This document shows, piece by piece, positions 1 through 64,000 of a DNA stretch of 64,000 nt (positions are counted from its first letter, which is position 1; each line of letters starts with the position of its first letter). The translations under genes were made by a program, and so were the position numbers. This DNA comes from Alloalcanivorax marinus (GTDB lineage: Bacteria > Pseudomonadota > Gammaproteobacteria > Pseudomonadales > Alcanivoracaceae): the NCBI RefSeq assembly GCF_016906305.1, contig NZ_JADDOL010000007.1, forward strand, positions 62,001 to 126,000. Reading direction: 5' to 3'. The notes beneath the pieces were generated by a model, which had not been told where the DNA came from, ran no database searches, and saw nothing but the letters and a program-made list of their open reading frames with translations.

Positions 1-741
1 GAGGGTGACGGCCGCCTGTACCGGTTCCGCTCCGCCGGCCGGGTCAGCGCGGTCAACGGCGCCCCCGGGCTGGACCTGGACAACGGCGTTCTGCAGGTGC
101 TGGAAGTGGAAGGCTTCGAGAACGGCGCCTATATGGAAGACCTGGCCGGCGCCCGGGCGCTGCGCCGGGTGACCTGGGTGGACGTGCAATCCCCGGACGA
201 ACCGCAGAGCCGGGTGCGGGCGCGCATCGAGGAGAGCACCGGCCAGGGCGCGCCCGGGACCCGTTTCAAGGGCGGCGAGGGCATCTGGATTCAGTACTGG
301 CCGGAGGGGGAGCGCGACACCGTGACCGGTTTCGAGCACCCGCTGCGGGCGGTGGTGTTCTTCGCCTGCAAAGGCGACAACCGGGTGCACGCCCTGGACG
401 TGGACAACGACCTGATCGAGGTGGTGTTCGACAACGAGCAATTGATCAGCGCCGGCGAGGACGCCTTCGACGACGTGGACAACCTGGTGGTCAGCCCCAT
501 GGGTGACGTGGTGGTGGCCGAGGACGGGGAAGCCATGCGCCTGATGGTGATGGTGCCCAATCAGCCGGCCCGAATCCTGCTGCAGGTGCCCGGCGGCGGC
601 AGCGAGCTCACCGGGCCGGCGTTCACCGCCGACGGGTCGCGCCTGTACTTCAGCTCCCAGCGCGGCCCCGCCGGCCTGCTCGGCCTGCCCCTGGGGCGCA
701 CCTACGAACTGACCGTGCCGGCCGCCTTTCGCGCCGTTTGA
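1..741 (+). CDS. PhoX/DUF839-family protein, C-terminal part
   Basis: The frame is open from the first base, so the start lies before the window and only about 246 residues are visible. The sequence resembles the C-terminal half of PhoX-like DUF839 phosphatase/beta-propeller proteins: a GEGIW motif followed by FFACKGDNRVHALD, NLVVSPMGDVVVAEDG and GPAFTADGSRLYFSSQRG blades. Characterised PhoX enzymes are Ca/Fe-dependent periplasmic alkaline phosphatases; whether this copy is active cannot be judged without its N-terminus. It ends 74 bases before argC on the same strand. Confidence 0.72.
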   Translation, partial: EGDGRLYRFRSAGRVSAVNGAPGLDLDNGVLQVLEVEGFENGAYMEDLAGARALRRVTWVDVQSPDEPQSRVRARIEESTGQGAPGTRFKGGEGIWIQYWPEGERDTVTGFEHPLRAVVFFACKGDNRVHALDVDNDLIEVVFDNEQLISAGEDAFDDVDNLVVSPMGDVVVAEDGEAMRLMVMVPNQPARILLQVPGGGSELTGPAFTADGSRLYFSSQRGPAGLLGLPLGRTYELTVPAAFRAV

Positions 742-815
742 GCGGCCCGCCCGTTGCATCCGGCGGGGCTTGTGCCTAGGCTTTCCGGTCCGGCACACCG
801 AGAGAGACGGCGACA

Positions 816-1763
816 ATGGCATTCAAGGTTTATGTGGACGGTCAGGAAGGCACCACCGGTCTGCGGCTGTTTGATTATCTGGAGCGGCGCGACGACATCG
901 AGCTGCTGCGGATCGACAGTGCCCTGCGCAAGGACCCGGCGGAGCGGGCCCGTCTGCTGAACGCCGCCGACGTGGCTTTCCTGTGCCTGCCGGACGCCGC
1001 CTCCCGGGAGGCCGCCGCCATGGTGGACAACCCGGACACCTGCCTGATCGACGCCAGCACCGCCTTCCGGGTGGCCGAGGGCTGGGTCTATGGCCTGCCG
1101 GAGCTGGCCCCGGGCCAGCGCGACAAAATCCGCGCCAGCAAGCGCATCGCCAATGTGGGCTGCCACGCCAGCGCCTTTATTCTGGCGGTGCGGCCGCTGG
1201 TGGACGCCGGCCTGCTGCCGGCGGATTATCCGCTCACCGCCACTTCCATCACCGGCTACAGCGGCGGCGGCAAGAACATGATCGCCGATTACGACGCCGA
1301 CGCGGACGGGCTGCTGCGCGCGCCGCGTTCCTACGCGTTGGGTCTGGAGCACAAGCACCTGCCGGAAATGCAGCGCTATGCCGGCCTGGGGCTGGCGCCG
1401 GTGTTCGTGCCCACGGTGGGGCCCTTCCTCAAGGGGCTGGCGGTGACTGTGCCGCTGCATCTGTCCCACCTGAAGGCGGGCACCGGCGCCGACGATCTCT
1501 ACCAGGCGCTGCGCGGCCGTTACGCCGATGAGCCGTTCGTGCGGGTGCACGCGCCGGACGACCCGGCCAACCTGAACGGCGGCTTCTTCGACGTGCAGGG
1601 CAGCAACGACACCAATCGGGTGGACCTGTTCCTGTTCGGCAACGGCGAGCGCCAATGCGTGGTGGCCCGGCTCGACAACCTGGGCAAGGGCGCCGCCGGC
1701 GCCGCCGTGCAGAACATGAACGTGCACCTGGGCGTGGATGAAGGCACTGGCCTGAGCGCGTGA
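816..1763 (+). CDS. argC: N-acetyl-gamma-glutamyl-phosphate reductase (type 2)
   Basis: 315 residues. It catalyses NADPH-dependent reduction of N-acetylglutamyl-phosphate to the semialdehyde in arginine synthesis, in the cytoplasm. The N-terminus has the compact type-2 start [14 protein letters not shown], and the catalytic cysteine sits in [11 protein letters not shown] near residue 112. [17 protein letters not shown] and the GYSGGGKNM segment are also typical. The length fits the short type-2 ArgC (about 310 residues) rather than the 340-residue type 1. An AGAGA-type ribosome site precedes the ATG. No other arg gene is adjacent. Confidence 0.9.
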
Positions 1764-1850
1764 CGCCCGCGTGGGAAGCGTGCCCGGGGGGCTCGCGGTC
1801 GGGCCACCGCTCCTGCCGTTTTCGCGGGCGGACGTTTCGCGGGCGCCGGT

Positions 1851-2102
1851 TCAGCGTCCGCGCAGGGCGCGCTTGAGTTCCTCCTTGTTCATCTTGCTGC
1901 GCCCGTCGATGCCCACCTTCTTCGCCTGCTGGTAGAGCTCCTCGCGGCTCCAGTCCTCGTAGGGCGGCTGCTTGCCGCCTTTCTTGCCGGCGTTGCGGGT
2001 GTTGGCGATCCGCGCCGCCTTGGACTTGCTCATGCCCCGGTCGCGCAGTGCCTCGTACTGATCGTCGTTCTTGATCTGCTTGCCGTGGTTTTCGCTGGCC
2101 AT
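1851..2102 (-). CDS. small basic DUF7218/Rho-N-like protein
   Basis: 83 residues, very rich in Lys/Arg. The N-terminal half (KNDDQYEALRDRGMSKSKAARIAN) and the C-terminal SREELYQQAKKVGIDGRSKMNKEELKRAL match the small DUF7218 proteins that carry a Rho-termination-factor-N/SAP-like helical module, a fold often used to bind nucleic acid. Function is unknown. It stands alone on the minus strand between argC and a thioesterase, and an AAGGAGTG ribosome site lies before its ATG. Confidence 0.7.
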   Translation of the reverse strand: MASENHGKQIKNDDQYEALRDRGMSKSKAARIANTRNAGKKGGKQPPYEDWSREELYQQAKKVGIDGRSKMNKEELKRALRGR

Positions 2103-2200
2103 GGGATCACTCCTTGATCGTTGACAGGGGCTTCCATGGTGCGCTTCCCGGCGCGGCGGGTGGTGTATAAAAATGCAAAAACCCGGTCAGGCCGACCCGG

Positions 2201-2692
2201 TCAGGCCGACCCGGCCGCCCGCGCCAGCTGATCGGTGTCCACCCGCACGAACACGGAGTCGGCGGTGGCGGTAAGCACGTCGCCGGCCCACACCTCGCAG
2301 ATCACCCGGCTCTTGCGGCCCACGTCGCCCTCCACCCGGCCTTTCAGCAGCAGCGGCACGCCCATGGGCGTCGGCTTCAGATAGCGAATGTCCAGGCGGC
2401 CGGTGACGCAGTTGATGGGCGGCTGGCTGCCCGCTTCGCGGCCCTCGGCCCGGTAGTGGTAGGCCATGGCGGTCCAGTTGGAGTGGCAATCGATCAGCAT
2501 CGCCAGCAGGCCGCCGTAGACCAGACCCGGCCAGCCGGTGAACTGCGGGTCCGGAGTGTGGGTGGCGACCACGTGCCGGCCGTCCTCGTGCCAGTGGCTT
2601 TTCAGATGCAGGCCGCTGGGGTGGGCGCTGCCGCAGCCGTAGCAAATGCCGTCCGGGTGGCCCCGGTCCTGAAGCGAAAGAGTGTCTGTCAT
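2201..2692 (-). CDS. PaaI-family hotdog thioesterase
   Basis: 163 residues, a single hotdog domain. It carries the CYGCGSAHPSGLHL N-terminal signature of this thioesterase subgroup, then LVYGGLLAMLIDCHSNW (the hotdog helix) and RLDIRYLKPTPMG. It probably hydrolyses acyl-CoA thioesters; the substrate cannot be told. It is divergent from a second thioesterase gene at 2864, with a repeat-rich shared upstream region, which suggests joint control of the two. Confidence 0.8.
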   Translation of the reverse strand: MTDTLSLQDRGHPDGICYGCGSAHPSGLHLKSHWHEDGRHVVATHTPDPQFTGWPGLVYGGLLAMLIDCHSNWTAMAYHYRAEGREAGSQPPINCVTGRLDIRYLKPTPMGVPLLLKGRVEGDVGRKSRVICEVWAGDVLTATADSVFVRVDTDQLARAAGSA

Positions 2693-2863
2693 TGCGGGGT
2701 CCCGAGCCGGGGCGCCGCTTGCGTCGGCGCCGATACACTGTTTTTATCAAGCACTGTTTTATCAAGCGCGGCGTTTTTGAAACGCCGTATCAAAAAAATG
2801 CCGCCTCAAAAAACAATACGGCCCGCCCCCTGTCAAGCGCGGCCCCGCCAAGAGTGATCGTCC
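2693..2863. promoter_or_regulatory. divergent control region with tandem repeats and a hairpin
   Basis: The space between two divergent thioesterase genes is AT-richer than its surroundings. It holds two head-to-tail copies of a 15-16 base unit (2736-2751 and 2752-2766, core CACTGTTTTATCAAG). A perfect 8-base-pair hairpin with a three-base loop follows (2769-2787, arm CGGCGTTT), then a further TATCAA. Repeated TATCAA units and a palindrome are what a regulator-binding region looks like; the regulator is unknown. Confidence 0.5.
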
Positions 2864-3685
2864 ATGACCGAGAACGCCCTGTTTCGCCGCGAAGGCGACG
2901 TCTATCTGCCCGGCGAAAACGCCGGCGGCCCCTGGAGCCCCGACTTTCTGCACGGTGGCGCGCCGGCCGGTCTGCTGGCCACGGTGCTGGAGCCCGCCGG
3001 CACCGAGGGCGGCCTGCGGCTGGCGCGCTTCACCGTGGATCTGCTGCGGCCGGTGCCGGCGGCGCCGCTCACCGTGGAGGTGCAACGGGTCCGCGACGGT
3101 CGCCGGTTGCGCCTGTTGCAGGCGGACCTGAAGGCCGACGGCGTGATCGTCAGCCGCGCCAGTGCCTTGTATCTGGAGCAGGTGCCCCTGGAGGTGCCGC
3201 CGGCGGCCCGCTTCCCGGCCGGCGACCTGCCGCCCCGGGGCGACGACGAGGCCAGCCTGTCCGAGGCCGCCGGTCGCGCCCGGGGCCAGGCGCCCCTGCC
3301 GCTGCCGGGCCTGCACCATACGGTACGGGTGGTGCGGGTGGACGGCGTGGACGGCAGCGGCCGTGGCCGGGTGTGGATGCGCCTGCCGGTGCCGGTGGTG
3401 GCCGGCGAAGCCTGCTCGCCCTCGGTGCACGCCGCCGCCCTGGCGGATTTCGGCAACGGGGTGGGGCAGTTGCAGGTCAATCCGGGCACCGGCTGCATCA
3501 ACACCGACATCAGCCTCTATCTGCACCGGGAACCGCGTGGCGGGTGGCTGGGCATGGACGCTCTGGCGCGCATGCAGCCCAACGGCAACGGTCTGGTGGA
3601 AAGCACGCTGTACGACCGGGACGGCCCGGTCGGGCGCATACTGCAGGCCACCCTGGCGATGCCGGTGTACGCCACCAAGGATTAA
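2864..3685 (+). CDS. TesB-like double-hotdog thioesterase family protein
   Basis: 273 residues with two hotdog-like halves. WSPDFLHGGAPAGLLATVLE and RFTVDLLRPVPAAPLTVEV mark the N-terminal domain; CINTDISLYLHREPRGGWLGMDA marks the C-terminal one. This is the architecture of acyl-CoA thioesterase-like (4HBT_3) proteins found in fatty-acid and hydrocarbon degraders. The ATG at 2864 is preceded by GAGTGAT. It is transcribed away from the PaaI-like gene at 2201-2692. Confidence 0.78.
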   Translation: MTENALFRREGDVYLPGENAGGPWSPDFLHGGAPAGLLATVLEPAGTEGGLRLARFTVDLLRPVPAAPLTVEVQRVRDGRRLRLLQADLKADGVIVSRASALYLEQVPLEVPPAARFPAGDLPPRGDDEASLSEAAGRARGQAPLPLPGLHHTVRVVRVDGVDGSGRGRVWMRLPVPVVAGEACSPSVHAAALADFGNGVGQLQVNPGTGCINTDISLYLHREPRGGWLGMDALARMQPNGNGLVESTLYDRDGPVGRILQATLAMPVYATKD

Positions 3686-3795
3686 GGCGAATGATTAAAC
3701 AGGTTTAACAGGAGTAGGGGAAAACCCCCATAGGAACGACGCCATCAGGGCCATAGCGTGAGGGGTGCCATTCAAAGGCGACAAGGAGAGAGCCG

Positions 3796-4554
3796 ATGAA
3801 AAGCGAACCAATGAAGAAAGCCACCGCCACCCTCGCGGTATTGACCCTGAGCGCGCTGAGCGCCGCGGTGCCCGCCAACCAGGGCAGCCGCGACGTGACC
3901 GACGCGGAAACCATGCAGAACCCGAGCAGCATGCAGGAGCAGCGCTCCGCCAATCTGGAAAACCCGGACGAGCGCCGCAATACCCGGGACGTCCTGGACC
4001 AGGCCGGCGAAGTGCTGACCGCCATGGAGCGGGACGAGGAACTGCAGAATGCCCTGCGTCAGGCCAAGGGCGTGTTCCTGGTGCCCGACTTCGGCCGTGG
4101 CGCGCTGGTGCTCGGCGGCCGTGGCGGTCAGGGCGTGGTGTTCACCAAGCAGGACGGTGACTGGAACGGCCCGGCCTTCTATAACTTCGGCGCCGTCAGT
4201 GCCGGTGCCCAGGGCGGCATCAGCGCCGGCCAGGTGGCCATGCTGCTGATGACCGACGAGGCGGTGGATTCCTTCAAGCAGGACCACAACTTCGCCCTCA
4301 ACGCCGATGCCGGCCTTACCCTGATCGACTGGTCCGGCCAGGCCCAGGGCAGCTGGGGCAAGGGTGATGTGATCCTGTGGAGCGACACCGAAGGCGTGTT
4401 CGCCGGTGGCGCCATCAGCGTCAGCGATGTGTTCGCCGATGAAGAGGCCAACCAGGAATTCTATTCCCAGGCCGGCGAGGTCAACGTGGTGAGCATCCTC
4501 CAGGGTGACGTGGACAGCGACCAGGACGTCAAGCTGATCGACCGCCTGCCCTGA
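3796..4554 (+). CDS. secreted SYLF (Ysc84-like) lipid-binding protein
   Basis: 252 residues. A signal peptide (KKATATLAVLTLSALSAAVPA) directs it to the periplasm or outer membrane. The mature part has the SYLF/Ysc84 pattern: A-GVFLVPDFGRGALVLGGRGGQGV, WNGPAFYNFGAVSAGAQGGISAG, and DAGLTLIDWSGQAQGSW. Yeast and human SYLF proteins bind phosphoinositides; bacterial copies are envelope proteins of unknown role. AAGGAG lies seven bases before the chosen ATG; a second in-frame ATG 15 bases on is also possible. A strong terminator follows. Confidence 0.85.
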   Translation: MKSEPMKKATATLAVLTLSALSAAVPANQGSRDVTDAETMQNPSSMQEQRSANLENPDERRNTRDVLDQAGEVLTAMERDEELQNALRQAKGVFLVPDFGRGALVLGGRGGQGVVFTKQDGDWNGPAFYNFGAVSAGAQGGISAGQVAMLLMTDEAVDSFKQDHNFALNADAGLTLIDWSGQAQGSWGKGDVILWSDTEGVFAGGAISVSDVFADEEANQEFYSQAGEVNVVSILQGDVDSDQDVKLIDRLP

Positions 4555-4583
4555 AGCCTCGTTCTTTTTCATCACAGAACCGG

Positions 4584-4612
4584 AACGGCGCCGCCCCGCG
4601 GCGCCGTTTTTC
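4584..4612 (+). terminator. intrinsic terminator of the SYLF gene
   Basis: Perfect 11-base-pair stem (AACGGCGCCGC and its complement) with a CCC loop, followed by five T. It lies 30 bases after the SYLF stop and just before the convergent dehydrogenase gene. Confidence 0.85.
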
Positions 4613-4623
4613 GTTGGGCGCCT

Positions 4624-5790
4624 TCAATCCGGCGTCATCACCACCTTGATGCAGCCGTCCGTCTTGGCGTTGAACTGCGCGTAGGCGTCCGCCGCCTTGG
4701 ACAGGCCGTAGCGGTGCGTGACGATGAACGAGGGGTCGATCTGCCCCTGCTCGATGGTCTCGAACAGCGACGGCATATAGCCCTGCATGTGGGTCTGGCC
4801 GGAGTGCACGGACAGGGACTTGTTCATCAGGCCGCTTATCAGCACGCCGTCCACCTGATCGGTGTACACGCCGGGCAGTGACAGGGTGCCCGCCTTGCGA
4901 CAGGCGCGGATCATCTCGTTGAGCACCCCCGGGCGGTTGGGCTCGCTGGAGTCCGCGTCGCGCTGCTGGTATTCCGGATCGCCGGCGCCGTGGGCCTCGG
5001 CCCCCACCGCATCGATGCAGCTGTCCGGACCGTAGCCCCGGGTCATCTCCATCAGCCGCTGGTACGGGTCCTCCTGCTCGAAATTGAGGGTCTCGACCCG
5101 GGATTTCCGGCGCGCCAGCTCCAGGCGTTCCTCGCGGCGGTCGATCATGATCACCCGGCCGGCGCCGCGCATCCAGGCACTGTGGGCGGTGAACTGGCCC
5201 ACCGGGCCGGCCCCCCAGATCGCCACCGTATCCCCCGGCGTAATGTGCGCGTTCTCCGCGGCCATGTAGCCGGTGGGGTAGATGTCGGACAGGAACAGCA
5301 GTTTCTCGTCCGGCAGCTCGGACTCGATCTTCAGCGGCCCCACGTCCGCGTAGGGCACGCGCACGTACTCCGCCTGGCCGCCGGGCATGCCACCCAGCAG
5401 ATGGGAATAGCCGAACAGGGCGGCGGGGGAGTGCCCCATCACCTCGGCGGCCTGGTCCGCGTTGGGGTTGCTTTCCTCGCAAAGGGAATAGAGCCGCCGG
5501 TCGCAGAAAAAGCAGTGGCCGCAGGAAATGGTGAACGGCACCACCACCCGGTCGCCCTTTTTCAGGTTGGTGATCGCGGAGCCGGTTTCCACCACCTCGC
5601 CCATGAACTCATGGCCGAGCACATCGCCGGGCTGCATGCCGGCCATCAGGCCGTTGTAGAGGTGCAGGTCGGAGCCGCAGATGGCGGTGGCGGTTACCTT
5701 GATAATCGCATCCCGGGGTTCCTGGATGGTCGGGTCGGGCACATTGTCCACGCGCACGTCGTGGGTGCCGTGCCAGGTCAGCGCTTTCAT
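4624..5790 (-). CDS. zinc-dependent alcohol/formaldehyde-type dehydrogenase
   Basis: 388 residues of the medium-chain dehydrogenase family. The catalytic-zinc region [14 protein letters not shown] and the GHEFMGEV histidine-glutamate pair are present. So is a structural-zinc cluster [17 protein letters not shown] (four Cys). The NAD fold is [10 protein letters not shown]. The long insert between domains is typical of glutathione-independent formaldehyde dehydrogenase-like enzymes. AAGGAGG stands eight bases before the ATG at 5790, which decides against an in-frame ATG 24 bases upstream. Substrate not predictable. Confidence 0.85.
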
Positions 5791-6014
5791 AACAGTCCTC
5801 CTTGTACAGCGCATCCATATCAGACCTCACGCTAGGAGCACGCCTCCGGCCTGGCCATCGGGACAAACCCCTAGGGGAGGCCGCGCAGCCGGGCACGCGG
5901 CCGGGTCGGCCCGTGACCGGGCCCCTATTTGCCCGCCGCCGGGGCCTGTATGATGACGGGCCGCCGTCGCGGCAGGCGCCGGCGGTCGAGCAATGGCGAG
6001 AAGAGGGAATTTTC

Positions 6015-6503
6015 GTGACCGACATTCATCAACGGGCCGCGGAACTGGCCCGCCGGCTCAACGCCCGGCGTCTGAAAATGGCCACCGCGGAGTCCTGCAC
6101 CGGCGGCGGCATCGCGTACGTGCTGACAGAGATCATCGGCGCCTCCGATTGGTTCGAGCGGGGTTTCGTGACCTACTCCAACGACGCCAAGATGGAGATG
6201 CTGGGCGTGGCCGCCGCCACCCTGGACCGGCACGGTGCGGTCAGCGAGGCCACCGTGCTGGAAATGGCCCGCGGCGCGCTGATCCGCTCCCGCGCCGACA
6301 TCAGCGTGGCGGTGAGCGGCGTGGCCGGGCCCGGCGGCGGCAGCGCCGACAAACCGGTGGGCACGGTCTGGATCGCCTGGGCCCAGGGCCCGGACTGGTC
6401 CCGGGCCGAGCGGTTTCAATTCACCGGCGATCGCGGCGCGGTGCGCGACGCCACCATCGAGGCCGCCGTGGAAGGGCTGATCGCCCGGCTGGCGGCGGTC
6501 TGA
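6015..6503 (+). CDS. pncC: CinA C-terminal-type nicotinamide-nucleotide amidohydrolase
   Basis: 162 residues. It deamidates nicotinamide mononucleotide to nicotinate mononucleotide for NAD recycling. The family signature is clear: KMATAESCTGGGIAYVLTEI near the N-terminus, GFVTYSNDAKMEMLGV, and SGVAGPGGGSADKPVGTVWIA. The start is a GTG preceded by AGAGGGAA. The long N-terminal nucleotide-binding domain of full CinA is absent, which is usual for the stand-alone PncC/YgaD form next to recA in gammaproteobacteria. Confidence 0.9.
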   Translation: MTDIHQRAAELARRLNARRLKMATAESCTGGGIAYVLTEIIGASDWFERGFVTYSNDAKMEMLGVAAATLDRHGAVSEATVLEMARGALIRSRADISVAVSGVAGPGGGSADKPVGTVWIAWAQGPDWSRAERFQFTGDRGAVRDATIEAAVEGLIARLAAV

Positions 6504-6513
6504 GCGGCGGGGG

Positions 6514-6559
6514 TTGCAGCGCGGCGCGACACTGCCCATAATGCTGTCCAGATAGACAG
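6514..6559 (+). promoter_or_regulatory. recA promoter with LexA (SOS) box
   Basis: A -35 TTGCAG (6514-6519), exactly 17 bases, and a -10 CATAAT (6537-6542) form a good sigma-70 promoter. Directly after the -10 lies CTGT-N8-ACAG (6544-6559), the gammaproteobacterial LexA operator, covering the expected transcription start. DNA damage should therefore induce recA-recX. About 90 bases of leader follow. Confidence 0.92.
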
Positions 6560-6651
6560 TGCTGGCCAGGAGGTCAGCATGTTCCAATGCACGGTTTCAG
6601 AGACGGTTTCAGGACATCGGTCCAGGACAAGGAATCGGAGAGGGGTTTCAA

Positions 6652-7689
6652 ATGAGCGACAAGAGCAAGGCACTGTCGGCGGCGCTGTCCCAGATCGAGC
6701 GCCAGTTCGGCAAAGGTTCGGTAATGCGCATGGGCGACCAGAAGCGCGAGCGCATTCCCGCCATTTCCACCGGTTCCCTGGGCCTGGACATCGCCCTGGG
6801 CATCGGCGGCCTGCCCAAGGGCCGCATCGTGGAAATCTACGGTCCGGAATCCTCCGGTAAGACCACCCTGACCCTGAGCGTGATCGCCCAGGCCCAGAAG
6901 AAAGGCGCCACCTGCGCCTTCGTGGACGCCGAGCACGCCCTGGACCCGGATTACGCCGAGAAGCTGGGCGTCAACGTGGACGACCTGATCGTGTCCCAGC
7001 CGGACACCGGCGAGCAGGCCCTGGAAATCACCGACATGCTGGTGCGCTCCGGCGCCGTGGACGTGGTGATCGTCGACTCGGTGGCGGCGCTGGTGCCCAA
7101 GGCGGAGATCGAAGGCGAGATGGGCGATGCCCACGTGGGCCTGCAGGCCCGCCTGATGAGCCAGGCCCTGCGCAAGATCACCGGTAACGTGAAAAACGCC
7201 AACTGCCTGGTGGTGTTCATCAACCAGATCCGTATGAAGATCGGTGTGATGTTCGGCAACCCGGAGACCACCACCGGCGGTAACGCCCTCAAGTTCTATT
7301 CCTCCGTGCGCCTGGACATCCGCCGCATCGGCGCGGTCAAGCAGGGCGACGAGGTGATCGGCAACGAGACCCGCGTCAAGGTGGTGAAGAACAAGGTGTC
7401 GCCGCCGTTCCGCCAGGCCGAATTCCAGATCCTCTACGGCCAGGGCATCAACCAGCTCGGCGAAGTGCTGGACCTGGGCGTGCAGCAGGGGCTGGTGGAC
7501 AAGTCCGGTGCCTGGTACGCCTACCAGGGCGACAAGATCGGGCAGGGCAAGCAGAACGCCTGCGACTATCTGGCCGAGCATCCGGACGTGGCCCAGGCCA
7601 TCGAGAAGGAAATCCGCGCCCGTCTGCTGGCGGTGCCCAGCGAGGCACCGGCCGAGGCCGAAGAGAAGTCCGAAGCCACGGATGAGTAA
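6652..7689 (+). CDS. recA: recombinase RecA
   Basis: 345 residues, the usual RecA length. It forms the ATP-dependent filament for homologous recombination and triggers LexA self-cleavage. Visible motifs: Walker [10 protein letters not shown] near residue 67, [20 protein letters not shown], the DNA-binding L1/L2 stretch ending [23 protein letters not shown], and an acidic C-terminal tail. The ATG at 6652 is preceded by GGAGAGGGG; upstream in-frame codons encode no conserved residues. The stop overlaps recX by eight bases. Confidence 0.98.
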
Positions 7690-8179
7690 ACGGGGCGACG
7701 GGGCCGGCGACGGCCCCGTGGACGAGGCCACCGTGCGGCAGTACGCCGTCAAGCTGCTGGCGCGCCGGGATCACGGCCACCACGAACTGCGCGGCAAGAT
7801 GCGGCGCCGGTTCGGTGACCAGGCGCCGCTGGACCCGGTGCTGGAATGGTGCCAGGAACACGACTTTCTTAACGACCGGCGCTTCGCCGGTTTTTTCGTG
7901 CGCTCGCGCATCGAACGGGGCCAGGGGCCCCTGCGCATCCGCGCGGAATTGCGTGAGAAGGGGCTCGGCGACGAGATGATCGGCGCCGCCCTGGACGAGG
8001 CGGACTGCGACTGGTTCGCCCTGGCCCGGGACGTGCACGGGCGCCGCTTCCGGCATCCGCCGGCGGACCGCAAGGAAAAGGCCAAGCAACTGCGCTTTCT
8101 GCAGTCCCGGGGCTTCGACGCGGAGCAATGCTTCGCCGCCCTGGACGCCGCCAGCGAGGACCAGGATACGCTGGACTGA
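7682..8179 (+). CDS. recX: regulatory protein RecX
   Basis: 165 residues. RecX binds RecA filaments and limits their growth and activity. The repeating three-helix pattern is visible: [55 protein letters not shown], and [16 protein letters not shown]. The start overlaps the end of recA by eight bases, so it is co-transcribed with and translationally coupled to recA. Confidence 0.92.
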
Positions 8180-8183
8180 CCGA

Positions 8184-8205
8184 GGGCCGGCGGCCCACGT
8201 TTTTT
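8184..8205 (+). terminator. probable intrinsic terminator after recX
   Basis: A five-base-pair GGGCC/GGCCC stem with a three-base loop lies four bases after the recX stop; three bases later comes a run of six T. The stem is short, so termination may be partial. Confidence 0.55.
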
Positions 8206-8220
8206 GATCGGGGAACGTAG

Positions 8221-8985
8221 ATGGAATACCTGGGAGACCCCTGGCTGGTCGCGGCGCTGCTCGGCTCCGGCGTGATTGCCGGCTTTATCAATACCCTGGC
8301 CGGCGGCGGCGGTCTGCTGATCCTGCCGCTGCTGATGCTCACCGGCATGGGTCCGGCCCTGGCCAACGGCACCATGCGGGTGGGCGTGCTGATCCAGTCC
8401 CTGGAAGGCGTGCGCCAGTTCCATCGCCACGGCTCCATGCCGTTCAACACCCTGCCGGGCATTCTGGTGCCCACCCTGGCCGGCGCCCTGCTCGGGACCC
8501 TGGCCGCGTCCTTTCTGCCCACCGACATTCTGGAGCCGGTGCTGCTCGGCACCCTGGTGCTGATGGCGGTGGTCATGGTGGTCAAGCCCGCCACCCTGGT
8601 GGCCGGGCCCGACGAGGCGCCCCGCGCCCTGGCGTCCACGCCGGCGGCCTGGGTGGGGCTGTTCCTCACCGGCGCCTACGGCGGCTTCGCCCAGGCCGGG
8701 GTGGGCTTTTTGCTGATCGCGGTGCTGGCGGGCCAGTTGCGCTACGACCTGGTGCGCACCAACGGCCTCAAGCTGGCCATCACCGGCGGCTTCACCGTGC
8801 TGGCGCTGTCCATCTTCGCCTGGCGCGACCAGGTGGCCTGGCTGCCGGGCCTGCTGCTGGGCGCCGGCACCCTGCTGGGCGTGCGGCTGGGCGTGGGCTT
8901 CGCCCACAAGGTGTCCCAGCGGGTGTTGAAGTGGATCCTGCTGGTGATGGTGGTGGCGGTCTGTACCGCCGCCTTTTTCAAGTAA
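8221..8985 (+). CDS. TSUP-family (TauE/SafE) membrane permease
   Basis: 254 residues with about eight hydrophobic segments. The N-terminal [23 protein letters not shown] and the internal [16 protein letters not shown] are the two pseudo-repeat signatures of the TSUP family. These inner-membrane proteins move sulfite, sulfonates or other small organic anions; the substrate here is unknown. It sits alone between recX and alaS. Confidence 0.85.
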
Positions 8986-9017
8986 GCGGCCCCATCGCAA
9001 CCGCCCTGGGACAACGC

Positions 9018-9023
9018 TATACT
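9018..9023 (+). promoter_or_regulatory. probable -10 box of the alaS promoter
   Basis: TATACT 36 bases before the alaS ATG matches the sigma-70 -10 consensus in five of six bases. The region 18 bases upstream has only a poor -35 (TCGCAA). Confidence 0.4.
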
Positions 9024-9058
9024 GCCGGTCCCTAATTTCCGGTAAGTGTTTGTTCCGT

Positions 9059-11656
<2,598 letters not shown>

Positions 11657-11701
11657 AAACCGGTCGCGGCTGAAGCGATCCGGCCCTTCACATGAAACCC
11701 C

Positions 11702-11735
11702 GGCGCGAAAATGCTATCCTTTCGCGCCCCTTTTT
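11702..11735 (+). terminator. alaS terminator or lysC leader hairpin
   Basis: A perfect nine-base-pair inverted repeat (GGCGCGAAA/TTTCGCGCC, nine-base loop) is followed by CC and five T, so it can act as the alaS terminator. The loop contains TGCTATCCT, an extended -10-like sequence, which may instead be the lysC promoter. The two functions may overlap. Confidence 0.55.
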
Positions 11736-11751
11736 GCAGAAAAAGTCATCT

Positions 11752-12978
11752 ATGGCACTCATCGTTCAGAAATACGGCGGCACCTCGGTCGGTACCGTCG
11801 AACGCATCCAGGCCGTCGCCGAACGGGTGGCGCGCTTCCGGGAGCGGGGGGATCAGGTGGTGGTGGTGGTTTCCGCCATGAGCGGCGAAACCAACCGTCT
11901 GATCGAACTCGCCAACGGGGTTTCCGACAGCCCCAGCACCCGTGAAATGGACGTGCTGGTGTCCACCGGCGAGCAGGTCACCATCGCGCTGCTCTCCATG
12001 GCGTTGCAGCAACGCGACGTGGACGCCCGCTCCTACACCGGCTGGCAAGTGCCGATCCGCACCGACCACAGCCACTCCAAAGCCCGCATCGAGGACATCA
12101 ACGATCGCAAGATGCGCGCCGACCTGGACGCCGGTCGCGTGGTGGTGGTCGCCGGTTTCCAGGGCGTGGACGACGACGACAACATCACCACCCTGGGCCG
12201 CGGCGGCTCCGACACCACGGCGGTGGCCCTGGCCGCCGCCCTGAAAGCGGATGAGTGCCAGATCTATACCGACGTGGACGGGGTCTACACCACGGACCCG
12301 CGGGTGGTGGACACCGCCCGCCGTCTGGACAGCATCACCTTCGAGGAAATGCTGGAAATGGCCAGCCTGGGTTCCAAGGTGCTGCAGATCCGTTCCGTGG
12401 AGTTCGCCGGCAAATACAATGTGCCGCTGCGCGTACTGTCCAGTTTTCAGGAGGGCCCGGGCACCCTCATTACCGTCGACGACGAGGTGGATATGGAAAA
12501 GCCGGTTATCTCTGGCATCGCTTTTACCCGTGACGAAGCAAAGATCACCGTGCGTGGCGCCCCGGACACCCCGGGCATCGCCTTCAAGATTCTCGGCCCG
12601 GTCAGCGACGCCAACATTGAAGTGGACATGATCGTGCAGAACGTGGGCGCCGACGGCGCCACCGACTTCACCTTCACCGTGCACCGCAACGACTTCGCCA
12701 AAGCCAAGGAAGCCCTCAAGAAATCCGCCGAGGAACTGGGCAACCCGGAAATCATCAGCGACGACAAGATCGCCAAGATCTCCCTGGTGGGCGTGGGCAT
12801 GCGCTCCCACGCCGGCGTGGCCAGCAAGATGTTCGAAACCCTGGCCGCCGAGGGCGTCAACATCACCATGATCTCCACGTCCGAGATCAAGGTGTCCGTG
12901 GTGGTCGCCGAGAAGTACCTGGAACTGGCGGTCCGCGCCCTGCACCAGGCCTTCGAACTGGACCAGCCCGCGGCCTGA
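11752..12978 (+). CDS. lysC: aspartate kinase
   Basis: 408 residues. It phosphorylates aspartate, the first step to Lys, Thr, Met and diaminopimelate. The kinase domain begins [14 protein letters not shown] and includes [16 protein letters not shown]. Two ACT domains follow (about residues 265-400), ending in [13 protein letters not shown], so allosteric inhibition by lysine and/or threonine is expected. The length fits the monofunctional Pseudomonas type (about 410). An ATG 60 bases upstream is in frame but lies inside the terminator-like leader, so 11752 is the better start. Confidence 0.96.
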
Positions 12979-13175
12979 GACGGACCGGCAGCGGGGCCGC
13001 CGTCAAGGCGTGTCCCGTGCTGCCGGACATCCCGCCCGGCGGGAAGACTTTGTTAAATGGTTACGGCATAATGCGGCTTTCGCCCCCCGCGGACATGTAG
13101 GCCGTACCGTATGATGGATGCATTGAGAGCGGTCCGTTAGTCTTGGGAGCGAAATTGCGCTCACAGAACAACCTG

Positions 13176-13197
13176 AAGGACCCAGGAGGGATTTTCC
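13176..13197 (+). promoter_or_regulatory. csrA translation-start region with three GGA motifs
   Basis: Three GGA triplets (13178, 13185 and 13189) lie in the 22 bases before csrA, one inside the AGGAGG ribosome site. CsrA/RsmA binds GGA motifs that overlap ribosome sites, so the spacing fits translational self-repression. Not proven by sequence alone. Confidence 0.45.
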
Positions 13198-13389
13198 ATG
13201 CTGATACTTACGCGCCGCGTCGGCGAGACGTTGATGGTTGGCGATGAAGTCACCGTCACCGTTCTTGGCGTCAAGGGCAACCAGGTACGCATCGGTGTCA
13301 ACGCGCCAAAGGAAGTGGCGGTGCACCGCGAAGAGATCTACCAACGCATTCAACACGAAAAAACCGGCGAAGGCGGCGAGAATGGTTGA
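13198..13389 (+). CDS. csrA: carbon storage regulator CsrA/RsmA
   Basis: 63 residues, near-complete identity to known Csr[35 protein letters not shown], with the [19 protein letters not shown] helix. It is a homodimeric RNA-binding protein that controls translation and mRNA stability of central metabolism, motility and biofilm genes. An AGGAGG ribosome site precedes the ATG. The lysC-csrA-tRNA-Ser neighbourhood is typical for gammaproteobacteria. Confidence 0.97.
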
Positions 13390-13416
13390 TTTTTGGGCTG
13401 TATTTTCCAGCTAAGC

Positions 13417-13425
13417 TGGTATCAT
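13417..13425 (+). promoter_or_regulatory. extended -10 promoter for tRNA-Ser
   Basis: TGGTATCAT is an extended -10 element 44 bases before the tRNA. It overlaps the right arm of a small hairpin (CCAGC-TAA-GCTGG, 13407-13419). No convincing -35 is seen, which extended -10 promoters do not need. Confidence 0.45.
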
Positions 13426-13469
13426 GCGCGCCTGAATCGACATTCCCATGAAATGACGATCCGAGTTCC

Positions 13470-13560
13470 GGAGAGGTGGGTGAGTGGCTGAAACCAGTTC
13501 CCTGCTAAGGAACCATACGTATTACTCGTATCGAGGGTTCGAATCCCTCCCTCTCCGCCA
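13470..13560 (+). tRNA. tRNA-Ser (GCU)
   Basis: 91 bases with CCA encoded. The acceptor GGAGAGG pairs with CCTCTCC, the anticodon stem GTTCC/GGAAC encloses loop CTGCTAA (anticodon GCT, reads AGC/AGU), a long variable arm follows, and the T arm is GAGGG-TTCGAAT-CCCTC. The long variable arm is the class II serine hallmark. Confidence 0.97.
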
Positions 13561-13614
13561 GATACAAAAAAGCCCGGCTCAGGCCGGGCTTTTTTGTATC
13601 TGGCGGAGAGGGAG
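13547..13614 (+). terminator. tRNA-Ser terminator inside a 32-bp perfect hairpin
   Basis: The core terminator is AGCCCGGC-TCAG-GCCGGGCT (13571-13590) followed by six T. The pairing does not stop there: it continues without mismatch to a 32-base-pair stem whose left arm is the last 14 bases of the tRNA gene plus the spacer and whose right arm (13583-13614) is their exact mirror copy. See findings. Confidence 0.9.
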
Positions 13615-13744
13615 CAGGATTCTGAACCCTCCGGTTCGACCGAACGGCGCAAAGCGCCGTGAGGGGCGTCACCGCAAGGCGGTGACGGGGCGAAGCCCCG
13701 AGCGAAGCGAGCCAATCCCTCCCTCTCGGCGCGCAAAGCGCGCC
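13601..13744. repeat. hairpin-rich tRNA-tail element
   Basis: After the mirrored tRNA end come perfect hairpins with three-base loops at 13632-13642, 13644-13660, 13667-13687, 13687-13699 and 13728-13744. A second direct copy of 14 tRNA 3'-end bases (AATCCCTCCCTCTC) lies at 13714-13727, 172 bases after the one inside the gene. No protein gene is credible here. The whole 13561-13847 stretch is otherwise empty. Confidence 0.7.
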
Positions 13745-13817
13745 CAAGCGGTGGAATCGGCCCCCACCGCCGCCGAATCGCGGTGGAACCACCGCCCCCA
13801 CCGCCCCCATTCCACCC

Positions 13818-13841
13818 GAGGAGCGGTCGTTCGACCGCGAT
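13818..13841. repeat. REP-like palindrome
   Basis: A perfect seven-base-pair stem (GCGGTCG-TT-CGACCGC) within GAGGAGCGG...CCGCGAT resembles the GTAGGAGCGGC...GCCGCGAT repeats found elsewhere in the window, but with a changed centre. It lies just after the stop of the TetR gene. Confidence 0.5.
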
Positions 13842-13847
13842 CCACGA

Positions 13848-14456
13848 TCAACTCGCCGGCGGCACAATCCCCTCACACGTGATCCGCACGATCTTCTCGC
13901 AATCCGCCGCTATCCTGTCGGGGTCCAGGCCGACGATGGCCGGGGTGAGGAACAGGTCCACGAAGGCCTGGGCCATGATGCTTTCGCTCACCTGCAAGGT
14001 ATCGCAATCCGGTCGGATCCGGCCTTCCTGCTGAAAAACCCGAAGCCTTTTCGCCAGCACGGTGGACATCCGGTACATGAACGACAGGTCGTAGCGGGCC
14101 GCCGTTTCCTGGTCGATAAGCAGACGCACCAGCATGATGGTCATCAGCTTGTCCGTGGCTCTGAAATGGCGGTTCTTGTGGGCCAGGAAGTGGGCGATTT
14201 CCAGGGGCACGGTGGCCTGGCGCGGCGAGGCCTCGTAGGCCAGGTCGTCTTCCTGATGTTCGAGCAGATCCCGGTACACGGCCACCAGCAGCCCCATCTT
14301 GCCGCCGAAATAACGGGTGATGAGCTGCTCATTGAGGCCGGCCAGCCGCGCGATCTCTTTCGTGGTGGCGGCGTCATACCCCTTGGCCGAAAAGGCCTTG
14401 ATGCCGGCATCCAACAGGGCCCGCGTGCTGGCGGCCCGATCCCTGGTCTTTTTCAT
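13848..14456 (-). CDS. TetR/AcrR-family transcriptional regulator
   Basis: 202 residues. The N-terminal helix-turn-helix is standard: TRALLDAGIKAFSAKGYDAATTKEIARLAGLNEQLITRYFGGKMGLLVAVY. The C-terminal ligand-binding domain is not recognisable in detail. It is divergent from an alcohol dehydrogenase operon with a palindromic site between them (14502-14519), so it most likely represses that operon and itself. Confidence 0.88.
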   Translation of the reverse strand: MKKTRDRAASTRALLDAGIKAFSAKGYDAATTKEIARLAGLNEQLITRYFGGKMGLLVAVYRDLLEHQEDDLAYEASPRQATVPLEIAHFLAHKNRHFRATDKLMTIMLVRLLIDQETAARYDLSFMYRMSTVLAKRLRVFQQEGRIRPDCDTLQVSESIMAQAFVDLFLTPAIVGLDPDRIAADCEKIVRITCEGIVPPAS

Positions 14457-14501
14457 GGCGCAACCTTACCACCAGCGTGAATAACAGTGGAACTCGCCTT
14501 T

Positions 14502-14519
14502 TGTATGTGATTGCATACA
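14502..14519. promoter_or_regulatory. candidate TetR operator
   Basis: TGTATG-N6-CATACA, a perfect inverted repeat in the 91-base space between the TetR gene and the dehydrogenase it faces. Size and position fit a TetR-family dimer site. Confidence 0.55.
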
Positions 14520-14547
14520 TGCGTTCGGCGCAAAGGAGCTTGAAGCC

Positions 14548-15642
14548 ATGATCGACATTACGGCGGCGGTCGCCACCTCCCCGGAAGGGCCTTTTTCTCT
14601 CTCCGCCGGTCGGCTTGAAGAGCCCCGCGCCGAGGAAGTACGGGTGCGGATTCGCGGTGTCGGCATCTGCCATACGGATCTGGTCATGAAGGCGTCCGGT
14701 TATTTCAACGGCGGCGTTCTCGGCCATGAGGGCGCCGGCATCGTCGAGAAAGTGGGCGAGGACGTCACCGACCTGGCGCCCGGCGATCACGTGGTGCTGA
14801 GCTATTTCGCCTGCCATCACTGCGCCACCTGTGGAGCCGGGCAGCCCGCCTATTGCGAACGGTTTACCCGGGCGAACGCCAGTGGCGGGCGCCTGGATGG
14901 CTCCTCCCCCCTGAGCATTGGCGGGGAGAGCGCGAAAGGTGTCTTTTTCTACCAGTCCTCCTTCGCCACCCATGCCATCGCCCACCGAAACAACGCGGTG
15001 AAGGTGGACGCCTCCCTGCCCATCGAAATACTGGGGCCGCTGGGCTGCGGCTTTCAAACCGGCGCCGGGGCGGTGCTCAACACGCTCCAGGCGCGGGCGG
15101 GCGAGGGAATCGCGATCTTCGGCGCCGGCGCGGTGGGCCTGGCGGCGACCATGGCGGCGAAGGCGGCCGGGGCGGACCCGATCATCGTGGTCGATCGGAT
15201 CGACGACAAACTGGAAACCGCCCGGCGCCTCGGTGCCACCCATACGCTGAACGGCGCCGAGGTCGACGTGGTGGAGGAAATCCGGCGCATCAGGCCCGGC
15301 GGTGTTCACCATGCGCTGGAATGCGTGGGCGTGCCCACCTTGCTGGAGCAGGCGGTGGCCGTTCTGCGGCCCACCGGCACCTGTGCGTTACTGGGCGTCG
15401 GCGCCACGGGCGCCAGCGCCCGGATCAATCTGATGACGCTCTTGCAGGGCCGAACCCTCAAGGGCGTGATCGAGGGCGACAGCGACCCGCGCATCTTTAT
15501 TCCGCGGCTGATCGGGCTCTATCAAGAGGGACGCTTTCCTTTCGACACCCTGGTGCGCACCTACCCGTTCGACCAGATCAACCAGGCCATCGAGGACATG
15601 GCCAGCGGGCGGGTGGTGAAACCGGTATTGCTACCCGATTGA
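14548..15642 (+). CDS. NAD-dependent zinc alcohol dehydrogenase (aryl/benzyl alcohol type)
   Basis: 364 residues. Catalytic zinc ligands GVGICHTDL and GHEGAGIVE, structural-zinc cysteines in CHHCATCGAGQPAYCERF, and the NAD site IFGAGAVGLAATMAA are all present. The subgroup resembles XylB-like aryl-alcohol and other class III-type dehydrogenases. An AAGGAG site precedes the ATG. It forms an operon with the GXWXG-domain gene 38 bases downstream and is probably controlled by the divergent TetR protein. Confidence 0.87.
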   Translation: MIDITAAVATSPEGPFSLSAGRLEEPRAEEVRVRIRGVGICHTDLVMKASGYFNGGVLGHEGAGIVEKVGEDVTDLAPGDHVVLSYFACHHCATCGAGQPAYCERFTRANASGGRLDGSSPLSIGGESAKGVFFYQSSFATHAIAHRNNAVKVDASLPIEILGPLGCGFQTGAGAVLNTLQARAGEGIAIFGAGAVGLAATMAAKAAGADPIIVVDRIDDKLETARRLGATHTLNGAEVDVVEEIRRIRPGGVHHALECVGVPTLLEQAVAVLRPTGTCALLGVGATGASARINLMTLLQGRTLKGVIEGDSDPRIFIPRLIGLYQEGRFPFDTLVRTYPFDQINQAIEDMASGRVVKPVLLPD

Positions 15643-15680
15643 AAACCCTCTCACCGACACCGTTAAGCGAGGACAGCACC

Positions 15681-16190
15681 ATGACATTCCAAGAAGCACT
15701 GGCCGCCGGCAAGGTTACGCAGCAGCAGGCGTTTGAAATCTTCGACGGGCTGCCGCCGATGAACGCCGAGGACATGCTCGGCACCTGGCGGGGCGCGGGC
15801 TTCCCGTCCGGCCACGTGACCGACGGCATGCTGGAAGCGAGCGGCTGGTTCGGCAAGCGCTTCCAGGACGCCGAGACCGTCGACCCTCTGGTGTTCCTGA
15901 CCAGTGACGGCACCGGGGTGTTCGCCGGCGACCCGGTCAAGGTGACCGGGCTTACCCGCAAAGGGCTGCGCGGCAAGGTCGGCGAACACCAGGCCGAGGT
16001 GGAGACCGACAGGCCGGCGGCCCGCCTGAGGACGGTCCGCTATCGCGGGCAGGACACCGCCACCATGATCTATGACCAACTGCCGATCTGTGACCATTTC
16101 CGCAAGGTGGACGACGACACGGTCCTGGGGGCCATGGATGCCCGGGGTGACAGCCAGACCTATTTCTTCGTGCTGCGCCGCCAAGGCTGA
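15681..16190 (+). CDS. GXWXG/DUF4334 domain protein
   Basis: 169 residues. The N-terminal GXWXG motif appears as MLGTWRGAGFPSGH, followed by a DUF4334-type C-terminal part with TMIYDQLPICDHFRKVDDDTVLGAMDARG. Family members are small soluble proteins of unknown function, often beside dehydrogenases. It is co-directional with the alcohol dehydrogenase upstream and ends at an intrinsic terminator. Confidence 0.82.
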   Translation: MTFQEALAAGKVTQQQAFEIFDGLPPMNAEDMLGTWRGAGFPSGHVTDGMLEASGWFGKRFQDAETVDPLVFLTSDGTGVFAGDPVKVTGLTRKGLRGKVGEHQAEVETDRPAARLRTVRYRGQDTATMIYDQLPICDHFRKVDDDTVLGAMDARGDSQTYFFVLRRQG

Positions 16191-16203
16191 TCCGGACACC
16201 GCC

Positions 16204-16227
16204 GAATCGCGGCGCCCGCCGCGATTC
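16204..16227. repeat. 11-bp palindrome, REP-like
   Basis: GAATCGCGGCG and its exact complement are separated by only two bases, just after the GXWXG gene. The AATCGCGG core recalls the REP sequences in this window. Confidence 0.5.
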
Positions 16228-16311
16228 ACCATTCCTTCACAATATCCATACACCTCTTCACGCCCGCCCATTGTACAAACGTACCAATAGCTTGACGAAA
16301 ATTGCTGCACA

Positions 16312-16334
16312 AAAAAACGCCGGGAGCGTTTTTT
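16312..16334 (+). terminator. intrinsic terminator of the dehydrogenase operon
   Basis: Perfect nine-base-pair stem AAAAAACGC-CGGGA-GCGTTTTTT. The A-rich left arm makes it potentially bidirectional. It separates the dehydrogenase operon from the large lipoprotein gene at 16442. Confidence 0.8.
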
Positions 16335-16441
16335 GACGTCGCACGAGCGACGGCCCGAAGGGTGACCGCCATGGACGGCAGGTCACAAAAAAAGGCGCGC
16401 CGCCCCGACGGCCGCCAATAACACGACAAGAGGGTGGAAAC

Positions 16442-19400
16442 ATGGTCAGCGAACGGTGCCGGTTAGCGTTCGCCGCCTGGCTGTTGGCGGCGGGTCTGGT
16501 AATGACGGGATGCGGCGGCGGGGGTGGCGGCTCCGGCGGCGGTGACGGCGCGGGGGGCGGTGGCGCGCCCAGCCCCAACCAGCCGGAAGAGGAAGTCCCC
16601 GATCCGTTCGGCGAGGGCCGCACCTTCCAGGTGACGCCGGGCCCGGACGCCACGCGCCGGATGGTGGAGGCGATGATCCAGCTCAAGCCCCGCGACACCC
16701 TGGAATTCGGCTGCGGCTTCTTTGAACTGGACGAGGGCCTGCTGATTCAGGCCACCGAGGACGTGACCATCAAGGGCTGCGGCAAGGACAAGACGGTGCT
16801 GTCGTTCCGCGACAGCGTCAACGTCACCGGTCTGGAAGCCCTCAACGTACGCGGTATCACGGTCAGCGACCTGACCATCCTGGATTCCCCCGGCGACGCC
16901 TTCAAACTCAAGGGCGTGAAATGGGGCACCCTGCGCAACGTGCGCGCCATCTGGTCCGGCGGCGGCGGGCCGATCACCGCCGCCAACTACGGTCAGCGTC
17001 TGCAGGTGGCCTGCACCGCGCCGCCGTTCAACGAGGGCGACCCGGCGCCGGACTACGTGCCCAGCTCCGACAGCGGCCGCTACGGCATCTATCCGGTGGA
17101 GTCGGAAAACATCCTGGTGGAGGGCTCGGAGTCCATCGGCGCCTCCGACGCCGGCATCTACGTGGGGCAGACCAGCACCGCCATCATTCGTGACAGCCGC
17201 GCCGCCTACAACGTCATGGGCTTCGAGATCGAGAACGTGCAGGGCGGCGAGTACGACGACAACGTGGCCGAGTGCAACACCGGCGGCTTCCTGATCTACG
17301 ACCTGGAAAACATCACCCAATACGGCGACACCTCGGTGATGGTCAACAACCTGGCGCGCAACAACAACACCTACAACTTCGCCCACAGTGGCCTGGTGTC
17401 GGTGGTGCCCCGCGGCGTCGGCTTCATCACCCTGGGCTACGACAACATCGAGGTCTACGACAATGTGTTCGAGGACCACAGCACCGCCGCCGTGCTCTAC
17501 ATCAGCTACGAGCTGATCGACGGCCCCGGCAACACCGCTGACAAAAAGCTGGACCCTTACACCGAGGGGCTGCACATCCACGACAACGTAATGCGCAATT
17601 CCGGCTACGACCTGCCGCCGCCGGATCTGCAAAAGACCCTGGCCGGCGAGATCGAGAGCGTGCTGCCCACCCTGATCGGCCTGAAGAACCTGCCCACCCT
17701 GAACAACCCCACGGAGCTGCTGTCCAGCCTGCAAAACCTGGCCAACCTGGGCAAGGGCGCGCACATCATCTGGGACGGCCTGCGCGACGACCTGGACGCG
17801 GATTGCCCCTATCCCGTGGACGCCCAGGGCAACCCGGTGCCCCGGGACGGGAACGGCAAGCCGATCCACACCAATGAGCACCCCAACCCGGCCTGCCATT
17901 ACAACGCCTACAAATTCGACGACCAGGGCCAGCGCAAGCAGCCCACCTGGGGCTCCTGCTTCCACGATAACGAACTGTCCGACGACAGCGCGCCTTATCT
18001 GAACTTCCACGGCACCGACGGCCTGGAACTGGTCATGGGTCTGCTCGATCAGGACCTGTCCATTCTCACCCCCGGCGGGCTGGTGGACATTATCGGGGGC
18101 CTGCTCAACTTCCCGTCCGACACCGATCTGTCCGACCACGACTGCCAGGCGCGCTTCGGGGAAGTGCTGGCGCCGCTGCCCCGGGTGGAGATCCCGCCGT
18201 TCGAGCCCAGCGGCGACTACGACCCGGCCACCAGCGAGGAGTACATCGCCTACCTGTGCGAGCAGGAAGTGGAGGAGGGCGAGATCAATCGCGCCGCCCT
18301 GGAAGTGGATTGCCCGCGCCTGGATCAGTACAACCTGTTCGCCGATCCGCAAGATCCGCGCAGCCTGCCCCACGAAGGCGGCGTGCCCTTCGTGCTCAAT
18401 ACCAAGCTGTTCTCCGACTACGCCACCAAATACCGGGTCGCCTTTATTCCGCCCGGCGAGCCGGCGGTGTACCGGGACGGCCAGGACGGCAACAACGTCA
18501 ACGGCGCCATCGACTTCCCGGTGGGCACGGTGATCGCCAAAACCTTCGCCTTCACCGACGAAGCCAACGGCACCGAGGAGCTGGTGGAAACCCGGCTGCT
18601 GATCAAGCGCACCAGCCAGAGCGGCAAGGCGTTCTGGGCCGGGTTGCCCTATATCTGGGAGGAACAGGACGGCGAAAGGGTGGCGCGCTTCACCCCCGCC
18701 GGCGGCAGCCGGGCGGTGCACTGGCACTACCGGGACGCCAACACCGGCCAGCTGCTGAGCGGCGACACCGAGGCCTATTCGGTGCCCAACGCCAACCAGT
18801 GCATCACCTGCCACGGCAACGACGACCGCCCCGGCGGCAGCGCCCCCATTGGGCCCAAGCCGCGCAACCTGAACCGGGCCTACCAGCCGGAAAGCGCCTT
18901 CATGGGCAGCGACGGTCAGGGCGGCTTCCCGCGCGTCAACCAACTGCAGTACTGGATCGACCAGGGGCTGCTGGCCGGCGCCCCGGACCTGGCGCTGGAC
19001 GGCCAGGGCGTGGCCACCAACATCGAGCGGCTGCCCCGCTGGAACCTGCCCGGCGACGGCGGCCTTACCGCCAACTCGCCGGCGGACGTGGAACAGCGCC
19101 TGCGCGCCTACCTGGAAGTGAACTGCCAGCACTGCCACAACGACAAGGGCGCCGCCTCCAACACCGGCTATTACCTGGACCACTTCCGCGAGGTGGACGC
19201 CGGCTACGGCATCTGCAAGAAGCCCACCGCCACCGGCGGCGGTTCCTGCGGCCGCCAGTACGTGGTGGTGCCCGGCAACAGCGCCGAGTCCATCGTGTCC
19301 TGCCGGCTGGCCGCCGAGCACGACCCTCAGCGGATGATGCCGCCCATCGCGCGCAGCATCGCCCACGATGAGGCCGCCGCGCTGCTCGACCAGTGGATCA

Positions 19401-19447
19401 ACACCGTGGTGGACGGGGACTACACCAACGCCGGGGGGTGCCGCTGA
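16442..19447 (+). CDS. fused parallel beta-helix / dihaem cytochrome c lipoprotein (SO2929-SO2930 type)
   Basis: 1001 residues. An N-terminal signal ends in MTGC, a lipobox, followed by a Gly/Ser-rich linker. Residues about 55-360 repeat a right-handed beta-helix pattern (VTIKGCG, ITVSDLTI, ILVEGSESIG, AIIRDSRAAYN). From about residue 610 the sequence matches the HNE_0200/SO2930-type cytochrome family, with two CxxCH haem motifs: CITCH at 787-791 and CQHCH at 895-899. In Shewanella and others the two halves are usually separate neighbouring genes of unknown function. Secreted electron transfer or oxidation at the cell surface is plausible. Confidence 0.82.
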   Translation: MVSERCRLAFAAWLLAAGLVMTGCGGGGGGSGGGDGAGGGGAPSPNQPEEEVPDPFGEGRTFQVTPGPDATRRMVEAMIQLKPRDTLEFGCGFFELDEGLLIQATEDVTIKGCGKDKTVLSFRDSVNVTGLEALNVRGITVSDLTILDSPGDAFKLKGVKWGTLRNVRAIWSGGGGPITAANYGQRLQVACTAPPFNEGDPAPDYVPSSDSGRYGIYPVESENILVEGSESIGASDAGIYVGQTSTAIIRDSRAAYNVMGFEIENVQGGEYDDNVAECNTGGFLIYDLENITQYGDTSVMVNNLARNNNTYNFAHSGLVSVVPRGVGFITLGYDNIEVYDNVFEDHSTAAVLYISYELIDGPGNTADKKLDPYTEGLHIHDNVMRNSGYDLPPPDLQKTLAGEIESVLPTLIGLKNLPTLNNPTELLSSLQNLANLGKGAHIIWDGLRDDLDADCPYPVDAQGNPVPRDGNGKPIHTNEHPNPACHYNAYKFDDQGQRKQPTWGSCFHDNELSDDSAPYLNFHGTDGLELVMGLLDQDLSILTPGGLVDIIGGLLNFPSDTDLSDHDCQARFGEVLAPLPRVEIPPFEPSGDYDPATSEEYIAYLCEQEVEEGEINRAALEVDCPRLDQYNLFADPQDPRSLPHEGGVPFVLNTKLFSDYATKYRVAFIPPGEPAVYRDGQDGNNVNGAIDFPVGTVIAKTFAFTDEANGTEELVETRLLIKRTSQSGKAFWAGLPYIWEEQDGERVARFTPAGGSRAVHWHYRDANTGQLLSGDTEAYSVPNANQCITCHGNDDRPGGSAPIGPKPRNLNRAYQPESAFMGSDGQGGFPRVNQLQYWIDQGLLAGAPDLALDGQGVATNIERLPRWNLPGDGGLTANSPADVEQRLRAYLEVNCQHCHNDKGAASNTGYYLDHFREVDAGYGICKKPTATGGGSCGRQYVVVPGNSAESIVSCRLAAEHDPQRMMPPIARSIAHDEAAALLDQWINTVVDGDYTNAGGCR

Positions 19448-19450
19448 GCC

Positions 19451-19505
19451 ATCGTGGCTGAGGCCGCCCCTACAATGAGCGTGTAGGAGCGGCTTCGGCC
19501 GCGAT
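19451..19505. repeat. REP pair (REPIN-like)
   Basis: Two inverted copies of the window's REP unit: 19451-19473 (reverse) and 19483-19505 (GTAGGAGCGGCTTCGGCCGC, then GAT). They lie directly after the cytochrome lipoprotein stop. The rest of the 255-base gap before the chemoreceptor holds only a weak hairpin. Confidence 0.75.
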
Positions 19506-19621
19506 CTCTTTCCGCCAAAAAAACGCTAAAGATTCCGGCGCCGCGGCCGATGGTTCTTACCGGTCTGCGCGCCGCTTTCCCGTCCCCCGGATCCTCTCTC
19601 AATTCCTTGATTTACAACAAT

Positions 19622-19646
19622 AAAACCGCTGATTCCCCGGTTTTTT
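19622..19646 (+). terminator. possible weak terminator
   Basis: AAAACCG and CGGTTTT arms with a nine-base loop, followed by more T. It stands 57 bases before the chemoreceptor start. Confidence 0.35.
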
Positions 19647-19702
19647 GCGCGCCGTCGCGCTAGCCTGCGCCGGTGGCCAGAAAACCGAAGGGGGAGACGC
19701 GC

Positions 19703-21085
19703 ATGCAGGCCTTGAAAAGATTGGACGATCTGACCGTAAAAACCAGCTGGAGCCTGGTGCTGGCCGCCTTTGCCGCCATGTTGCTGCTGATCGGCGCGGT
19801 CAGTGGCTATGCCAATCATCACAACCGGGACGCCTTCCGCGCCCTGGACCGGGCGCACCAACAGCGCACCGACACCCTGCGCGACGCCTACGAGACCCTG
19901 CTGCGGGAAACCCGGGCCCTGTCCCCCGGCCAGGCCGAGCAGGCCGCCGACCAGGTGCTGTCCGCGTCGCGCACGGCCCTGGACGGGCGGGTGGCCGACT
20001 TCGAAACCATGGCGGACCGGCTGGATGCGGTGCTGGCCGGCGTGCTGTTGGCCTCCCTGGTGCTGGTGGCGGTGGTGCTGTGGGGCATCACCGTCAATGT
20101 GATCCAGCCCCTGCGGCGGGTGGCGGCGCACTGCGAGCGTTTGGCCGCCGGCGACCTGTCCGAGCCGGTGGAGCGCCGGGGCGGCAACGAAATCGGCCAG
20201 CTCTACAACGGCCTGGGACGGATGCGCGACAACCTGGCGGCCATCGTCGGCCAGGTGCGCGCCAGCAGTGACACCATCCTGGACGGCGCCCGCCACATCG
20301 CCGCCGGTAACGGTGGCCTGTCGGCCCGCTTCGAGCAGCTGGCCGCCGCCCTGGAGCAGACCTCGGCCAGCATGGAAGAACTCACCGCCACCGTGGCCAA
20401 CAACGACGAGCACGCGCGCCGCGCCGACGAACTGTCCCAGGGCGCCAGCCGGGTGGCCCACCGGGGCGGCGAGGCGGTGCGCGAGGTGGTCACCACCATG
20501 GACGAGATCCGCCAGGGCGCGGAGCGCATCCGGGGCATCACCGACCGCATCGAAGGCATTGCCTTCCAGACCGACCTGCTGGCCATCAACGCGGCGGTGG
20601 AAGCCGCCCGCGCCGGCCAGCACGGCCGGGGCTTCGCGGTGGTCGCCGGCGAGGTGCGCGCGCTGTCGCAGAACACCGCCGCCCTGGCCAAGGAAATCAC
20701 CGAGCTGGTGGGGGATACGGTGCGCCACATTGAGCGCGGCGGGGAGCGGGTCGACCAGGCGGGGGCCACCATGAGCGAAATGCTCGAGGCGGTGGATCAG
20801 GTCACCGGCATCATGGCGGCGATCCGGGTGGCGTCCGGCGAGCAGACCCAGGGCATCGGTCAGGCCAGTCAGGCGGTGCTGGAGATGGATCGGGTCACCC
20901 AGGCCAATGTGGGGCTGGTGGCCGACGCCGCCGGCGCCGCCGCCCGCCTGGAGGGCCAGGCGGACACCCTGCGCCGGGAGATGGCGGTGTTCGTGCTGCC
21001 TCAGGCGCCGTCGGCGGCCAGCGCGCGCAGACAGGCCTCGGTGTCGTCCCAGCCCAGGCAGGCGTCGGTGATCGAGACGCCGTAG
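19703..21085 (+). CDS. methyl-accepting chemotaxis protein
   Basis: 460 residues. Two membrane segments (about residues 15-37 and 111-134) flank a short, mostly helical periplasmic part of about 75 residues. A HAMP domain follows (about 135-190), then the cytoplasmic coiled coil with the hairpin tip [21 protein letters not shown]. The usual FQTN is FQTD here. AAGGGGGAG precedes the ATG; a GTG 30 bases upstream is in frame but lacks such a site. The last 85 bases overlap the 3' end of the convergent aroG gene. Confidence 0.93.
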
Positions 21086-22062
21086 GCCAGTTCCCCGGTC
21101 AGCGGCTGGTTGCCACCGCGCAGGTGGCTCTCCAGCATCACCCCGGCCACGGTGCGGTCGCCGCCCCGCCGTTGGGCGAGAATGTCCTCCAGCACCCGGG
21201 GCTGCCGGGCCGGATCCTTGCCGCTGTTGGCGTGGCTGCAGTCCACCATCAGGCGCGGATTGAGCCCGGCGGCTTCCAGCGCCCGGCGGGCGGCGGCCAC
21301 GCTGTCCGCGTCGTAGTTGGGGCCGCGCCGGCCGCCGCGCAGTACCAGATGGGTGTCCGGATTGCCGGCGGTCTGGATCAGCGCCGGGTGGCCGTGATCG
21401 TCGATGCCCAGATGGGCGTGGGGGTGGGCGGCGGCGCCCATGGCGTCCCGGGCCGCGCCCAGTTCGCCGTCGGTGCCGTTCTTGAAGCCCACCGGCAGAT
21501 CCAGGCCGCTGACCATTTCCCGGTGAATCTGGGATTCCGTGGTGCGCGCGCCGATCGCCGCCCAGCTCAGGGTGTCCGCCAGGTAGTCCGCCGCCAGCGG
21601 GCTGAGCAGTTCGCTGGCCAGGGGCAGACCCAGCTCCGCCAGGTCCAGCAGCAGCCGGCGTGAGCGGCGCAGGCCTTCGGCCAGGTCGCCGCGGCCGTCC
21701 AGATGCGGGTCATAGAGCAGCCCCTTCCAGCCCACCGTGGTACGCGGTTTCTCCACGTAGGCGCGCATCACCAGCAGCAGCCGGTCCTCGGTGGCCACGG
21801 CCAGGTCACGCAGCCGGCGGCCGTACTCCAGGGCCGCGTCCGCGTCGTGCAGCGAGCAGGGCCCGGCGACCACCAGCAGGCGCGGGTCGTCGCCGCGCAG
21901 GATGGCGCGCACCTGGTCGCGCTGTTGTTGGATACGCGCGGCGGTGGCTCCGGACAGCGGCAGCGCCTCGCGCAGCGCGGCCGGGGAGGGCAGCGGCTGG
22001 GCGCGGCGGGGCGACGACGGCAGGTCCGAGGCGTCGCGGACGGCGGCAAGACTGGCGTTCAT
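21001..22062 (-). CDS. aroG: 3-deoxy-7-phosphoheptulonate (DAHP) synthase, class I
   Basis: 353 residues. It condenses phosphoenolpyruvate and erythrose 4-phosphate, the first step to Phe, Tyr and Trp. Key motifs: [69 protein letters not shown] and [10 protein letters not shown]. Which aromatic amino acid inhibits it cannot be told. AAGGAACAAGG lies before the ATG at 22062. A terminator hairpin and an aromatic leader peptide sit just upstream, implying control by attenuation. Symbol is generic (aroF/G/H not distinguished). Confidence 0.95.
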
Positions 22063-22082
22063 ATCCTTGTTCCTTTTTCCAT

Positions 22083-22115
22083 AAAAAAACCCCCGGTGGG
22101 CAGCCAACCGGGGGT
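22083..22115 (-). terminator. aroG leader terminator (attenuator)
   Basis: On the minus strand, a perfect nine-base-pair stem (ACCCCCGGT with its complement, nine-base loop) is followed by seven T, only 21 bases before the aroG ATG. A terminator inside a leader, after an aromatic-rich short reading frame, is the hallmark of transcription attenuation. Confidence 0.88.
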
Positions 22116-22123
22116 TTTTCGGA

Positions 22124-22204
22124 CTTCTTCGGCGGCGGCCCGGGTCGGGCGCGCCTGCCGGGTACGGTCAGGCGCGCGAGCGGCTAAACCAATACCCGAA
22201 GAAG
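22124..22204 (-). promoter_or_regulatory. alternative pairings in the aroG leader RNA
   Basis: Two mutually affecting structures can be seen on the minus strand. The Phe-codon segment CTTCTTCGG (22196-22204) is exactly complementary to CCGAAGAAG (22124-22132), which lies just before the terminator. A separate nine-base-pair hairpin GCGCGCCTG/CAGGCGCGC (22149-22157 with 22169-22177) spans the leader stop codon. Ribosome position on the control codons would decide which forms. Confidence 0.6.
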
Positions 22205-22284
22205 AAGACAACGGCGCACGCCAACGCGCCCCGGGCCGAAGGCCGGGTGCCGGGAAGCAGGCGCTGTGACGTGATACCGTGCAT
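22168..22284 (-). CDS. aroG leader peptide (attenuation)
   Basis: 38 residues starting MHGITSQRLL. Residues 27-33 read Phe-Phe-Phe-Gly-Tyr-Trp-Phe, six aromatic residues in seven codons, covering all three products of the pathway. AGGAG stands seven bases before the ATG. The stop lies 53 bases before the terminator hairpin (22083-22115), which in turn precedes aroG. When charged aromatic tRNAs are scarce the ribosome would stall on these codons and favour read-through. The residue pattern, position and terminator support each other. The peptide itself need have no function. Confidence 0.8.
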   Translation of the reverse strand: MHGITSQRLLPGTRPSARGALACAVVFFFGYWFSRSRA

Positions 22285-22329
22285 TGAATTCTCCTGATAA
22301 TGGGCCGAGCTTACTAAGGAAACACCGCC

Positions 22330-22710
22330 GTGTACACCCTGATCAAACACCTGCACGTGACTCTGGCGGCCGCCAGCATCACCTTGTTCACGATCCGCGC
22401 CTGGTGGTCGGTGCGCGATGCGCCGGTTTTGCGCCGGCCCTGGGTGCGGGTGCTGCCCCATGTGATCGACACCGGGCTGCTGGCCTGTGGCGTGACGCTG
22501 ATGGTGATGCTGCGCGTCTGGCCCCAGCAGACCCCCTGGCTGGCGGCCAAGCTGGTGGCGCTGCTTGTCTATATCGGCCTGGGCACGGTGGCCATCAAAC
22601 GCGGCCGTTCCGCCACCACCCGCGCGGCCTTCGCGCTGCTGGCGATGGCGGTATTCGCCTACATGGTAGGGGTGGCGGTGCGCCACCACCCGGCCTCCTG
22701 GCTCGGCTAG
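22330..22710 (+). CDS. SirB2-family membrane protein
   Basis: 126 residues with four hydrophobic segments. YTLIKHLHVTLAAASITLFTIRAWW, LPHVIDTGLLACGVTLMVML and WLAAKLVALLVYIGLGTVAIKRG match the SirB2/DUF family of small inner-membrane proteins of unknown role. It is divergent from the aroG leader, so the two share an intergenic region of 45 bases. Confidence 0.85.
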   Translation: MYTLIKHLHVTLAAASITLFTIRAWWSVRDAPVLRRPWVRVLPHVIDTGLLACGVTLMVMLRVWPQQTPWLAAKLVALLVYIGLGTVAIKRGRSATTRAAFALLAMAVFAYMVGVAVRHHPASWLG

Positions 22711-22726
22711 CCCCACCCCGGTGGGA

Positions 22727-22850
22727 GCCGCTGGGCGGCACCGCGCTTCAACCGCGATAACCCCAACCCCCGTAGGAGCGGCTTTAGCCGCGATAGCCCG
22801 GCAGGGCGGCCCCCGCCAGGCCTTGATCGGGACGAAAGCCGCTCCAACAG
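22727..22850. repeat. REP cluster
   Basis: Between sirB2 and the end of cydC lie at least two REP units: a forward copy at 22772-22794 (GTAGGAGCGGCTTTAGCCGC, then GAT) and a reverse, slightly diverged copy at 22826-22848. A more decayed copy lies around 22731-22760. No gene is present. Confidence 0.75.
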
Positions 22851-22855
22851 AGATG

Positions 22856-24529
22856 TCAGGGCGCGGGCGTCAGCGTCAACGTCTCCGGCAGGCGCTCCGC
22901 CTGGCGCGGGTCGTGGGTGACCATGACCAGCACCCGCTCCGCCAGTTCACGTTGCAGGGTCTCGAACAGGGCGTCGGCGGTGGCCGGCTCCAGGCCGGTG
23001 AACGGCTCGTCGAGCAGCACCACCGGGCTGTCGCGCAGCAGCACCCGGGCCAGGGCCAGGCGCCGGCCCTGGCCGCCGGACAGATGCAGGCCGGCGGGCC
23101 CGATCCACAGGTCCAGGCCGCCGCGCCGGCGCACCGTGTCGGCCAGCCGCGCCTGTTCCAGGGCCAGCCAGAGCCGGTCGTCGTCCGCGTCCGGGCGGGC
23201 CAGGCGCAGATTGTCGCGCAGGCTGCCGGTGAACAGCTGCTGCTGTTGCAGCATCAGGGCAAAGCTCCGCCGCCAGGCGTCCGCGTCCGCCTGCCCCTGG
23301 GCCACGCCGCCGAAGCGGATCTCGCCGGTGTCGGCCCTTTGCAGCCCCATCAGGCAATGCAACAGGGTGGACTTGCCGGCGCCGCTGGGGCCCACCACCG
23401 CCAGGGGCGAACCGGCCTCCACGTGAAAGCTCAGCCGGGCAAACAGCGGCGCCTGCCCGGGCCAGGCGAAGCTCAGATCGCGCACCGTCAGGCGGCCGTC
23501 GGCCACCGGTTCGGCGTGGCCATCGGCGGCGGCGCGGGGCAGCGGCGTACTCATCAGCGCGTCCAGCCGGGTCACCGCCGTGCGGGTGTCCGGCCAGCCC
23601 TGCCAGGCGGCGGCCAGGGGCAGGGTGACCTCGGCGGCGGCCAGCACCATCAGCATCAGGCCCAGGGCCAGCGGCGCGCTCACCGTGCCGTCGCCCACCG
23701 CGCCGATCAACAGCAGCAGCACGCCCACCGACAGGGCCTGCATCAGGCTCTGGATCAGGCTCTGGGTGAGCGCCTGTCGCCAGGCCAGCCGGTGCTCCAG
23801 CCCGGCCAGCGCCGCCAGTCGCGGGCGCCAGCCGGCCAGCAGGGTCGGCCGCAGACCATAGGCGAGCACGTCCGGCAGGCCGTTGAGCGCCTGCACCAGA
23901 TCGCCGCGCAGCCGCTCCCGCCAGGCCGCCCGCTGCGCCAGCGGTTCGGCGGAGGCGTTGGCCAGACCGCGCAGCAAGACGGCCATCACCAGGAAGCCGG
24001 CCAGCAGCAGCGCCGCCGCCCCGGCGCCGGCCACCGCCAGCGCGGCCAGCAGCAGGGCCAGGGCGGTGACCGCCGCCACCAGGGTGGGCTGGGCCTGGCC
24101 CAGCCAGGCGTTCTCCAGCCGTTCCACGTCGCCCAGCAGGCGTTCCAGCAGATGGCCGCCGCTCAGCGACGACAGCGGCCCCGGCACGCGCGGCAGGATC
24201 GCCGCGAACAGCCGGGTGCGCAGGCGCTGCATCACGTGGAAGGTGGCGTCATGGCTGACCAGCCGCTCGAAATAGCGGGACACGGTGCGGCCCACCGCCA
24301 GGGCGCGGATGCCGGCGCTGGGCGCCAGCAGGTTGAAGGCCACCGCCGGCCCGCCGGCGGCCAGGCCGGCCAGGGCGGCGGCGCTGATGAACCAGCCGGA
24401 CAGGCCGAGCAGGGCCATGGCCGCCAGCGCGGTGACCGTGGCCAGCAGCACCGCCCGGGTCAGCCGCCGGCCCTGGCCCCGGAATTGCCGGCGCAGCCAG
24501 GCGCCGGTGGTCGCTTGGCAATCAGTCAT
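22856..24529 (-). CDS. cydC: cysteine/glutathione ABC exporter subunit CydC
   Basis: 557 residues: six membrane segments, then an ATPase domain. Walker A GPSGAGKSTLL, signature LSGGQGRRLALAR and Walker B VVLLDEPFTGLEP are intact. The N-terminus LLGLSGWFISAAALAGLA is typical of CydC. With CydD it exports thiols to the periplasm, needed to assemble cytochrome bd. It overlaps the cydD stop by eight bases. The gene is read away from cydABX. Confidence 0.93.
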   Translation of the reverse strand: MTDCQATTGAWLRRQFRGQGRRLTRAVLLATVTALAAMALLGLSGWFISAAALAGLAAGGPAVAFNLLAPSAGIRALAVGRTVSRYFERLVSHDATFHVMQRLRTRLFAAILPRVPGPLSSLSGGHLLERLLGDVERLENAWLGQAQPTLVAAVTALALLLAALAVAGAGAAALLLAGFLVMAVLLRGLANASAEPLAQRAAWRERLRGDLVQALNGLPDVLAYGLRPTLLAGWRPRLAALAGLEHRLAWRQALTQSLIQSLMQALSVGVLLLLIGAVGDGTVSAPLALGLMLMVLAAAEVTLPLAAAWQGWPDTRTAVTRLDALMSTPLPRAAADGHAEPVADGRLTVRDLSFAWPGQAPLFARLSFHVEAGSPLAVVGPSGAGKSTLLHCLMGLQRADTGEIRFGGVAQGQADADAWRRSFALMLQQQQLFTGSLRDNLRLARPDADDDRLWLALEQARLADTVRRRGGLDLWIGPAGLHLSGGQGRRLALARVLLRDSPVVLLDEPFTGLEPATADALFETLQRELAERVLVMVTHDPRQAERLPETLTLTPAP

Positions 24530-26252
24530 GGGCGGGCGCCTCCCAGTGGCGCGGCGTCGTCTCTTCCTTTTCCCCCGGGGCCGGCGCGGCGCTCAGCCAC
24601 AGGCTGTGGTCCGCCAGCGGTGCCAGGGCCGGGGAATGGGTGGCGATCACCAGGGTGCGGGTACCCTTGCGCGCCGCCAGGGCGTCCACCAGCCGGGCCT
24701 CCGAGGCCGGATCCAGTTCCGCCGTGGGTTCGTCCAGCAGCAGCAGCGGCGCCGGGCTGAGCAGGGCCCGCGCCAGGGCCAGCCGCCGGCCCTGGCCGCC
24801 GGACAGGCCGCCGCCATTCTCGTCCAGCGGCGTGGCCAGACCGGCGGGCAGGGCGGTGAGGCCGCATTCCGCCAATACCGCCTCCAGGTCGGCGTCGTCC
24901 GCCTCCGGCGCCACCAGCCGCAGGTTCTCCGCCACCGTGCCGTGCACGAACCAGGGGTGCTGGCCGGCCCAGGCCAGCCGCCCCGTGTGCTCGGTGAGCA
25001 GCGGCGCCGGGCGGCCGTCATGGAGCACGGCGCCCTGTTGCGGCGCCAGCAGGCCGGCGATCAGCCGCAGCAGGGTGCTTTTGCCGGTGCCGCTGTCGCC
25101 GCGCAGCAGCAGGCAGCCGCCGGCGGGCAGGGTGGCGGACAGTTGCTCGAACAGCGCCGGCTGGTCATCGGCAAAGCGGAAGCTCAGTGCGTCCAGGGTC
25201 AGCGCCGGTGGCGGGCCGGCATCGGTGGCCATCGCCGCCGTTGCCGCCGTTGCCACCGGCCCGTCGCCGGTCTGGCCGCCGGCCGCCAGCAGCGGCGCCA
25301 GCACCTCGGCGGCGGCGCGGGCGGCGGCGCGGTCGTGGTAGCCGGCGGCCAGCTGTCGCAGGGGCTGATAGAACTCCGGCGCCAGCAACAGCAGCCACAG
25401 GCCGGTACCGAAGGTCAGCGCCGGGCCCGGGCCGAAGGCGACCAGCTTGAGCAGATGCAGGCCCACATACAGAGCCACCAGCGCCACCGACAGGGCGGCG
25501 AACAGTTCCAGCACCGCCGAGGTGAGAAAGGCGATGCGCAGCACCTTCATGGTGTGCCGGCGGTATTCGCCGTTGACGGTGTCCACCGCGCGCCGCTCGG
25601 CCTCCTCGCGGGCGAAGGCGCGCAGCGTGAGCACGCCGCGCAGCCGATCAAGAAAGTAGCCGCCGAGAAAACGCAGGCTGTCCAGCTGCCGGTCGGCGGC
25701 GCGCTGGGCGCCGGTGCCCACCAGCATCATGAACACCGGGATCAGCGGGGCGGTGCACAGGAAGATCAGGCCCACGATCCAGTCCACGCTGAAGGCGGCC
25801 ACCAGGAACAGCACCGTGGCCAGGCTCGCCACCCGCCGCTGCACGGCGAAGCCGGCGTGGTAGCGACCCACCGCCTGGGCCTGCTCCAGCAGGGCGGTGC
25901 TGGCCTCGCCGGGGGGCAGGGCGGCGCCGGCGCCGCGCAGCAGGGCGTCGGCCACCCGTTCGCGCACCGTCCGGGTGATGTCGGCGGCCACACCGGCGCT
26001 GTAGCGGGCCCGGGCGGCACCGGCCACGGCGCGCAGCGCCAGCGCCAGCAGCAACAGGGTCGCGGGCGTCCACAGGCCGCCCCGGCCGGCCAGCAGGTTG
26101 GCGGCCAGCCAGGCCAGCAGGGCGGCCTGCACGATCGCCAGGGGCGCGTCCGCCAGCGCGGTCAGCAGCAGCCGCCGGAGCATGCGCGGCGCGTGGCGGC
26201 GCTGGTCCGCGAGCCAGGTGGCCGGATCGATTTGATGTGGATCAATGGACAT
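24522..26252 (-). CDS. cydD: cysteine/glutathione ABC exporter subunit CydD
   Basis: 576 residues from the chosen ATG at 26252 (MSIDPHQIDPATWLADQRR). Membrane domain followed by an ATPase with Walker A GDSGTGKSTLL, signature LSGGQGRRLALARALL and Walker B LLLLDEPTAELDP. EFYQPLRQLAAGYHDRAAA before the ATPase is a CydD trait. The ribosome site before 26252 is weak; an in-frame ATG 99 bases upstream would add unconserved sequence. An ANR/FNR-type box overlaps codons 3-7. Confidence 0.92.
   Translation of the reverse strand: MSIDPHQIDPATWLADQRRHAPRMLRRLLLTALADAPLAIVQAALLAWLAANLLAGRGGLWTPATLLLLALALRAVAGAARARYSAGVAADITRTVRERVADALLRGAGAALPPGEASTALLEQAQAVGRYHAGFAVQRRVASLATVLFLVAAFSVDWIVGLIFLCTAPLIPVFMMLVGTGAQRAADRQLDSLRFLGGYFLDRLRGVLTLRAFAREEAERRAVDTVNGEYRRHTMKVLRIAFLTSAVLELFAALSVALVALYVGLHLLKLVAFGPGPALTFGTGLWLLLLAPEFYQPLRQLAAGYHDRAAARAAAEVLAPLLAAGGQTGDGPVATAATAAMATDAGPPPALTLDALSFRFADDQPALFEQLSATLPAGGCLLLRGDSGTGKSTLLRLIAGLLAPQQGAVLHDGRPAPLLTEHTGRLAWAGQHPWFVHGTVAENLRLVAPEADDADLEAVLAECGLTALPAGLATPLDENGGGLSGGQGRRLALARALLSPAPLLLLDEPTAELDPASEARLVDALAARKGTRTLVIATHSPALAPLADHSLWLSAAPAPGEKEETTPRHWEAPAHD
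26232..26245. promoter_or_regulatory. ANR/FNR box at the cyd divergence
   Basis: TTGATGTGGATCAA is an exact match to the FNR/ANR consensus TTGAT-N4-ATCAA. It lies inside the first codons of cydD. Its centre is about 82 bases before the start point predicted from a TGCTATTCT element on the cydABX side, one of the helical-phase distances used by FNR-type activators. Confidence 0.65.
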
Positions 26253-26305
26253 GACGTTTGTCGTTTCCACCGTGGTCAAGGTGACGTGAAGAGGCCCGGT
26301 TGCGG

Positions 26306-26314
26306 TGCTATTCT
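26306..26314 (+). promoter_or_regulatory. candidate cydABX promoter (extended -10)
   Basis: TGCTATTCT is an extended -10 element between cydD and cydA. No good -35 is seen, which would suit an activator-dependent promoter. The transcript would have a leader of about 210 bases. Confidence 0.42.
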
Positions 26315-26533
26315 GACCATGGTGCCAGAGGCACGGATCGGAGGCGGTCAATGGTAGACGTGATCCGGCGGGCTTTCACCCGTGTGACCCTGATCTCGCT
26401 CAAGGCATCGGCATTTCGGCGCGTATACCATCACGCGCGCACCACCTCGAACTGGAAGGCCACGGAGGTCCTTTCGCGAATAGGCGGGCGGTCGTCTGGC
26501 CGGTCGCCGGTTTGTAGTCAGGGGAGAACACCA

Positions 26534-28117
26534 ATGATCGACGCCACACTGGTCGAATTGTCGCGGCTTCAGTTCGCGATGACGGCCATGTACCACTTCC
26601 TCTTCGTTCCTTTGACACTGGGTCTGTCCTTCATGATCGCCATCATGGAGAGCGTCTACGTGATGACCGGGCGCACCATCTGGCGGGACATGACCAAGTT
26701 CTGGGGGCTGCTGTTCGGCATCAACTTTGCCATGGGCGTGGCCACCGGCATCGTCATGGAATTCCAGTTCGGCACCAACTGGGCGTTCTACAGCCACTAC
26801 GTGGGCGACATCTTCGGCGCGCCCCTGGCCATCGAGGGCCTGATGGCGTTCTTCCTGGAAGCCACCCTGGTGGGGCTGTTCTTCTTCGGTTGGGACAAAC
26901 TCGGCAAGGTGCAGCACCTGGCGGTGACCTGGCTGGTGGCGCTGGGCTCCAACCTGTCGGCGCTGTGGATTCTGGTGGCCAACGGCTGGATGCAGAACCC
27001 GGTGGGTTCGGTGTTCAACCCGGACACCATGCGCATGGAAGTGGTGGATTTCGCGGCGGTGATCTTCAACCCGGTGGCCCAGGCCAAGTTCGTGCACACG
27101 GTGGCCGCCGGTTACGTCACCGGCGCCGTGTTCGTGCTGTCGATCAGTGCCTGGTACCTGCTGCGCGGGCGCCACAAGGCCCTGGCCAAACGCTCCTTCA
27201 CGGTGGCCGCGTCCTTCGGCCTGGCGGCGGCCCTGTCGGTGGTGGTGCTGGGTGACGAGTCCGGTTACACCATCACCGACAACCAGAAAATGAAGCTGGC
27301 GATGATCGAGGGCATGTGGCACACCGAGGAGGCGCCGGCGCCGTTCGCCCTGTTCGGCATCCCCGACCGCGAGGCCCAGGAGACCCACTACGAGCTGAAG
27401 ATCCCCTGGGTCATGGGGCTGATCGCCACCCGCAGCATCGACCAGGAAATCCCCGGCATTCTCGAGCTGATGGCGCTTTCGGAGCTGCACATCCGCGACG
27501 GCCTCCTGGCCTACGACGCCCTGGAAACGCTCAAGGTGGACGAGGCCAACGCCGAGGCCCGCCAGACCTTCCTGGAAAACCAGGAGTACCTGGGCTACGC
27601 GCTGATGCTCAAGAAATACGTGGCGGACCCCCGCGAGGCCACCGACCAGCAGATCGCCCAGGCGACCCGCGACGCGATGCCCAATGTGTTCGCCCTGTTC
27701 TGGTCGTTCCGTTTCATGGTGGTGATCGGCTTCTACATGATCGCCCTGTTCGGTCTGGCCTTCTATCTGGTGTCCCTGCGCCGGCAGGTGCCGCGCTGGT
27801 TCCTGCGCGTGGCGTTCCTGACCCTGCCGCTGCCCTGGGTGGCCGCGGAGCTGGGCTGGCTGGTGGCGGAGTACGGCCGTCAGCCCTGGGTCATCGAAGG
27901 GGTGCTGCCCACCTTCCTGGGGGTCAGTTCCATCGGCGTCACCGACATCCTGATCACCCTGGCCGGGTTCCTGGTGATCTACACCACCCTGGCGATCATC
28001 GAGGTCAAGCTGATGCTCAAGTACATCCGCAAGGGGCCCGAGGAAGAGGAGAGCGCGGACGATCCCGCCCGGCTCGACGAGCGCTTTTCGCCGGCCTTCG
28101 CCCGGCCGCAGGAATAA
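26534..28117 (+). CDS. cydA: cytochrome bd ubiquinol oxidase subunit I
   Basis: 527 residues. This inner-membrane quinol oxidase subunit carries all three haems. The axial His lies in AMYHFLFVPLTLG near residue 19, the second in FVHTVAAGYVTGAVF near 187, and the Met in FWSFRFMVVIGF. The glutamates of AIEGLMAFFLEATLVGLFFFGW line the proton path. The Q-loop is long, as in E. coli CydA (522 residues). GGGGAGA precedes the ATG at 26534. The frame stays open upstream to an ATG at 26351 that also has a GGAGG site, but those 61 codons are unlike CydA. Confidence 0.96.
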   Translation: MIDATLVELSRLQFAMTAMYHFLFVPLTLGLSFMIAIMESVYVMTGRTIWRDMTKFWGLLFGINFAMGVATGIVMEFQFGTNWAFYSHYVGDIFGAPLAIEGLMAFFLEATLVGLFFFGWDKLGKVQHLAVTWLVALGSNLSALWILVANGWMQNPVGSVFNPDTMRMEVVDFAAVIFNPVAQAKFVHTVAAGYVTGAVFVLSISAWYLLRGRHKALAKRSFTVAASFGLAAALSVVVLGDESGYTITDNQKMKLAMIEGMWHTEEAPAPFALFGIPDREAQETHYELKIPWVMGLIATRSIDQEIPGILELMALSELHIRDGLLAYDALETLKVDEANAEARQTFLENQEYLGYALMLKKYVADPREATDQQIAQATRDAMPNVFALFWSFRFMVVIGFYMIALFGLAFYLVSLRRQVPRWFLRVAFLTLPLPWVAAELGWLVAEYGRQPWVIEGVLPTFLGVSSIGVTDILITLAGFLVIYTTLAIIEVKLMLKYIRKGPEEEESADDPARLDERFSPAFARPQE

Positions 28118-28129
28118 GGAGACGACGCC

Positions 28130-29260
28130 ATGCTGTTCGACTATGACGTATTGCGGTTGATCTGGTGGGCCCTGCTCGGCGTGTTGCTGGTGGCCTTCGC
28201 GGTGACCGACGGGTTTGATATGGGCGTCGCCGCGCTGCTGCCGGCGGTGGCCCGCAACGACGGCCAGCGCCGCCAGGTGATCAACACCGTGGGGCCGGTG
28301 TGGGAAGGCAACCAGGTGTGGTTCATTCTCGGTGGCGGCGCCATCTTCGCCGCCTGGCCGGCGCTGTACGCGGTGAGTTTCTCCGGCTTCTACCTGGCCA
28401 TGTTCCTGATTCTGGTGGCGCTGATCATCCGTCCGGTGGCCTTCAAGTTCCGCTCCAAGCGTGACGAGCCGGCCTGGCGCGGTCGCTGGGACGCGGCCCT
28501 GTGCTTCAGCGGCGTGGTGCCGGCCCTGATCTTCGGCGTCGCCGTGGGCAATGTGCTGCAGGGCGTGCCGTTCCACTTCGACAGCGACCTGCGGCCGTTC
28601 TATACCGGTTCCTTCTTCGGCCTGCTGAACCCGTTCGCGCTGCTCTGCGGGCTGGTGTCGCTGGCCATGCTGGTGCTGCACGGCGCCACCTGGCTGCAGA
28701 TCAAGGCCGACGGCGAGCCCGCCGAGCGCGCCCGCCGGTACGGCATGATCGCCGCCGCCGTGGTCATCGTGCTGTTCGCCATTGGCGGTTTCTGGGTCAG
28801 CGCCATGGACGGCTACCAGGTGGTGGGCGGCCTGGACCCGGTGGGTCCCAGCAACCCGCTGCGCAAGGAAATGACCACCGAAGCCGGTGCCTGGTTGGCC
28901 AACTACGGCGCCCAGCCGCTGCTCTGGCTGGTGCCCCTGGTGGGCTTCGCCGGCGCCGCCCTGGCCATGCTGGGGCTGTACGCGCGCATCGGCGCGCTCA
29001 GCTTCCTGGGCTCCAAGCTGTCGGTGGCGGCCATCATCACCACGGTGGGCGTGTCCATGTTCCCGGTGATCCTGCCCAGCAGCTCCGAGCCGGGGCACAG
29101 CCTGATGGTCTGGGACGCGTCCTCCAGCCACTACACCCTGGGCATCATGCTGATCGCCACCGTGATTCTGCTGCCCATCGTGCTGCTCTACACCGCCTGG
29201 GTGTACAAGGTGCTGTGGGGCAAGGTCCGCGAAAGCGACGTCAACAAGGACATGTACTGA
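28130..29260 (+). CDS. cydB: cytochrome bd ubiquinol oxidase subunit II
   Basis: 376 residues with about nine membrane segments. The N-terminus LRLIWWALLGVLLVAFAVTDGFDMGVAALLP and GPVWEGNQVWFILGGGAIFAAWP are diagnostic of CydB, which scaffolds CydA. It lies 12 bases after cydA and 12 before cydX, so one operon. Confidence 0.97.
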   Translation: MLFDYDVLRLIWWALLGVLLVAFAVTDGFDMGVAALLPAVARNDGQRRQVINTVGPVWEGNQVWFILGGGAIFAAWPALYAVSFSGFYLAMFLILVALIIRPVAFKFRSKRDEPAWRGRWDAALCFSGVVPALIFGVAVGNVLQGVPFHFDSDLRPFYTGSFFGLLNPFALLCGLVSLAMLVLHGATWLQIKADGEPAERARRYGMIAAAVVIVLFAIGGFWVSAMDGYQVVGGLDPVGPSNPLRKEMTTEAGAWLANYGAQPLLWLVPLVGFAGAALAMLGLYARIGALSFLGSKLSVAAIITTVGVSMFPVILPSSSEPGHSLMVWDASSSHYTLGIMLIATVILLPIVLLYTAWVYKVLWGKVRESDVNKDMY

Positions 29261-29272
29261 GGAGAGCCGACA

Positions 29273-29401
29273 ATGTGGTATTTCGCCTGGATTCTCGGTG
29301 TCGGTCTGGCTTGCACCTTCGCCATTCTCAACGCCATGTGGTTCGAGCTGAACGAGGTCACCGAGCAACAGCGACAGCGGGGCGACGACGGCGACGTCTG
29401 A
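29273..29401 (+). CDS. cydX: cytochrome bd oxidase small subunit CydX
   Basis: 42 residues: MWYFAWILGVGLACTFAILN, then AMWFELNEVTEQQRQRGDDG. A single membrane helix followed by a charged tail, starting MWYF-WILG, is the CydX (YbgT) pattern; it stabilises the haem centres of the CydAB complex. The ATG is preceded by GGAGAG. Too short for many gene finders. Confidence 0.93.
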   Translation: MWYFAWILGVGLACTFAILNAMWFELNEVTEQQRQRGDDGDV

Positions 29402-29510
29402 GAGCGGTACCCGGGACCGACGACGGCGGGTGTGATGCAAATAGGGTGAACAGGTCCTAAAATGGCCGCCTTTCGCTGAATCCTGTTGTCGTTGATCGAG
29501 GGAGAACCCC

Positions 29511-30689
29511 ATGCAAGACGTGGTCATTGTCGCCGCCACCCGTACCGCCATCGGCCGCTTTCAGGGCGGCCTGGCGGACCTGCCCGCCACCAAACTGGGC
29601 GAGATCGTGGTCCGCCGGCTGCTCGCCGATACCGGCGTGGACCCGGCCACCGTCAGCGAGCTGATCCTCGGTCAGGTGCTCACCGCCGGCGCCGGCCAGA
29701 ACCCGGCCCGCCAGACCGGCATCCAGGCCGGCCTGCCCCAGGAAGTGCCGGCCCTGACCATCAATAAAGTGTGCGGCTCCGGCCTCAAGGCGGTGCACCT
29801 GGGCAGCCAGGCGATCCGCTGTGGCGAAGCCGACGTGGTGATCGCCGGTGGCCAGGAGAGCATGAGCCTGGCCCCCTACGTGCTGCCCAAGGCACGCACC
29901 GGCCTGCGCATGGGCCACGCCAGCCTGGTGGACTCCATGATCCAGGACGGCCTGTGGGACGCCTTCAACGACTACCACATGGGCATCACCGCCGAGAACC
30001 TGGCGGAAAAATACGGCCTCACCCGCGAGCAGCAGGACCAGTTCGCCGCCGCCTCCCACCGCAAGGCCGCCGCGGCCATCGAGTCCGGCCGCTTCAAGAA
30101 TGAGATCACCCCGGTGGAAGTGCCCCAGCGCAAGGGCGAGCCCAAGGTGGTGGACACCGACGAGCAGCCCCGCGCCGACACCACCGCCGACTCCCTGGGC
30201 GGCCTGCGCCCGGCCTTCAAGAAGGACGGCACCGTGACCGCCGGCAACGCCTCCGCGCTCAACGACGGCGCCGCCGCGGTGATGCTGATGAGCGAAGCCC
30301 GCGCCCGCGAGCTGGGCCTGCCGATCCTGGCGCGCCTGGCCGGCCAGGCCAGCGCCGGCGTGGACCCGGCGATCATGGGCATCGGCCCGGTGTCCGCCAC
30401 CCGCCGCTGTCTGCAGCGGGCCGGCTGGAGCCTGGATCAACTGGACCTGATCGAAGCCAACGAAGCCTTCGCCGCCCAGTCCCTGGCCGTGGGCAAGGAA
30501 CTGGAGTGGGACTTCGACAAGGTCAACGTGAACGGCGGCGCCATCGCCCTGGGCCACCCCATCGGCGCCTCCGGCTGCCGGGTGCTGGTGACCCTGCTCC
30601 ACGAAATGCAGCGCCGGGACGTGAAGAAGGGCCTGGCCACCCTGTGCATCGGCGGCGGTCAGGGCGTGGCCCTGGCGGTGGAACGCTGA
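29511..30689 (+). CDS. acetyl-CoA C-acetyltransferase (thiolase)
   Basis: 392 residues, the normal thiolase length. The nucleophilic Cys lies in [14 protein letters not shown] (about residue 88), and the C-terminal catalytic pair lies in [18 protein letters not shown] and CIGGGQG. The sequence is of the degradative/biosynthetic acetoacetyl-CoA thiolase class (AtoB/PhaA-like). It could serve fatty-acid degradation or polyhydroxybutyrate precursors. It is followed after two bases by pyrC. Confidence 0.94.
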
Positions 30690-30691
30690 TC

Positions 30692-31732
30692 ATGGCCGAC
30701 ACCCTGACCCTCACCCGGCCGGACGACTGGCACCTGCACTTCCGTGACGGCGAGATGCTCGCCGAAACGGTGCCGGCCACCGCCCGGGTGTTCCGCCGGG
30801 CCATCGTCATGCCCAACCTGACGCCGCCGGTGACCACCGTGGCCCAGGCCGCCGCCTACCGCGACCGTATTCTCGAGCGGGCGCCCGCCGGCAGCGGCTT
30901 CGAGCCGCTGATGGTGCTGTACCTGACCGACGGGACGCCGGTGGAGGAGGTGGCCCGCGCCGCCGCCAGTGACTTCGTGCACGCCTTCAAGCTGTACCCG
31001 GCCGGCGCCACCACCAACTCCGACAGCGGCGTCACCGACCCGGGCCGCATCGGCCACCTCTACGAGGCCATGGAGAAGCACGACGTGCCGCTGCTGGTGC
31101 ACGGCGAGGTCACCGAAGCGGAGGTCGACATCTTCGACCGGGAGCGGGTGTTCATCGACCGCTACCTGAAGGACATCCGCGAGCGTTACCCGGCCCTGCG
31201 CATCGTCTTTGAGCACGTCACCACCGGCGAGGCGGTGGACTTCGTGCGCGACTCCGGCGAGCTCACCGCCGCCACCGTCACGCCGCAGCATTTGCTGATG
31301 AACCGCAACGACCTGCTGGTGGGCGGCGTGCGCCCGCACAATTACTGTCTGCCGGTGCTGAAACGCCGCACCCACCAGGAAACCATCCAGCGGGCGGTGC
31401 TGGACGGCCACCCGCGCTTCTTCCTGGGCACCGATTCGGCCCCCCACGCGCGCAACAAGAAGGAAGCCGCCTGCGGCTGCGCCGGCTGTTACTCGGCGCG
31501 CGCGGCCCTGCCGTTGTACGCCAGTTTCCTGGACCGCTTCGGCGCCCTGGACAAACTGGAGGGCTTCGCCAGCCACTTCGGCGCCGACTTCTACCGCCTG
31601 CCGCGCAACACCGACACCGTGACCCTGGAACGCCGCGACTGGGCGGTGCCGGACACGGTCACCGCCGCCGGCGAGGCGATGGTGCCGTTCTGGGCCGGCC
31701 AGGCACTGCCCTGGGCGATCCGCGGGCAATGA
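30692..31732 (+). CDS. pyrC: dihydroorotase (PyrC type)
   Basis: 346 residues. It closes carbamoyl-aspartate to dihydroorotate in pyrimidine synthesis. Metal ligands are visible: DDWHLHFRDG (HxH), the carboxylated Lys in FKLYPAGATTNS, His in LLVHGEV and FEHVTT, and the catalytic Asp in LGTDSAPHA. Length and motifs match the E. coli-type dihydroorotase. The stop overlaps the next ATG (ATGA). Confidence 0.95.
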   Translation: MADTLTLTRPDDWHLHFRDGEMLAETVPATARVFRRAIVMPNLTPPVTTVAQAAAYRDRILERAPAGSGFEPLMVLYLTDGTPVEEVARAAASDFVHAFKLYPAGATTNSDSGVTDPGRIGHLYEAMEKHDVPLLVHGEVTEAEVDIFDRERVFIDRYLKDIRERYPALRIVFEHVTTGEAVDFVRDSGELTAATVTPQHLLMNRNDLLVGGVRPHNYCLPVLKRRTHQETIQRAVLDGHPRFFLGTDSAPHARNKKEAACGCAGCYSARAALPLYASFLDRFGALDKLEGFASHFGADFYRLPRNTDTVTLERRDWAVPDTVTAAGEAMVPFWAGQALPWAIRGQ

Positions 31733-32778
31733 GCCCCCCGCCCGTTCCCCTGGTGGTGTTGACCGGGTTCCTGGGCAGCGGTAAAACCACGCTGCTCAAC
31801 CGCTGGCTGGGCCAGCGCGGCGACCTGGCGGTGGTGATCAACGAACTGGGCGACATCGGCATCGATCAGGACCTGGCGCGCCGGGTGGGCGCGCCGATCA
31901 GCCTGCTGGCCGGCGGCTGCGTCTGCTGCGCGGTGCAGGGCACCCTGCGCACCACCCTGCGCAACCTCTATATGGCCCGGGCCGGCGGCGACCTGCCGCC
32001 GTTTTCCCTGGTGCTGCTGGAAACCACCGGCGCCGCCGACCCGTTCGGGGTCACCGCGGTGCTCGAGCAGGATGCCTGGCTGCGCAAGCGCTTCCGGTTG
32101 CGTTCGGTGCTGACCACGGTGGACCGCGTCGCCGGCCAGGCGGCCCTGGCCCGGCACCCGGAGGCCCTGGAGCAGGTCACCGCCGCCGACGTGCTGCTGC
32201 TGACCAAGACCGACCGGGCCGGCGGCGACCAAAGCGCTCTGATCGAACAGCTGCGCCGGCTCAATCCCCGCGCCGAGGTGGGAGAGGCCGCGTCCGCCGA
32301 CGCCGGCCTGCTGGACCGGGACTTCCCCAGGCGGTGCCGGATCACCGGCGCGCTGGCGCCCACCGGGCCGCTGGCGCCGGGCGCCGCCCTGGCCCCGGCC
32401 GCTGCCCTGTCCGGTCCCGGCCACCGCCTGCATCCCGCCGGTCTTCGCTGGCGCGGGCGAATCCCCTATGATCGGCTGCAGGAGGCCCTGGCCGCGCTGC
32501 GTGACAGCGCCGGCGACGAGCTGGTGCGCCTCAAGGGGCTGGTGGCCATCGAAAAACTGGACGGCCCGCTGCTGATTCAGGCGGTCACCGGCCAGCCCGT
32601 GGAGATGGCGCCGCTGCCCGCCTGGCCGGACGGCGACGACGACAGCCGTCTGGTGGTGATCGCCGCCGGCGACGACCCGGACCGGCCGGCCCGCTGGCTG
32701 GCGGACTGGCGCCGGCGTCTGGCGCTCAAGGAGGCACCGACTTGCGACTCAAGCGACTCACACGGCTCACACGAATAG
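31729..32778 (+). CDS. CobW/COG0523-family GTPase, probable zinc chaperone
   Basis: 349 residues. P-loop GFLGSGKTTLLNRWL, the metal-binding CxCC motif in GGCVCCAVQG, the ETTGAADP switch and the TKTD base-recognition motif define the G3E GTPase COG0523 group. The CobW C-terminal domain contains RWRGRIPYDRLQEAL. The tail ends CDSSDSHGSHE, with extra potential ligands. The next gene resembles zinc-binding DUF2796 proteins, so a zinc role is the best guess. Confidence 0.87.
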   Translation: MSPPPVPLVVLTGFLGSGKTTLLNRWLGQRGDLAVVINELGDIGIDQDLARRVGAPISLLAGGCVCCAVQGTLRTTLRNLYMARAGGDLPPFSLVLLETTGAADPFGVTAVLEQDAWLRKRFRLRSVLTTVDRVAGQAALARHPEALEQVTAADVLLLTKTDRAGGDQSALIEQLRRLNPRAEVGEAASADAGLLDRDFPRRCRITGALAPTGPLAPGAALAPAAALSGPGHRLHPAGLRWRGRIPYDRLQEALAALRDSAGDELVRLKGLVAIEKLDGPLLIQAVTGQPVEMAPLPAWPDGDDDSRLVVIAAGDDPDRPARWLADWRRRLALKEAPTCDSSDSHGSHE

Positions 32779-33308
32779 GGACGGCCCTGACCGCCGCCGT
32801 ACTGGGCACGGTGCTTGGCGCCGGCGCCCTGGCCGCCGGCGACGGCGACCGCCGGGAGGCCGGCAGTCTGGAACTGGCCCTGCACGGCCAGGCGCTGGTG
32901 GCGCGGCTGACCCTGCCGGCCAGCCAGGTGGTGGGCTTCGAACGGGCACCCGCCAACGACGACGAGAGAATGGCGGTCACCGAGGCCCTGCAGCGGCTCG
33001 GCGAGGCCCGCAACGTGCTGGAGCCCATGCCCGAGGCCCTGTGCAGCGTCACCCGCGAACAGGCGGACACCGGGCTGACCACCGCGAACCCGACCCCGCC
33101 GGTCACTTTCCAGGGCCGCTATGCCTGGCGCTGCGAGCATCCGGAAGCGCTGCTGGGCGTGGACATCCCGCTGCTGGAGTTCGTCAACGGCGTGCCGCTG
33201 GAGACCCTGGTGGTGGGCCCGGGCGGCGAGCGCTCGCGGACCGTGCGCGCGCCGCAGACCCGCATTCCCCTTGTTGAAGCAGAAGGGGCTGGCGACGCCG
33301 ACGGTTAG
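32742..33308 (+). CDS. secreted DUF2796 (ZrgA-like) protein
   Basis: 188 residues from a TTG start that has AAGGAGG six to twelve bases upstream. A signal peptide is followed by SLELALHGQALVARLTLPAS and QVVGFERAPANDDERMAV, the DUF2796 pattern. ZrgA of Vibrio is a periplasmic zinc-binding protein of this family. The His-rich stretch usual in the family is almost absent here. It overlaps the CobW gene by 37 bases, so translation is coupled. Confidence 0.72.
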   Translation: MRLKRLTRLTRIGTALTAAVLGTVLGAGALAAGDGDRREAGSLELALHGQALVARLTLPASQVVGFERAPANDDERMAVTEALQRLGEARNVLEPMPEALCSVTREQADTGLTTANPTPPVTFQGRYAWRCEHPEALLGVDIPLLEFVNGVPLETLVVGPGGERSRTVRAPQTRIPLVEAEGAGDADG

Positions 33309-33419
33309 GCACGGCCCCGCATATTTTTCAAAGCTATACCCGGTGGCCCGGCCAGGTCGGGTATGCTGCCGGCAGGCCAGTCACTCACGCAATGACTCAC
33401 CAATAAGAAGGAGCGCCAC

Positions 33420-35576
33420 GTGCCCGAGCGAATGGATGACGCCTACCAGGCCGCCGATCGCATTATCGAACTGACCGGCGGCGAGATTCGCCTGGGCCTG
33501 CCGCTGGGGCTGGGCAAGCCCAACCGGCTGGTCAATGCCCTGTACCGGCGCGTGGAGGCCGACCCGTCCCTGTCCCTGGACATCTACACCGCCCTGTCCC
33601 TGGGCCGGCCCGCCGCCGGCAGCGACCTGGAGCGGCGCTTTCTGGCGCCGTTCGCGGACCGGGTATTCGGTGATTACGAGGAACTGGACTACCTCAAGGC
33701 GGTGCGCAAGGACGCCCTGCCGGACAACATCCGCGTCTACGAATTCTTCTTCCAGCCGGGCAGTCTGCTCGGCAGCGAAACCGCCCAGCGCCACTACATC
33801 AGCGTCAACTACACCCACGCCGCCCGCGACATCAACGCCCGCGGCGTCAATGTGGTGGCCCAGTTGCTGGCGGTGCGCGGCGAGGGCGACGGGCGCCGCT
33901 ACAGCTTTTCCTGCAACCCGGAAGTGACCCTGGAACTGCTGCCCATGCTCAAGGCCCGCCGCGAGGCCGGCGAAACCATCGTGGCGGTGGGGCAGGTGCA
34001 CCACGATCTGCCGTTCATGGGCAACGACGCGGAACTGGGCGAGTGGTTCGACGAGATGGACATCGTGATCGACGATCCCCGGGCGCAGACCCGCCTGTTC
34101 AGCACCCCCAACATGCCGGTGGTGCTGCAGGACCATTTCGTCGGCCTGCACGCCAGTACCCTGGTACGTGACGGCGGCACCCTGCAGATCGGCATTGGCG
34201 CCCTGGGCGACGCCCTGGTGCACCACACCCGCCGGCGGGAGCAGCGCAACGACGACTACCGCACGCTGCTGGACGCTCTGGAATTGCCCGAGGAACACCG
34301 CGACCTGATCCACCGGGAGGGCGGCGACGGCCGCTTCGAACTGGGCCTGTACGGCTGCAGCGAGATGATGACCCACGGTCTGCTGCGGCTGATCGACGAC
34401 GGCATCATCCGCCGGCCGGTGTACGACTGGATCGGCCTGCAGCGGGAATGCCTGGAGCACGCCGAATGCGTGCCGGGTCTCGACCTGATCGACGGGCTGC
34501 GCCGGCGCCGGCACATTTCCTCGCCGCTGCGCCCGGAGCAGCTCAAGCGGCTCACCGACTTCGGCGTGCTGCGCCACGGCCTGACCGTGGAGGGCAACCG
34601 CCTGCGCCTGCCCAACGACGACAGCGTGCCCAACGACCTGGACCATCCGGACACCCGCGAGGCCCTGGAAACCTGGCTGGGCGACAGCCTGCAGGGCGGC
34701 ATCATCATGCACGGCGGGTTCTTTCTGGGGCCGCAATCCTTCTACCAGCGGCTGCGCGAGCTGGACGAGGAGACCCGCGCCAGGATCAACATGACCCGGG
34801 TCAACCAGATCAACGACCTGTACGGTGGCGAGGAACTGCGCATCGCCCAGCGGCGCGACGCCCGTTTTATCAATACCGCTTTCACCGTCACCCTGCTGGG
34901 CGCGGCGGTCTCCGACCAGCTCGACGACGGCCGCGTGCTCAGTGGCGTGGGCGGCCAGTACAACTTCGTCAGCCAGGCCCACGAACTGCCCGGCGCGCGT
35001 TCCATTCTGATGACCCGTGCCTGGCGCCAGCGCGGCGGCGAGGCGGCGTCCAATGTGCTGTTCTCCTACGCCCACAACACCATCCCGCGCCACCTGCGCG
35101 ATATGGTGGTCACCGAGTACGGCGTCGCCGACCTGCGCGGCAAAACCGACGAGGAAGTGGTGATGGCCATGCTCAACGTGGCCGACAGCCGCTTCCAGGT
35201 GGAGCTGATGGAGCAGGCTCAGAACGCCGGCAAGCTGCGCCACGACTATCAGATCCCGGAACGTTTCCGGCACAACAACCCGGACTTCCTGCGCCGGGTG
35301 GCGGAGCAGGGCGACGACCAGGCCTTCGCCACCTTCCCCCTGGGCACGGACTTCGACGCCACCGAGCAGCGGCTGCTGAAAGCGCTCACCTGGCTGAAGG
35401 AAACCGTGGGCCAGAAGGACTATTTCAAGCTGGCCCGCGAGGCGCTGCTGCACGACCACGACCCGGAGCAGCACGCCGAGGCGCTGGCGCGCATGGGGCT
35501 GGCGGAACCGGACGGGCTGCGGGAGCGGCTGTATCAGCGGTTACTGCTTACCGCCTTGGACGCGGATCGCGGCTAA
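33420..35576 (+). CDS. acetyl-CoA hydrolase/CoA-transferase family protein
   Basis: 718 residues, larger than most family members (about 500-640). AAGGAG precedes the GTG start. The C-terminal AcetylCoA hydrolase domain has GGVGGQYNFVSQAHELPGAR-like sequence (SGVGGQYNFV) and MVVTEYGVADLRGKTDEE. The IGIGALGDALVHH stretch is the CoA-transferase glycine motif. It probably moves CoA between acyl-CoAs and carboxylates; substrate unknown. The stop codon lies in a partial REP sequence. Confidence 0.84.
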   Translation: MPERMDDAYQAADRIIELTGGEIRLGLPLGLGKPNRLVNALYRRVEADPSLSLDIYTALSLGRPAAGSDLERRFLAPFADRVFGDYEELDYLKAVRKDALPDNIRVYEFFFQPGSLLGSETAQRHYISVNYTHAARDINARGVNVVAQLLAVRGEGDGRRYSFSCNPEVTLELLPMLKARREAGETIVAVGQVHHDLPFMGNDAELGEWFDEMDIVIDDPRAQTRLFSTPNMPVVLQDHFVGLHASTLVRDGGTLQIGIGALGDALVHHTRRREQRNDDYRTLLDALELPEEHRDLIHREGGDGRFELGLYGCSEMMTHGLLRLIDDGIIRRPVYDWIGLQRECLEHAECVPGLDLIDGLRRRRHISSPLRPEQLKRLTDFGVLRHGLTVEGNRLRLPNDDSVPNDLDHPDTREALETWLGDSLQGGIIMHGGFFLGPQSFYQRLRELDEETRARINMTRVNQINDLYGGEELRIAQRRDARFINTAFTVTLLGAAVSDQLDDGRVLSGVGGQYNFVSQAHELPGARSILMTRAWRQRGGEAASNVLFSYAHNTIPRHLRDMVVTEYGVADLRGKTDEEVVMAMLNVADSRFQVELMEQAQNAGKLRHDYQIPERFRHNNPDFLRRVAEQGDDQAFATFPLGTDFDATEQRLLKALTWLKETVGQKDYFKLAREALLHDHDPEQHAEALARMGLAEPDGLRERLYQRLLLTALDADRG

Positions 35577-35581
35577 GGCGG

Positions 35582-35637
35582 ATCGCGGCTGAAGCCGCTC
35601 CTACAAAGTCCCCTGTAGGAGCGACTTCAGTCGCGAT
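35582..35637. repeat. REP pair (REPIN-like)
   Basis: A reverse unit 35582-35604 (ATCGCGGCTGAAGCCGCTCC, then TAC) and a forward unit 35615-35637 (GTAGGAGCGACTTCAGTCGC, then GAT), ten bases apart. The outer copy also supplies the last codons of the DUF4282 gene. A further partial unit overlaps the stop of the CoA-transferase gene. Confidence 0.82.
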
Positions 35638-36163
35638 CCCCATCACCGTCGCGGGGCGGCGGGGGAGGTGGGGGTGGGCGGCGGCGGCTGGAGAGCACCC
35701 GCCAGAACGGAATGCGCCGGGTCACCGACACCATCTCGTCCACCGAATCGCCGATGCCGGAGAGCCGGTCCACGGTGTCGCGCAGCCCGGCCAGCTGGTC
35801 CACATGGGCGGAAATCTTGAACACCACCATGTAGAACTCCAGCAGCGCCCGCAGCAGCGTGGCGCAGAACAGAAACAGCAAGGGCCCGCCGATAAACAGG
35901 AAAAACAGCCCCCGCCAGGTGGACGCCATGAACGCTTCCACGCACAGATACAGCAGTCCCAGCACGATGGCCGCCAGGGCCACCCCGTATACGCCGGGGA
36001 TCACCTGAATGATCATGTATTTGTCGAAGCGGAAATTGAACAACTCCCGCCAGTACTCCCACGCCCAGAACCAGCCGCGCCGCAGGCGCTCGTTCACGGC
36101 TTCGCCCTGAGGCGCCTCGTCGCCTTCCGGCGGGGTGGGGCGTTGCGGTTGCTCGTCTACCAT
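35627..36163 (-). CDS. DUF4282 membrane protein
   Basis: 178 residues. The DUF4282 core is a pair of membrane helices: FRFDKYMIIQVIPGVYGVAL and FLFIGGPLLFLFCATLLRALLEFYMVVFKI. An acidic/Pro-rich N-terminus and a C-terminal amphipathic segment, then eight consecutive Pro, follow. The function of the family is unknown. The last residues (DGDGDRD) are coded by a REP element. Its start overlaps the end of the DUF2804 gene by seven bases. Confidence 0.78.
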   Translation of the reverse strand: MVDEQPQRPTPPEGDEAPQGEAVNERLRRGWFWAWEYWRELFNFRFDKYMIIQVIPGVYGVALAAIVLGLLYLCVEAFMASTWRGLFFLFIGGPLLFLFCATLLRALLEFYMVVFKISAHVDQLAGLRDTVDRLSGIGDSVDEMVSVTRRIPFWRVLSSRRRPPPPPPPPRDGDGDRD

Positions 36164-37218
36164 TTCGCGTACTGCTCCTCGACGAAGCCGTGCAGGCCCC
36201 GTACCGTCAGGGGCGCCTCGCCGGCGAGGCGGATCTCGCCATCGAAGCGCCCGAAAAGTTGATGGAAGTTGCTGGCGAACAGACCCAGATTAAGCCGTTC
36301 CCGGTGGCGACCCAGGGGCGTGAACGTCAGCGCCACCTGGCCACAACGGCTGGTCACCCGCCAGGGCTGCTGCAAATCGTCGCGGCGGTAGTCGAAGCGC
36401 ACGCCGTCGACCTTGACCAGCACGTCGTCCAGCCACAGGCAGTTTTCATTGACGCCGGTCTCGTTGACGCCGCAGGACAGGTTCAAACCCAGCCGCCGGC
36501 CGTCCACCCGCCCGGACAGGCAGGCCCAGTTCCAGAAGGTTTCCCGGCGCATATAGCCGGCGGAAAAATCGTGGTGCCCGCCGGCGTTGCCGAGCGCCGC
36601 CAGATCCTGTTCCCGCCCGTCCCGCCGCAGGGTACCGGCCACGTCCACGCCGGCCACCTTGTTGGCGTAGGTCCAGCCGCTGATGCCGGTGCGCGTGCAC
36701 AGCGACATGGGTCGGTAGCCCGCCGGCTCGTGCAGGGTCGCCCGCAGCTCCAGGTCCGGCAAGGTCACCCGCAGGCTTTTGTGCCGGCCGTCCGCGCCCT
36801 CCTGGTAACCCATGCGGATCGACACCTTGCCCTGATCAAAGCGGCTCTCGCCGTCCAGCGGCGAGGCGCTCAGCGTCAGCGCCCGCGCCAGCGGCGAGCG
36901 CCAGGTGTGCTCGCGCAGCCGCCCGCTGGCGGGCTCGAACACATAGAAGAACGCCAGCCCCAGGTACGCCGTATCGGCCAGCGCGCAGCCGATCAGCAGG
37001 TCGTCGCTGACCAGGCCGAAATATTGGAACTGTTTGTAATGGAAATGCCTGGCCCGGCGCGGCGCCGGCTGCCCCAGGGGGCGCCGGTAATCGTGATCGC
37101 GCCCGTTGATGAGCGCCACCGTATCCGGAAACAAGCCCAGGCGGACCTGGCCGTCCGGCGCCACCAGCTCGGTGGGCTGAGGGTCAAGGCGCGGATCAAA
37201 CCCCTTGGCAATGTGCAT
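36157..37218 (-). CDS. DUF2804 family protein
   Basis: 353 residues, typical for DUF2804. Recognisable blocks: RRARHFHYKQFQYFGLVSDD, GISGWTYANKVAG, HDFSAGYMRRETFWNWACLSG and NLSCGVNETGVNENCLW. The biochemical role is unknown; the fold is expected to be beta-rich. It is translationally coupled to the DUF4282 gene. Confidence 0.85.
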   Translation of the reverse strand: MHIAKGFDPRLDPQPTELVAPDGQVRLGLFPDTVALINGRDHDYRRPLGQPAPRRARHFHYKQFQYFGLVSDDLLIGCALADTAYLGLAFFYVFEPASGRLREHTWRSPLARALTLSASPLDGESRFDQGKVSIRMGYQEGADGRHKSLRVTLPDLELRATLHEPAGYRPMSLCTRTGISGWTYANKVAGVDVAGTLRRDGREQDLAALGNAGGHHDFSAGYMRRETFWNWACLSGRVDGRRLGLNLSCGVNETGVNENCLWLDDVLVKVDGVRFDYRRDDLQQPWRVTSRCGQVALTFTPLGRHRERLNLGLFASNFHQLFGRFDGEIRLAGEAPLTVRGLHGFVEEQYAKW

Positions 37219-37389
37219 GGCGGTCCCGGTCCCCGATAAAAGACGAAGCGCTCAACATAGCCAGCGCTTTCACGGCGGGCAAGCAAGCGCTCGGTTCTGT
37301 CGGACAGTCCAGGGCGGACGCCTCTCTCGCCGGCGGCAAGGATGCCGGAACGGAAGAGAGGCGCGCCCGAAGGAGAAGGGGGCGTGGGA

Positions 37390-37938
37390 TTACGAGGCGG
37401 TGCTGTCCGCGGAGCGGTGTTCCAGGGAGTGGCGCACTTCCTCCGCCCATTGCAGCCAGGCCCGCTGGTCGAGAATGCCGCGGCGCACGGTCAGGTAGTT
37501 GTAGACGTTTTCGTCCCGGCCACTTTCATCCAGCCGCTGTGCCAGCGCCTCGAACGTGGCCAGCCGCTCGCGCCGCTGTTTGGCCAGGGTGTCCAGTTCG
37601 CTGAGCAGCACCTGGGTATCGGCCAGCGCGCCGCCGGCCACCTTCACCATGAAGGCGTCGCGGATGCGCGCCGGCCCCGCCGGCTTCTTTAGCCAGCGCA
37701 CCAGTTCGGCACGGCCGGCGTCGGTCAGACTGTACAGCTTTTTGTCCGGTTTCCCTTCCTGCGGCACATGGCGGTAACGCACCATGTCCTGTTCACTCAG
37801 TTTCCCCAGTTCAAGATAGATCTGCTGATGGGTGGCGTTCCAAACCAGGCCGATGCTGTTGGCGAACTCCCTGGCGAGGTCATAGCCGCTGGCTTCCTGG
37901 TCTTGCAGAAGGACAAGAATGGCATGGCGCAAAGACAC
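37390..37938 (-). CDS. PadR-family transcriptional regulator
   Basis: 182 residues. The winged-helix start LRHAILVLLQDQEASGYDLAREF, then THQQIYLELGKLSEQDMVRY and KKLYSLTDAGRAELVRWL, is the PadR N-terminal domain. The C-terminal part is the helical Vir-like dimerisation domain. Target genes are unknown; the uncharacterised gene at 38148 and the DUF2804/DUF4282 pair flank it on the same strand. Confidence 0.87.
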   Translation of the reverse strand: MSLRHAILVLLQDQEASGYDLAREFANSIGLVWNATHQQIYLELGKLSEQDMVRYRHVPQEGKPDKKLYSLTDAGRAELVRWLKKPAGPARIRDAFMVKVAGGALADTQVLLSELDTLAKQRRERLATFEALAQRLDESGRDENVYNYLTVRRGILDQRAWLQWAEEVRHSLEHRSADSTAS

Positions 37939-38147
37939 GGCTCACTCCTCGTTGTTTCGTTATCGTGTGCTTTACAATTGATAGTAGAGAGCGGCCAAAG
38001 TGCTGCGCAATCCGTTGTATACGCACTTTTGTAAAAACTTGGTGTTATTCCTTCTGCCTGCGGTACGAGCGTAAGTATTTGTTACCAGCGTGTTTTCTTC
38101 AGTGAGGAAAAAAGTCGGCAATGTGGTTGTTGCTAATGCGGTTGTTC

Positions 38148-38822
38148 CTAATGGCGCACCTGCATATCGCGATAGTAGAGCGCCGACTGCAACAGCTGCT
38201 CATCGTCCAGATTCGGAATCACCTTGCCGATCACCCCGTAGCTGGCCTTGCGCGTGGTGTCCACGCCCACCGCCGCCACCTTGCGCAGAATCGGCCCGAA
38301 GCGCAGCAGCTCGATGGGTTTGTTGAAGTACCACTCCAGGGCACGGTCGGTGACGGCGCGCAGATAGTGCACCAGGTCCTCGCGCGCCCCTTGGAAATGC
38401 CCCTCCTGACAGCGTTCCGCCAGACCCCGCCCGCGCGCCGCCAGCGCCGCGTCGATGGGGAAGCCCACGTACCACCAGGCGTGTTGCGGACCCGGAAAGC
38501 GAATCTCGTCCATGTACTCGGCGGCGGCCTGGTTCTGCTTCAGAGCCATCTTGCGCGCGCTGCGCCCGATCACCACGCCGCTGGCCTTGGAAATGGTGTC
38601 CGAGGCCAGCCGCACCAGCCGCCGCTGGGTGGTCCCCAGCCCGGAATAGGACGCCGGGGTCAGGAAAAAGGCGTCCAGCGCCTCGTCGATGAAGGTGGTC
38701 ATGATCTGCTCCACCACCCTGGGTTCCGGCTCCCGGGCGCCGTCGCGCATGCGGTGGATAAAGCCGTCGGTGAGCCGGTGCAGGCGGTCGCTGGCGCGGA
38801 AGGCGACATAGGTCTGGGTCAT
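38148..38822 (-). CDS. uncharacterised 224-residue protein
   Basis: I do not recognise a family. From the ATG at 38822 (AAGGAT upstream) it reads MTQTYVAFRASDRLHRLTDG. It is rich in Arg and Ala and looks all-helical, with no signal peptide or clear membrane segment. YSGLGTTQRRLVRLASDTISKAS and the later DTTRKASYGVIGKVIPNL echo one another, hinting at an internal repeat. The high-GC codon use on this strand supports coding. It lies 209 bases upstream of the PadR gene. Confidence 0.6.
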   Translation of the reverse strand: MTQTYVAFRASDRLHRLTDGFIHRMRDGAREPEPRVVEQIMTTFIDEALDAFFLTPASYSGLGTTQRRLVRLASDTISKASGVVIGRSARKMALKQNQAAAEYMDEIRFPGPQHAWWYVGFPIDAALAARGRGLAERCQEGHFQGAREDLVHYLRAVTDRALEWYFNKPIELLRFGPILRKVAAVGVDTTRKASYGVIGKVIPNLDDEQLLQSALYYRDMQVRH

Positions 38823-38883
38823 GGGGAATCCTTGTCCGGATAAACAGGCTGTCTCCTTTGGCATCATAAGGGCGCGGCGAGCA

Positions 38884-39055
38884 GTTGAAAGTTTAAAGTT
38901 GAAAGTTAAAAGGGAAAGGCGCGTGCTGATTGGGATAATTGCATATGCGGCAATCGTGTCTTGTCGTATTCGCAGGGCGCGGGCACGGCCGGCCCGCGGG
39001 CACGGCCTGGTCCGCGCTTTCAACTTTTCGCTTTCAACTTTCAACTCGCCTTTTG
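38884..39055. repeat. inverted TTGAAAGT repeat arms
   Basis: The left arm (38884-38914) is several tandem AGTTGAAAGTT-like units; the right arm (39016-39055) is several tandem complements (CTTTCAACTT). Together they can fold into a long imperfect hairpin around about 100 bases that include two direct copies of CGGGCACGGCC. It fills most of the 292-base gap before ybjN. No open frame here looks real. Confidence 0.55.
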
Positions 39056-39114
39056 ACCCTTTCTTTTCCCCCCTGAATGCCGGATCATGCGCCCCCGGAT
39101 AAAGGAGCGTGCCC

Positions 39115-39591
39115 ATGCACACGGTGGTGACGCCGGACGCGGAACAAGTCACGCGCTGGCTGGAACAGGCCAACATACAGTTCTACATCTGCGATCAGTG
39201 CCACGGCCTGCACTTCTCCGAGCTGCAAAGCCGGGAAGGGGTGGTCGATGCCCGCCTGTTCGTGGAGGAGGACGGTTTGCTGCTCTCCACCGAGCTGGAG
39301 CTGCGGCCCGCGGCGATCTTCGCCGCCCAGGCCGAACTCAGCCGCCTGAACATGGACTATCCGTCCCTCAAGCTGTTCCTGGATATCAACGACGATGCCC
39401 TGCCGCGCATGGTCGCCTGCGACCTGCTGCTGGGCCGCCAGGGCGTGACCTTCGACCAGTTCATCTATTTCGTGCAGGCCACCCTGGACGCCACCGTGCA
39501 ACTGCTGGAAGATTGCCAGCAGGCCGACTGGCTGTTCTGGCCGGACGAGGACGACACGCCCCCGCCGGAATCCGGTGGTGCCCTGCACTGA
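39115..39591 (+). CDS. YbjN-domain protein
   Basis: 158 residues. The fold resembles a type III secretion chaperone: FYICDQCHGLHFSELQ, DARLFVEEDGLLLSTELEL, and LKLFLDINDDALPRMVACD. The AAGGAG at 39102 is placed for the ATG at 39115, not for the in-frame GTG six bases upstream. YbjN proteins modulate stress and motility in enterics; the role here is unknown. Confidence 0.75.
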   Translation: MHTVVTPDAEQVTRWLEQANIQFYICDQCHGLHFSELQSREGVVDARLFVEEDGLLLSTELELRPAAIFAAQAELSRLNMDYPSLKLFLDINDDALPRMVACDLLLGRQGVTFDQFIYFVQATLDATVQLLEDCQQADWLFWPDEDDTPPPESGGALH

Positions 39592-39594
39592 GGT

Positions 39595-39614
39595 ATCGCG
39601 GCTTTAGCCGCGAT
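39595..39614. repeat. single REP unit
   Basis: ATCGCGGCTTTAGCCGCGAT, a perfect palindrome with a TT-type centre, directly after ybjN. Confidence 0.75.
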
Positions 39615-39686
39615 GGGATTGCCCCCGGCACGACCATACAAACGGGCCCCGGCCCCGAGGAAACGACCCTGACCAACCCGGCCGAT

Positions 39687-40334
39687 GTGATCGGCGGCCC
39701 CGGCGGCGACCGCTGCCAGCGCCTGATCGACGATCTGGTGGCGCGCCACTACGCGGTGGCGCCGGACTATTTCCCCGCCCATCTGATTCGCGCCCTGCGC
39801 CGGGAAGCGCTTTCGCGCGACCGCCGCGGCGAATTCCAGGCCGCCGGCATCGGCCGGGGCCGTGAGCAGCACCGCAACGAACGGGTACGCCGCGACCGCA
39901 CCCTGTGGCTGGACGGCTCAACCCTGGCCCAGTGCACACTGCTCGAGGAGATGGAACAGCTGCGGCTGGCGGTGAACCGGGCCCTGTTCCTGGGGCTGTT
40001 CGACCTGGAAGCGCACTTCGCCCTGTACGACCCGGGCGCCTTCTACCGCCGCCATCTGGACGCCTTCAACGGCAACAACGGCCGGGTGCTCTCGGCGGTG
40101 CTCTACCTGAACCGGGACTGGCGCGACGACGAGGGCGGCCGCCTGCGCATCTGGCCGGAGCCGGACGCCACCGTGCCGGACCTGGACGTGGCGCCCCGCG
40201 CCGGCACCCTGGTGTGCTTCCTCAGCGACCGCATCCCCCATGAGGTGCTGGAAGCCCAGCGCCAGCGGCTCAGCATCGCCGGCTGGTTCCGCTGCAACAA
40301 CAGCACCGCCGTCGCCGCCGACCCGGCCCGCTGA
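39687..40334 (+). CDS. 2OG-Fe(II) oxygenase (prolyl-4-hydroxylase-like)
   Basis: 215 residues from a GTG start. The iron ligands are visible: HxD in YRRHLDAFNG and the distal His in RIPHEVLEAQ, with the 2-oxoglutarate-binding Arg in QRLSIAGWF. LSAVLYLNRDWRDDEGGRLRIW is typical of the P4Hc domain. The start is uncertain: no ATG is available, and a CTG at 39669 has a better ribosome site (GAGGAA). The gene ends inside a REP element. Confidence 0.8.
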   Translation: MIGGPGGDRCQRLIDDLVARHYAVAPDYFPAHLIRALRREALSRDRRGEFQAAGIGRGREQHRNERVRRDRTLWLDGSTLAQCTLLEEMEQLRLAVNRALFLGLFDLEAHFALYDPGAFYRRHLDAFNGNNGRVLSAVLYLNRDWRDDEGGRLRIWPEPDATVPDLDVAPRAGTLVCFLSDRIPHEVLEAQRQRLSIAGWFRCNNSTAVAADPAR

Positions 40335-40392
40335 TCGCGGCTGAAGCCGCTCCTACGGAGCAGGCCGTTGTAGGAGCGGCTTCAGCCGCGAC
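40334..40392. repeat. REP pair (REPIN-like)
   Basis: Reverse unit 40334-40356 and forward unit 40370-40392, 13 bases apart, each with the GTAGGAGCGGC...GCCGCGA core. It starts at the last base of the oxygenase stop codon and ends seven bases before the hsp20 heat-shock promoter. Confidence 0.83.
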
Positions 40393-40398
40393 CCAGGC

Positions 40399-40426
40399 CT
40401 TGAAAATTCCCCGCCCACCCCGAAAT
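40399..40426 (+). promoter_or_regulatory. sigma-32 heat-shock promoter of hsp20
   Basis: CTTGAAA (40399-40405), twelve bases, then CCCCGAAAT (40418-40426). This closely matches the RpoH consensus (CTTGAAA, CCCCATNT). The leader to the hsp20 ATG is about 90 bases. Confidence 0.82.
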
Positions 40427-40466
40427 TATCCCCAGTGACAGCTTTAGCCGGCTAATCACGACACTG

Positions 40467-40520
40467 ACCTTGTCCTTTCGGTCGCCTTCGGGGACCGTTC
40501 GAGATGTATTGGAGGTAACG
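40467..40520 (+). promoter_or_regulatory. candidate RNA thermometer in the hsp20 leader
   Basis: A hairpin with a UUCG loop and a single bulged G (40479-40497) stands before the ribosome site. ACCT at 40467 and CGTT at 40496 can pair with the GGAGGTAACG start region. Leaders of ibpA-like genes often hide the ribosome site in ROSE-type structures; this one has no exact match to the ROSE consensus. Confidence 0.4.
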
Positions 40521-40522
40521 TG

Positions 40523-40975
40523 ATGAACACCTTGGCACCCCTGTTCCGACATTCAGTGGGGTTTGATCGCTTCGACGACTGGCTGGAAAGCGTGCTGCGC
40601 GCCGACCAATCCAACGGCTACCCGCCGTACGACATCATCCGCGAGCAGGACGGCACCTACCGCGTGGTGATGGCGGTGGCCGGCTTCGGCCGCGACGAAC
40701 TGGACATCACCGTCCAGGAGAATCTGCTGCGCATCACCGGCAAGCCCCGCGAAAGCGCCCCCGACGACACCCGCACCTGGCTGCATCGCGGCATCGCCCG
40801 GCGCGCCTTCGAGCGCAGCTTCCGGCTGGCGGACCACGTGCAGGTGGAAGGCGCCCGCTTCGAGGACGGCCTGCTGGTGGTGGCCCTGACCCGGGTGGTT
40901 CCGGAGTCCGCCAAGCCCCGGCAGGTGCCGATCCAGGGCGCCGGCCACACCGTCGATGGCGGCGGCGGCGAATAA
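40523..40975 (+). CDS. small heat-shock protein Hsp20 (IbpA-like)
   Basis: 150 residues. The N-terminus MNTLAPLFRHSVGFDRFDDW is IbpA-like, followed by an alpha-crystallin domain (YDIIREQDGTYRVVMAVAGF to RAFERSFRLADHVQVEGARF-DGLLVVAL). It is an ATP-independent chaperone that holds aggregating proteins. GGAGG lies seven bases before the ATG. A sigma-32 promoter lies upstream. Confidence 0.93.
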   Translation: MNTLAPLFRHSVGFDRFDDWLESVLRADQSNGYPPYDIIREQDGTYRVVMAVAGFGRDELDITVQENLLRITGKPRESAPDDTRTWLHRGIARRAFERSFRLADHVQVEGARFEDGLLVVALTRVVPESAKPRQVPIQGAGHTVDGGGGE

Positions 40976-41009
40976 ATCGCCGCCCGACCGGAGCCGGCGG
41001 CCCGGGCGC

Positions 41010-41038
41010 TTGCAAAGGCCCGGGCCTTTGGCCACAAT
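41010..41038 (+). promoter_or_regulatory. ffs promoter
   Basis: -35 TTGCAA (41010-41015), 17 bases, -10 CACAAT (41033-41038). The spacer contains an 18-base perfect palindrome (41013-41030). Transcription would start about 20 bases before the mature 4.5S RNA, giving a short leader with a hairpin (GCTCGC...GCGAGC), like the processed leader of E. coli 4.5S RNA. Confidence 0.6.
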
Positions 41039-41063
41039 GCGCGCTCGCTGAAAGGCGAGCGAT

Positions 41064-41173
<110 letters not shown>

Positions 41174-41204
41174 TCCAATTTCCTTCACCGTTTTATTTTT
41201 TCGC

Positions 41205-41369
41205 TCAGCCCGGTTCGAACTCGGGCATCACTCGTTTCAGGAACGCATCAAACAGCGGCACCGTGAACGCGGTATCCCCGTGGCTCGGGCTCCAGATCAT
41301 CCCTTTCTGAATAAGATTGTTGCGAATCGGAGCCTGTAGACGAAGATAAATCCCGTCTCTATAGCCAGA
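41205..41369 (-). pseudogene. C-terminal remnant of an AAA-type ATPase/DNA-binding protein
   Basis: A 54-codon open stretch (minus strand) reads SGYRDGIYLRLQAPIRNNL, then IQKGMIWSPSHGDTAFTVPL and FDAFLKRVMPEFEPG before a TGA. The GMIWSPSHGDTAFTVPLFD end resembles the C-termini of some large ATP-binding proteins of mobile regions, as far as I can recall; this needs a search. It is preceded by an in-frame TAA and lacks a start. The surrounding 41180-41430 is clearly AT-rich compared with the chromosome. No other gene lies in this 350-base gap. Confidence 0.5.
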
Positions 41370-41525
41370 TTAGCAAATTTATCTCCAATCGATAATTTCC
41401 CTAAAGTACCTTGAGAATGCAAGGTGGTCGGGGCCTTGTTTGGTCGATCCGCTGTCCCCCACCGGCGAGATTCGCTAGCATACGGGTTTTCCCGAAGCCC
41501 CCGAACGCCGTCCGGCTGGAGAGCG

Positions 41526-43532
41526 ATGAGTTACCAGGTTCTAGCCCGCAAGTACCGCCCGCGCACCTTCAACGAGCTGGTCGGTCAGGAGCATGTATCC
41601 CGGGCGCTGACCCATGCGCTGGATCAGGATCGCCTGCATCACGCCTACCTGTTCACCGGCACCCGCGGCGTGGGCAAGACCACCATTGCGCGGATTCTGT
41701 CGCGTTGCCTGAACTGCGAGGAGGGCGTCAGCAGCCAGCCGTGCGGGGTGTGTCCCACCTGCAAGGAAATCGGCGAGGGACGCTTCGTGGATCTGATCGA
41801 GGTGGACGCCGCCAGCCGCACCAAGGTGGAGGACACTCGCGAGCTGCTGGAAAACGTGCAGTACGCGCCCACCCGGGGCCGCTACAAGGTGTACCTGATC
41901 GATGAGGTGCACATGCTCTCGGCCCATTCCTTCAATGCGCTGCTGAAGACGCTGGAGGAACCGCCGCCCCATGTGAAATTCCTGCTCGCCACCACCGACC
42001 CGCAGAAGATGCCGGTGACGATCCTGTCCCGCTGCCTGCAGTTCAGCCTCAAGGCGCTGCCGGCGGAGCAGATCGCCGGGCACCTGAAGACGCTGCTGGA
42101 ACGGGAGATGATCCGCTTCGAGGAGCCGGCGCTGCTGGCCCTGGGCCGCGCCGCCCAGGGCTCCATGCGCGACGCCCTGAGCCTCACCGACCAGGCCATC
42201 GCCTTCGGCGGCGAGCAGCTCAGCGAGCAGGCGGTGAGCGCCATGCTCGGCACCGTGGACCGGGGCCATGTGCGTACCCTGCTGGAGGCCCTGGCCGGCG
42301 GTGAGGCGGCGGCGGTGTTGCGGGCGCTGGCCGGCATCGCCGAGCACGCCCCGGACGAGCTGGCGCTGCTCGACGAGGTGGTGGCGGCGCTGCACGAGCT
42401 GGCGGTGATCCAGGCCCTGGGCGGCGAGGGCGCCGACGCGGACATGGTGGCGCTGGCCGGCCGCTTCCAGGCGGAACAGATCCAGCTGTATTACGACGTG
42501 GCGCTGCGCGGCCGCCGGGACGTGCAGGAGGCGCCGGACGCCCGCGCCGCCCTGGAAATGAGCCTGCTGCGCATGGTGCTGTTCTCCCCGCGTGGCGTGC
42601 TGCCCGGCGGGGAGGCCCGGGGCCCGGCAAAAAAGCCTGAGCCGGCGCCGGCCGCCGGCGGCGGCTCCTCCACGGCGGGCGCCCCGGCGCCCTCCGCCGC
42701 GCCCCCGGCACATTCGAACCCGGCCCCTGCAAACCCGGTACCGTCGACCCCGCCAGAAAGCGCGCCGGCGGACCGGCCCACCGCCACCCCCGGCGACCTG
42801 CGGGCCCTGCTGGGTGACGACAAGGCCACCCGGCGCAAGCCGGCGCCCGCCGAGTCGCCGGCACCCGCTCAAGCCCGGGTGCCGGCCGATCCGGCGCCGG
42901 CGAATCAGGGGGCCGCACCGGTGCCGCCCGCCGCCCGCGACGACGACCCCCCGCCCTGGAACGAGGAGCCGCCGCCCTGGGACGAGGCGCCCCCGGCCAT
43001 GGCGGACGACGCCCCGGTGGCGGCCCCCGCGCCGGCCCGTGAGGCACCGGCGGCGGCCGCCCGCGCCGAACCGGCTCCGGACCGGACCCCGGCGCCGCGC
43101 CAGGAGGCCGCTCCGCTGCCCCTGGCCGAGCCCGGCTCCGATCAGGAGGTGGGGGCCTGGTGGGCGGCCCTGGTGGAACGGCTGCCCCTGGACGGCACCG
43201 TGCGCAACCTGGCCCGCAACGCGGTGCTGACCGCCCGCGACCAGGACCAGTGGACCCTGCGCCTGGCCACCGGCCATCAGGTGCTGGTTAGCCAGGAGCG
43301 CACCCAGGAGCTGGCCGGCGCCCTCAGCGACTACTTCCAGCGCCGCATCCGACTCAATCTGGAGTTCGAGGCTGACGCCGGCGACACGCCGGAGGCCCTG
43401 GACCAGGCCCGTCGCGCCGAGCGCCTGGCGGAGGCCCGCCAGGCGCTGCTCGACGACGACACCGTGCGGACCCTGATCGACCAGTTCAACGCCCGCCTGG
43501 ATGAAAACAGCATCCGCCCGCGGGAACTCTGA
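41526..43532 (+). CDS. dnaX: DNA polymerase III subunit tau/gamma
   Basis: 668 residues (tau). It is the clamp-loader ATPase and holds the replisome together. Walker A GTRGVGKTTIARIL, four-Cys zinc module (CLNCEEG..QPCGVCPTC), Walker B YLIDEVHMLS and sensor LLATTDPQKMP are intact. A long Pro/Ala-rich linker (about 368-535) precedes the alpha- and DnaB-binding C-terminus. A slippery A AAA AAG at codons 368-370 would give a 371-residue gamma. dnaX-ybaB-recR is the usual operon. Confidence 0.96.
   Translation: MSYQVLARKYRPRTFNELVGQEHVSRALTHALDQDRLHHAYLFTGTRGVGKTTIARILSRCLNCEEGVSSQPCGVCPTCKEIGEGRFVDLIEVDAASRTKVEDTRELLENVQYAPTRGRYKVYLIDEVHMLSAHSFNALLKTLEEPPPHVKFLLATTDPQKMPVTILSRCLQFSLKALPAEQIAGHLKTLLEREMIRFEEPALLALGRAAQGSMRDALSLTDQAIAFGGEQLSEQAVSAMLGTVDRGHVRTLLEALAGGEAAAVLRALAGIAEHAPDELALLDEVVAALHELAVIQALGGEGADADMVALAGRFQAEQIQLYYDVALRGRRDVQEAPDARAALEMSLLRMVLFSPRGVLPGGEARGPAKKPEPAPAAGGGSSTAGAPAPSAAPPAHSNPAPANPVPSTPPESAPADRPTATPGDLRALLGDDKATRRKPAPAESPAPAQARVPADPAPANQGAAPVPPAARDDDPPPWNEEPPPWDEAPPAMADDAPVAAPAPAREAPAAAARAEPAPDRTPAPRQEAAPLPLAEPGSDQEVGAWWAALVERLPLDGTVRNLARNAVLTARDQDQWTLRLATGHQVLVSQERTQELAGALSDYFQRRIRLNLEFEADAGDTPEALDQARRAERLAEARQALLDDDTVRTLIDQFNARLDENSIRPREL
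42609..42667 (+). promoter_or_regulatory. dnaX programmed -1 frameshift cassette
   Basis: In frame, GCA AAA AAG gives the heptamer A AAA AAG (42629-42635). A Shine-Dalgarno-like GGGGAGG (42609-42615) lies 13 bases before it. A very strong hairpin (42639-42667, 12 pairs and one G-G mismatch, CCG loop) starts three bases after it. A -1 shift reads GCC then TGA at once (42638-42640). This is the same arrangement as in E. coli dnaX. Confidence 0.82.
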
Positions 43533-43553
43533 GCCCAGCCAACCGAGGTTGCC

Positions 43554-43871
43554 ATGGATTTCGACATGAACAATCTGCTGCAGCAGGCCCAGGCCATGCA
43601 GGAGAAAATGAAGCAGGCCCAGGAAGACGTGGCCAAGGCGGAAGTCACCGGTGAAGCCGGCGCCGGCCTGGTCAAGGTGGTGATGAACGGCCGCCACGAC
43701 GTGAAAAGCGTGGCCATCGACGACAGCCTGATGAGCGAAGACAAGGACATGCTCGAGGACCTGCTGGCCGCCGCCGTCAACGACGCGGTGCGGCGCGTGG
43801 AGCGTCAGCAGCAGGACATGATGAAGGGCATGGCCGGCGACTTCCCGTTTCCGCCGGGCTTCAAACCGTGA
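43554..43871 (+). CDS. ybaB: YbaB/EbfC nucleoid-associated protein
   Basis: 105 residues. [39 protein letters not shown] and [15 protein letters not shown] are the family pattern. It is a small dimeric DNA-binding protein that sits between dnaX and recR in most bacteria. It overlaps recR by four bases. Confidence 0.93.
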
Positions 43872-44470
43872 AACACGCCCCCCTGGTGGAATCGCTGATC
43901 GAGGCCTTCACCTGCCTGCCCGGGGTGGGGCCCCGTTCCGCCCAGCGCATGGCCTACGCGCTGCTGGAGCGCGGCCGCGAGGACGGCCGCCAGCTGGCCG
44001 GCGCCCTCACCGCGGCCATGGACGGCGTGCGTCACTGCCAGCGCTGCCGCAACTACGCGGAGCACGACCTCTGCCCGATCTGCCAGGACCCGCGCCGTGA
44101 CGCCGGGCTGGTGTGCATCGTCGCCTCGCCGGCGGACGTGCTGGCCCTGGAACAGTCCGGCGAATACCGGGGTCACTACTTCGTGCTGATGGGGCAGCTC
44201 TCGCCGCTGGACGGCATCGGCCCCCGGGAGCTGGGGCTGGACGTGCTGGAGCAGCGTCTCAACGAGGGCCAGATTCAGGAGCTGATTCTGGCCACCGGCA
44301 CCACCGTGGAAGGGGAGGCCACCGCCCACTACGTGCTGGACCTGGCCCGCGAGGCCGGCGTCAGCGTGTCGCGCATCGCCCAGGGCGTGCCCATGGGCGG
44401 CGACCTGGAATTCGTGGACGGCGCCACCCTGGCCCAGGCCCTGCGCGGCCGCCGGCCGTTTTCCACCTGA
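43868..44470 (+). CDS. recR: recombination protein RecR
   Basis: 200 residues. RecR acts with RecF/RecO to load RecA on gaps. Helix-hairpin-helix [17 protein letters not shown], four-Cys zinc finger ([18 protein letters not shown]), and Toprim domain [21 protein letters not shown] are present. It starts with GTG overlapping the ybaB stop (GTGA). Confidence 0.95.
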
Positions 44471-44516
44471 CCCGGCCGCGCTACACTGAGATCCACCCGC
44501 GGAGGAAGGACCCGCC

Positions 44517-45530
44517 ATGCAAACCACCCTGATCACCGGCGGCGCCGGCTACATCGGCTCCCACACGGTGCTGCGTCTGCTTGAGGAAGATCGCCCTGTA
44601 CTGGTGCTCGACAACCTGGTCAACAGCAGCCGCGAAGCGCTGCGCCGGGTGGAGCGCATCACCGGCCGCACCGTGACCTTCGTGGAAGGGGACATCCGCG
44701 ACGGTGCCTTGCTCGACCGCCTGTTCGCCGAGCACGACATCGGCGCCGTGATCCACTTCGCCGGCCTCAAGGCGGTGGGCGAATCGGTGGCCCAGCCGCT
44801 GCGTTACTACGACTGCAACGTGGTCGGCTCCCTGCGTCTGTTCGAGGCCATGCAGCGCGCCGGGGTGCGCACCCTGGTGTTCAGCTCCTCCGCCACCGTC
44901 TACGGCGACCCGGCCACGGTGCCGATCCGCGAGGACTTCCCGCTCAGCGCCACCAACCCCTACGGCGCCACCAAGCTGCACATCGAGGACATGCTGCGCG
45001 ACCTGCATGTGGCCGACCCGCAATGGCGCATCGCGCTGCTGCGTTACTTCAATCCGGTGGGCGCCCACGAAAGCGGCCTGATCGGCGAGGACCCCAGCGA
45101 CACCCCCAACAATCTGATGCCCTACGTGGCCCAGGTGGCGGTGGGCAAGCGCGAGCGCCTTAATGTGTTCGGCGGCGACTATCCGACCCCGGACGGCACC
45201 GGCGTGCGCGATTACATCCATGTGATGGATCTGGCCCAGGGCCATCTGGCGGCCCTGGACGCGCTGGTCGGACAGGGCGGCCTGATCACCACCAATCTCG
45301 GCACCGGTCGCGGTTACAGCGTGCTGGAAATGATCCGCGCCTTTGAAAAGGCCAGCGGCCGTCCGGTCCCCCACGCGGTGGTGGCGCGCCGGCCCGGTGA
45401 CGTGGCGGTGTGCTTTGCCGATCCGGCCCACGCCGAGCGGGTGCTGGGCTGGCGCGCCCGGCGCGGCATCGACGAAATGTGCGCCGACCACTGGCGTTGG
45501 CAGGAACGCAATCCCACCGGCTATCGCTGA
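44517..45530 (+). CDS. galE: UDP-glucose 4-epimerase
   Basis: 337 residues. It interconverts UDP-glucose and UDP-galactose. NAD-binding ITGGAGYIGSHTVLRLLE, the SSSATVYGDP serine and the NPYGATKL YxxxK catalytic pair are present. It is followed by an export and glycosyltransferase cluster, so it likely supplies UDP-galactopyranose to Glf at 50654. GGAGGAAGG precedes the ATG. 132 bases separate it from the next gene. Confidence 0.94.
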   Translation: MQTTLITGGAGYIGSHTVLRLLEEDRPVLVLDNLVNSSREALRRVERITGRTVTFVEGDIRDGALLDRLFAEHDIGAVIHFAGLKAVGESVAQPLRYYDCNVVGSLRLFEAMQRAGVRTLVFSSSATVYGDPATVPIREDFPLSATNPYGATKLHIEDMLRDLHVADPQWRIALLRYFNPVGAHESGLIGEDPSDTPNNLMPYVAQVAVGKRERLNVFGGDYPTPDGTGVRDYIHVMDLAQGHLAALDALVGQGGLITTNLGTGRGYSVLEMIRAFEKASGRPVPHAVVARRPGDVAVCFADPAHAERVLGWRARRGIDEMCADHWRWQERNPTGYR

Positions 45531-45662
45531 CTTCCCGGTCATGTGGAAGGCTTCGTAAAAATTCGCTAACCACGCCGCCCGTCGCCCTCAATTGCGACCT
45601 CTTACCGATTTCCCTTCCGGCATCGTGATAGGTTTTCTTCACGTTTTTTTGCCGGAAGTAGT

Positions 45663-47150
45663 ATGGCGGAAAGCCTTTCCCCGACCCCGTCTCCACCGCC
45701 GGAACACGACCGCCGGCTCGCTCCCCGGGACGCCTTTCAATGGGCCTTCGATGCCCAGGCCGCGCGCCAGTGGCAGCAGGCCGCCCGCCGCTGGGCCACG
45801 CTGCGCGCGGTCTACCCGGATCATCCGCCGGTCTGGATCCAGGCGGCGGTGGCGTTGCGCGAGCTGGGCAGCCACGACGAAGCGCGGCACCTGCTGGCGG
45901 AGGCCCGGGCCCGCTTCGAGACCCATCCCGGCGGCTGGGTCCAGGGCGCCAACACCGCCCTGGCCGACGGCGACACCGCGCTGGCGGCGCGCCTGCTGGA
46001 AGAAGCTCGCCAGCGTTTTCCCGACGATCCGCCGGTATGGGTACGCAGCGCCCACCTGGCCCTGGCCACCGGCGATCGGGAAGGGGCTCTGCGCTTTAAC
46101 CGCCACGCCCGCGACGCCTTTCCGGAATGGGCGCCGGCCTTCGATCAACACGCCGAGCTGGCCATGGCCGCCGGCGACTGGGACAGCGCGCGACAACGCT
46201 GGGCCGAAGTGCGCCGCCGTTTCCCGGACCACCCCCCGGGCTATCGCCGCGCCGCCGAGGTGGAGGAGCGGCAAGGCCGCCACCGGGAGGCCCGCCGCCT
46301 GCGGCTCGCCGAGGAACACGGCCTGGACTGGCTGGAAGAAAGCGACCCGGCCGAGCCGCCGGCGGTGGCGCCACCGCGCCGCCGCGACGGGCGCAATTTC
46401 ATCGACCTGGTGTGGACCAAGGCCCGCCTCAACCTGAAATCCGAAGCCAACCGCAACCACCTGCGTTACCTCTGGTGGGTGATCGACCCGCTGTCGTACA
46501 TGGCGGTCTTCTATGTGGTGTTCGGGCTGCTGCTGAACCGGGGCGGCGAGGGCTTCGTCGCCTATCTGCTCACCGGGCTGGTGCCGTTCCAGTGGTTCGC
46601 CAAAACCGTGCAGCACGCCTCCAACACCATCGTCGAAGGGCGCGGCCTGATGAATCAGGTGCGTATCTCGCCGTTGTTTTTCCCGCTGGTGGCGGTGGTG
46701 CAAAACGCCGGCAAGCAGACCCTGGTGTTTCTGATGCTGGCGGTTTTCCTGCTGCTCTATGGACTCGCGCCCACCGTTCACTGGCTGGCCCTGGTGCCGG
46801 TGGTGCTGGTGCAGTTACTGCTGATGGTGGGGGTCGGCTGTGGCCTGGCGATGATCATCCCGTTCGTCCGCGACCTGATCAACCTGGTGCCCACCGGCCT
46901 GCAGTTCCTGCTGTTCGCCAGCGGCGTGTTCTACACCCTGGACACCATCCCCGAACGCTGGCGTGACCTGTTCATGGTCAACCCCCTCGCCAACCTGTTG
47001 CACCAATACCGCCTGATTCTGCTCGATCACCAATGGCCGGACTGGAGCCAGCTGGGCTGGCTGACGCTGGGCTGCGTGATCGGCCTGGTGGTGGTGATCC
47101 TCGCCTACCGCCGGCTGGAAGGGGTGTTTCCTCGGGTGGTGGTGGAATGA
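45663..47150 (+). CDS. Wzm-type polysaccharide ABC permease with N-terminal TPR-like domain
   Basis: 495 residues, about twice the usual Wzm (250-270). Residues about 18-230 are helical repeats spaced by about 34 residues (WATLRAVYPDHPPVWIQAA, ARFETHPGGWVQGANTALAD, RQRFPDDPPVWVRSAHLALA, RRRFPDHPPGYRRAAEV), a TPR/HAT-like array. From about 242 an ABC-2 membrane domain follows (IDLVWTKARLNLKSEANRNH, YLWWVIDPLSYMAVFYVVFG, six helices). It pairs with the ATPase whose ATG overlaps its stop. Confidence 0.87.
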   Translation: MAESLSPTPSPPPEHDRRLAPRDAFQWAFDAQAARQWQQAARRWATLRAVYPDHPPVWIQAAVALRELGSHDEARHLLAEARARFETHPGGWVQGANTALADGDTALAARLLEEARQRFPDDPPVWVRSAHLALATGDREGALRFNRHARDAFPEWAPAFDQHAELAMAAGDWDSARQRWAEVRRRFPDHPPGYRRAAEVEERQGRHREARRLRLAEEHGLDWLEESDPAEPPAVAPPRRRDGRNFIDLVWTKARLNLKSEANRNHLRYLWWVIDPLSYMAVFYVVFGLLLNRGGEGFVAYLLTGLVPFQWFAKTVQHASNTIVEGRGLMNQVRISPLFFPLVAVVQNAGKQTLVFLMLAVFLLLYGLAPTVHWLALVPVVLVQLLLMVGVGCGLAMIIPFVRDLINLVPTGLQFLLFASGVFYTLDTIPERWRDLFMVNPLANLLHQYRLILLDHQWPDWSQLGWLTLGCVIGLVVVILAYRRLEGVFPRVVVE

Positions 47151-47803
47151 ACGGTCAGATTGTTCTCTCGGCCCGTGACCTGGGCGTGCGCTACAAACGG
47201 CGTGGTGGGCTATTCCGTCCGCCGCGCTACCACCAGGCGTTTCGTGGGCTGACGTTCGACCTTTACCAGGGTGAAACACTGGCTCTGACGGGACGTAACG
47301 GGGCCGGCAAGTCCACGCTGCTCAAGGTGCTGGCCGGAATCCTTCGTCCGGACGAAGGCCGTTTGATCAATCATGGTGTCACTGTTTCGCTACTCAGCCT
47401 ACAGGCTGGCTTTGACCCGGAGTTACCGGGCACCGACAACGCGCTGCTGAGCGCCATGCTGCTTGGGTATACCCGGGCGCAGGCGCGCGCTTCTCTGAGT
47501 CGGATCGCGGCGTTCAGTGAGCTGGGTGCGTTCATGGATGAGCCGGTCAAGACCTACTCCTCCGGGATGCGCGCGCGCCTGGGCTTCTCCGTGGCCATGT
47601 TCCTGTCGCCGGACGTGTTGCTCATCGACGAAGCCCTGGCCGTCGGGGATCGGTCGTTCCGCGAAAAGGCCGAGCGCGAGATGAATAAGAAGATACATTC
47701 CTTGCAGACGGTGGTGCTGGTCTCTCATTCCGAAAGTCAGATCGAAAAGCTTGCGGACCGTGTGATCGATCTTCAATCACTGGGGGGCAGGCATGTTCTT
47801 TAG
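47147..47803 (+). CDS. Wzt-type polysaccharide ABC transporter ATPase (short form)
   Basis: 218 residues. Walker A LTGRNGAGKSTLLKVLAG, signature TYSSGMRARLGFS, Walker B VLLIDEALAVGD and switch His VSHSE are intact. The C-terminal carbohydrate-binding domain found in O9a-type Wzt is missing, so recognition of a chain cap is not expected. It overlaps the permease stop (ATGA) and the next gene by 11 bases. Base composition is lower in GC than in the permease. Confidence 0.9.
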   Translation: MNGQIVLSARDLGVRYKRRGGLFRPPRYHQAFRGLTFDLYQGETLALTGRNGAGKSTLLKVLAGILRPDEGRLINHGVTVSLLSLQAGFDPELPGTDNALLSAMLLGYTRAQARASLSRIAAFSELGAFMDEPVKTYSSGMRARLGFSVAMFLSPDVLLIDEALAVGDRSFREKAEREMNKKIHSLQTVVLVSHSESQIEKLADRVIDLQSLGGRHVL

Positions 47804-48896
47804 CGCAAGGCGTCGGCGTCCGAGGCTCTACCTTCATATCGGCCAGCCCAAATCCGGGACCACTTCGCTGCAGGACTTCCTCGCGCTCGAAAGGGAGAGG
47901 CTCAGCGAGCAGGGCTTTTTCTACCCCCGGTTACGTGAAGTCGAGAACGATAACGCCCACCATGCGCTGTCCTACGATCTTCGTGAGGAGACGGTGCCCG
48001 GGTTGCGCATGACGCCACACGATCCTTCCAGAAAGGCCCGGGTTTGGGACCAGCTGGCCGCGGCGGTGCGCGATACCACCTGCTCGACGGTGATTCTCAG
48101 CTCCGAGGACTTGTACTTTCTGGATGACGATGGCGAACGGCACCGCTCTGGTGTGGCGCTACTGGCGAATCGCCTGAAACCACTATTCTCTTCGATAACC
48201 GTGGTGGCGTATTTGCGTCGTCAGGATGAGCACGTCGAGTCCTGGTGCAATGAACTGGTCAAATACGGCTTCCGGCGCAACACCCTGGACATCGCGACTC
48301 TCGCGGAAACCCTGCCGGTTTGCCACAGCGACTATCACATGCTCAGGGAACTGTGGGTGCGCCGCTTTGGCGAAGACGCCGTGCTATTCCGTGCGTTTCG
48401 GCCTGACAGCCTAAAGAACGGCAGCATAGTGGACGATTTCTGTGACCTGGTGGGCTATCAGCCATCGTCACGGTTAGTGGATTTTTCCCATCGTAATCTG
48501 AGATTGACGCGCCTGGGGTTCGAAGTGATGCGTCATTTGAACCGCTTTGAACACTCCCTTCCCGTACACCGCCGCGCAGTGGAACTGATCCGGGATCTGG
48601 CGGTGGAGCCCCCTGAAGATCCCGGTGCGGAAGCGCCGTTTGAGTATTTTCGTGAGCCGCTTCGGGAAAAATGGCGCGACTCCAATCGCGCCCTGCGGCT
48701 CGATTTCCCCGATCCGCTGTTTGAAAAGGGCCAGGGAGGAGTGCGGCCGTACTGCCTCTGGCAACCACCGGATCTGGAGGCACTGCGGGAAGCCGCCGCG
48801 CTTGCCGCGCTCCAGGATGATCGGTGTGCAGCGGCGGCCGGTGCCCTGGTGGCGGCCGCCATTGATGTGATGAGGACTGAATATCATGCCCTTTGA
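47793..48896 (+). CDS. sulfotransferase-like protein
   Basis: 367 residues. The N-terminal LYLHIGQPKSGTTSLQDFL is a P-loop-like 5'-phosphosulfate site, and VVAYLRRQDEHVESWCNELV fits the 3'-phosphate Arg/Ser region of PAPS-dependent sulfotransferases. No signal peptide or membrane helix is seen, so it should act in the cytoplasm on the growing glycan or a lipid-linked sugar. It overlaps both neighbours by 11 bases. GC content and codon use are visibly lower than in the core genes. Kinase-like or inactive alternatives cannot be excluded. Confidence 0.68.
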   Translation: MFFSARRRRPRLYLHIGQPKSGTTSLQDFLALERERLSEQGFFYPRLREVENDNAHHALSYDLREETVPGLRMTPHDPSRKARVWDQLAAAVRDTTCSTVILSSEDLYFLDDDGERHRSGVALLANRLKPLFSSITVVAYLRRQDEHVESWCNELVKYGFRRNTLDIATLAETLPVCHSDYHMLRELWVRRFGEDAVLFRAFRPDSLKNGSIVDDFCDLVGYQPSSRLVDFSHRNLRLTRLGFEVMRHLNRFEHSLPVHRRAVELIRDLAVEPPEDPGAEAPFEYFREPLREKWRDSNRALRLDFPDPLFEKGQGGVRPYCLWQPPDLEALREAAALAALQDDRCAAAAGALVAAAIDVMRTEYHAL

Positions 48897-50634
48897 TCTG
48901 CACGACTGCTTACTGCCCAACGGTAAACTCTGCGCGGAGTTGGATTTGTACGTCCGTCTGCGCGGCCGGGCTAACTATGCCTTCAGTGAGCGCAGATTAT
49001 ATCTCGATGTGGGTGGCAGTGCGCGATTCAACACCTACTTTGGTGCTTTCAGCCTGCATAAATGGCAACGCTATACGGATTTGAAACAATTGCGGCTTGG
49101 GCTGCACATGGACGGTGAAGTGTTGCTCCGAGTATGGGGCGTCAATGGTCAGGGCGGCGAGGCCCTGGTGAAGGAATGGCGTACTACCGGCGCTGCCGCG
49201 TCCGATGGATTCCTGATCAGCGACGACCTTTCCGCCATGCCCTACGCCTCGCTTTATGTGGAGATCGTGGCGCTGGCGCCGACCCAGGTGAATGCCGTTT
49301 CGTTCAGCACGGACCAGGAAGCGTCGCGCACCGTGGGCTTGTCCATCGTCATTACCACCTTCAATCGCTTCGACGACATCGCTGCCACCGCCCTGCGCCT
49401 GGCCGATTTTCTGGAGCAGGCCAACCATCGAGGGGCGCGAATAAGCGCGTTTATTATCAATAACGGCGACGCGATAGATGTGCGGGAAACCGACTATTTA
49501 ACGGTTCTCGAGAATCGCAATCTGGGTGGTGCTGGCGGCTTCGCGCGCGGTTTATCCGAGGTTCGCGCGCTGCCCGGGTTCACCCATTGCCTGTTCATGG
49601 ACGACGATGCGGCCTGTGAAGTGACGGCTCTCGAACGAGCCCATGCCTTCCTGTCTTACTCTCGGGATGCCGCTTTAAGCATCGCTGGGGCTATGCTCAA
49701 GAAGGAGAAGACGTTCGTTCAGCATGAGGCCGGCGCTGCCTTCGATGGCCTGGTTCGACCTCTCCATAACGGGCGTGACCTGCGCGACTACACGCAGGTG
49801 CTAGGCAATGAAGAACCGGTTCATATCAACTACGGTGCCTGGTGGTTCTTTCTTTTCCCAATCAGTCAGGTGCACCGGTTTCCGTTTCCTTTTTTCGTTC
49901 GCGGTGACGATATCGAATTCTCCCTGAGTCATGATTTTCGCATCATCACGCTAAACGGCGTGGCCACATGGCAGGAGGACTTCGCCGCCAAATCCGGACC
50001 CATGGTCACCTATCTTTCCACTCGCTCGACGCTGGTCACAGCCTTGTTGCACGGCGGCTGGGGGAGGGTGATGCTGTGGTTCGCCGCCTCCGCGATGAAA
50101 TCCGCGTTCGGCCTGTGTTACGACCGCACCATGGCGCAATGTCAGGCCGCCAAGGATGTGCTCGCCGGCCCGGCGTTCTGGGCCGAGCATATCGACCTGA
50201 GCGAGCGGCGCGCCCGCCTTAAAGAGAACACCCGGTACGAACATCCGGTCGGTGAAGGCGCGGAGCGCTTTCTGGATGATTTTCAGTTTCATGCCGACGA
50301 AGGCCGACTGACTCGCTTGTTCAGAATGCTGACGTTGAATGGCCATCTTCTGCCGGCCTGTCTGTTTAAGCGAGTGGACACGGTGTCGGTGGATTTCGCC
50401 CTTTCACCCTTTACCCGCGTGGCTTTCCTGCGGCGTGCGGTGCTCTACAAAAGCGGCGGCCGGCCCATCTTTCTGGCGCGGCACGACAAGCGTTATTTCT
50501 TCACGGTGGCGTGGCGCTCGGCTCGCCTCTGGGCGGCACTTATCCTGCAGGCACCGCACCTGCGTCGAGCTTATCGCCGCGCCCATGGCGATCTCACCAG
50601 TGAAGTTTTCTGGAAGCATCAATTCGGCGAATGA
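48886..50634 (+). CDS. GlfT2-like galactofuranosyltransferase
   Basis: 582 residues. An N-terminal beta-rich domain (about 1-150) precedes a GT-A domain: LSIVITTFNRFDDI, ENRNLGGAGGFARGL, the metal/sugar site CLFMDDDAACE (DDD at 239-241), HINYGAWWFFLFP, and the catalytic-region RGDDIEFSLSHDF with a following WQEDF. A helical C-terminus follows. The architecture matches the mycobacterial galactan polymerase GlfT2 (637 residues). The glf gene lies 19 bases downstream. Low GC relative to flanks. Confidence 0.83.
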   Translation: MPFDLHDCLLPNGKLCAELDLYVRLRGRANYAFSERRLYLDVGGSARFNTYFGAFSLHKWQRYTDLKQLRLGLHMDGEVLLRVWGVNGQGGEALVKEWRTTGAAASDGFLISDDLSAMPYASLYVEIVALAPTQVNAVSFSTDQEASRTVGLSIVITTFNRFDDIAATALRLADFLEQANHRGARISAFIINNGDAIDVRETDYLTVLENRNLGGAGGFARGLSEVRALPGFTHCLFMDDDAACEVTALERAHAFLSYSRDAALSIAGAMLKKEKTFVQHEAGAAFDGLVRPLHNGRDLRDYTQVLGNEEPVHINYGAWWFFLFPISQVHRFPFPFFVRGDDIEFSLSHDFRIITLNGVATWQEDFAAKSGPMVTYLSTRSTLVTALLHGGWGRVMLWFAASAMKSAFGLCYDRTMAQCQAAKDVLAGPAFWAEHIDLSERRARLKENTRYEHPVGEGAERFLDDFQFHADEGRLTRLFRMLTLNGHLLPACLFKRVDTVSVDFALSPFTRVAFLRRAVLYKSGGRPIFLARHDKRYFFTVAWRSARLWAALILQAPHLRRAYRRAHGDLTSEVFWKHQFGE

Positions 50635-50647
50635 AAAGGGAGTTTGA

Positions 50648-52782
<2,135 letters not shown>

Positions 52783-54108
52783 TCAGCGTGCGCCGAAGCC
52801 GGTGGCCATGGTGTGCAGGGTTTTCAGCACGATCAGAATATCCAGCACCGGCCCCAGGTGCTTGATGTAGTAGAAGTCGTGCTCCACCTTGCGGCGCGTG
52901 TCCACCACATCGCAGGCGTAACCCTGCTGCACCTGGGCCCAGCCGGTGATGCCCGGCTTGATGATGTGCCGGTAGCTGTAGAACGGCACCGCCCGGTCGA
53001 ACGAGCGGGCGAAGCGCGGCTGCTCCGGCCGTGGCCCGATCAGGCTCATGTCGCCTTTCAGCACGTTCCAGAGCTGCGGTAACTCGTCCAGCCGGCTGCG
53101 TCGCAGCAGACGGCCCAGCGGCGTGATGCGGTGCTCTTCCTCATCGGCGAAGCGCGGTCGGTCACCGCGGTCTTCGTCCGGCAGGCGCATGGAACGGAAC
53201 TTGAGCATGCGGAAGGTTTCGTTGCCACCGCCCACCCGTTCCTGGATAAACAACGCCGGCCCCGGTGACTCCAGCCGGATCGCCAACGCCACCAGCACCA
53301 GCACCGGCAGCGCCACCGGCAGCAGCAAAATCGCGCCGGTCACATCCAGCAGCCGCTTGCCGAGCAGATACAGCGGATTGGGCTGCAGCGCGCGCAGATC
53401 CGACGCGCTGAGCCCGTCCAGATCGACGCTGCCGTCCAGCGATTCGTTCAGATACTTGCCGCTGAGCACCGGAATGTTGCGGGCATTGTGGCGCGCGATA
53501 AAGCGTGCCCACTCATCGCTGAGAGGCGCGTCCATGTCCACCACCAGAGCGTCGAAGCGGCGCCGGTCCCGCGGGCTTTTCAGAACCAGAAAACGGGCGC
53601 AATCGCGGTCGTCCGGCGGCGTGGTCAGGCGGCCGCCGGGCACCAGCGCGAACTTGGTGTAGCGAAAGCGGTTCTTCAACAGCACCGTCGCCACCTGGGT
53701 GCCCATCAACAGCGCGAAACCGATGAACAGCGGCTTGCGCGCGTAGCCCAGGCGGCAGGCGGTGATCGCCAGCAACGCCACGCCGATGGTGGCGGCGGTC
53801 ACCGACAGTTGGTAGACGATCAGATTGCCACCCGGATACTGCGACAGCCCCCGGGACAGCAGCGCGTTGACGATAAAGGCAAGAGCCAGGAGACCCAGCG
53901 TCAACAACTGATTCGGGTCCGCCGGCGAATCCCAGTAGCCGTACCCCAGATGGAAGGGCACCAGCGCCACCAGCAACAACGACAACGCGTAGCCGAGCGG
54001 GGTGTTGAGAAGAATGCGTTCGTACCAGCGCCGGTGGCGGGTGGGCTCGAACTCGAGAAAATTCTGCGACGGAGTTGATATTACCGCGCCATCATTGGGC
54101 ATACCCAA
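52783..54108 (-). CDS. polyprenyl-phosphate sugar-1-phosphate transferase (WbaP/WcaJ type)
   Basis: 441 residues. Four N-terminal membrane helices (about 35-165), a short cytosolic domain, then a fifth helix and the bacterial sugar transferase domain: LLGKRLLDVTGAILLL, GGGNETFRMLKFRSM, RRSRLDELPQLWNVLKGDMS, LIGPRPE and IKPGITGWAQVQQGY. It starts glycan synthesis by loading hexose-1-phosphate on undecaprenyl phosphate. It is convergent with the glycosyltransferase operon and is the likely priming enzyme. Confidence 0.93.
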   Translation of the reverse strand: MGMPNDGAVISTPSQNFLEFEPTRHRRWYERILLNTPLGYALSLLLVALVPFHLGYGYWDSPADPNQLLTLGLLALAFIVNALLSRGLSQYPGGNLIVYQLSVTAATIGVALLAITACRLGYARKPLFIGFALLMGTQVATVLLKNRFRYTKFALVPGGRLTTPPDDRDCARFLVLKSPRDRRRFDALVVDMDAPLSDEWARFIARHNARNIPVLSGKYLNESLDGSVDLDGLSASDLRALQPNPLYLLGKRLLDVTGAILLLPVALPVLVLVALAIRLESPGPALFIQERVGGGNETFRMLKFRSMRLPDEDRGDRPRFADEEEHRITPLGRLLRRSRLDELPQLWNVLKGDMSLIGPRPEQPRFARSFDRAVPFYSYRHIIKPGITGWAQVQQGYACDVVDTRRKVEHDFYYIKHLGPVLDILIVLKTLHTMATGFGAR

Positions 54109-54321
54109 TCCCTCGAAGTCATGCGTCCGGATCCATGGGAGGGGAGCCTTGCCATCGCTGGCACGGCTGAACGGGCAGTTTAAAGGCAGGACAAGGGCGT
54201 GAACGGGGCGGGCTGCGGGGTTTGTGAACGGCTAGGTCAACGCCGTGTGAACGAGCCCGCCAATTGGAAGAATTTTAAAAAAAATGAAGGAGCCGGGCAG
54301 GGGCCCGACTCCGGAAAACAC

Positions 54322-55956
54322 TCAGCCTTCGACGGTCACAAAGATCGGATTGGAATAGAACCACAGATCGTTATAGTTCCGCGCATTAATCGCATCGAAA
54401 CGGGCCGCGTCGTTGCCCAGGTCCACCTTGCGGTCCGGCTGCGGTTCGCCGTCCACGGTTTCCCCGGCCACGTTCGGCGCCAGATTGGTGCCGCGCAGAC
54501 GCAGGTACTGATCGCCGGTCACCGTGAGCGTGTGGGTGATGGTGGCGAAACCGTCCTCGCCCACGGTCCAGTCGTTGGCGTTGAAACGGGCCACCACCCG
54601 GGTGCTGGGGTTGGCGGCTTCCGCGTAGCCGGCGTCGCCCGGGGCCGCCGGAGCCGTCACATCGCCGGCGATCAGATCCACGTGGTCCACCACCGGCCGG
54701 GCATTGACCCGATGGCCGCTCTCCAGCGGGTATTCGTAATGGTTGCTCTCCGGGCTGCGGAAACGGATGGTCACCGTCACCTGGTCGCCGTTGGCCACCG
54801 ACAGCTCACCGCCCATCACCGCGCCACCGTCGGCGCCCTCGGCCTGGAAGTCGAGCGCGTCGATCAGGTCACCGAACACGCCGAACAGGCGGCCGCCACG
54901 CAACGCCGCCAGCAGATCCGCCGGGGTGCGCGCGTCGTCCTCCAGCCACACATAGGTCTTGGCGTATTCGCCCGGTGCGTAGCCGCTGCTGTAGCGCCCC
55001 TGGGCGGTGGTGAAGTGGTAGTCGGAATTGGCCACCGTCCAGATCCGGCGCCCCTCGCCCAGCAAGGCGTCCCAGGGCCCGCCCAGCTTGGCCACGATGT
55101 AGTCGGTGCCGCCGTAGGTGCGCGAGGTCAGATTGGCGTCGGTATAGGCCTCCACATAGCCGCCCCGGTCCGGTTCCATCTGGTTGCCCACCATGCCCTC
55201 GATGGCGAAGAAGATCTCCGGCGCCAGGTCGTTCATCTCCCGCAACTGGGCCACCGTGTACTTGTTCATGTACCGGTTCGGGTGGTTCAGCAGCATGTAG
55301 CTGTCCGGGTGACGGTCACGCAACCACGCCAGCGCCTTCAGCGAATCCGCATGGGTGGAGTAGGCGCGGGTCTGGTCGCTCAGCGACGCCACCAGGGCCG
55401 GATCGAACAGCGCCGGGTCCCGGTTGGTGAACAGATACTCGAACTGCGCCACCGCCCGCAGGCTGTCCTCGCCATAGGCATCGTCCAGACCGATGCCGAT
55501 GTTCACATGATCGTGGGTGGGCATGTCCCACTCCACCGTGGAAAACACCGTCTTGCCCTGGTAACGGCCCTCCGCCTGGGCCTGCTCCACATAGGGCTTC
55601 TCGTAGTCCACCAGCCCCCGGGAAAAAGGAATGGCGCCGCCCTGCAGGCTGGTACCGGTATGGTCCCGCCCGGACAGCCGCAGATGGTTGGACAGCGCCA
55701 TCCAATCCAGCTGATAACGATCAAAACCGTCGTCGAGCACGCTTTCCAGCGACACCTGGGCGTCGTCGGACTGGAAGGTATGCACATGCAGATCGCCGTG
55801 GGTCCAACCGCCGGACCGCGCCACCGGCGGCGCCGGATCGCCGCCACCGACCGGATCGTTGTCGCTATCACCACCGCAGGCGCTCAGCGCCACCGCGCAG
55901 GCCAGCAGCGTCCAGCGCGCGCGGCGGGAAAAAGGGGAATCAGCGCGAATGTTCAT
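54322..55956 (-). CDS. PHP/CehA-like metallohydrolase lipoprotein
   Basis: 544 residues. The signal ends in LSAC, a lipobox, then a Gly/Asp-rich linker. Metal-site motifs of the PHP superfamily are visible: THGDLHVHTFQSDDA (HxH), MALSNHLRLSGRDH, STVEWDMPTHDHVNIGI, LLNHPNRY and VANSDYHF. CehA/McbA-type enzymes of this family are secreted esterases or phosphodiesterases. The C-terminal 170 residues look like beta-sandwich. It stands alone. The stretch 54109-54321 holds no gene. Confidence 0.75.
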   Translation of the reverse strand: MNIRADSPFSRRARWTLLACAVALSACGGDSDNDPVGGGDPAPPVARSGGWTHGDLHVHTFQSDDAQVSLESVLDDGFDRYQLDWMALSNHLRLSGRDHTGTSLQGGAIPFSRGLVDYEKPYVEQAQAEGRYQGKTVFSTVEWDMPTHDHVNIGIGLDDAYGEDSLRAVAQFEYLFTNRDPALFDPALVASLSDQTRAYSTHADSLKALAWLRDRHPDSYMLLNHPNRYMNKYTVAQLREMNDLAPEIFFAIEGMVGNQMEPDRGGYVEAYTDANLTSRTYGGTDYIVAKLGGPWDALLGEGRRIWTVANSDYHFTTAQGRYSSGYAPGEYAKTYVWLEDDARTPADLLAALRGGRLFGVFGDLIDALDFQAEGADGGAVMGGELSVANGDQVTVTIRFRSPESNHYEYPLESGHRVNARPVVDHVDLIAGDVTAPAAPGDAGYAEAANPSTRVVARFNANDWTVGEDGFATITHTLTVTGDQYLRLRGTNLAPNVAGETVDGEPQPDRKVDLGNDAARFDAINARNYNDLWFYSNPIFVTVEG

Positions 55957-56188
55957 GGGGACTTCTCCAGGTAAAAAGGGGCGGGCGCCCGATCAGGAAA
56001 AAGCACCATAGAGAGGAAGTATGACGGCGTGGTGACTGGCTTCTTGGTCCGCACCGGCGGAATTTCGCCGAGAGAGAATTCGGTCGTGGATCGGCCGGGC
56101 CGATCCGCGCTAATCTCCCCACCGGCGCGAAAATGTCGCCGCCGGTAAGGCGGTCACGCAAGTCGACACAATCAAAAAAGGGAAAACG

Positions 56189-56947
56189 ATGAAAACGATT
56201 CATGCACTTTGGGGTGTGCCTCTGGTGGGGATGCTGGCGGCCTGTGGCGGCGGCGGCGACAGCTCCGGCGGCTCGGAGCCTGGTGATCCCGCCCCCGAGG
56301 GGTTCTACGAAGGCACCAGCGATGTGGGGACGGAACTGTTCGGGGTGGTACTGGATAACGGCGACTACTACATCCTCTACGGAGAGGAAAACGGCGCCGT
56401 GTACGACCTTCAGGGCGTGGTTCAGGGCACCGGTGTGACGCGGGGTGACCGCTTCACCTCCTCCAACGCCAGGGACTTCAGTTTCGTGGCCGAGGAGGTG
56501 TTCCAGGGCAGCCTGGACGCCACCTTTACGCGCAAGCAGAACCTGACCGGCACGGTCCAGGAAGACGGTAGCAGCGAACAAGTGGGTTTCAGCCTGGCCT
56601 ACGACGACAGTTACGAACAGACCCCGGACCTGGCCGAGGATGCCGGCCTTTATTTCGGCATCGCGTTGATCCCGCAAGGCGGCCAAATCGAGGTCGAGGT
56701 GGACATCGACGAGCAGGGCAACTTCCAGGGCGAGGACGAATCCGGCTGCCAGTTCAACGGCACCATCGCGCCCCGGGAAAGCGGCGACGTCTACAATCTG
56801 AGCGCGACCTTTGAAGGCAGTACCTGCACCTACGAGGGCGAGACCCTGCAAGGGATCGTGGTGGTGCAGGACCGTGAGATCATTGCCGTGGCCCCCAGCG
56901 CCGACCGCACGGGGGGTGTTTTCCTGATTGGTCAGGAATCACTCTGA
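56189..56947 (+). CDS. hypothetical lipoprotein
   Basis: 252 residues. A short signal MKTIHALWGVPLVGMLAACG contains the lipobox MLAAC, followed by a Gly/Ser-rich linker. The rest alternates short acidic beta strands (YEGTSDVGTELFGVVLDNGD, IEVEVDIDEQGNFQG, GCQFNGTIAP, YNLSATFEGSTCTYEG). Two Cys in the C-terminal part may pair. I do not recognise a family. A terminator follows 47 bases after the stop. Confidence 0.72.
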   Translation: MKTIHALWGVPLVGMLAACGGGGDSSGGSEPGDPAPEGFYEGTSDVGTELFGVVLDNGDYYILYGEENGAVYDLQGVVQGTGVTRGDRFTSSNARDFSFVAEEVFQGSLDATFTRKQNLTGTVQEDGSSEQVGFSLAYDDSYEQTPDLAEDAGLYFGIALIPQGGQIEVEVDIDEQGNFQGEDESGCQFNGTIAPRESGDVYNLSATFEGSTCTYEGETLQGIVVVQDREIIAVAPSADRTGGVFLIGQESL

Positions 56948-56993
56948 GGGCTGCCCGGGAAGTCGCTCCTCCTACGGCGGGCGCCGGGCAAAG

Positions 56994-57023
56994 AAAAAGG
57001 GCCTACCCGATGGATAGGCCCTT
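56994..57023. terminator. bidirectional terminator
   Basis: Nine-base-pair stem AAGGGCCTA/TAGGCCCTT with a nine-base loop. Five T follow on the minus strand; a T-rich tail follows on the plus strand. It can serve the lipoprotein gene and also ends the tRNA-Asn downstream region, where it follows a second copy of the tRNA tail. Confidence 0.75.
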
Positions 57024-57024
57024 C

Positions 57025-57136
57025 TATTTGGCTCCCCCGGCCCCTCGGCCTGCATGCCGAGGGGCGTTCGCAGGGTGAAAGCGGTGCTTTCACAATTCCC
57101 TGCTCACCCTGCTGGGCTACGCCAGGTAAACATTCA
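57025..57136. repeat. hairpin-rich tRNA-Asn tail element
   Basis: Holds a second direct copy of the tRNA-Asn 3' end and flank (TATTTGGCTCC, 57025-57035; the gene's own is at 57181-57191). Perfect hairpins lie at 57040-57065 (ten pairs) and 57075-57093 (eight pairs, GGT loop), with an eight-pair CAGGGTGA/TCACCCTG at 57071/57104. No gene is credible here. Confidence 0.65.
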
Positions 57137-57190
57137 GAGCCAAATAAAAAACCCCGACATCTTTCGATGCCGGGGTTCTTTATTTGGCTC
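57137..57190 (-). terminator. tRNA-Asn terminator inside a mirrored tail hairpin
   Basis: On the minus strand the core is a CCCC(G)GCATC-GAAA-GATG hairpin followed by six T. Pairing continues outward to 25 positions with two mismatches, so that the tRNA 3' end GAGCCAAATA is mirrored 43 bases downstream. Same design as at tRNA-Ser. Confidence 0.85.
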
Positions 57191-57260
57191 CGCCTGCTGG
57201 GCTCGAACCAGCGACCCGCTGATTAACAGTCAGCTGCTCTACCAACTGAGCTAAGGCGGA
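57185..57260 (-). tRNA. tRNA-Asn (GUU)
   Basis: 76 bases with CCA encoded. TCCGCCT pairs with AGGCGGA; D loop AGTTGGTA; anticodon loop CTGTTAA (GUU); T arm CTGGTTCGAGCCCAG. All standard features are present. Confidence 0.97.
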
Positions 57261-57276
57261 ATAACTTGAGGCGCGT

Positions 57277-57305
57277 ATAGTAGTGGCGGCCCCCGGGGGC
57301 GTCAA
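57277..57305 (-). promoter_or_regulatory. tRNA-Asn promoter
   Basis: On the minus strand, -35 TTGACG (57300-57305), 17 bases, -10 TACTAT (57277-57282), 16 bases before the tRNA. A GC-rich discriminator (GCGCC) follows, as in stable-RNA promoters. Confidence 0.7.
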
Positions 57306-57327
57306 CACCCGGGGGACCGTTTGTTGC

Positions 57328-58518
57328 TTATTTAGACAGTGCCTGCTCGATGCGACGGATCGCCTCTTTCAGGGTGTCCATGCCGGTGGCGAAGGACAGG
57401 CGCAGGCAGCCGGGGGCGCCGAAGGCGGAACCGGGCACCAGGGCCACTTCCGCGGTCTCCAGCAGCTGGGCGGCCAGGTCGGTGCAGCTTTCCACCCCGT
57501 CCATGGCGGCGATGGCGCCGGAGAAGTCCGGGAAGGCATAGAAAGTGCCGTCGCCGGCGGCGCAGGTCACGCCCGGCAGCTTGTTGAGGGCGTCCACCAC
57601 GTAGTCGTGGCGCTCCTTGAAGGCCTTGACCATGTCCTTCACGCACTGCTGGTCGCCGGACAGGGCGGCCTCGGCGGCGGCCTGGCTGATGGAGGCCGGG
57701 TTGGAGGTGGACTGGCTCTGCACCTTCTTCATGGCCGCGATCAGCTTCTGGGGGCCGCCGGCGTAGCCGATCCGCCAGCCGGTCATGGAGTAGGCCTTGG
57801 ACACGCCGTTCATCACCACGGTGCGGTCATACAGCGCCGGGCAGGCGTTGACGATGTTCACGAACGGCTTGCCGGTCCACAGGATGTGCTCGTACATGTC
57901 GTCGGTGGCGACCACGATGTCCGGGTGCTTCTCCAGCACCGCGCCCAGGGCGGCCAGTTCCTCTTCGGAGTAGGCCATGCCGGACGGGTTGGACGGGCTG
58001 TTGATCACGAACAGGCGGGTCTTCGGCGTGATCGCCGCTTCCAGCTGTTCCGGGGTGATCTTGAAGCGGCTGTCCACGTCGGTTTCCAGGATCACGGGCA
58101 CGCCGCCGGCCACTTTCACCATGTCCGGGTAGCTCACCCAGTAGGGTGCCGGGATGATCGCCTCGTCACCGTCGTTGAGCAGCGCCAGGGCCATGTTGAA
58201 GAAGCTCTGTTTGCCGCCGCTGGACACCAGGATCTGGTTGGCCTCGTAGTCCAGGCCGTTCTCGTTCTTGAATTTGGCGATGATGGCCTTTTTCAGACCG
58301 GGAGTGCCGTCCACCGGGGTATACTTGGTTTTACCGGCGTTGATCGCCTCGATGGCGGCCTGTTTGATATGATCCGGGGTATCGAAATCCGGCTCGCCCG
58401 CGCCCAGGCCGATGATGTCCTTGCCCTCGGCACGCAGTTCAGCGGCTTTGGAAGTAATCGCCAGCGTTGGGGAAGGCTTGATGCGTTGTACGCGGTCGGA
58501 AAGGTTGATATCGGACAT
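57328..58518 (-). CDS. class I/II aminotransferase (aspartate aminotransferase type)
   Basis: 396 residues. PLP-binding residues are in VINSPSNPSGMAYS, VVATDDMYEHILW and the Schiff-base Lys in MNGVSKAYSMTGWRIGYAGG; the C-terminal Arg is in PGCLRLSFATGMD. The start LSDRVQRIKPSPTLAITSKA matches the AatA/AspC group Ib enzymes, which also may accept prephenate. GAGGAGT precedes the ATG. It is read away from uvrB. Confidence 0.9.
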   Translation of the reverse strand: MSDINLSDRVQRIKPSPTLAITSKAAELRAEGKDIIGLGAGEPDFDTPDHIKQAAIEAINAGKTKYTPVDGTPGLKKAIIAKFKNENGLDYEANQILVSSGGKQSFFNMALALLNDGDEAIIPAPYWVSYPDMVKVAGGVPVILETDVDSRFKITPEQLEAAITPKTRLFVINSPSNPSGMAYSEEELAALGAVLEKHPDIVVATDDMYEHILWTGKPFVNIVNACPALYDRTVVMNGVSKAYSMTGWRIGYAGGPQKLIAAMKKVQSQSTSNPASISQAAAEAALSGDQQCVKDMVKAFKERHDYVVDALNKLPGVTCAAGDGTFYAFPDFSGAIAAMDGVESCTDLAAQLLETAEVALVPGSAFGAPGCLRLSFATGMDTLKEAIRRIEQALSK

Positions 58519-58692
58519 GCACTCCTCATCTCTCTAATGAGTTGACGCCCCGGGCGCCATGCCGGGGGCACCCTGGACGGCGCGCCGCGGCGCGGTTCAG
58601 GGCCAGTAATGTTACCGCATTCGGGGAGCACCTCCCAGCCTGAGCCCCGCCGGGCCCACGGATTTTTCCCTTTATTACCGCACCGAGGACAC

Positions 58693-60708
58693 ATGGCAGA
58701 CACCGCCTTCAAGCTGCATTCGGAGTACCAGCCCGCCGGCGACCAGCCCACCGCCATCGCCGGCCTGGTGGAGGGCATTCACGACGGACTGGGCCACCAG
58801 ACCCTGCTCGGCGTGACCGGCTCCGGCAAGACCTTCACCATGGCCAACGTGATCCAGCAGGTCCAGCGCCCCACCATCATCCTGGCGCCCAACAAGACCC
58901 TGGCCGCCCAGCTCTACGGGGAGTTCAAGGCGTTCTTCCCGGAGAACGCGGTGGAGTATTTCGTTTCCTATTACGACTACTACCAGCCGGAGGCCTACGT
59001 CCCCAGTTCGGACACCTTCATCGAGAAGGACGCCTCGGTGAACGAGCACATCGAGCAGATGCGCCTGTCCGCCACCAAGGCGATTCTGGAGCGCCGCGAC
59101 ACCATCATCGTCGCCACCGTGTCCGCCATCTACGGCCTGGGCGACCCGGCCAGCTACCACGCCATGGTGCTGCACCTGGTGCGCGGCGACCGCATCGACC
59201 AGCGCGACCTGCTGCGCCGTCTGGCGGAGCTGCAGTACACCCGCAACGAAATGGACTTCCGCCGCGCCACCTACCGGGTGCGCGGCGACGTCATCGACAT
59301 CTTCCCGGCGGAGGAAGAGAAAGAGGCGGTGCGCATCGAGCTGTTCGACGACGAGATCGAGGACATCAGCATCTTCGACCCGCTCACCGGCGAGGTGATC
59401 AAGCGGGTGGGGCGCATCACCATCTACCCGAAGAGCCACTACGTCACCCCCCGGGAGACGGTGCTCAAGGCCATCGAGATGATCAAGGAGGAGCTGGCCG
59501 ACCGGCTCAAGACCCTCAAGGACAACAACAAGCTGGTGGAGGCCCAGCGGCTGGAGCAGCGCACCCGCTTCGACATCGAGATGCTCCAGGAGCTGGGCTA
59601 CTGCAACGGGGTGGAAAACTACTCGCGCCTGTTCTCCGGCCGCCAGCCCGGCGAGGCGCCGCCCACCCTGTTCGACTACCTGCCCGACGACGCCATGCTG
59701 ATCGTGGACGAATCCCACGTCACCATTCCCCAGCTCGGCGGCATGTACAAAGGGGACCGCTCGCGCAAGGAGACCCTGGTGGAGTTCGGCTTCCGGCTGC
59801 CCTCGGCCCTGGACAACCGGCCCCTCAAGTTCGAGGAATGGGAACGGCTGGCGCCGCAAATGGTGTTCGTCTCCGCCACCCCTGGGCCCTACGAAGAGAA
59901 ATACGCCGGCCAGGTGGTGGAACAGGTGGTGCGGCCCACCGGCCTGGTGGACCCGGCCATCGAGGTGCGCCCGGCGGGCAGCCAGGTGGACGACCTGCTC
60001 GGCGAAGTGCGCGAGTCGGTGGAGAAGGGCGAGCGGGTGCTGGTCACCACCCTCACCAAGCGCATGGCCGAGGACCTCACCGAGTACCTGAACGAGCACG
60101 GCGTCAAGGTGCGCTACCTGCACTCCGACATCGACACCGTGGAGCGGGTGGAGATCATCCGCGACCTGCGCCTGGGCAAGTTCGACGTGCTGGTGGGCAT
60201 CAACCTGCTCCGCGAGGGCCTGGACATGCCCGAGGTGGCTCTGGTGGCGATCCTGGACGCCGACAAGGAAGGCTTCCTGCGCGCCGAGCGCTCGCTGATC
60301 CAGACCATCGGCCGGGCGGCCCGTAACATCAACGGCCGCGCCATCCTCTACGCCGATGAGATCACCGGCTCCATGCGCCGCGCCATGGACGAAACCGAGC
60401 GTCGCCGGGACAAGCAGATCGCCCACAACAAGGAGCAGGGCATCACGCCCCAGGCGCTCAAGAAACAGGTGCGCGACATCATGGACGACGCCTACACCAC
60501 CGGCGCCGGCCAGCCCGACCGCAAGCGCAACCGCAAGGTGGCCGAGGACAAGGGCAAGTACGTGGCCCGCTCACCGGCGGAGGTGGCCAAGGACATCGAG
60601 AAGCTGGAAGCGGAAATGATGGAGCACGCCAAGAACCTGGAATTCGAGCAGGCCGCCGCGGTGCGCGACAAAATCCACAAGCTCCGCGAGGAAGGCTTCA
60701 TGCGGTAG
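58693..60708 (+). CDS. uvrB: excinuclease ABC subunit UvrB
   Basis: 671 residues, the standard length. It loads on damaged DNA with UvrA and guides UvrC. Walker [17 protein letters not shown], the beta-hairpin region [20 protein letters not shown], the DEAD-like DESH box, motif [12 protein letters not shown] and the C-terminal UVR domain ([20 protein letters not shown]) are present. I see no LexA box in the 174 bases upstream. ATG at 58693 follows GAGGACAC. Confidence 0.97.
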
Positions 60709-60713
60709 GAACG

Positions 60714-60779
60714 GTGGTCCCACCGCGATTCGCCCGGCCCTTTGGCGGGGTCCATCGCGGTGGGAGTGCCGCTCCTACG
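60714..60779. repeat. diverged REP pair
   Basis: GGTGGTCCCACCGCGATT and ATCGCGGTGGGAGTGCCGCT flank a GC-rich centre and resemble the window's REP units with altered stems. It fills the gap between uvrB and the copper-protein gene. Confidence 0.5.
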
Positions 60780-61101
60780 CCACCATGGCGCTGCACTCGC
60801 GCACGCACGCCATGCAGGCGTCGGCGCACTCGCGGCAATGGTCGTGGTCGTGCTTGCCGCACTCCTCGCCGCAGGCCTTGCACACCTCGGCGCACAGCTC
60901 GCACAACTGGATGGCGAAGCGGCTGTCCTGCGCCAGGTACTGCGCCGCCAGCCGGCAGATCGCCGCGCACTGCAAATCCAGGCGGATGCACTCCGCCATC
61001 TCTTCCCGGTTGCCTTCCTCCAGGCAGCTCACCGCGCAATGGTCGCAATAGGCCGCGCAACGGTTGCAGGCCTCGATACAGGCGCTGTGATTGATCGCCA
61101 T
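60775..61101 (-). CDS. cytosolic Cys-rich copper-storage-like four-helix protein (Csp/DUF326)
   Basis: 108 residues with 19 Cys, mostly as CxxxC and CxxC along predicted helices (CIEACNRCAAYCDHCAVSC, CELCAEVCKACGEEC, CRECADACMACVREC), and a HDHDHC loop. This is the pattern of Csp copper-storage proteins that line a four-helix bundle with thiolates and hold many Cu(I). No signal peptide, so it fits the cytosolic Csp3 class. AAGGAGG precedes the ATG. Confidence 0.85.
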   Translation of the reverse strand: MAINHSACIEACNRCAAYCDHCAVSCLEEGNREEMAECIRLDLQCAAICRLAAQYLAQDSRFAIQLCELCAEVCKACGEECGKHDHDHCRECADACMACVRECSAMVA

Positions 61102-61157
61102 GACATCCTCCTTGATGTGGATCGTGGGTTCACGGCTTCGACGCTAGCAACGGGCGC

Positions 61158-61178
61158 GCGCTCGCGGCAAGCGAGCGC
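61158..61178. repeat. GC-rich hairpin upstream of the copper protein gene
   Basis: GCGCTCGC-GGCAA-GCGAGCGC, eight perfect pairs, in the 182-base divergent region between the Csp gene and the solute-binding gene. It could be a regulator site or structural; no known copper-regulator motif is recognised. Confidence 0.4.
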
Positions 61179-61283
61179 TCGGCATTTGCGTGAACAATAC
61201 GTAAAAGAATGCTGAATGCTTTTGACGGGCGCCCGACACGGGTCTAGAAAAAAGGAACCGCAACAAGACGCAAGGAGAGCGCT

Positions 61284-62027
61284 ATGGTGACGCACGGAGC
61301 GCGTCGTTTGCTGTGGCTGGCGTGTCTGGCCCTGCTGCTGGTCGGGCCCGGCTGCCGTTACCCCCGCGACGTGGAAGGCACCCTGGACCGGGTGCGCGGC
61401 GGGGTGCTGCATGTGGGCGTTACCGAAAACCCGCCCTGGGTGGTCCGTGGCGACCCGCCCGCCGGGGTGGAGGTCGACCTGGCGCGGGAGATCGCCGCCG
61501 CGCTGGACGCCCGGGTGCGCTGGCACTGGGGCGCGCAAAGCGAACTGATTGCCGCCCTGGAACAGCGCCAGATCGACCTGGTGATCGGCGGCCTGCGCGA
61601 CAACCCGGCGCTGACAAAACAAGTGGCGTTGACCAAGCCCTACGCCAAACTGCCGGCGGGCGTGGGCTTTCCCGCCGGCGCCGGCAAGGCGCCGCCGGAC
61701 AACCTGGACGGTCAGACCGTGCACGTGCCCCGCGTCAACCATCTGGCCGATCCCCTGCACGACGAAGGCGCCCGCGTGGTGCCCTTCGACGGACCACCGC
61801 CCACCGGCCAGGCCCTGGGCGGCGCGCACTGGTGGCTGCGGGCCCGCGGCCTCACCGTGGGGCCCTGGGTGCTGCGCACCGAACGTCACGTGATGGCGGT
61901 GCCCAAGGGCGAGAACGCCTGGCTGGCCCTGGTGCAGCGTCATCTGAACGGCGTCGACGACCTGCCGGCCCGCCTGGCTGACGCCAGCCGCGCCTACCCG
62001 GATGGCCAGGGAGGGGAATCCCAATGA
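61284..62027 (+). CDS. periplasmic solute-binding protein (family 3)
   Basis: 247 residues. An N-terminal signal ends in GPGC, a weak lipobox. The binding domain begins GVLHVGVTENPPWVVRGD, PAGVEVDLAREIAAALDARV, ALEQRQIDLVIGGLRDNP, the SBP_bac_3 pattern of amino-acid receptors. No ABC permease or ATPase is nearby. Instead its stop overlaps the ATG of a cation efflux gene. AAGGAGAGC precedes the ATG. Confidence 0.8.
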   Translation: MVTHGARRLLWLACLALLLVGPGCRYPRDVEGTLDRVRGGVLHVGVTENPPWVVRGDPPAGVEVDLAREIAAALDARVRWHWGAQSELIAALEQRQIDLVIGGLRDNPALTKQVALTKPYAKLPAGVGFPAGAGKAPPDNLDGQTVHVPRVNHLADPLHDEGARVVPFDGPPPTGQALGGAHWWLRARGLTVGPWVLRTERHVMAVPKGENAWLALVQRHLNGVDDLPARLADASRAYPDGQGGESQ

Positions 62028-62974
62028 AAGTACGCGCGGCTTACCGTTTACCCGACGACAAGCACCGGGCCATTGAACGGCTGGTGCGCCTGGAATGGCT
62101 CAACCTGGTCCTGCGTATCAGCATCGTGGCGGTGATGTATTTCGCCCTGGGCAACAGCCAGGCCATGAAAGCCGGCTGGTACGAGGACATCCTGTCGCTG
62201 CTGCCGGCCATCATGTTCCTGCTGGTGGTGCGCTTTCGGGACCGCACACCGAACGAGCGCTACCCCTATGGCTACCAGCGGCTCACCATCATCGCCTTCC
62301 TCGCCGCCTCGGTGGCGCTGCTGATGATGGGCGGCTTTCTGCTGGTGGACTCGCTGATCAAGCTGGTGAGCATGGAACACCCCACCATCGGGGTCATCGA
62401 GCTGTTCGGCCACTCCATCTGGATGGGCTGGGTGATGATCGCGGCGCTGGCCTACAGCGTGGTGATCCCGCTTACGCTGGGCTTTTTCCAGGAACGGCTG
62501 GCGGAACAGGTCCACGAGAAAACCGTCTACGCCGACGCCAAAATGAGCAAGGCGGACTGGATGACCGGGCTCGCCGCGGCCATCGGCGTGCTGGGCGTGG
62601 GCGCCGGCTGGTGGTGGGCGGACGCCCTGGCCGGCGCGCTGATCTCCCTGGACATCATCAGCGACGGCTTCAAGAACCTGCGGGAGGCGGTGGGCGATAC
62701 CCTGGACCGGCACCCCCGCTTCACCGCCAAAACCGAACCCTCGCCGCTGCCCGAGGAACTGGCCGCCAGGCTCCGCGCCATGCCCTGGGTGAAGCACGCC
62801 GAGGTACGCCTGCGCGAAGAAGGCCACGTGTTCAGCGGTGAAGCCTTCGTGGTGCCGCACAGTGATGATAACCTCACCCACAACATCGCCGAAGCCACCC
62901 GCGCCCTCAACCACCACGACTGGCGCCTCTACGAAATCGTCATCACCCCCCTCCCCGGGGTCGGACCCCGATAA
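62024..62974 (+). CDS. cation diffusion facilitator (CDF) family transporter
   Basis: 316 residues with about six membrane helices followed by a cytosolic C-terminal domain (from about 215). WYEDILSLLPAIMFLLVVRF, RYPYGYQRLTIIAFLAASVAL and KMSKADWMTGLAAAIGVLG correspond to the CDF metal-site helices; DALAGALISLDIISDGFKNL leads to the C-terminal domain. Metal unknown; the usual HxxxD is altered (ExxxD-like), so specificity may be shifted. Coupled (ATGA) to the solute-binding gene. Confidence 0.82.
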   Translation: MKVRAAYRLPDDKHRAIERLVRLEWLNLVLRISIVAVMYFALGNSQAMKAGWYEDILSLLPAIMFLLVVRFRDRTPNERYPYGYQRLTIIAFLAASVALLMMGGFLLVDSLIKLVSMEHPTIGVIELFGHSIWMGWVMIAALAYSVVIPLTLGFFQERLAEQVHEKTVYADAKMSKADWMTGLAAAIGVLGVGAGWWWADALAGALISLDIISDGFKNLREAVGDTLDRHPRFTAKTEPSPLPEELAARLRAMPWVKHAEVRLREEGHVFSGEAFVVPHSDDNLTHNIAEATRALNHHDWRLYEIVITPLPGVGPR

Positions 62975-63070
62975 GGGTTTGATTTTTATGGGATTGGTGG
63001 GCGAATGGGCGGGTGTTTTAGGGCTTGGAGGCCGATTTTGGGCCCTGTTTTCATCGTTTAAGGAGTTTCC

Positions 63071-64000
63071 ATGCCGATTGCCATGGTCATGCATCAAGCC
63101 GGCGGCCCCGAAGTACTGAAAGCCGAGAACATCGATATCGGCGCTCCCGGGCCGGGTGAGCTGCATCTCAAGCAGACCGCCGTGGGGGTCAACTTCCACG
63201 ATATCTACGTGCGCTCGGGTCTCTACCAGACCCTGCCGCTGCCCGGCGTGCCCGGCCTGGAAGGGGCCGGCGAGGTGCTGGCGGTGGGCGAGGGCGTGGA
63301 GCGCCTCCAGGTGGGCGACCGGGTCGCCTATATCGCCCACGGCTACGGCGCCTACGCGGAAGAGCGGCTGATCAAGGCGGACAATGCGGTGCGCCTGCCG
63401 GAGGGGCTGGACGACACCCTGGTGGCCGGCATGATGGTGCGCGGCCTCACCGCCCGGGTGCTGATGACCGACGTGTTCGCCCTGAAGCCGTCCCACACCC
63501 TGCTGGTGCAGGCCGCCGCCGGCGGTGTCGGCCAGCTGCTTTGCCAGTGGGCCCACCATCTGGGCGCCACCGTGATCGGCACCGTGGGCAGCGAGGCCAA
63601 GGCCGAGCAGGCCCGCGCCGGCGGCTGCGACCATGTGATCCTGTACCGCGAGCAGAACGTCACCGCGAAGGTCAAGGAGATCACCGGCGGCAAGGGCGTG
63701 GCGGTGGTCTACGATTCGGTGGGCAAGGACACCTTCTACGGGTCCCTCGACTGCCTGGCGCCGCGCGGCCACCTGGTCAACTTCGGCCAGTCCTCCGGCC
63801 CGGTGGAGCCGCTGGCCATGCCGCGCCTGGCGGCCGCTTCGCTGACCGTGACCCGCCCCATGCTCGGCCATTACATCGGCGACCTGGCGCGCCGCGACCA
63901 GGTGGCGGCGGAGTTCTTCGCCGCCCTTCAGGATGGCACCCTGACCCCCGCCGCGCCGGCGATCTACGACCTCAAGGACGTGGGCCGCGCCCATCAGGAT
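63071..64000 (+). CDS. NADPH:quinone oxidoreductase, truncated by the window end
   Basis: 310 codons are visible and the frame stays open to the last base. Zinc-less medium-chain reductase: GGPEVLKAENIDIGAPGPGE, VGVNFHDIYVRSGLY, PGVPGLEGAGEVLAVG and the NADPH site VQAAAGGVGQLLCQWA. This is the Qor (crystallin zeta) type; about 15-20 residues should be missing at the C-terminus. AGGAG lies before the ATG. Confidence 0.9.
   Translation, partial: MPIAMVMHQAGGPEVLKAENIDIGAPGPGELHLKQTAVGVNFHDIYVRSGLYQTLPLPGVPGLEGAGEVLAVGEGVERLQVGDRVAYIAHGYGAYAEERLIKADNAVRLPEGLDDTLVAGMMVRGLTARVLMTDVFALKPSHTLLVQAAAGGVGQLLCQWAHHLGATVIGTVGSEAKAEQARAGGCDHVILYREQNVTAKVKEITGGKGVAVVYDSVGKDTFYGSLDCLAPRGHLVNFGQSSGPVEPLAMPRLAAASLTVTRPMLGHYIGDLARRDQVAAEFFAALQDGTLTPAAPAIYDLKDVGRAHQD

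Follow-up and report, generated by a model that had tools for sequence, protein, structure and literature searches.

The window, i.e., the whole 64-kb stretch of DNA analyzed, contains on its reverse strand the gene of a type I DAHP synthase, which is preceded by a short leader open reading frame (ORF) and an intrinsic terminator (Table 1). The earlier note had described a 38-codon frame with a good ribosome site and Phe-Phe-Phe-Gly-Tyr-Trp-Phe near its end, a perfect hairpin with seven T and then the DAHP synthase gene, and these elements are all present; the C-terminal end of the leader reads ...VVFFFGYWFSRSRA, and the ATG of the synthase gene lies about 20 nt past the T run. The ribosome-binding site and the FFFGYWF run give a short ORF with clustered product codons, the translation of which is predicted. 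Among the 760 short ORFs (10–60 codons) of the window, this leader is the only one with at least six aromatic residues in eight codons, and the chance of such a cluster is about 3e-5 per 38-codon ORF, with the 64-kb window itself as background for the chance estimates. The terminator is the sole case, on either strand of the window, of a perfect stem of at least eight pairs followed by six T, and the folding of the 208-nt leader has a z-score of −4.7 relative to shuffled sequences. Since the upstream neighbor, a SirB-domain protein gene, is divergent, the terminator can act only on the DAHP synthase transcript.

A possible promoter is located directly upstream of the leader and matches the consensus weakly; similar TTGnnn-N17/18-TAnnnT sites recur at approximately the same place in relatives, and a stricter promoter scan upstream of the leader returned none. 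The candidate extends into the first codons of the divergent SirB-domain gene. At the other end of the locus, the 3′ ends of the DAHP synthase gene (reverse strand, ending at 21001) and of a methyl-accepting chemotaxis protein gene (forward strand, 19673–21085) overlap by about 85 bases.

Table 1 Features of the leader region and its neighbors, ordered by position in the window; segment partners are those of the proposed switch
Feature	Position	Strand	Remarks
Type I DAHP synthase (aroFGH family), putative regulated gene	21001..22062	-	353 aa; ATG at 22062; TIGR00034 aroFGH, PF00793
Intrinsic terminator (E:F)	22083..22119	-	AAAAACCCCCGGT...ACCGGGGGTTTTTTT; seven T at 22083-22089
Match to Rfam RF00627 (P15)	22090..22210	-	Whole model 1-119; 65.2 bits, E 9.7e-13
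Segment E (terminator 5′ arm and loop)	22098..22114	-	CCCCCGGUUGGCUGCCC; its CGGUUGGCUGCCC pairs with D
Auxiliary pairing segment	22124..22132	-	CCGAAGAAG; complementary to CTTCTTCGG at 22196-22204
Segment D	22130..22141	-	GGGCCGCCGCCG; partner C (off) or E (antiterminator, on)
Segment C	22148..22157	-	CAGGCGCGCC; partner B (on) or D (off)
Segment B (ORF end, stop and beyond)	22160..22177	-	GCGCGCCUGACCGUACCC; partner A (off) or C (on)
Leader peptide ORF	22168..22284	-	38 codons and stop, MHGITSQRLLPGTRPSARGALACAVVFFFGYWFSRSRA; ORF kept in 66 distinct loci
Segment A (Gly-Tyr-Trp-Phe codons)	22184..22197	-	GGGUAUUGGUUUAG; partner is the 3′ part of B
Control codons Phe-Phe-Phe-Gly-Tyr-Trp-Phe	22186..22206	-	From sequence and modeled stalling
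Leader ribosome-binding site	22291..22296	-	CAGGAG; sequence inspection
Possible promoter	22308..22336	-	TGTACA-N17-TAAGCT
SirB-domain protein gene, divergent upstream neighbor	22330-22710	+	PF04247

The element matches the P15 family of Rfam and scores below the gathering threshold of RF00627 (65.2 versus 70 bits), so that under Rfam's rule it counts as related to P15 rather than as a member. P15, the closest precedent in historical terms, comes from P. aeruginosa, where it was identified as an sRNA (Livny et al., as cited in PMC2375449), and synteny with a TPP riboswitch led to the suggestion that it might be a riboswitch (PMC2527527). In one Pseudomonadaceae-like family, 41 of 59 genomes carry P15, 38 of the 59 with scores exceeding 70 bits, and all of the 20 P15 loci inspected contain a leader ORF of 38–44 codons ending ...GYWFS(R/H/Q/Y).... 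The copies in these genomes thus share with the window the leader ORF, the terminator, the structure and the neighborhood with a DAHP synthase gene, whereas the Rfam entry treats P15 as an sRNA gene and has a model that starts inside the leader ORF and misses the ORF start. In the open-access literature, we found no function for P15 and no account of attenuation for P15, PA1750 or the leader of the Pseudomonas DAHP synthase; subscription papers could hold one.

Conservation of the arrangement is close to complete. The leader is carried by all of the 30 closest DAHP synthase loci, mostly with [FY][FY][FY]GYWFS at its C-terminal end, and each of the 66 distinct leader and terminator elements, which come from related genera, is located 13–287 nt before a DAHP synthase, with Phe, Tyr and Trp present in all 66 leaders. 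The named records, which include Pseudomonas, Stutzerimonas, Alcanivorax and Halotalea, have the DAHP synthase directly downstream in 76 of 80 cases, and in the other four the available sequence ends 154–552 nt past the leader. No aromatic leader was found before other DAHP synthase paralogs (about 50–55% identity) for which upstream DNA was available. The earlier note had named as evidence against attenuation any relatives that keep the gene and lose the aromatic codons or the terminator; the 30 closest loci offer no such exception. Neither do the 18 genomes of the Pseudomonadaceae-like family without a P15 match, 16 of which have only the paralog of about 50–55% identity; one has this paralog and a contig-edge piece of the closer DAHP synthase, so that 17 of the 18 have no intact copy of the latter or a contig-edge piece only, and the last, an incomplete genome, gave no match. 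Leader and isozyme are thus lost together in these genomes. A covariance model built from 44 elements found diverged versions of the leader in further families (FYGYWFSHGVPLADA, FFWWFGYGFYFSQSRGRP, CGWWFGYGYYFSQRPGRP and VYWYFAEYFFGYYFSQQLDHR). Weak matches of this model (L087, L094, L096, L097, L102–L104, L106–L110, L112 and L116), with no DAHP synthase nearby, were rejected as chance terminator matches.

The substitution pattern in the leader indicates what selection retains. In the 52 leaders of common geometry, codons −12, −10 and the one between them encode Phe or Tyr in 44, 50 and 46 cases, respectively; the two residues swap freely, and TTT, TTC, TAT and TAC are all in use. Because of this swapping and the use of all four codons, it is the amino acid class and not the RNA sequence that is kept at these positions, and the aromatic residue itself is under selection before Gly-Tyr-Trp-Phe. 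At −8 to −6, the Tyr-Trp-Phe codons hardly vary, being TAT-TGG-TTT in 50, 52 and 51 of the 52 leaders, and fall inside an RNA helix, A:B. Codons −6 and −5, TTT-AGC (Phe-Ser), are kept almost everywhere in the 66 leaders, even where helix A:B differs, and helix pairing accounts for their conservation only partly.

The RNA can be divided into six segments, A to F, with F being the 3′ arm of the terminator, and these form two compatible sets of helices, i.e., A:B, C:D and E:F for termination, and B:C and D:E for antitermination. A first alignment evaluated with RNAalifold showed little covariation, because the sequences of close relatives differ too little and the region past the stop codon misaligns, a problem that was solved by including divergent relatives. 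In the test used here, the pairing of each segment with its own partner was compared with its pairing with partners from other sequences, using either 23 representatives of less than 80% identity or nine sequences, one per family-level group. Own partners were favored for A:B (p 2e-5), B:C (p 5e-4) and D:E (p 2e-5) among the 23 representatives, and for A:B (p 4e-4), B:C (p 2e-4) and D:E (p 1e-5) among the nine family-level sequences; the value for C:D (p 2e-5, 23 representatives) is biased since segments C and D had been delimited from the hairpin of each sequence itself. B:C, for instance, is GGCGCGCC/GGCGCGCC in Alcanivorax versus GGUGUGCC/GGCACACC in L080, and D:E is GGGCCGCCGCCG/CGGUUGGCUGCCC in the window versus GUGCUGCCCACC/GGUCGGCAGCAC in L037. 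An antiterminator mutually exclusive with the conserved terminator, which lies between leader and structural gene, is thus present in D:E, with 11 pairs in the window and covariation across families.

Simpler switches were rejected. A four-segment model of the trp type is ruled out as the segment past the stop codon does not overlap with the terminator arm, so that one more alternative helix is required. A direct helix between control codons and terminator arm (A:E), as well as B:E, B:D, C:E, A:D and A:C, showed no own-partner excess (p 0.08–0.996 for these six non-model pairings among the 23 representatives, and p >0.16 among the nine sequences). The earlier note had emphasized the complementarity of the Phe-codon segment CTTCTTCGG to CCGAAGAAG just before the terminator, which is exact; however, this helix is kept only in close relatives, being shortened in L006–L008 and replaced by TTCTACGG/CCGTAGAA in L014, and the lack of conservation rules it out as the switch. 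The hairpin that the note placed across the leader stop codon does exist (GCGCGCCTG/CAGGCGCGC).

Taken in this order, the segments suggest how translation could govern the DAHP synthase gene. With no ribosome on the leader, A:B, C:D and the terminator E:F would form and transcription would stop. A ribosome stalled on the Phe, Tyr or Trp codons would cover A and leave B:C and the antiterminator D:E to form, upon which RNA polymerase would read through into the DAHP synthase gene. With Phe, Tyr and Trp all in ample supply, the ribosome would proceed to the stop codon and cover A and B, and C:D would form together with the terminator.

To calculate the dependence on ribosome position, a ribosome of assumed footprint was placed at each codon in turn, and the transcript, extending as far as the terminator loop, was folded under equilibrium conditions. 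For the window, 11 D:E pairs are predicted with the A site at V, V, F, F, F, G, Y, W or F, nine at the preceding Ala, three at the next Ser and about eight at the stop codon; upstream positions mostly give about one pair, except for an isolated far-upstream position that scores high. On average, relatives of common geometry show a peak of about 11 pairs at codons −12 to −6 versus 5–7 downstream and 5–9 upstream, whereas in the divergent L037 and L111 the calculated D:E pairing barely shifts with ribosome position. The choice of structure is therefore predicted to depend on stalling at the control codons, weakly so in a few divergent relatives. In the window, modeled stalling frees the antiterminator at these codons and almost nowhere else. 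Once the whole transcript is folded, the terminator is the most stable structure in every ribosome state. The decision of the switch must therefore be kinetic, as it is in known attenuators.

Attenuation of the DAHP synthase gene by an aromatic leader peptide, the reading proposed in the earlier note, is strongly supported by conservation, by substitutions among aromatic codons and by covarying helices. Very probably, the element is a ribosome-mediated transcription attenuator that ties one DAHP synthase isozyme to the supply of charged tRNA-Phe, tRNA-Tyr and tRNA-Trp, and we infer that uncharged tRNA stalls the ribosome, and that premature termination and read-through occur, in the cell.

This reading has to be weighed against others, among them that P15 and related elements act in trans as small RNAs transcribed from this intergenic region, with the ORF being incidental. 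The Rfam entry as an sRNA gene and the discrete short RNA predicted from the terminator would agree with this, and there is precedent for leader RNAs and peptides that act in trans, namely peTrpL of Sinorhizobium meliloti (PMC7298713). However, a trans role needs neither the ORF, the aromatic codons and the downstream DAHP synthase, which every examined copy keeps, nor mutually exclusive helices that covary and are tied to ribosome position, and we consider it highly improbable as the explanation. For a riboswitch, i.e., direct binding of an aromatic amino acid or another metabolite to the leader RNA, one may cite the suggestion made for P15 (PMC2527527), the long, conserved and structured leader with its terminator, and the nearly invariant nucleotides in GGGTATTGGTTTAGCC; these nucleotides, however, form the covarying helix A:B, and the swapping of Phe and Tyr codons with free third positions agrees with selection for the residues that are translated rather than for an aptamer. 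No Rfam riboswitch class was among the matches of a permissive scan, and ligand binding by the RNA is highly improbable as well.

It could also be the nascent peptide, GYWFS(R/H/Q), that stalls the ribosome on a free amino acid, in the manner of TnaC with tryptophan, and the very strong conservation of the Trp-Phe-Ser core, which is beyond the need of codon counting, points in this direction. However, conservation extends to the nucleotides (TAT in 50, TTT in 51 and AGC in 49 of 52), which helix A:B can explain; moreover, L037, L095 and L113 have Arg in place of Ser and L086 has Met, and the aromatic order differs in other families (FWWFGYGFYFS, YWYFAEYFFGYYFS), leaving peptide arrest a very slim chance.

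Attenuation is organized in the same manner in the his operon leader, where six segments form A:B, C:D and E:F in the off state and B:C and D:E in the on state. The window shares this six-segment logic and is a weak match to the corresponding Rfam family, RF00514 (25.7 bits, E 0.058), but it remains below the 49-bit cut-off and has no run of His codons, while RF00514 leaders have His codons and precede other genes. In E. coli, pheL/pheA, pheM/pheST and trpL/trpE likewise combine a product-rich leader peptide with a terminator and an antiterminator, but each senses a single amino acid and controls terminal-branch or synthetase genes; the Rfam families Phe_leader and Trp_leader gave no match in a permissive scan of the window region. 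The E. coli DAHP synthase genes are under the TyrR and TrpR repressors (PMC11802643).

An attenuator leader before a DAHP synthase gene is not without precedent, a correction to the earlier note, which had regarded a leader sensing all three aromatic residues at the pathway entry enzyme as no standard example. The nearest system in function is that of C. glutamicum, in which the aroR leader with its Phe-Tyr-Phe run controls the DAHP synthase (aroF) operon (Neshat et al. 2014, as summarized in PMC11802643; predicted in PMC4046766) and is reported to respond to Phe limitation and not to Tyr, with Trp unmentioned (PMC11802643). Both leaders are short, rich in aromatic codons and control, or in the present case would control, a DAHP synthase through ribosome stalling; aroR, however, belongs to another phylum and is reported to respond to Phe only. 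Going by the description of aroR and its Phe-Tyr-Phe run, the shared design looks like convergence.

The element thus represents a family that is new and widespread, of a regulator type already known, and it provides P15, an RNA family known in Pseudomonas from the work of Livny et al. onward and so far unexplained, with a function. Across this part of the Gammaproteobacteria, entry into aromatic biosynthesis would be controlled by translating codons for all three product amino acids, with the leader as a compact three-input switch, and, in contrast to E. coli, not only by repressors. For strain engineering, feedback-free expression of the DAHP synthase in Pseudomonas would need removal of the leader. 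That the terminated leader RNA (P15) or the aromatic peptide additionally acts in trans on other genes, by analogy with peTrpL, is unlikely; if it did, Pseudomonas and its relatives would signal the supply of aromatic amino acids to other pathways.

The family extends well past the P15 of Rfam. Leaders of changed aromatic order (FFWWFGYGFYFSQ..., CGWWFGYGYYFSQ... and YFWWYGFGYFSQ...) occur in L092, L093, L098, L101, L114 and L115 (family f20) and in L111 and L105 (f40), where the RNA is much altered, yet is positioned before a DAHP synthase. In L035, from another order of the same class, an Alcanivorax-like leader, MYFYGYWFSRYGV, precedes a DAHP synthase of 70% identity, and leader and gene may have moved there jointly by horizontal transfer.

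Follow-up and report, generated by a model that had tools for sequence, protein, structure and literature searches.

The RtT RNA (RttR; Rfam RF00391) was described from the tyrT operon of Escherichia coli, and for decades rtT was a curiosity of this one operon, with an unclear function. Repeats of tRNA ends are also produced by genomic islands that enter at the 3' ends of tRNA genes (att sites), where a direct repeat of the tRNA end bounds the inserted DNA and an intact tRNA gene is restored. Northern blots have shown small RNAs of the RtT family adjoining the tRNA-Asn and tRNA-Lys genes of Actinobacillus pleuropneumoniae, according to sections of a paper whose authors cite a modulatory effect of RtT on the stringent response (PMC4986893). 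Excerpts from two further papers report covariation support for RtT (PMC8250186) and a resemblance of some enterobacterial BIME attenuators to rtT (PMC2965389), while the term 'RtT' is absent from the main text of a study on the small RNAs of Alcanivorax dieselolei (PMC9788540). Among the open-licence papers searched we found no report of an rtT family that adjoins many tRNAs and follows their sequence, which is not proof of absence.

Here we report the analysis of a 64,000-nucleotide stretch of the Alloalcanivorax marinus genome (the window), in which the tRNA-Asn gene is followed by 156 bp that form an exact insertion relative to related genomes. Similar units were identified at many tRNA genes and at the tmRNA gene. 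We consider it fairly probable that the 156 bp represent a tRNA-side repeat unit, namely a degenerate partial tRNA copy with hairpin cassettes, which arises and turns over as tandem copies and is kept as a structured RNA. Below, G numbers denote genomes (G000 is that of the window), C numbers contigs and L numbers loci. The locus is read in the minus-strand direction, so that downstream of the gene means falling coordinates, and its parts are as follows.

57185..57260, minus strand: tRNA-Asn (gtt) with encoded CCA (ARAGORN; Rfam RF00005, 69.5 bits)
57166..57190, minus strand: gene end (6 nt), trailer and the new terminator's first arm, with a mirror image at 57137-57161
57137..57161, minus strand: mirrored tail together with the terminator's second arm (inverted repeats; basal-stem fold)
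57037..57117, minus strand (G000:C54:119037-119117): class B core with a D-arm-like stretch, nested hairpins and a last hairpin (model R2, 102 bits, the sequence itself being in the R2 training set)
57075..57093, minus strand: perfect hairpin GTGAAAGC-ACC-GCTTTCAC of the class B core (read from the sequence)
57040..57065, minus strand: last hairpin of the class B core (inverted repeat)
57025..57035, minus strand: direct copy of the tRNA tail, exact over 11 nt, at the edge of the 156-bp unit (direct repeat; alignment A6)
about 56995..57024, minus strand: original (ancestral) tRNA-Asn terminator hairpin (alignment A6)

The tRNA-Asn gene is thus followed by the new terminator, the mirrored tail, the hairpins, the direct tail copy and the old terminator. 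This layout agrees with the first-pass annotation, which had described an inverted repeat, hairpins, a tail copy of 11 bases located 156 bases away and a second terminator-like hairpin. The same annotation had read the terminator stem as a mirror of the gene end. The inverted repeat (57137-57161 with 57166-57190) does span 25 nt with two mismatches (92% complementary, 4-nt loop), but only 6 of the 25 mirrored pairs lie inside the gene, the other 19 being trailer and terminator stem. Of the hairpins described as perfect, that at 57075-57093 is so, and the arms of the other (57040-57052/57053-57065) are 92% complementary. The direct repeat (57025-57041 versus 57181-57197) is 88% identical over 17 nt at a spacing of 156, with the first 11 nt exact. 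According to the predicted fold, the stretch 57137-57149 could alternatively pair with the direct tail copy, the mirrored and direct tails thereby forming an 11-bp basal (closing) stem of the unit. Compared with shuffled sequences, the fold of tRNA-Asn plus unit has z = -9.8 and that of the unit alone z = -5.2. A simple terminator scan found no sites at this locus, probably because the T run is itself paired. As the terminator stands between tRNA-Asn and the unit, transcription of the unit may be rare.

The history of the insertion was reconstructed from the adjoining gene, which we take to encode an aspartate-aminotransferase-like protein. A query with this protein returned 12 loci of the same genus, the window's own included, and tRNA-Asn lies beside the gene in all 12. 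In G009, G004 and G006 the site is empty, with tRNA-Asn standing directly before a hairpin that corresponds to the second terminator of the window, and in the window's genome and in G003 the site is longer by exactly 156 bp, with the tail copy as the boundary (alignment A6). Therefore, the second terminator predates the insertion, and the new terminator came with the unit. The neighbour protein of G009 is 100% identical to that of the window; since G003 has the unit and the closer G009 lacks it, the simplest history would be an ancestral gain followed by an exact loss in G009. Four other genomes (L128-L131) have different units at the Asn site, which consist of the 3' part of tRNA-Asn with hairpins replacing the anticodon loop and the variable region; the L128 units bear the variant anticodon stem of their own host.

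A simple remnant of a second tRNA-Asn gene is ruled out by the empty sites in the three relatives. The broader account by ordinary tandem decay, in which a second tRNA-Asn gene degenerated, its tail and terminator survived and the hairpins are incidental, appears very improbable to us. It would explain the tail and D-arm-like remains together with the second terminator, and the tandem tRNA-Arg copy of G009 described below is of the expected kind; however, the relatives have no second gene at their empty sites, and the cores recur and have a structure unlike that of random decay, the fold of the unit having z = -5.2.

To place the tail copies in a genomic context, we collected 192 distinct tRNA 3' flanks from five genomes of the genus, covering most, though not all, of their tRNAs. 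In the swapped-tail control, which took in 136 of the 192 flanks (the remainder being too short or closely followed by another tRNA), the last 25 nt of each tRNA were compared with the flanks of tRNAs for other amino acids in the same genome. Mirrored scores of at least 12 were reached by 4 of the 29 usable tRNAs of the window's genome versus 0 of 728 control comparisons, and direct scores of at least 11 by 8 of the 29 versus 0.27% of the controls. The fewest mirrored tails were found in G002, where none of 27 tRNAs scored at least 11. Behind the 42 protein genes of the window, a mirrored score of at least 10 occurred once and a direct score of at least 10 twice (one reaching 16). As a genome-wide pattern, mirrored and copied tails are far above the swapped-tail control; the mirrored tail of tRNA-Asn is weak evidence when taken alone. 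Its score of 6 falls within the control range, and the direct score of 11 at the same gene exceeds nearly all controls. The claim that the mirrored Asn tail by itself goes beyond chance is ruled out by this score and by the 6 nt that lie in the gene.

The window contains a second tRNA with a comparable unit.

13470..13560, plus strand: tRNA-Ser (gct), host of the companion unit (ARAGORN)
13606..13727, plus strand: rtT-like structured unit of class A, 3' of tRNA-Ser (92.2 bits with model R1, E 2.2e-19, a close G009 orthologue of this unit being in the R1 training set)

Many class A units share a common plan, with the mirrored tail, GAACC...GGTTCGAC, a hairpin, GCAGGRCG or GCGACGAGCG, and a second hairpin, followed by CCCCGAAGGGG or GGGGCGAAGCCCC, a hairpin, and ATCAATCC with the host tail. 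Many class A tails in this genus end before CCA. The structural model R1, built from 11 class A units taken from other tRNAs, matched all 13 genomes of the genus (E<=0.01), as well as 32 of the 115 order genomes and 72 of the 274 class genomes sampled (E<=1e-3). A same-strand tRNA was located upstream, within 450 nt, in 27 of the 29 new class loci fetched (farthest 417 nt), and the remaining two lie near contig ends behind the tail copy of another unit. Across the genus and order, 48 of the 57 R1 loci contain a tRNA; the nine others include L309, a tmRNA locus (ARAGORN), and several with tRNA- or tmRNA-like tails by eye. Twenty further genus and order loci comprised 15 with a tRNA, three with a tmRNA and two without a recognised gene. 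All four rtT units of E. coli K-12 are found by R1 as well, with scores of 29-35 bits and E values between 5e-6 and 1e-4.

In the reverse direction, the Rfam RtT model matched a tRNA-Tyr unit of G005 with 37.4 bits (E 2e-5) and other class A units with 21-24 bits. At the RF00391 gathering cut-off of 45 there were no matches in the window, and the best score in the genus genomes searched was 37.4 bits. Among the 274 class genomes the RtT model matched 50, 18 of them above the cut-off and often at R1 coordinates. By this reciprocal search the tRNA-Ser unit of the window shares the structural model of rtT, and both window units lie 3' of their tRNA and carry a tail copy. The Ser and Asn loci had been proposed to follow one design; they are related in kind, but their cores differ, since R1 matches the Ser unit and not the Asn unit.

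Several other arrangements were seen in the same genomes. At the tmRNA genes of L324:1229-1777 (G000:C45), L326, L336 and L309, an rtT-like unit lies behind the gene's own terminator; in L324 the unit has a mirrored tail, and its first hairpin is the class B GCGAAGCACCGCTTCGC hairpin. Other kinds of tail copies with hairpins occur at Gly(gcc) (L008 and L203), Leu(gag) (L026/L212) and Met (L013/L185) tRNAs, and some copies of these types are present at the gene of one genome and absent at its orthologue.

The class A fold is kept by compensatory changes. In the 11-unit set, at most 1 of 500 shuffles reached any of five covariation measures. A wider alignment (A5) of 92 matches (91 distinct rows) was fitted to the R1 structure and includes one antisense match (L277, plus strand) besides units on which R1 was trained; in it 85.8% of the cells pair, two-sided changes occur in 41 of the 42 pairs, none of 500 shuffles reaches any measure, and sliding the partners removes the signal. 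On the tRNA-sense strand, G.U cells outnumber A.C cells by 192 to 116, and by 115 to 40 in the inner helices, 49 of the 115 inner-helix G.U cells being one conserved pair. This excess fits an RNA read in the tRNA direction. We considered a convergent antisense tRNA-like gene that shares the terminator, and the excess of G.U over A.C favours the tRNA-sense strand instead. A function as single-stranded DNA hairpins was also considered because of the closing triloops, most of which are C(GNA)G (130 of 212 counted in the 25 commonest triloop types); loops of this kind are very stable in DNA.

The class A tail copies track the host tRNA. We took 67 class A units from loci that contain a same-strand tRNA no more than 450 nt away, and compared each direct copy with the tail of its own host and with other tails of the same amino acid: the own host was better in 601 comparisons, tied in 61 and worse in 12. 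Among 31 distinct tails it was best or tied for 56 of the 67 units; the mirrored arm tracks the host less (30 of 67). The first-pass annotation had suggested testing whether differences between orthologous tRNAs are matched in the tail copies, and this test was positive. Of the processes it had proposed, a selected RNA structure and duplication are both supported, and strand-switching is unnecessary. The former is best supported for the tRNA-Ser type because of the two-sided changes in 41 of 42 pairs over 91 distinct rows, the observed values being reached in none of the 500 shuffles; the latter is supported by the tandem units, the exact empty sites and the tandem tRNA-Arg copy with its D-loop cassette.

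Strand-switching could produce long palindromes over terminators. As a full explanation it would require one template switch at the terminator hairpin that writes the mirrored tail, another at the T-arm that writes the forward copy, and palindrome correction that keeps the arms perfect. Two such switches are expected to give the order of forward tail, terminator, reverse tail and forward tail; near-perfect mirrored stretches of 31-34 nt run from the terminator into the gene at Arg(ccg), Phe and Ser(gct), and trailer and mirror co-vary between genomes. This replication artefact would, however, leave unexplained the hairpin cassette and the conserved unpaired motifs that are common to different tRNAs and families, as well as the excess of G.U over A.C, and we regard it as quite unlikely.

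The tRNA-Asn unit is of a second type (class B), in which a hairpin cassette lies inside an apparent degenerate tRNA copy. The core common to the Asn and tRNA-Glu units comprises GGTGAGC, a closing stem, the GCACCGC hairpin, GCGAACGCC and the last hairpin; its stems are compensated, and the hairpin at 57075-57093 has a covarying partner in the tRNA-Glu units (alignment A4). The class B model R2, derived from six sequences with the Asn unit included, matched 8 of the 13 genus genomes and 18 of the 115 order genomes. Of 23 R2 loci inspected in the genus, eight have a cognate tRNA (Asn, Glu, Arg) and 15 have no tRNA, being mostly interspersed palindromic repeats. Among ten new R2 loci in the order, five are copies of the 5' part of a tRNA upstream of the cognate gene (four Arg, one Pro), four have no same-strand tRNA, and one lies 3' of tRNA-Asn in another family (G075). 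The latter unit has a copy of the D-arm, GCTCAGTTGG, at its start and GGAGCCA at its end, and the Asn unit can thus be read as a degenerate copy of the tRNA with hairpins in place of arms. The clearest step in unit formation is provided by G009, where two tRNA-Arg(cct) copies stand in tandem (L359 / L190; G009:C18 near 45979-46180, minus strand): the second has a class B cassette in its D-loop and intact anticodon, T and acceptor 3' parts, and G000 has a single gene at this place.

Rfam searches gave no convincing match at the Asn unit, and the TwoAYGGAY model (RF01731) had none there (L344, E<=1). Membership of the Asn unit in RtT by model is ruled out, R1 being silent near 57000-57200 at E<=10 and an RtT match being absent.

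The tRNA-free interspersed palindromic repeats (L355-L373, for example L356 at G000:C31:13069-13149) are about 250 bp long by eye and contain the class B core; their outer arms vary between copies yet remain complementary. A TwoAYGGAY RNA match of 53 bits was found at L128:3427-3542, and a comparison of L360 and L366 with this repeat suggests by eye that the class B core fills one hairpin loop that is empty in L128. At the tRNA-Arg(ccg) gene of G003 (L208:60-420), the leader and the 5' end up to the D-loop have a second copy upstream at a distance of about 185 bp, a class B cassette separates the two copies, and an rtT-like unit lies downstream of the gene.

We propose that the repeat units would arise as tandem partial copies of a tRNA gene, and that the loops and arms of the spare copy would be replaced by hairpin cassettes. 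Recombination between the tail repeats, or slippage, could then remove units or raise their number. Read-through RNA would fold compactly into several hairpins closed by a tRNA-like stem, and the unit would be maintained for this structure; tRNA-processing enzymes might release the RNA at this stem, by analogy with a proposal for RttR of E. coli. In E. coli K-12 the annotation of RttR (complement 1287066-1287236) stops precisely at the copied CCA, as would suit a release by tRNA-processing enzymes. That the class B Asn unit would be under the same selection as class A is an extrapolation from class A and a few relatives.

The exact insertion with its 11-nt tail repeat also bears on an account at the DNA level, in which mobile hairpin cassettes enter the loops of tRNA-gene copies and other stem-loops. 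A recombinase or a single-strand transposase would move them in trans, and the duplicated end would restore the intact tRNA, as with genomic islands. Units are present or absent at Asn, Leu(gag) and Gly(gcc) between close genomes and form tandem arrays, and the class B core is also found away from tRNAs, in L360/L366 inside the hairpin loop of a TwoAYGGAY-like repeat, a loop empty in L128. On the other hand, the unit has no coding room, the cores vary between tRNAs while the ends fit each host, the class A structure is conserved across the class, more like a maintained RNA, and the exact losses can be explained by plain recombination between tail repeats. We therefore consider mobile cassettes unlikely and prefer a structured RNA derived from partial tRNA copies. 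A doubtful but broader scheme would be a modular tRNA-derived family hosted by bacterial tRNA genes. It would comprise rtT-like 3'-half copies that lie downstream and have hairpins in the T-loop, class B 5'-half copies that lie mostly upstream and have theirs behind the D-arm, and a class B core freed as interspersed repeats that enter the hairpin loops of other repeats. In kind, such a family might correspond in bacteria to the tRNA-derived SINEs, its ends being rewritten for each host tRNA.

If the units are one family, it is present in about a quarter of the sampled class genomes, beside many tRNAs and tmRNA, with tails that change with the host. Its wide spread and host-following tails would then make its function testable, and tRNA loci would be shown able to generate new structured RNAs.

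Among the known systems, BIME and REP elements are likewise palindromic interspersed repeats, and REP-like hairpins were noticed by eye near several loci in these genomes; unlike the units described here, they do not incorporate a copy of an adjacent tRNA. TwoAYGGAY RNA (RF01731) shares its neighbourhood in L360/L366 with the core of class B, which by eye lies inside such a repeat, but it does not match the Asn unit. Like islands integrated into tRNA genes, the Asn insert is surrounded by a direct repeat of the tRNA end and has an empty site in relatives (A6); unlike them, it is 156 bp long and carries no integrase, and the cores at different tRNAs share structure. The RtT-family small RNAs of A. 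pleuropneumoniae are likewise RtT-type RNAs beside other tRNAs, but they are placed upstream of the tRNA genes, and the available sections of the report draw no link to host-following tails (PMC4986893). The closest likeness is to RtT/RttR of the E. coli tyrT operon, with a position 3' of the tRNA, frequent tandem arrangement, a tail copy at the 3' edge, a multi-hairpin fold and models that match each other's units. In contrast to RtT, the units described here occur at Ser, Arg, Phe, Gly, Glu, Gln, Tyr and other tRNAs and at tmRNA, those of the genus genomes searched fall below the Rfam cut-off, and they are preceded by terminators and long mirrored tails. We class the tRNA-Ser unit with the RtT kind, as a distant member, whereas the Asn unit, matched by neither R1 nor RtT, is tied to class A only by its anatomy and shared hairpin motifs.
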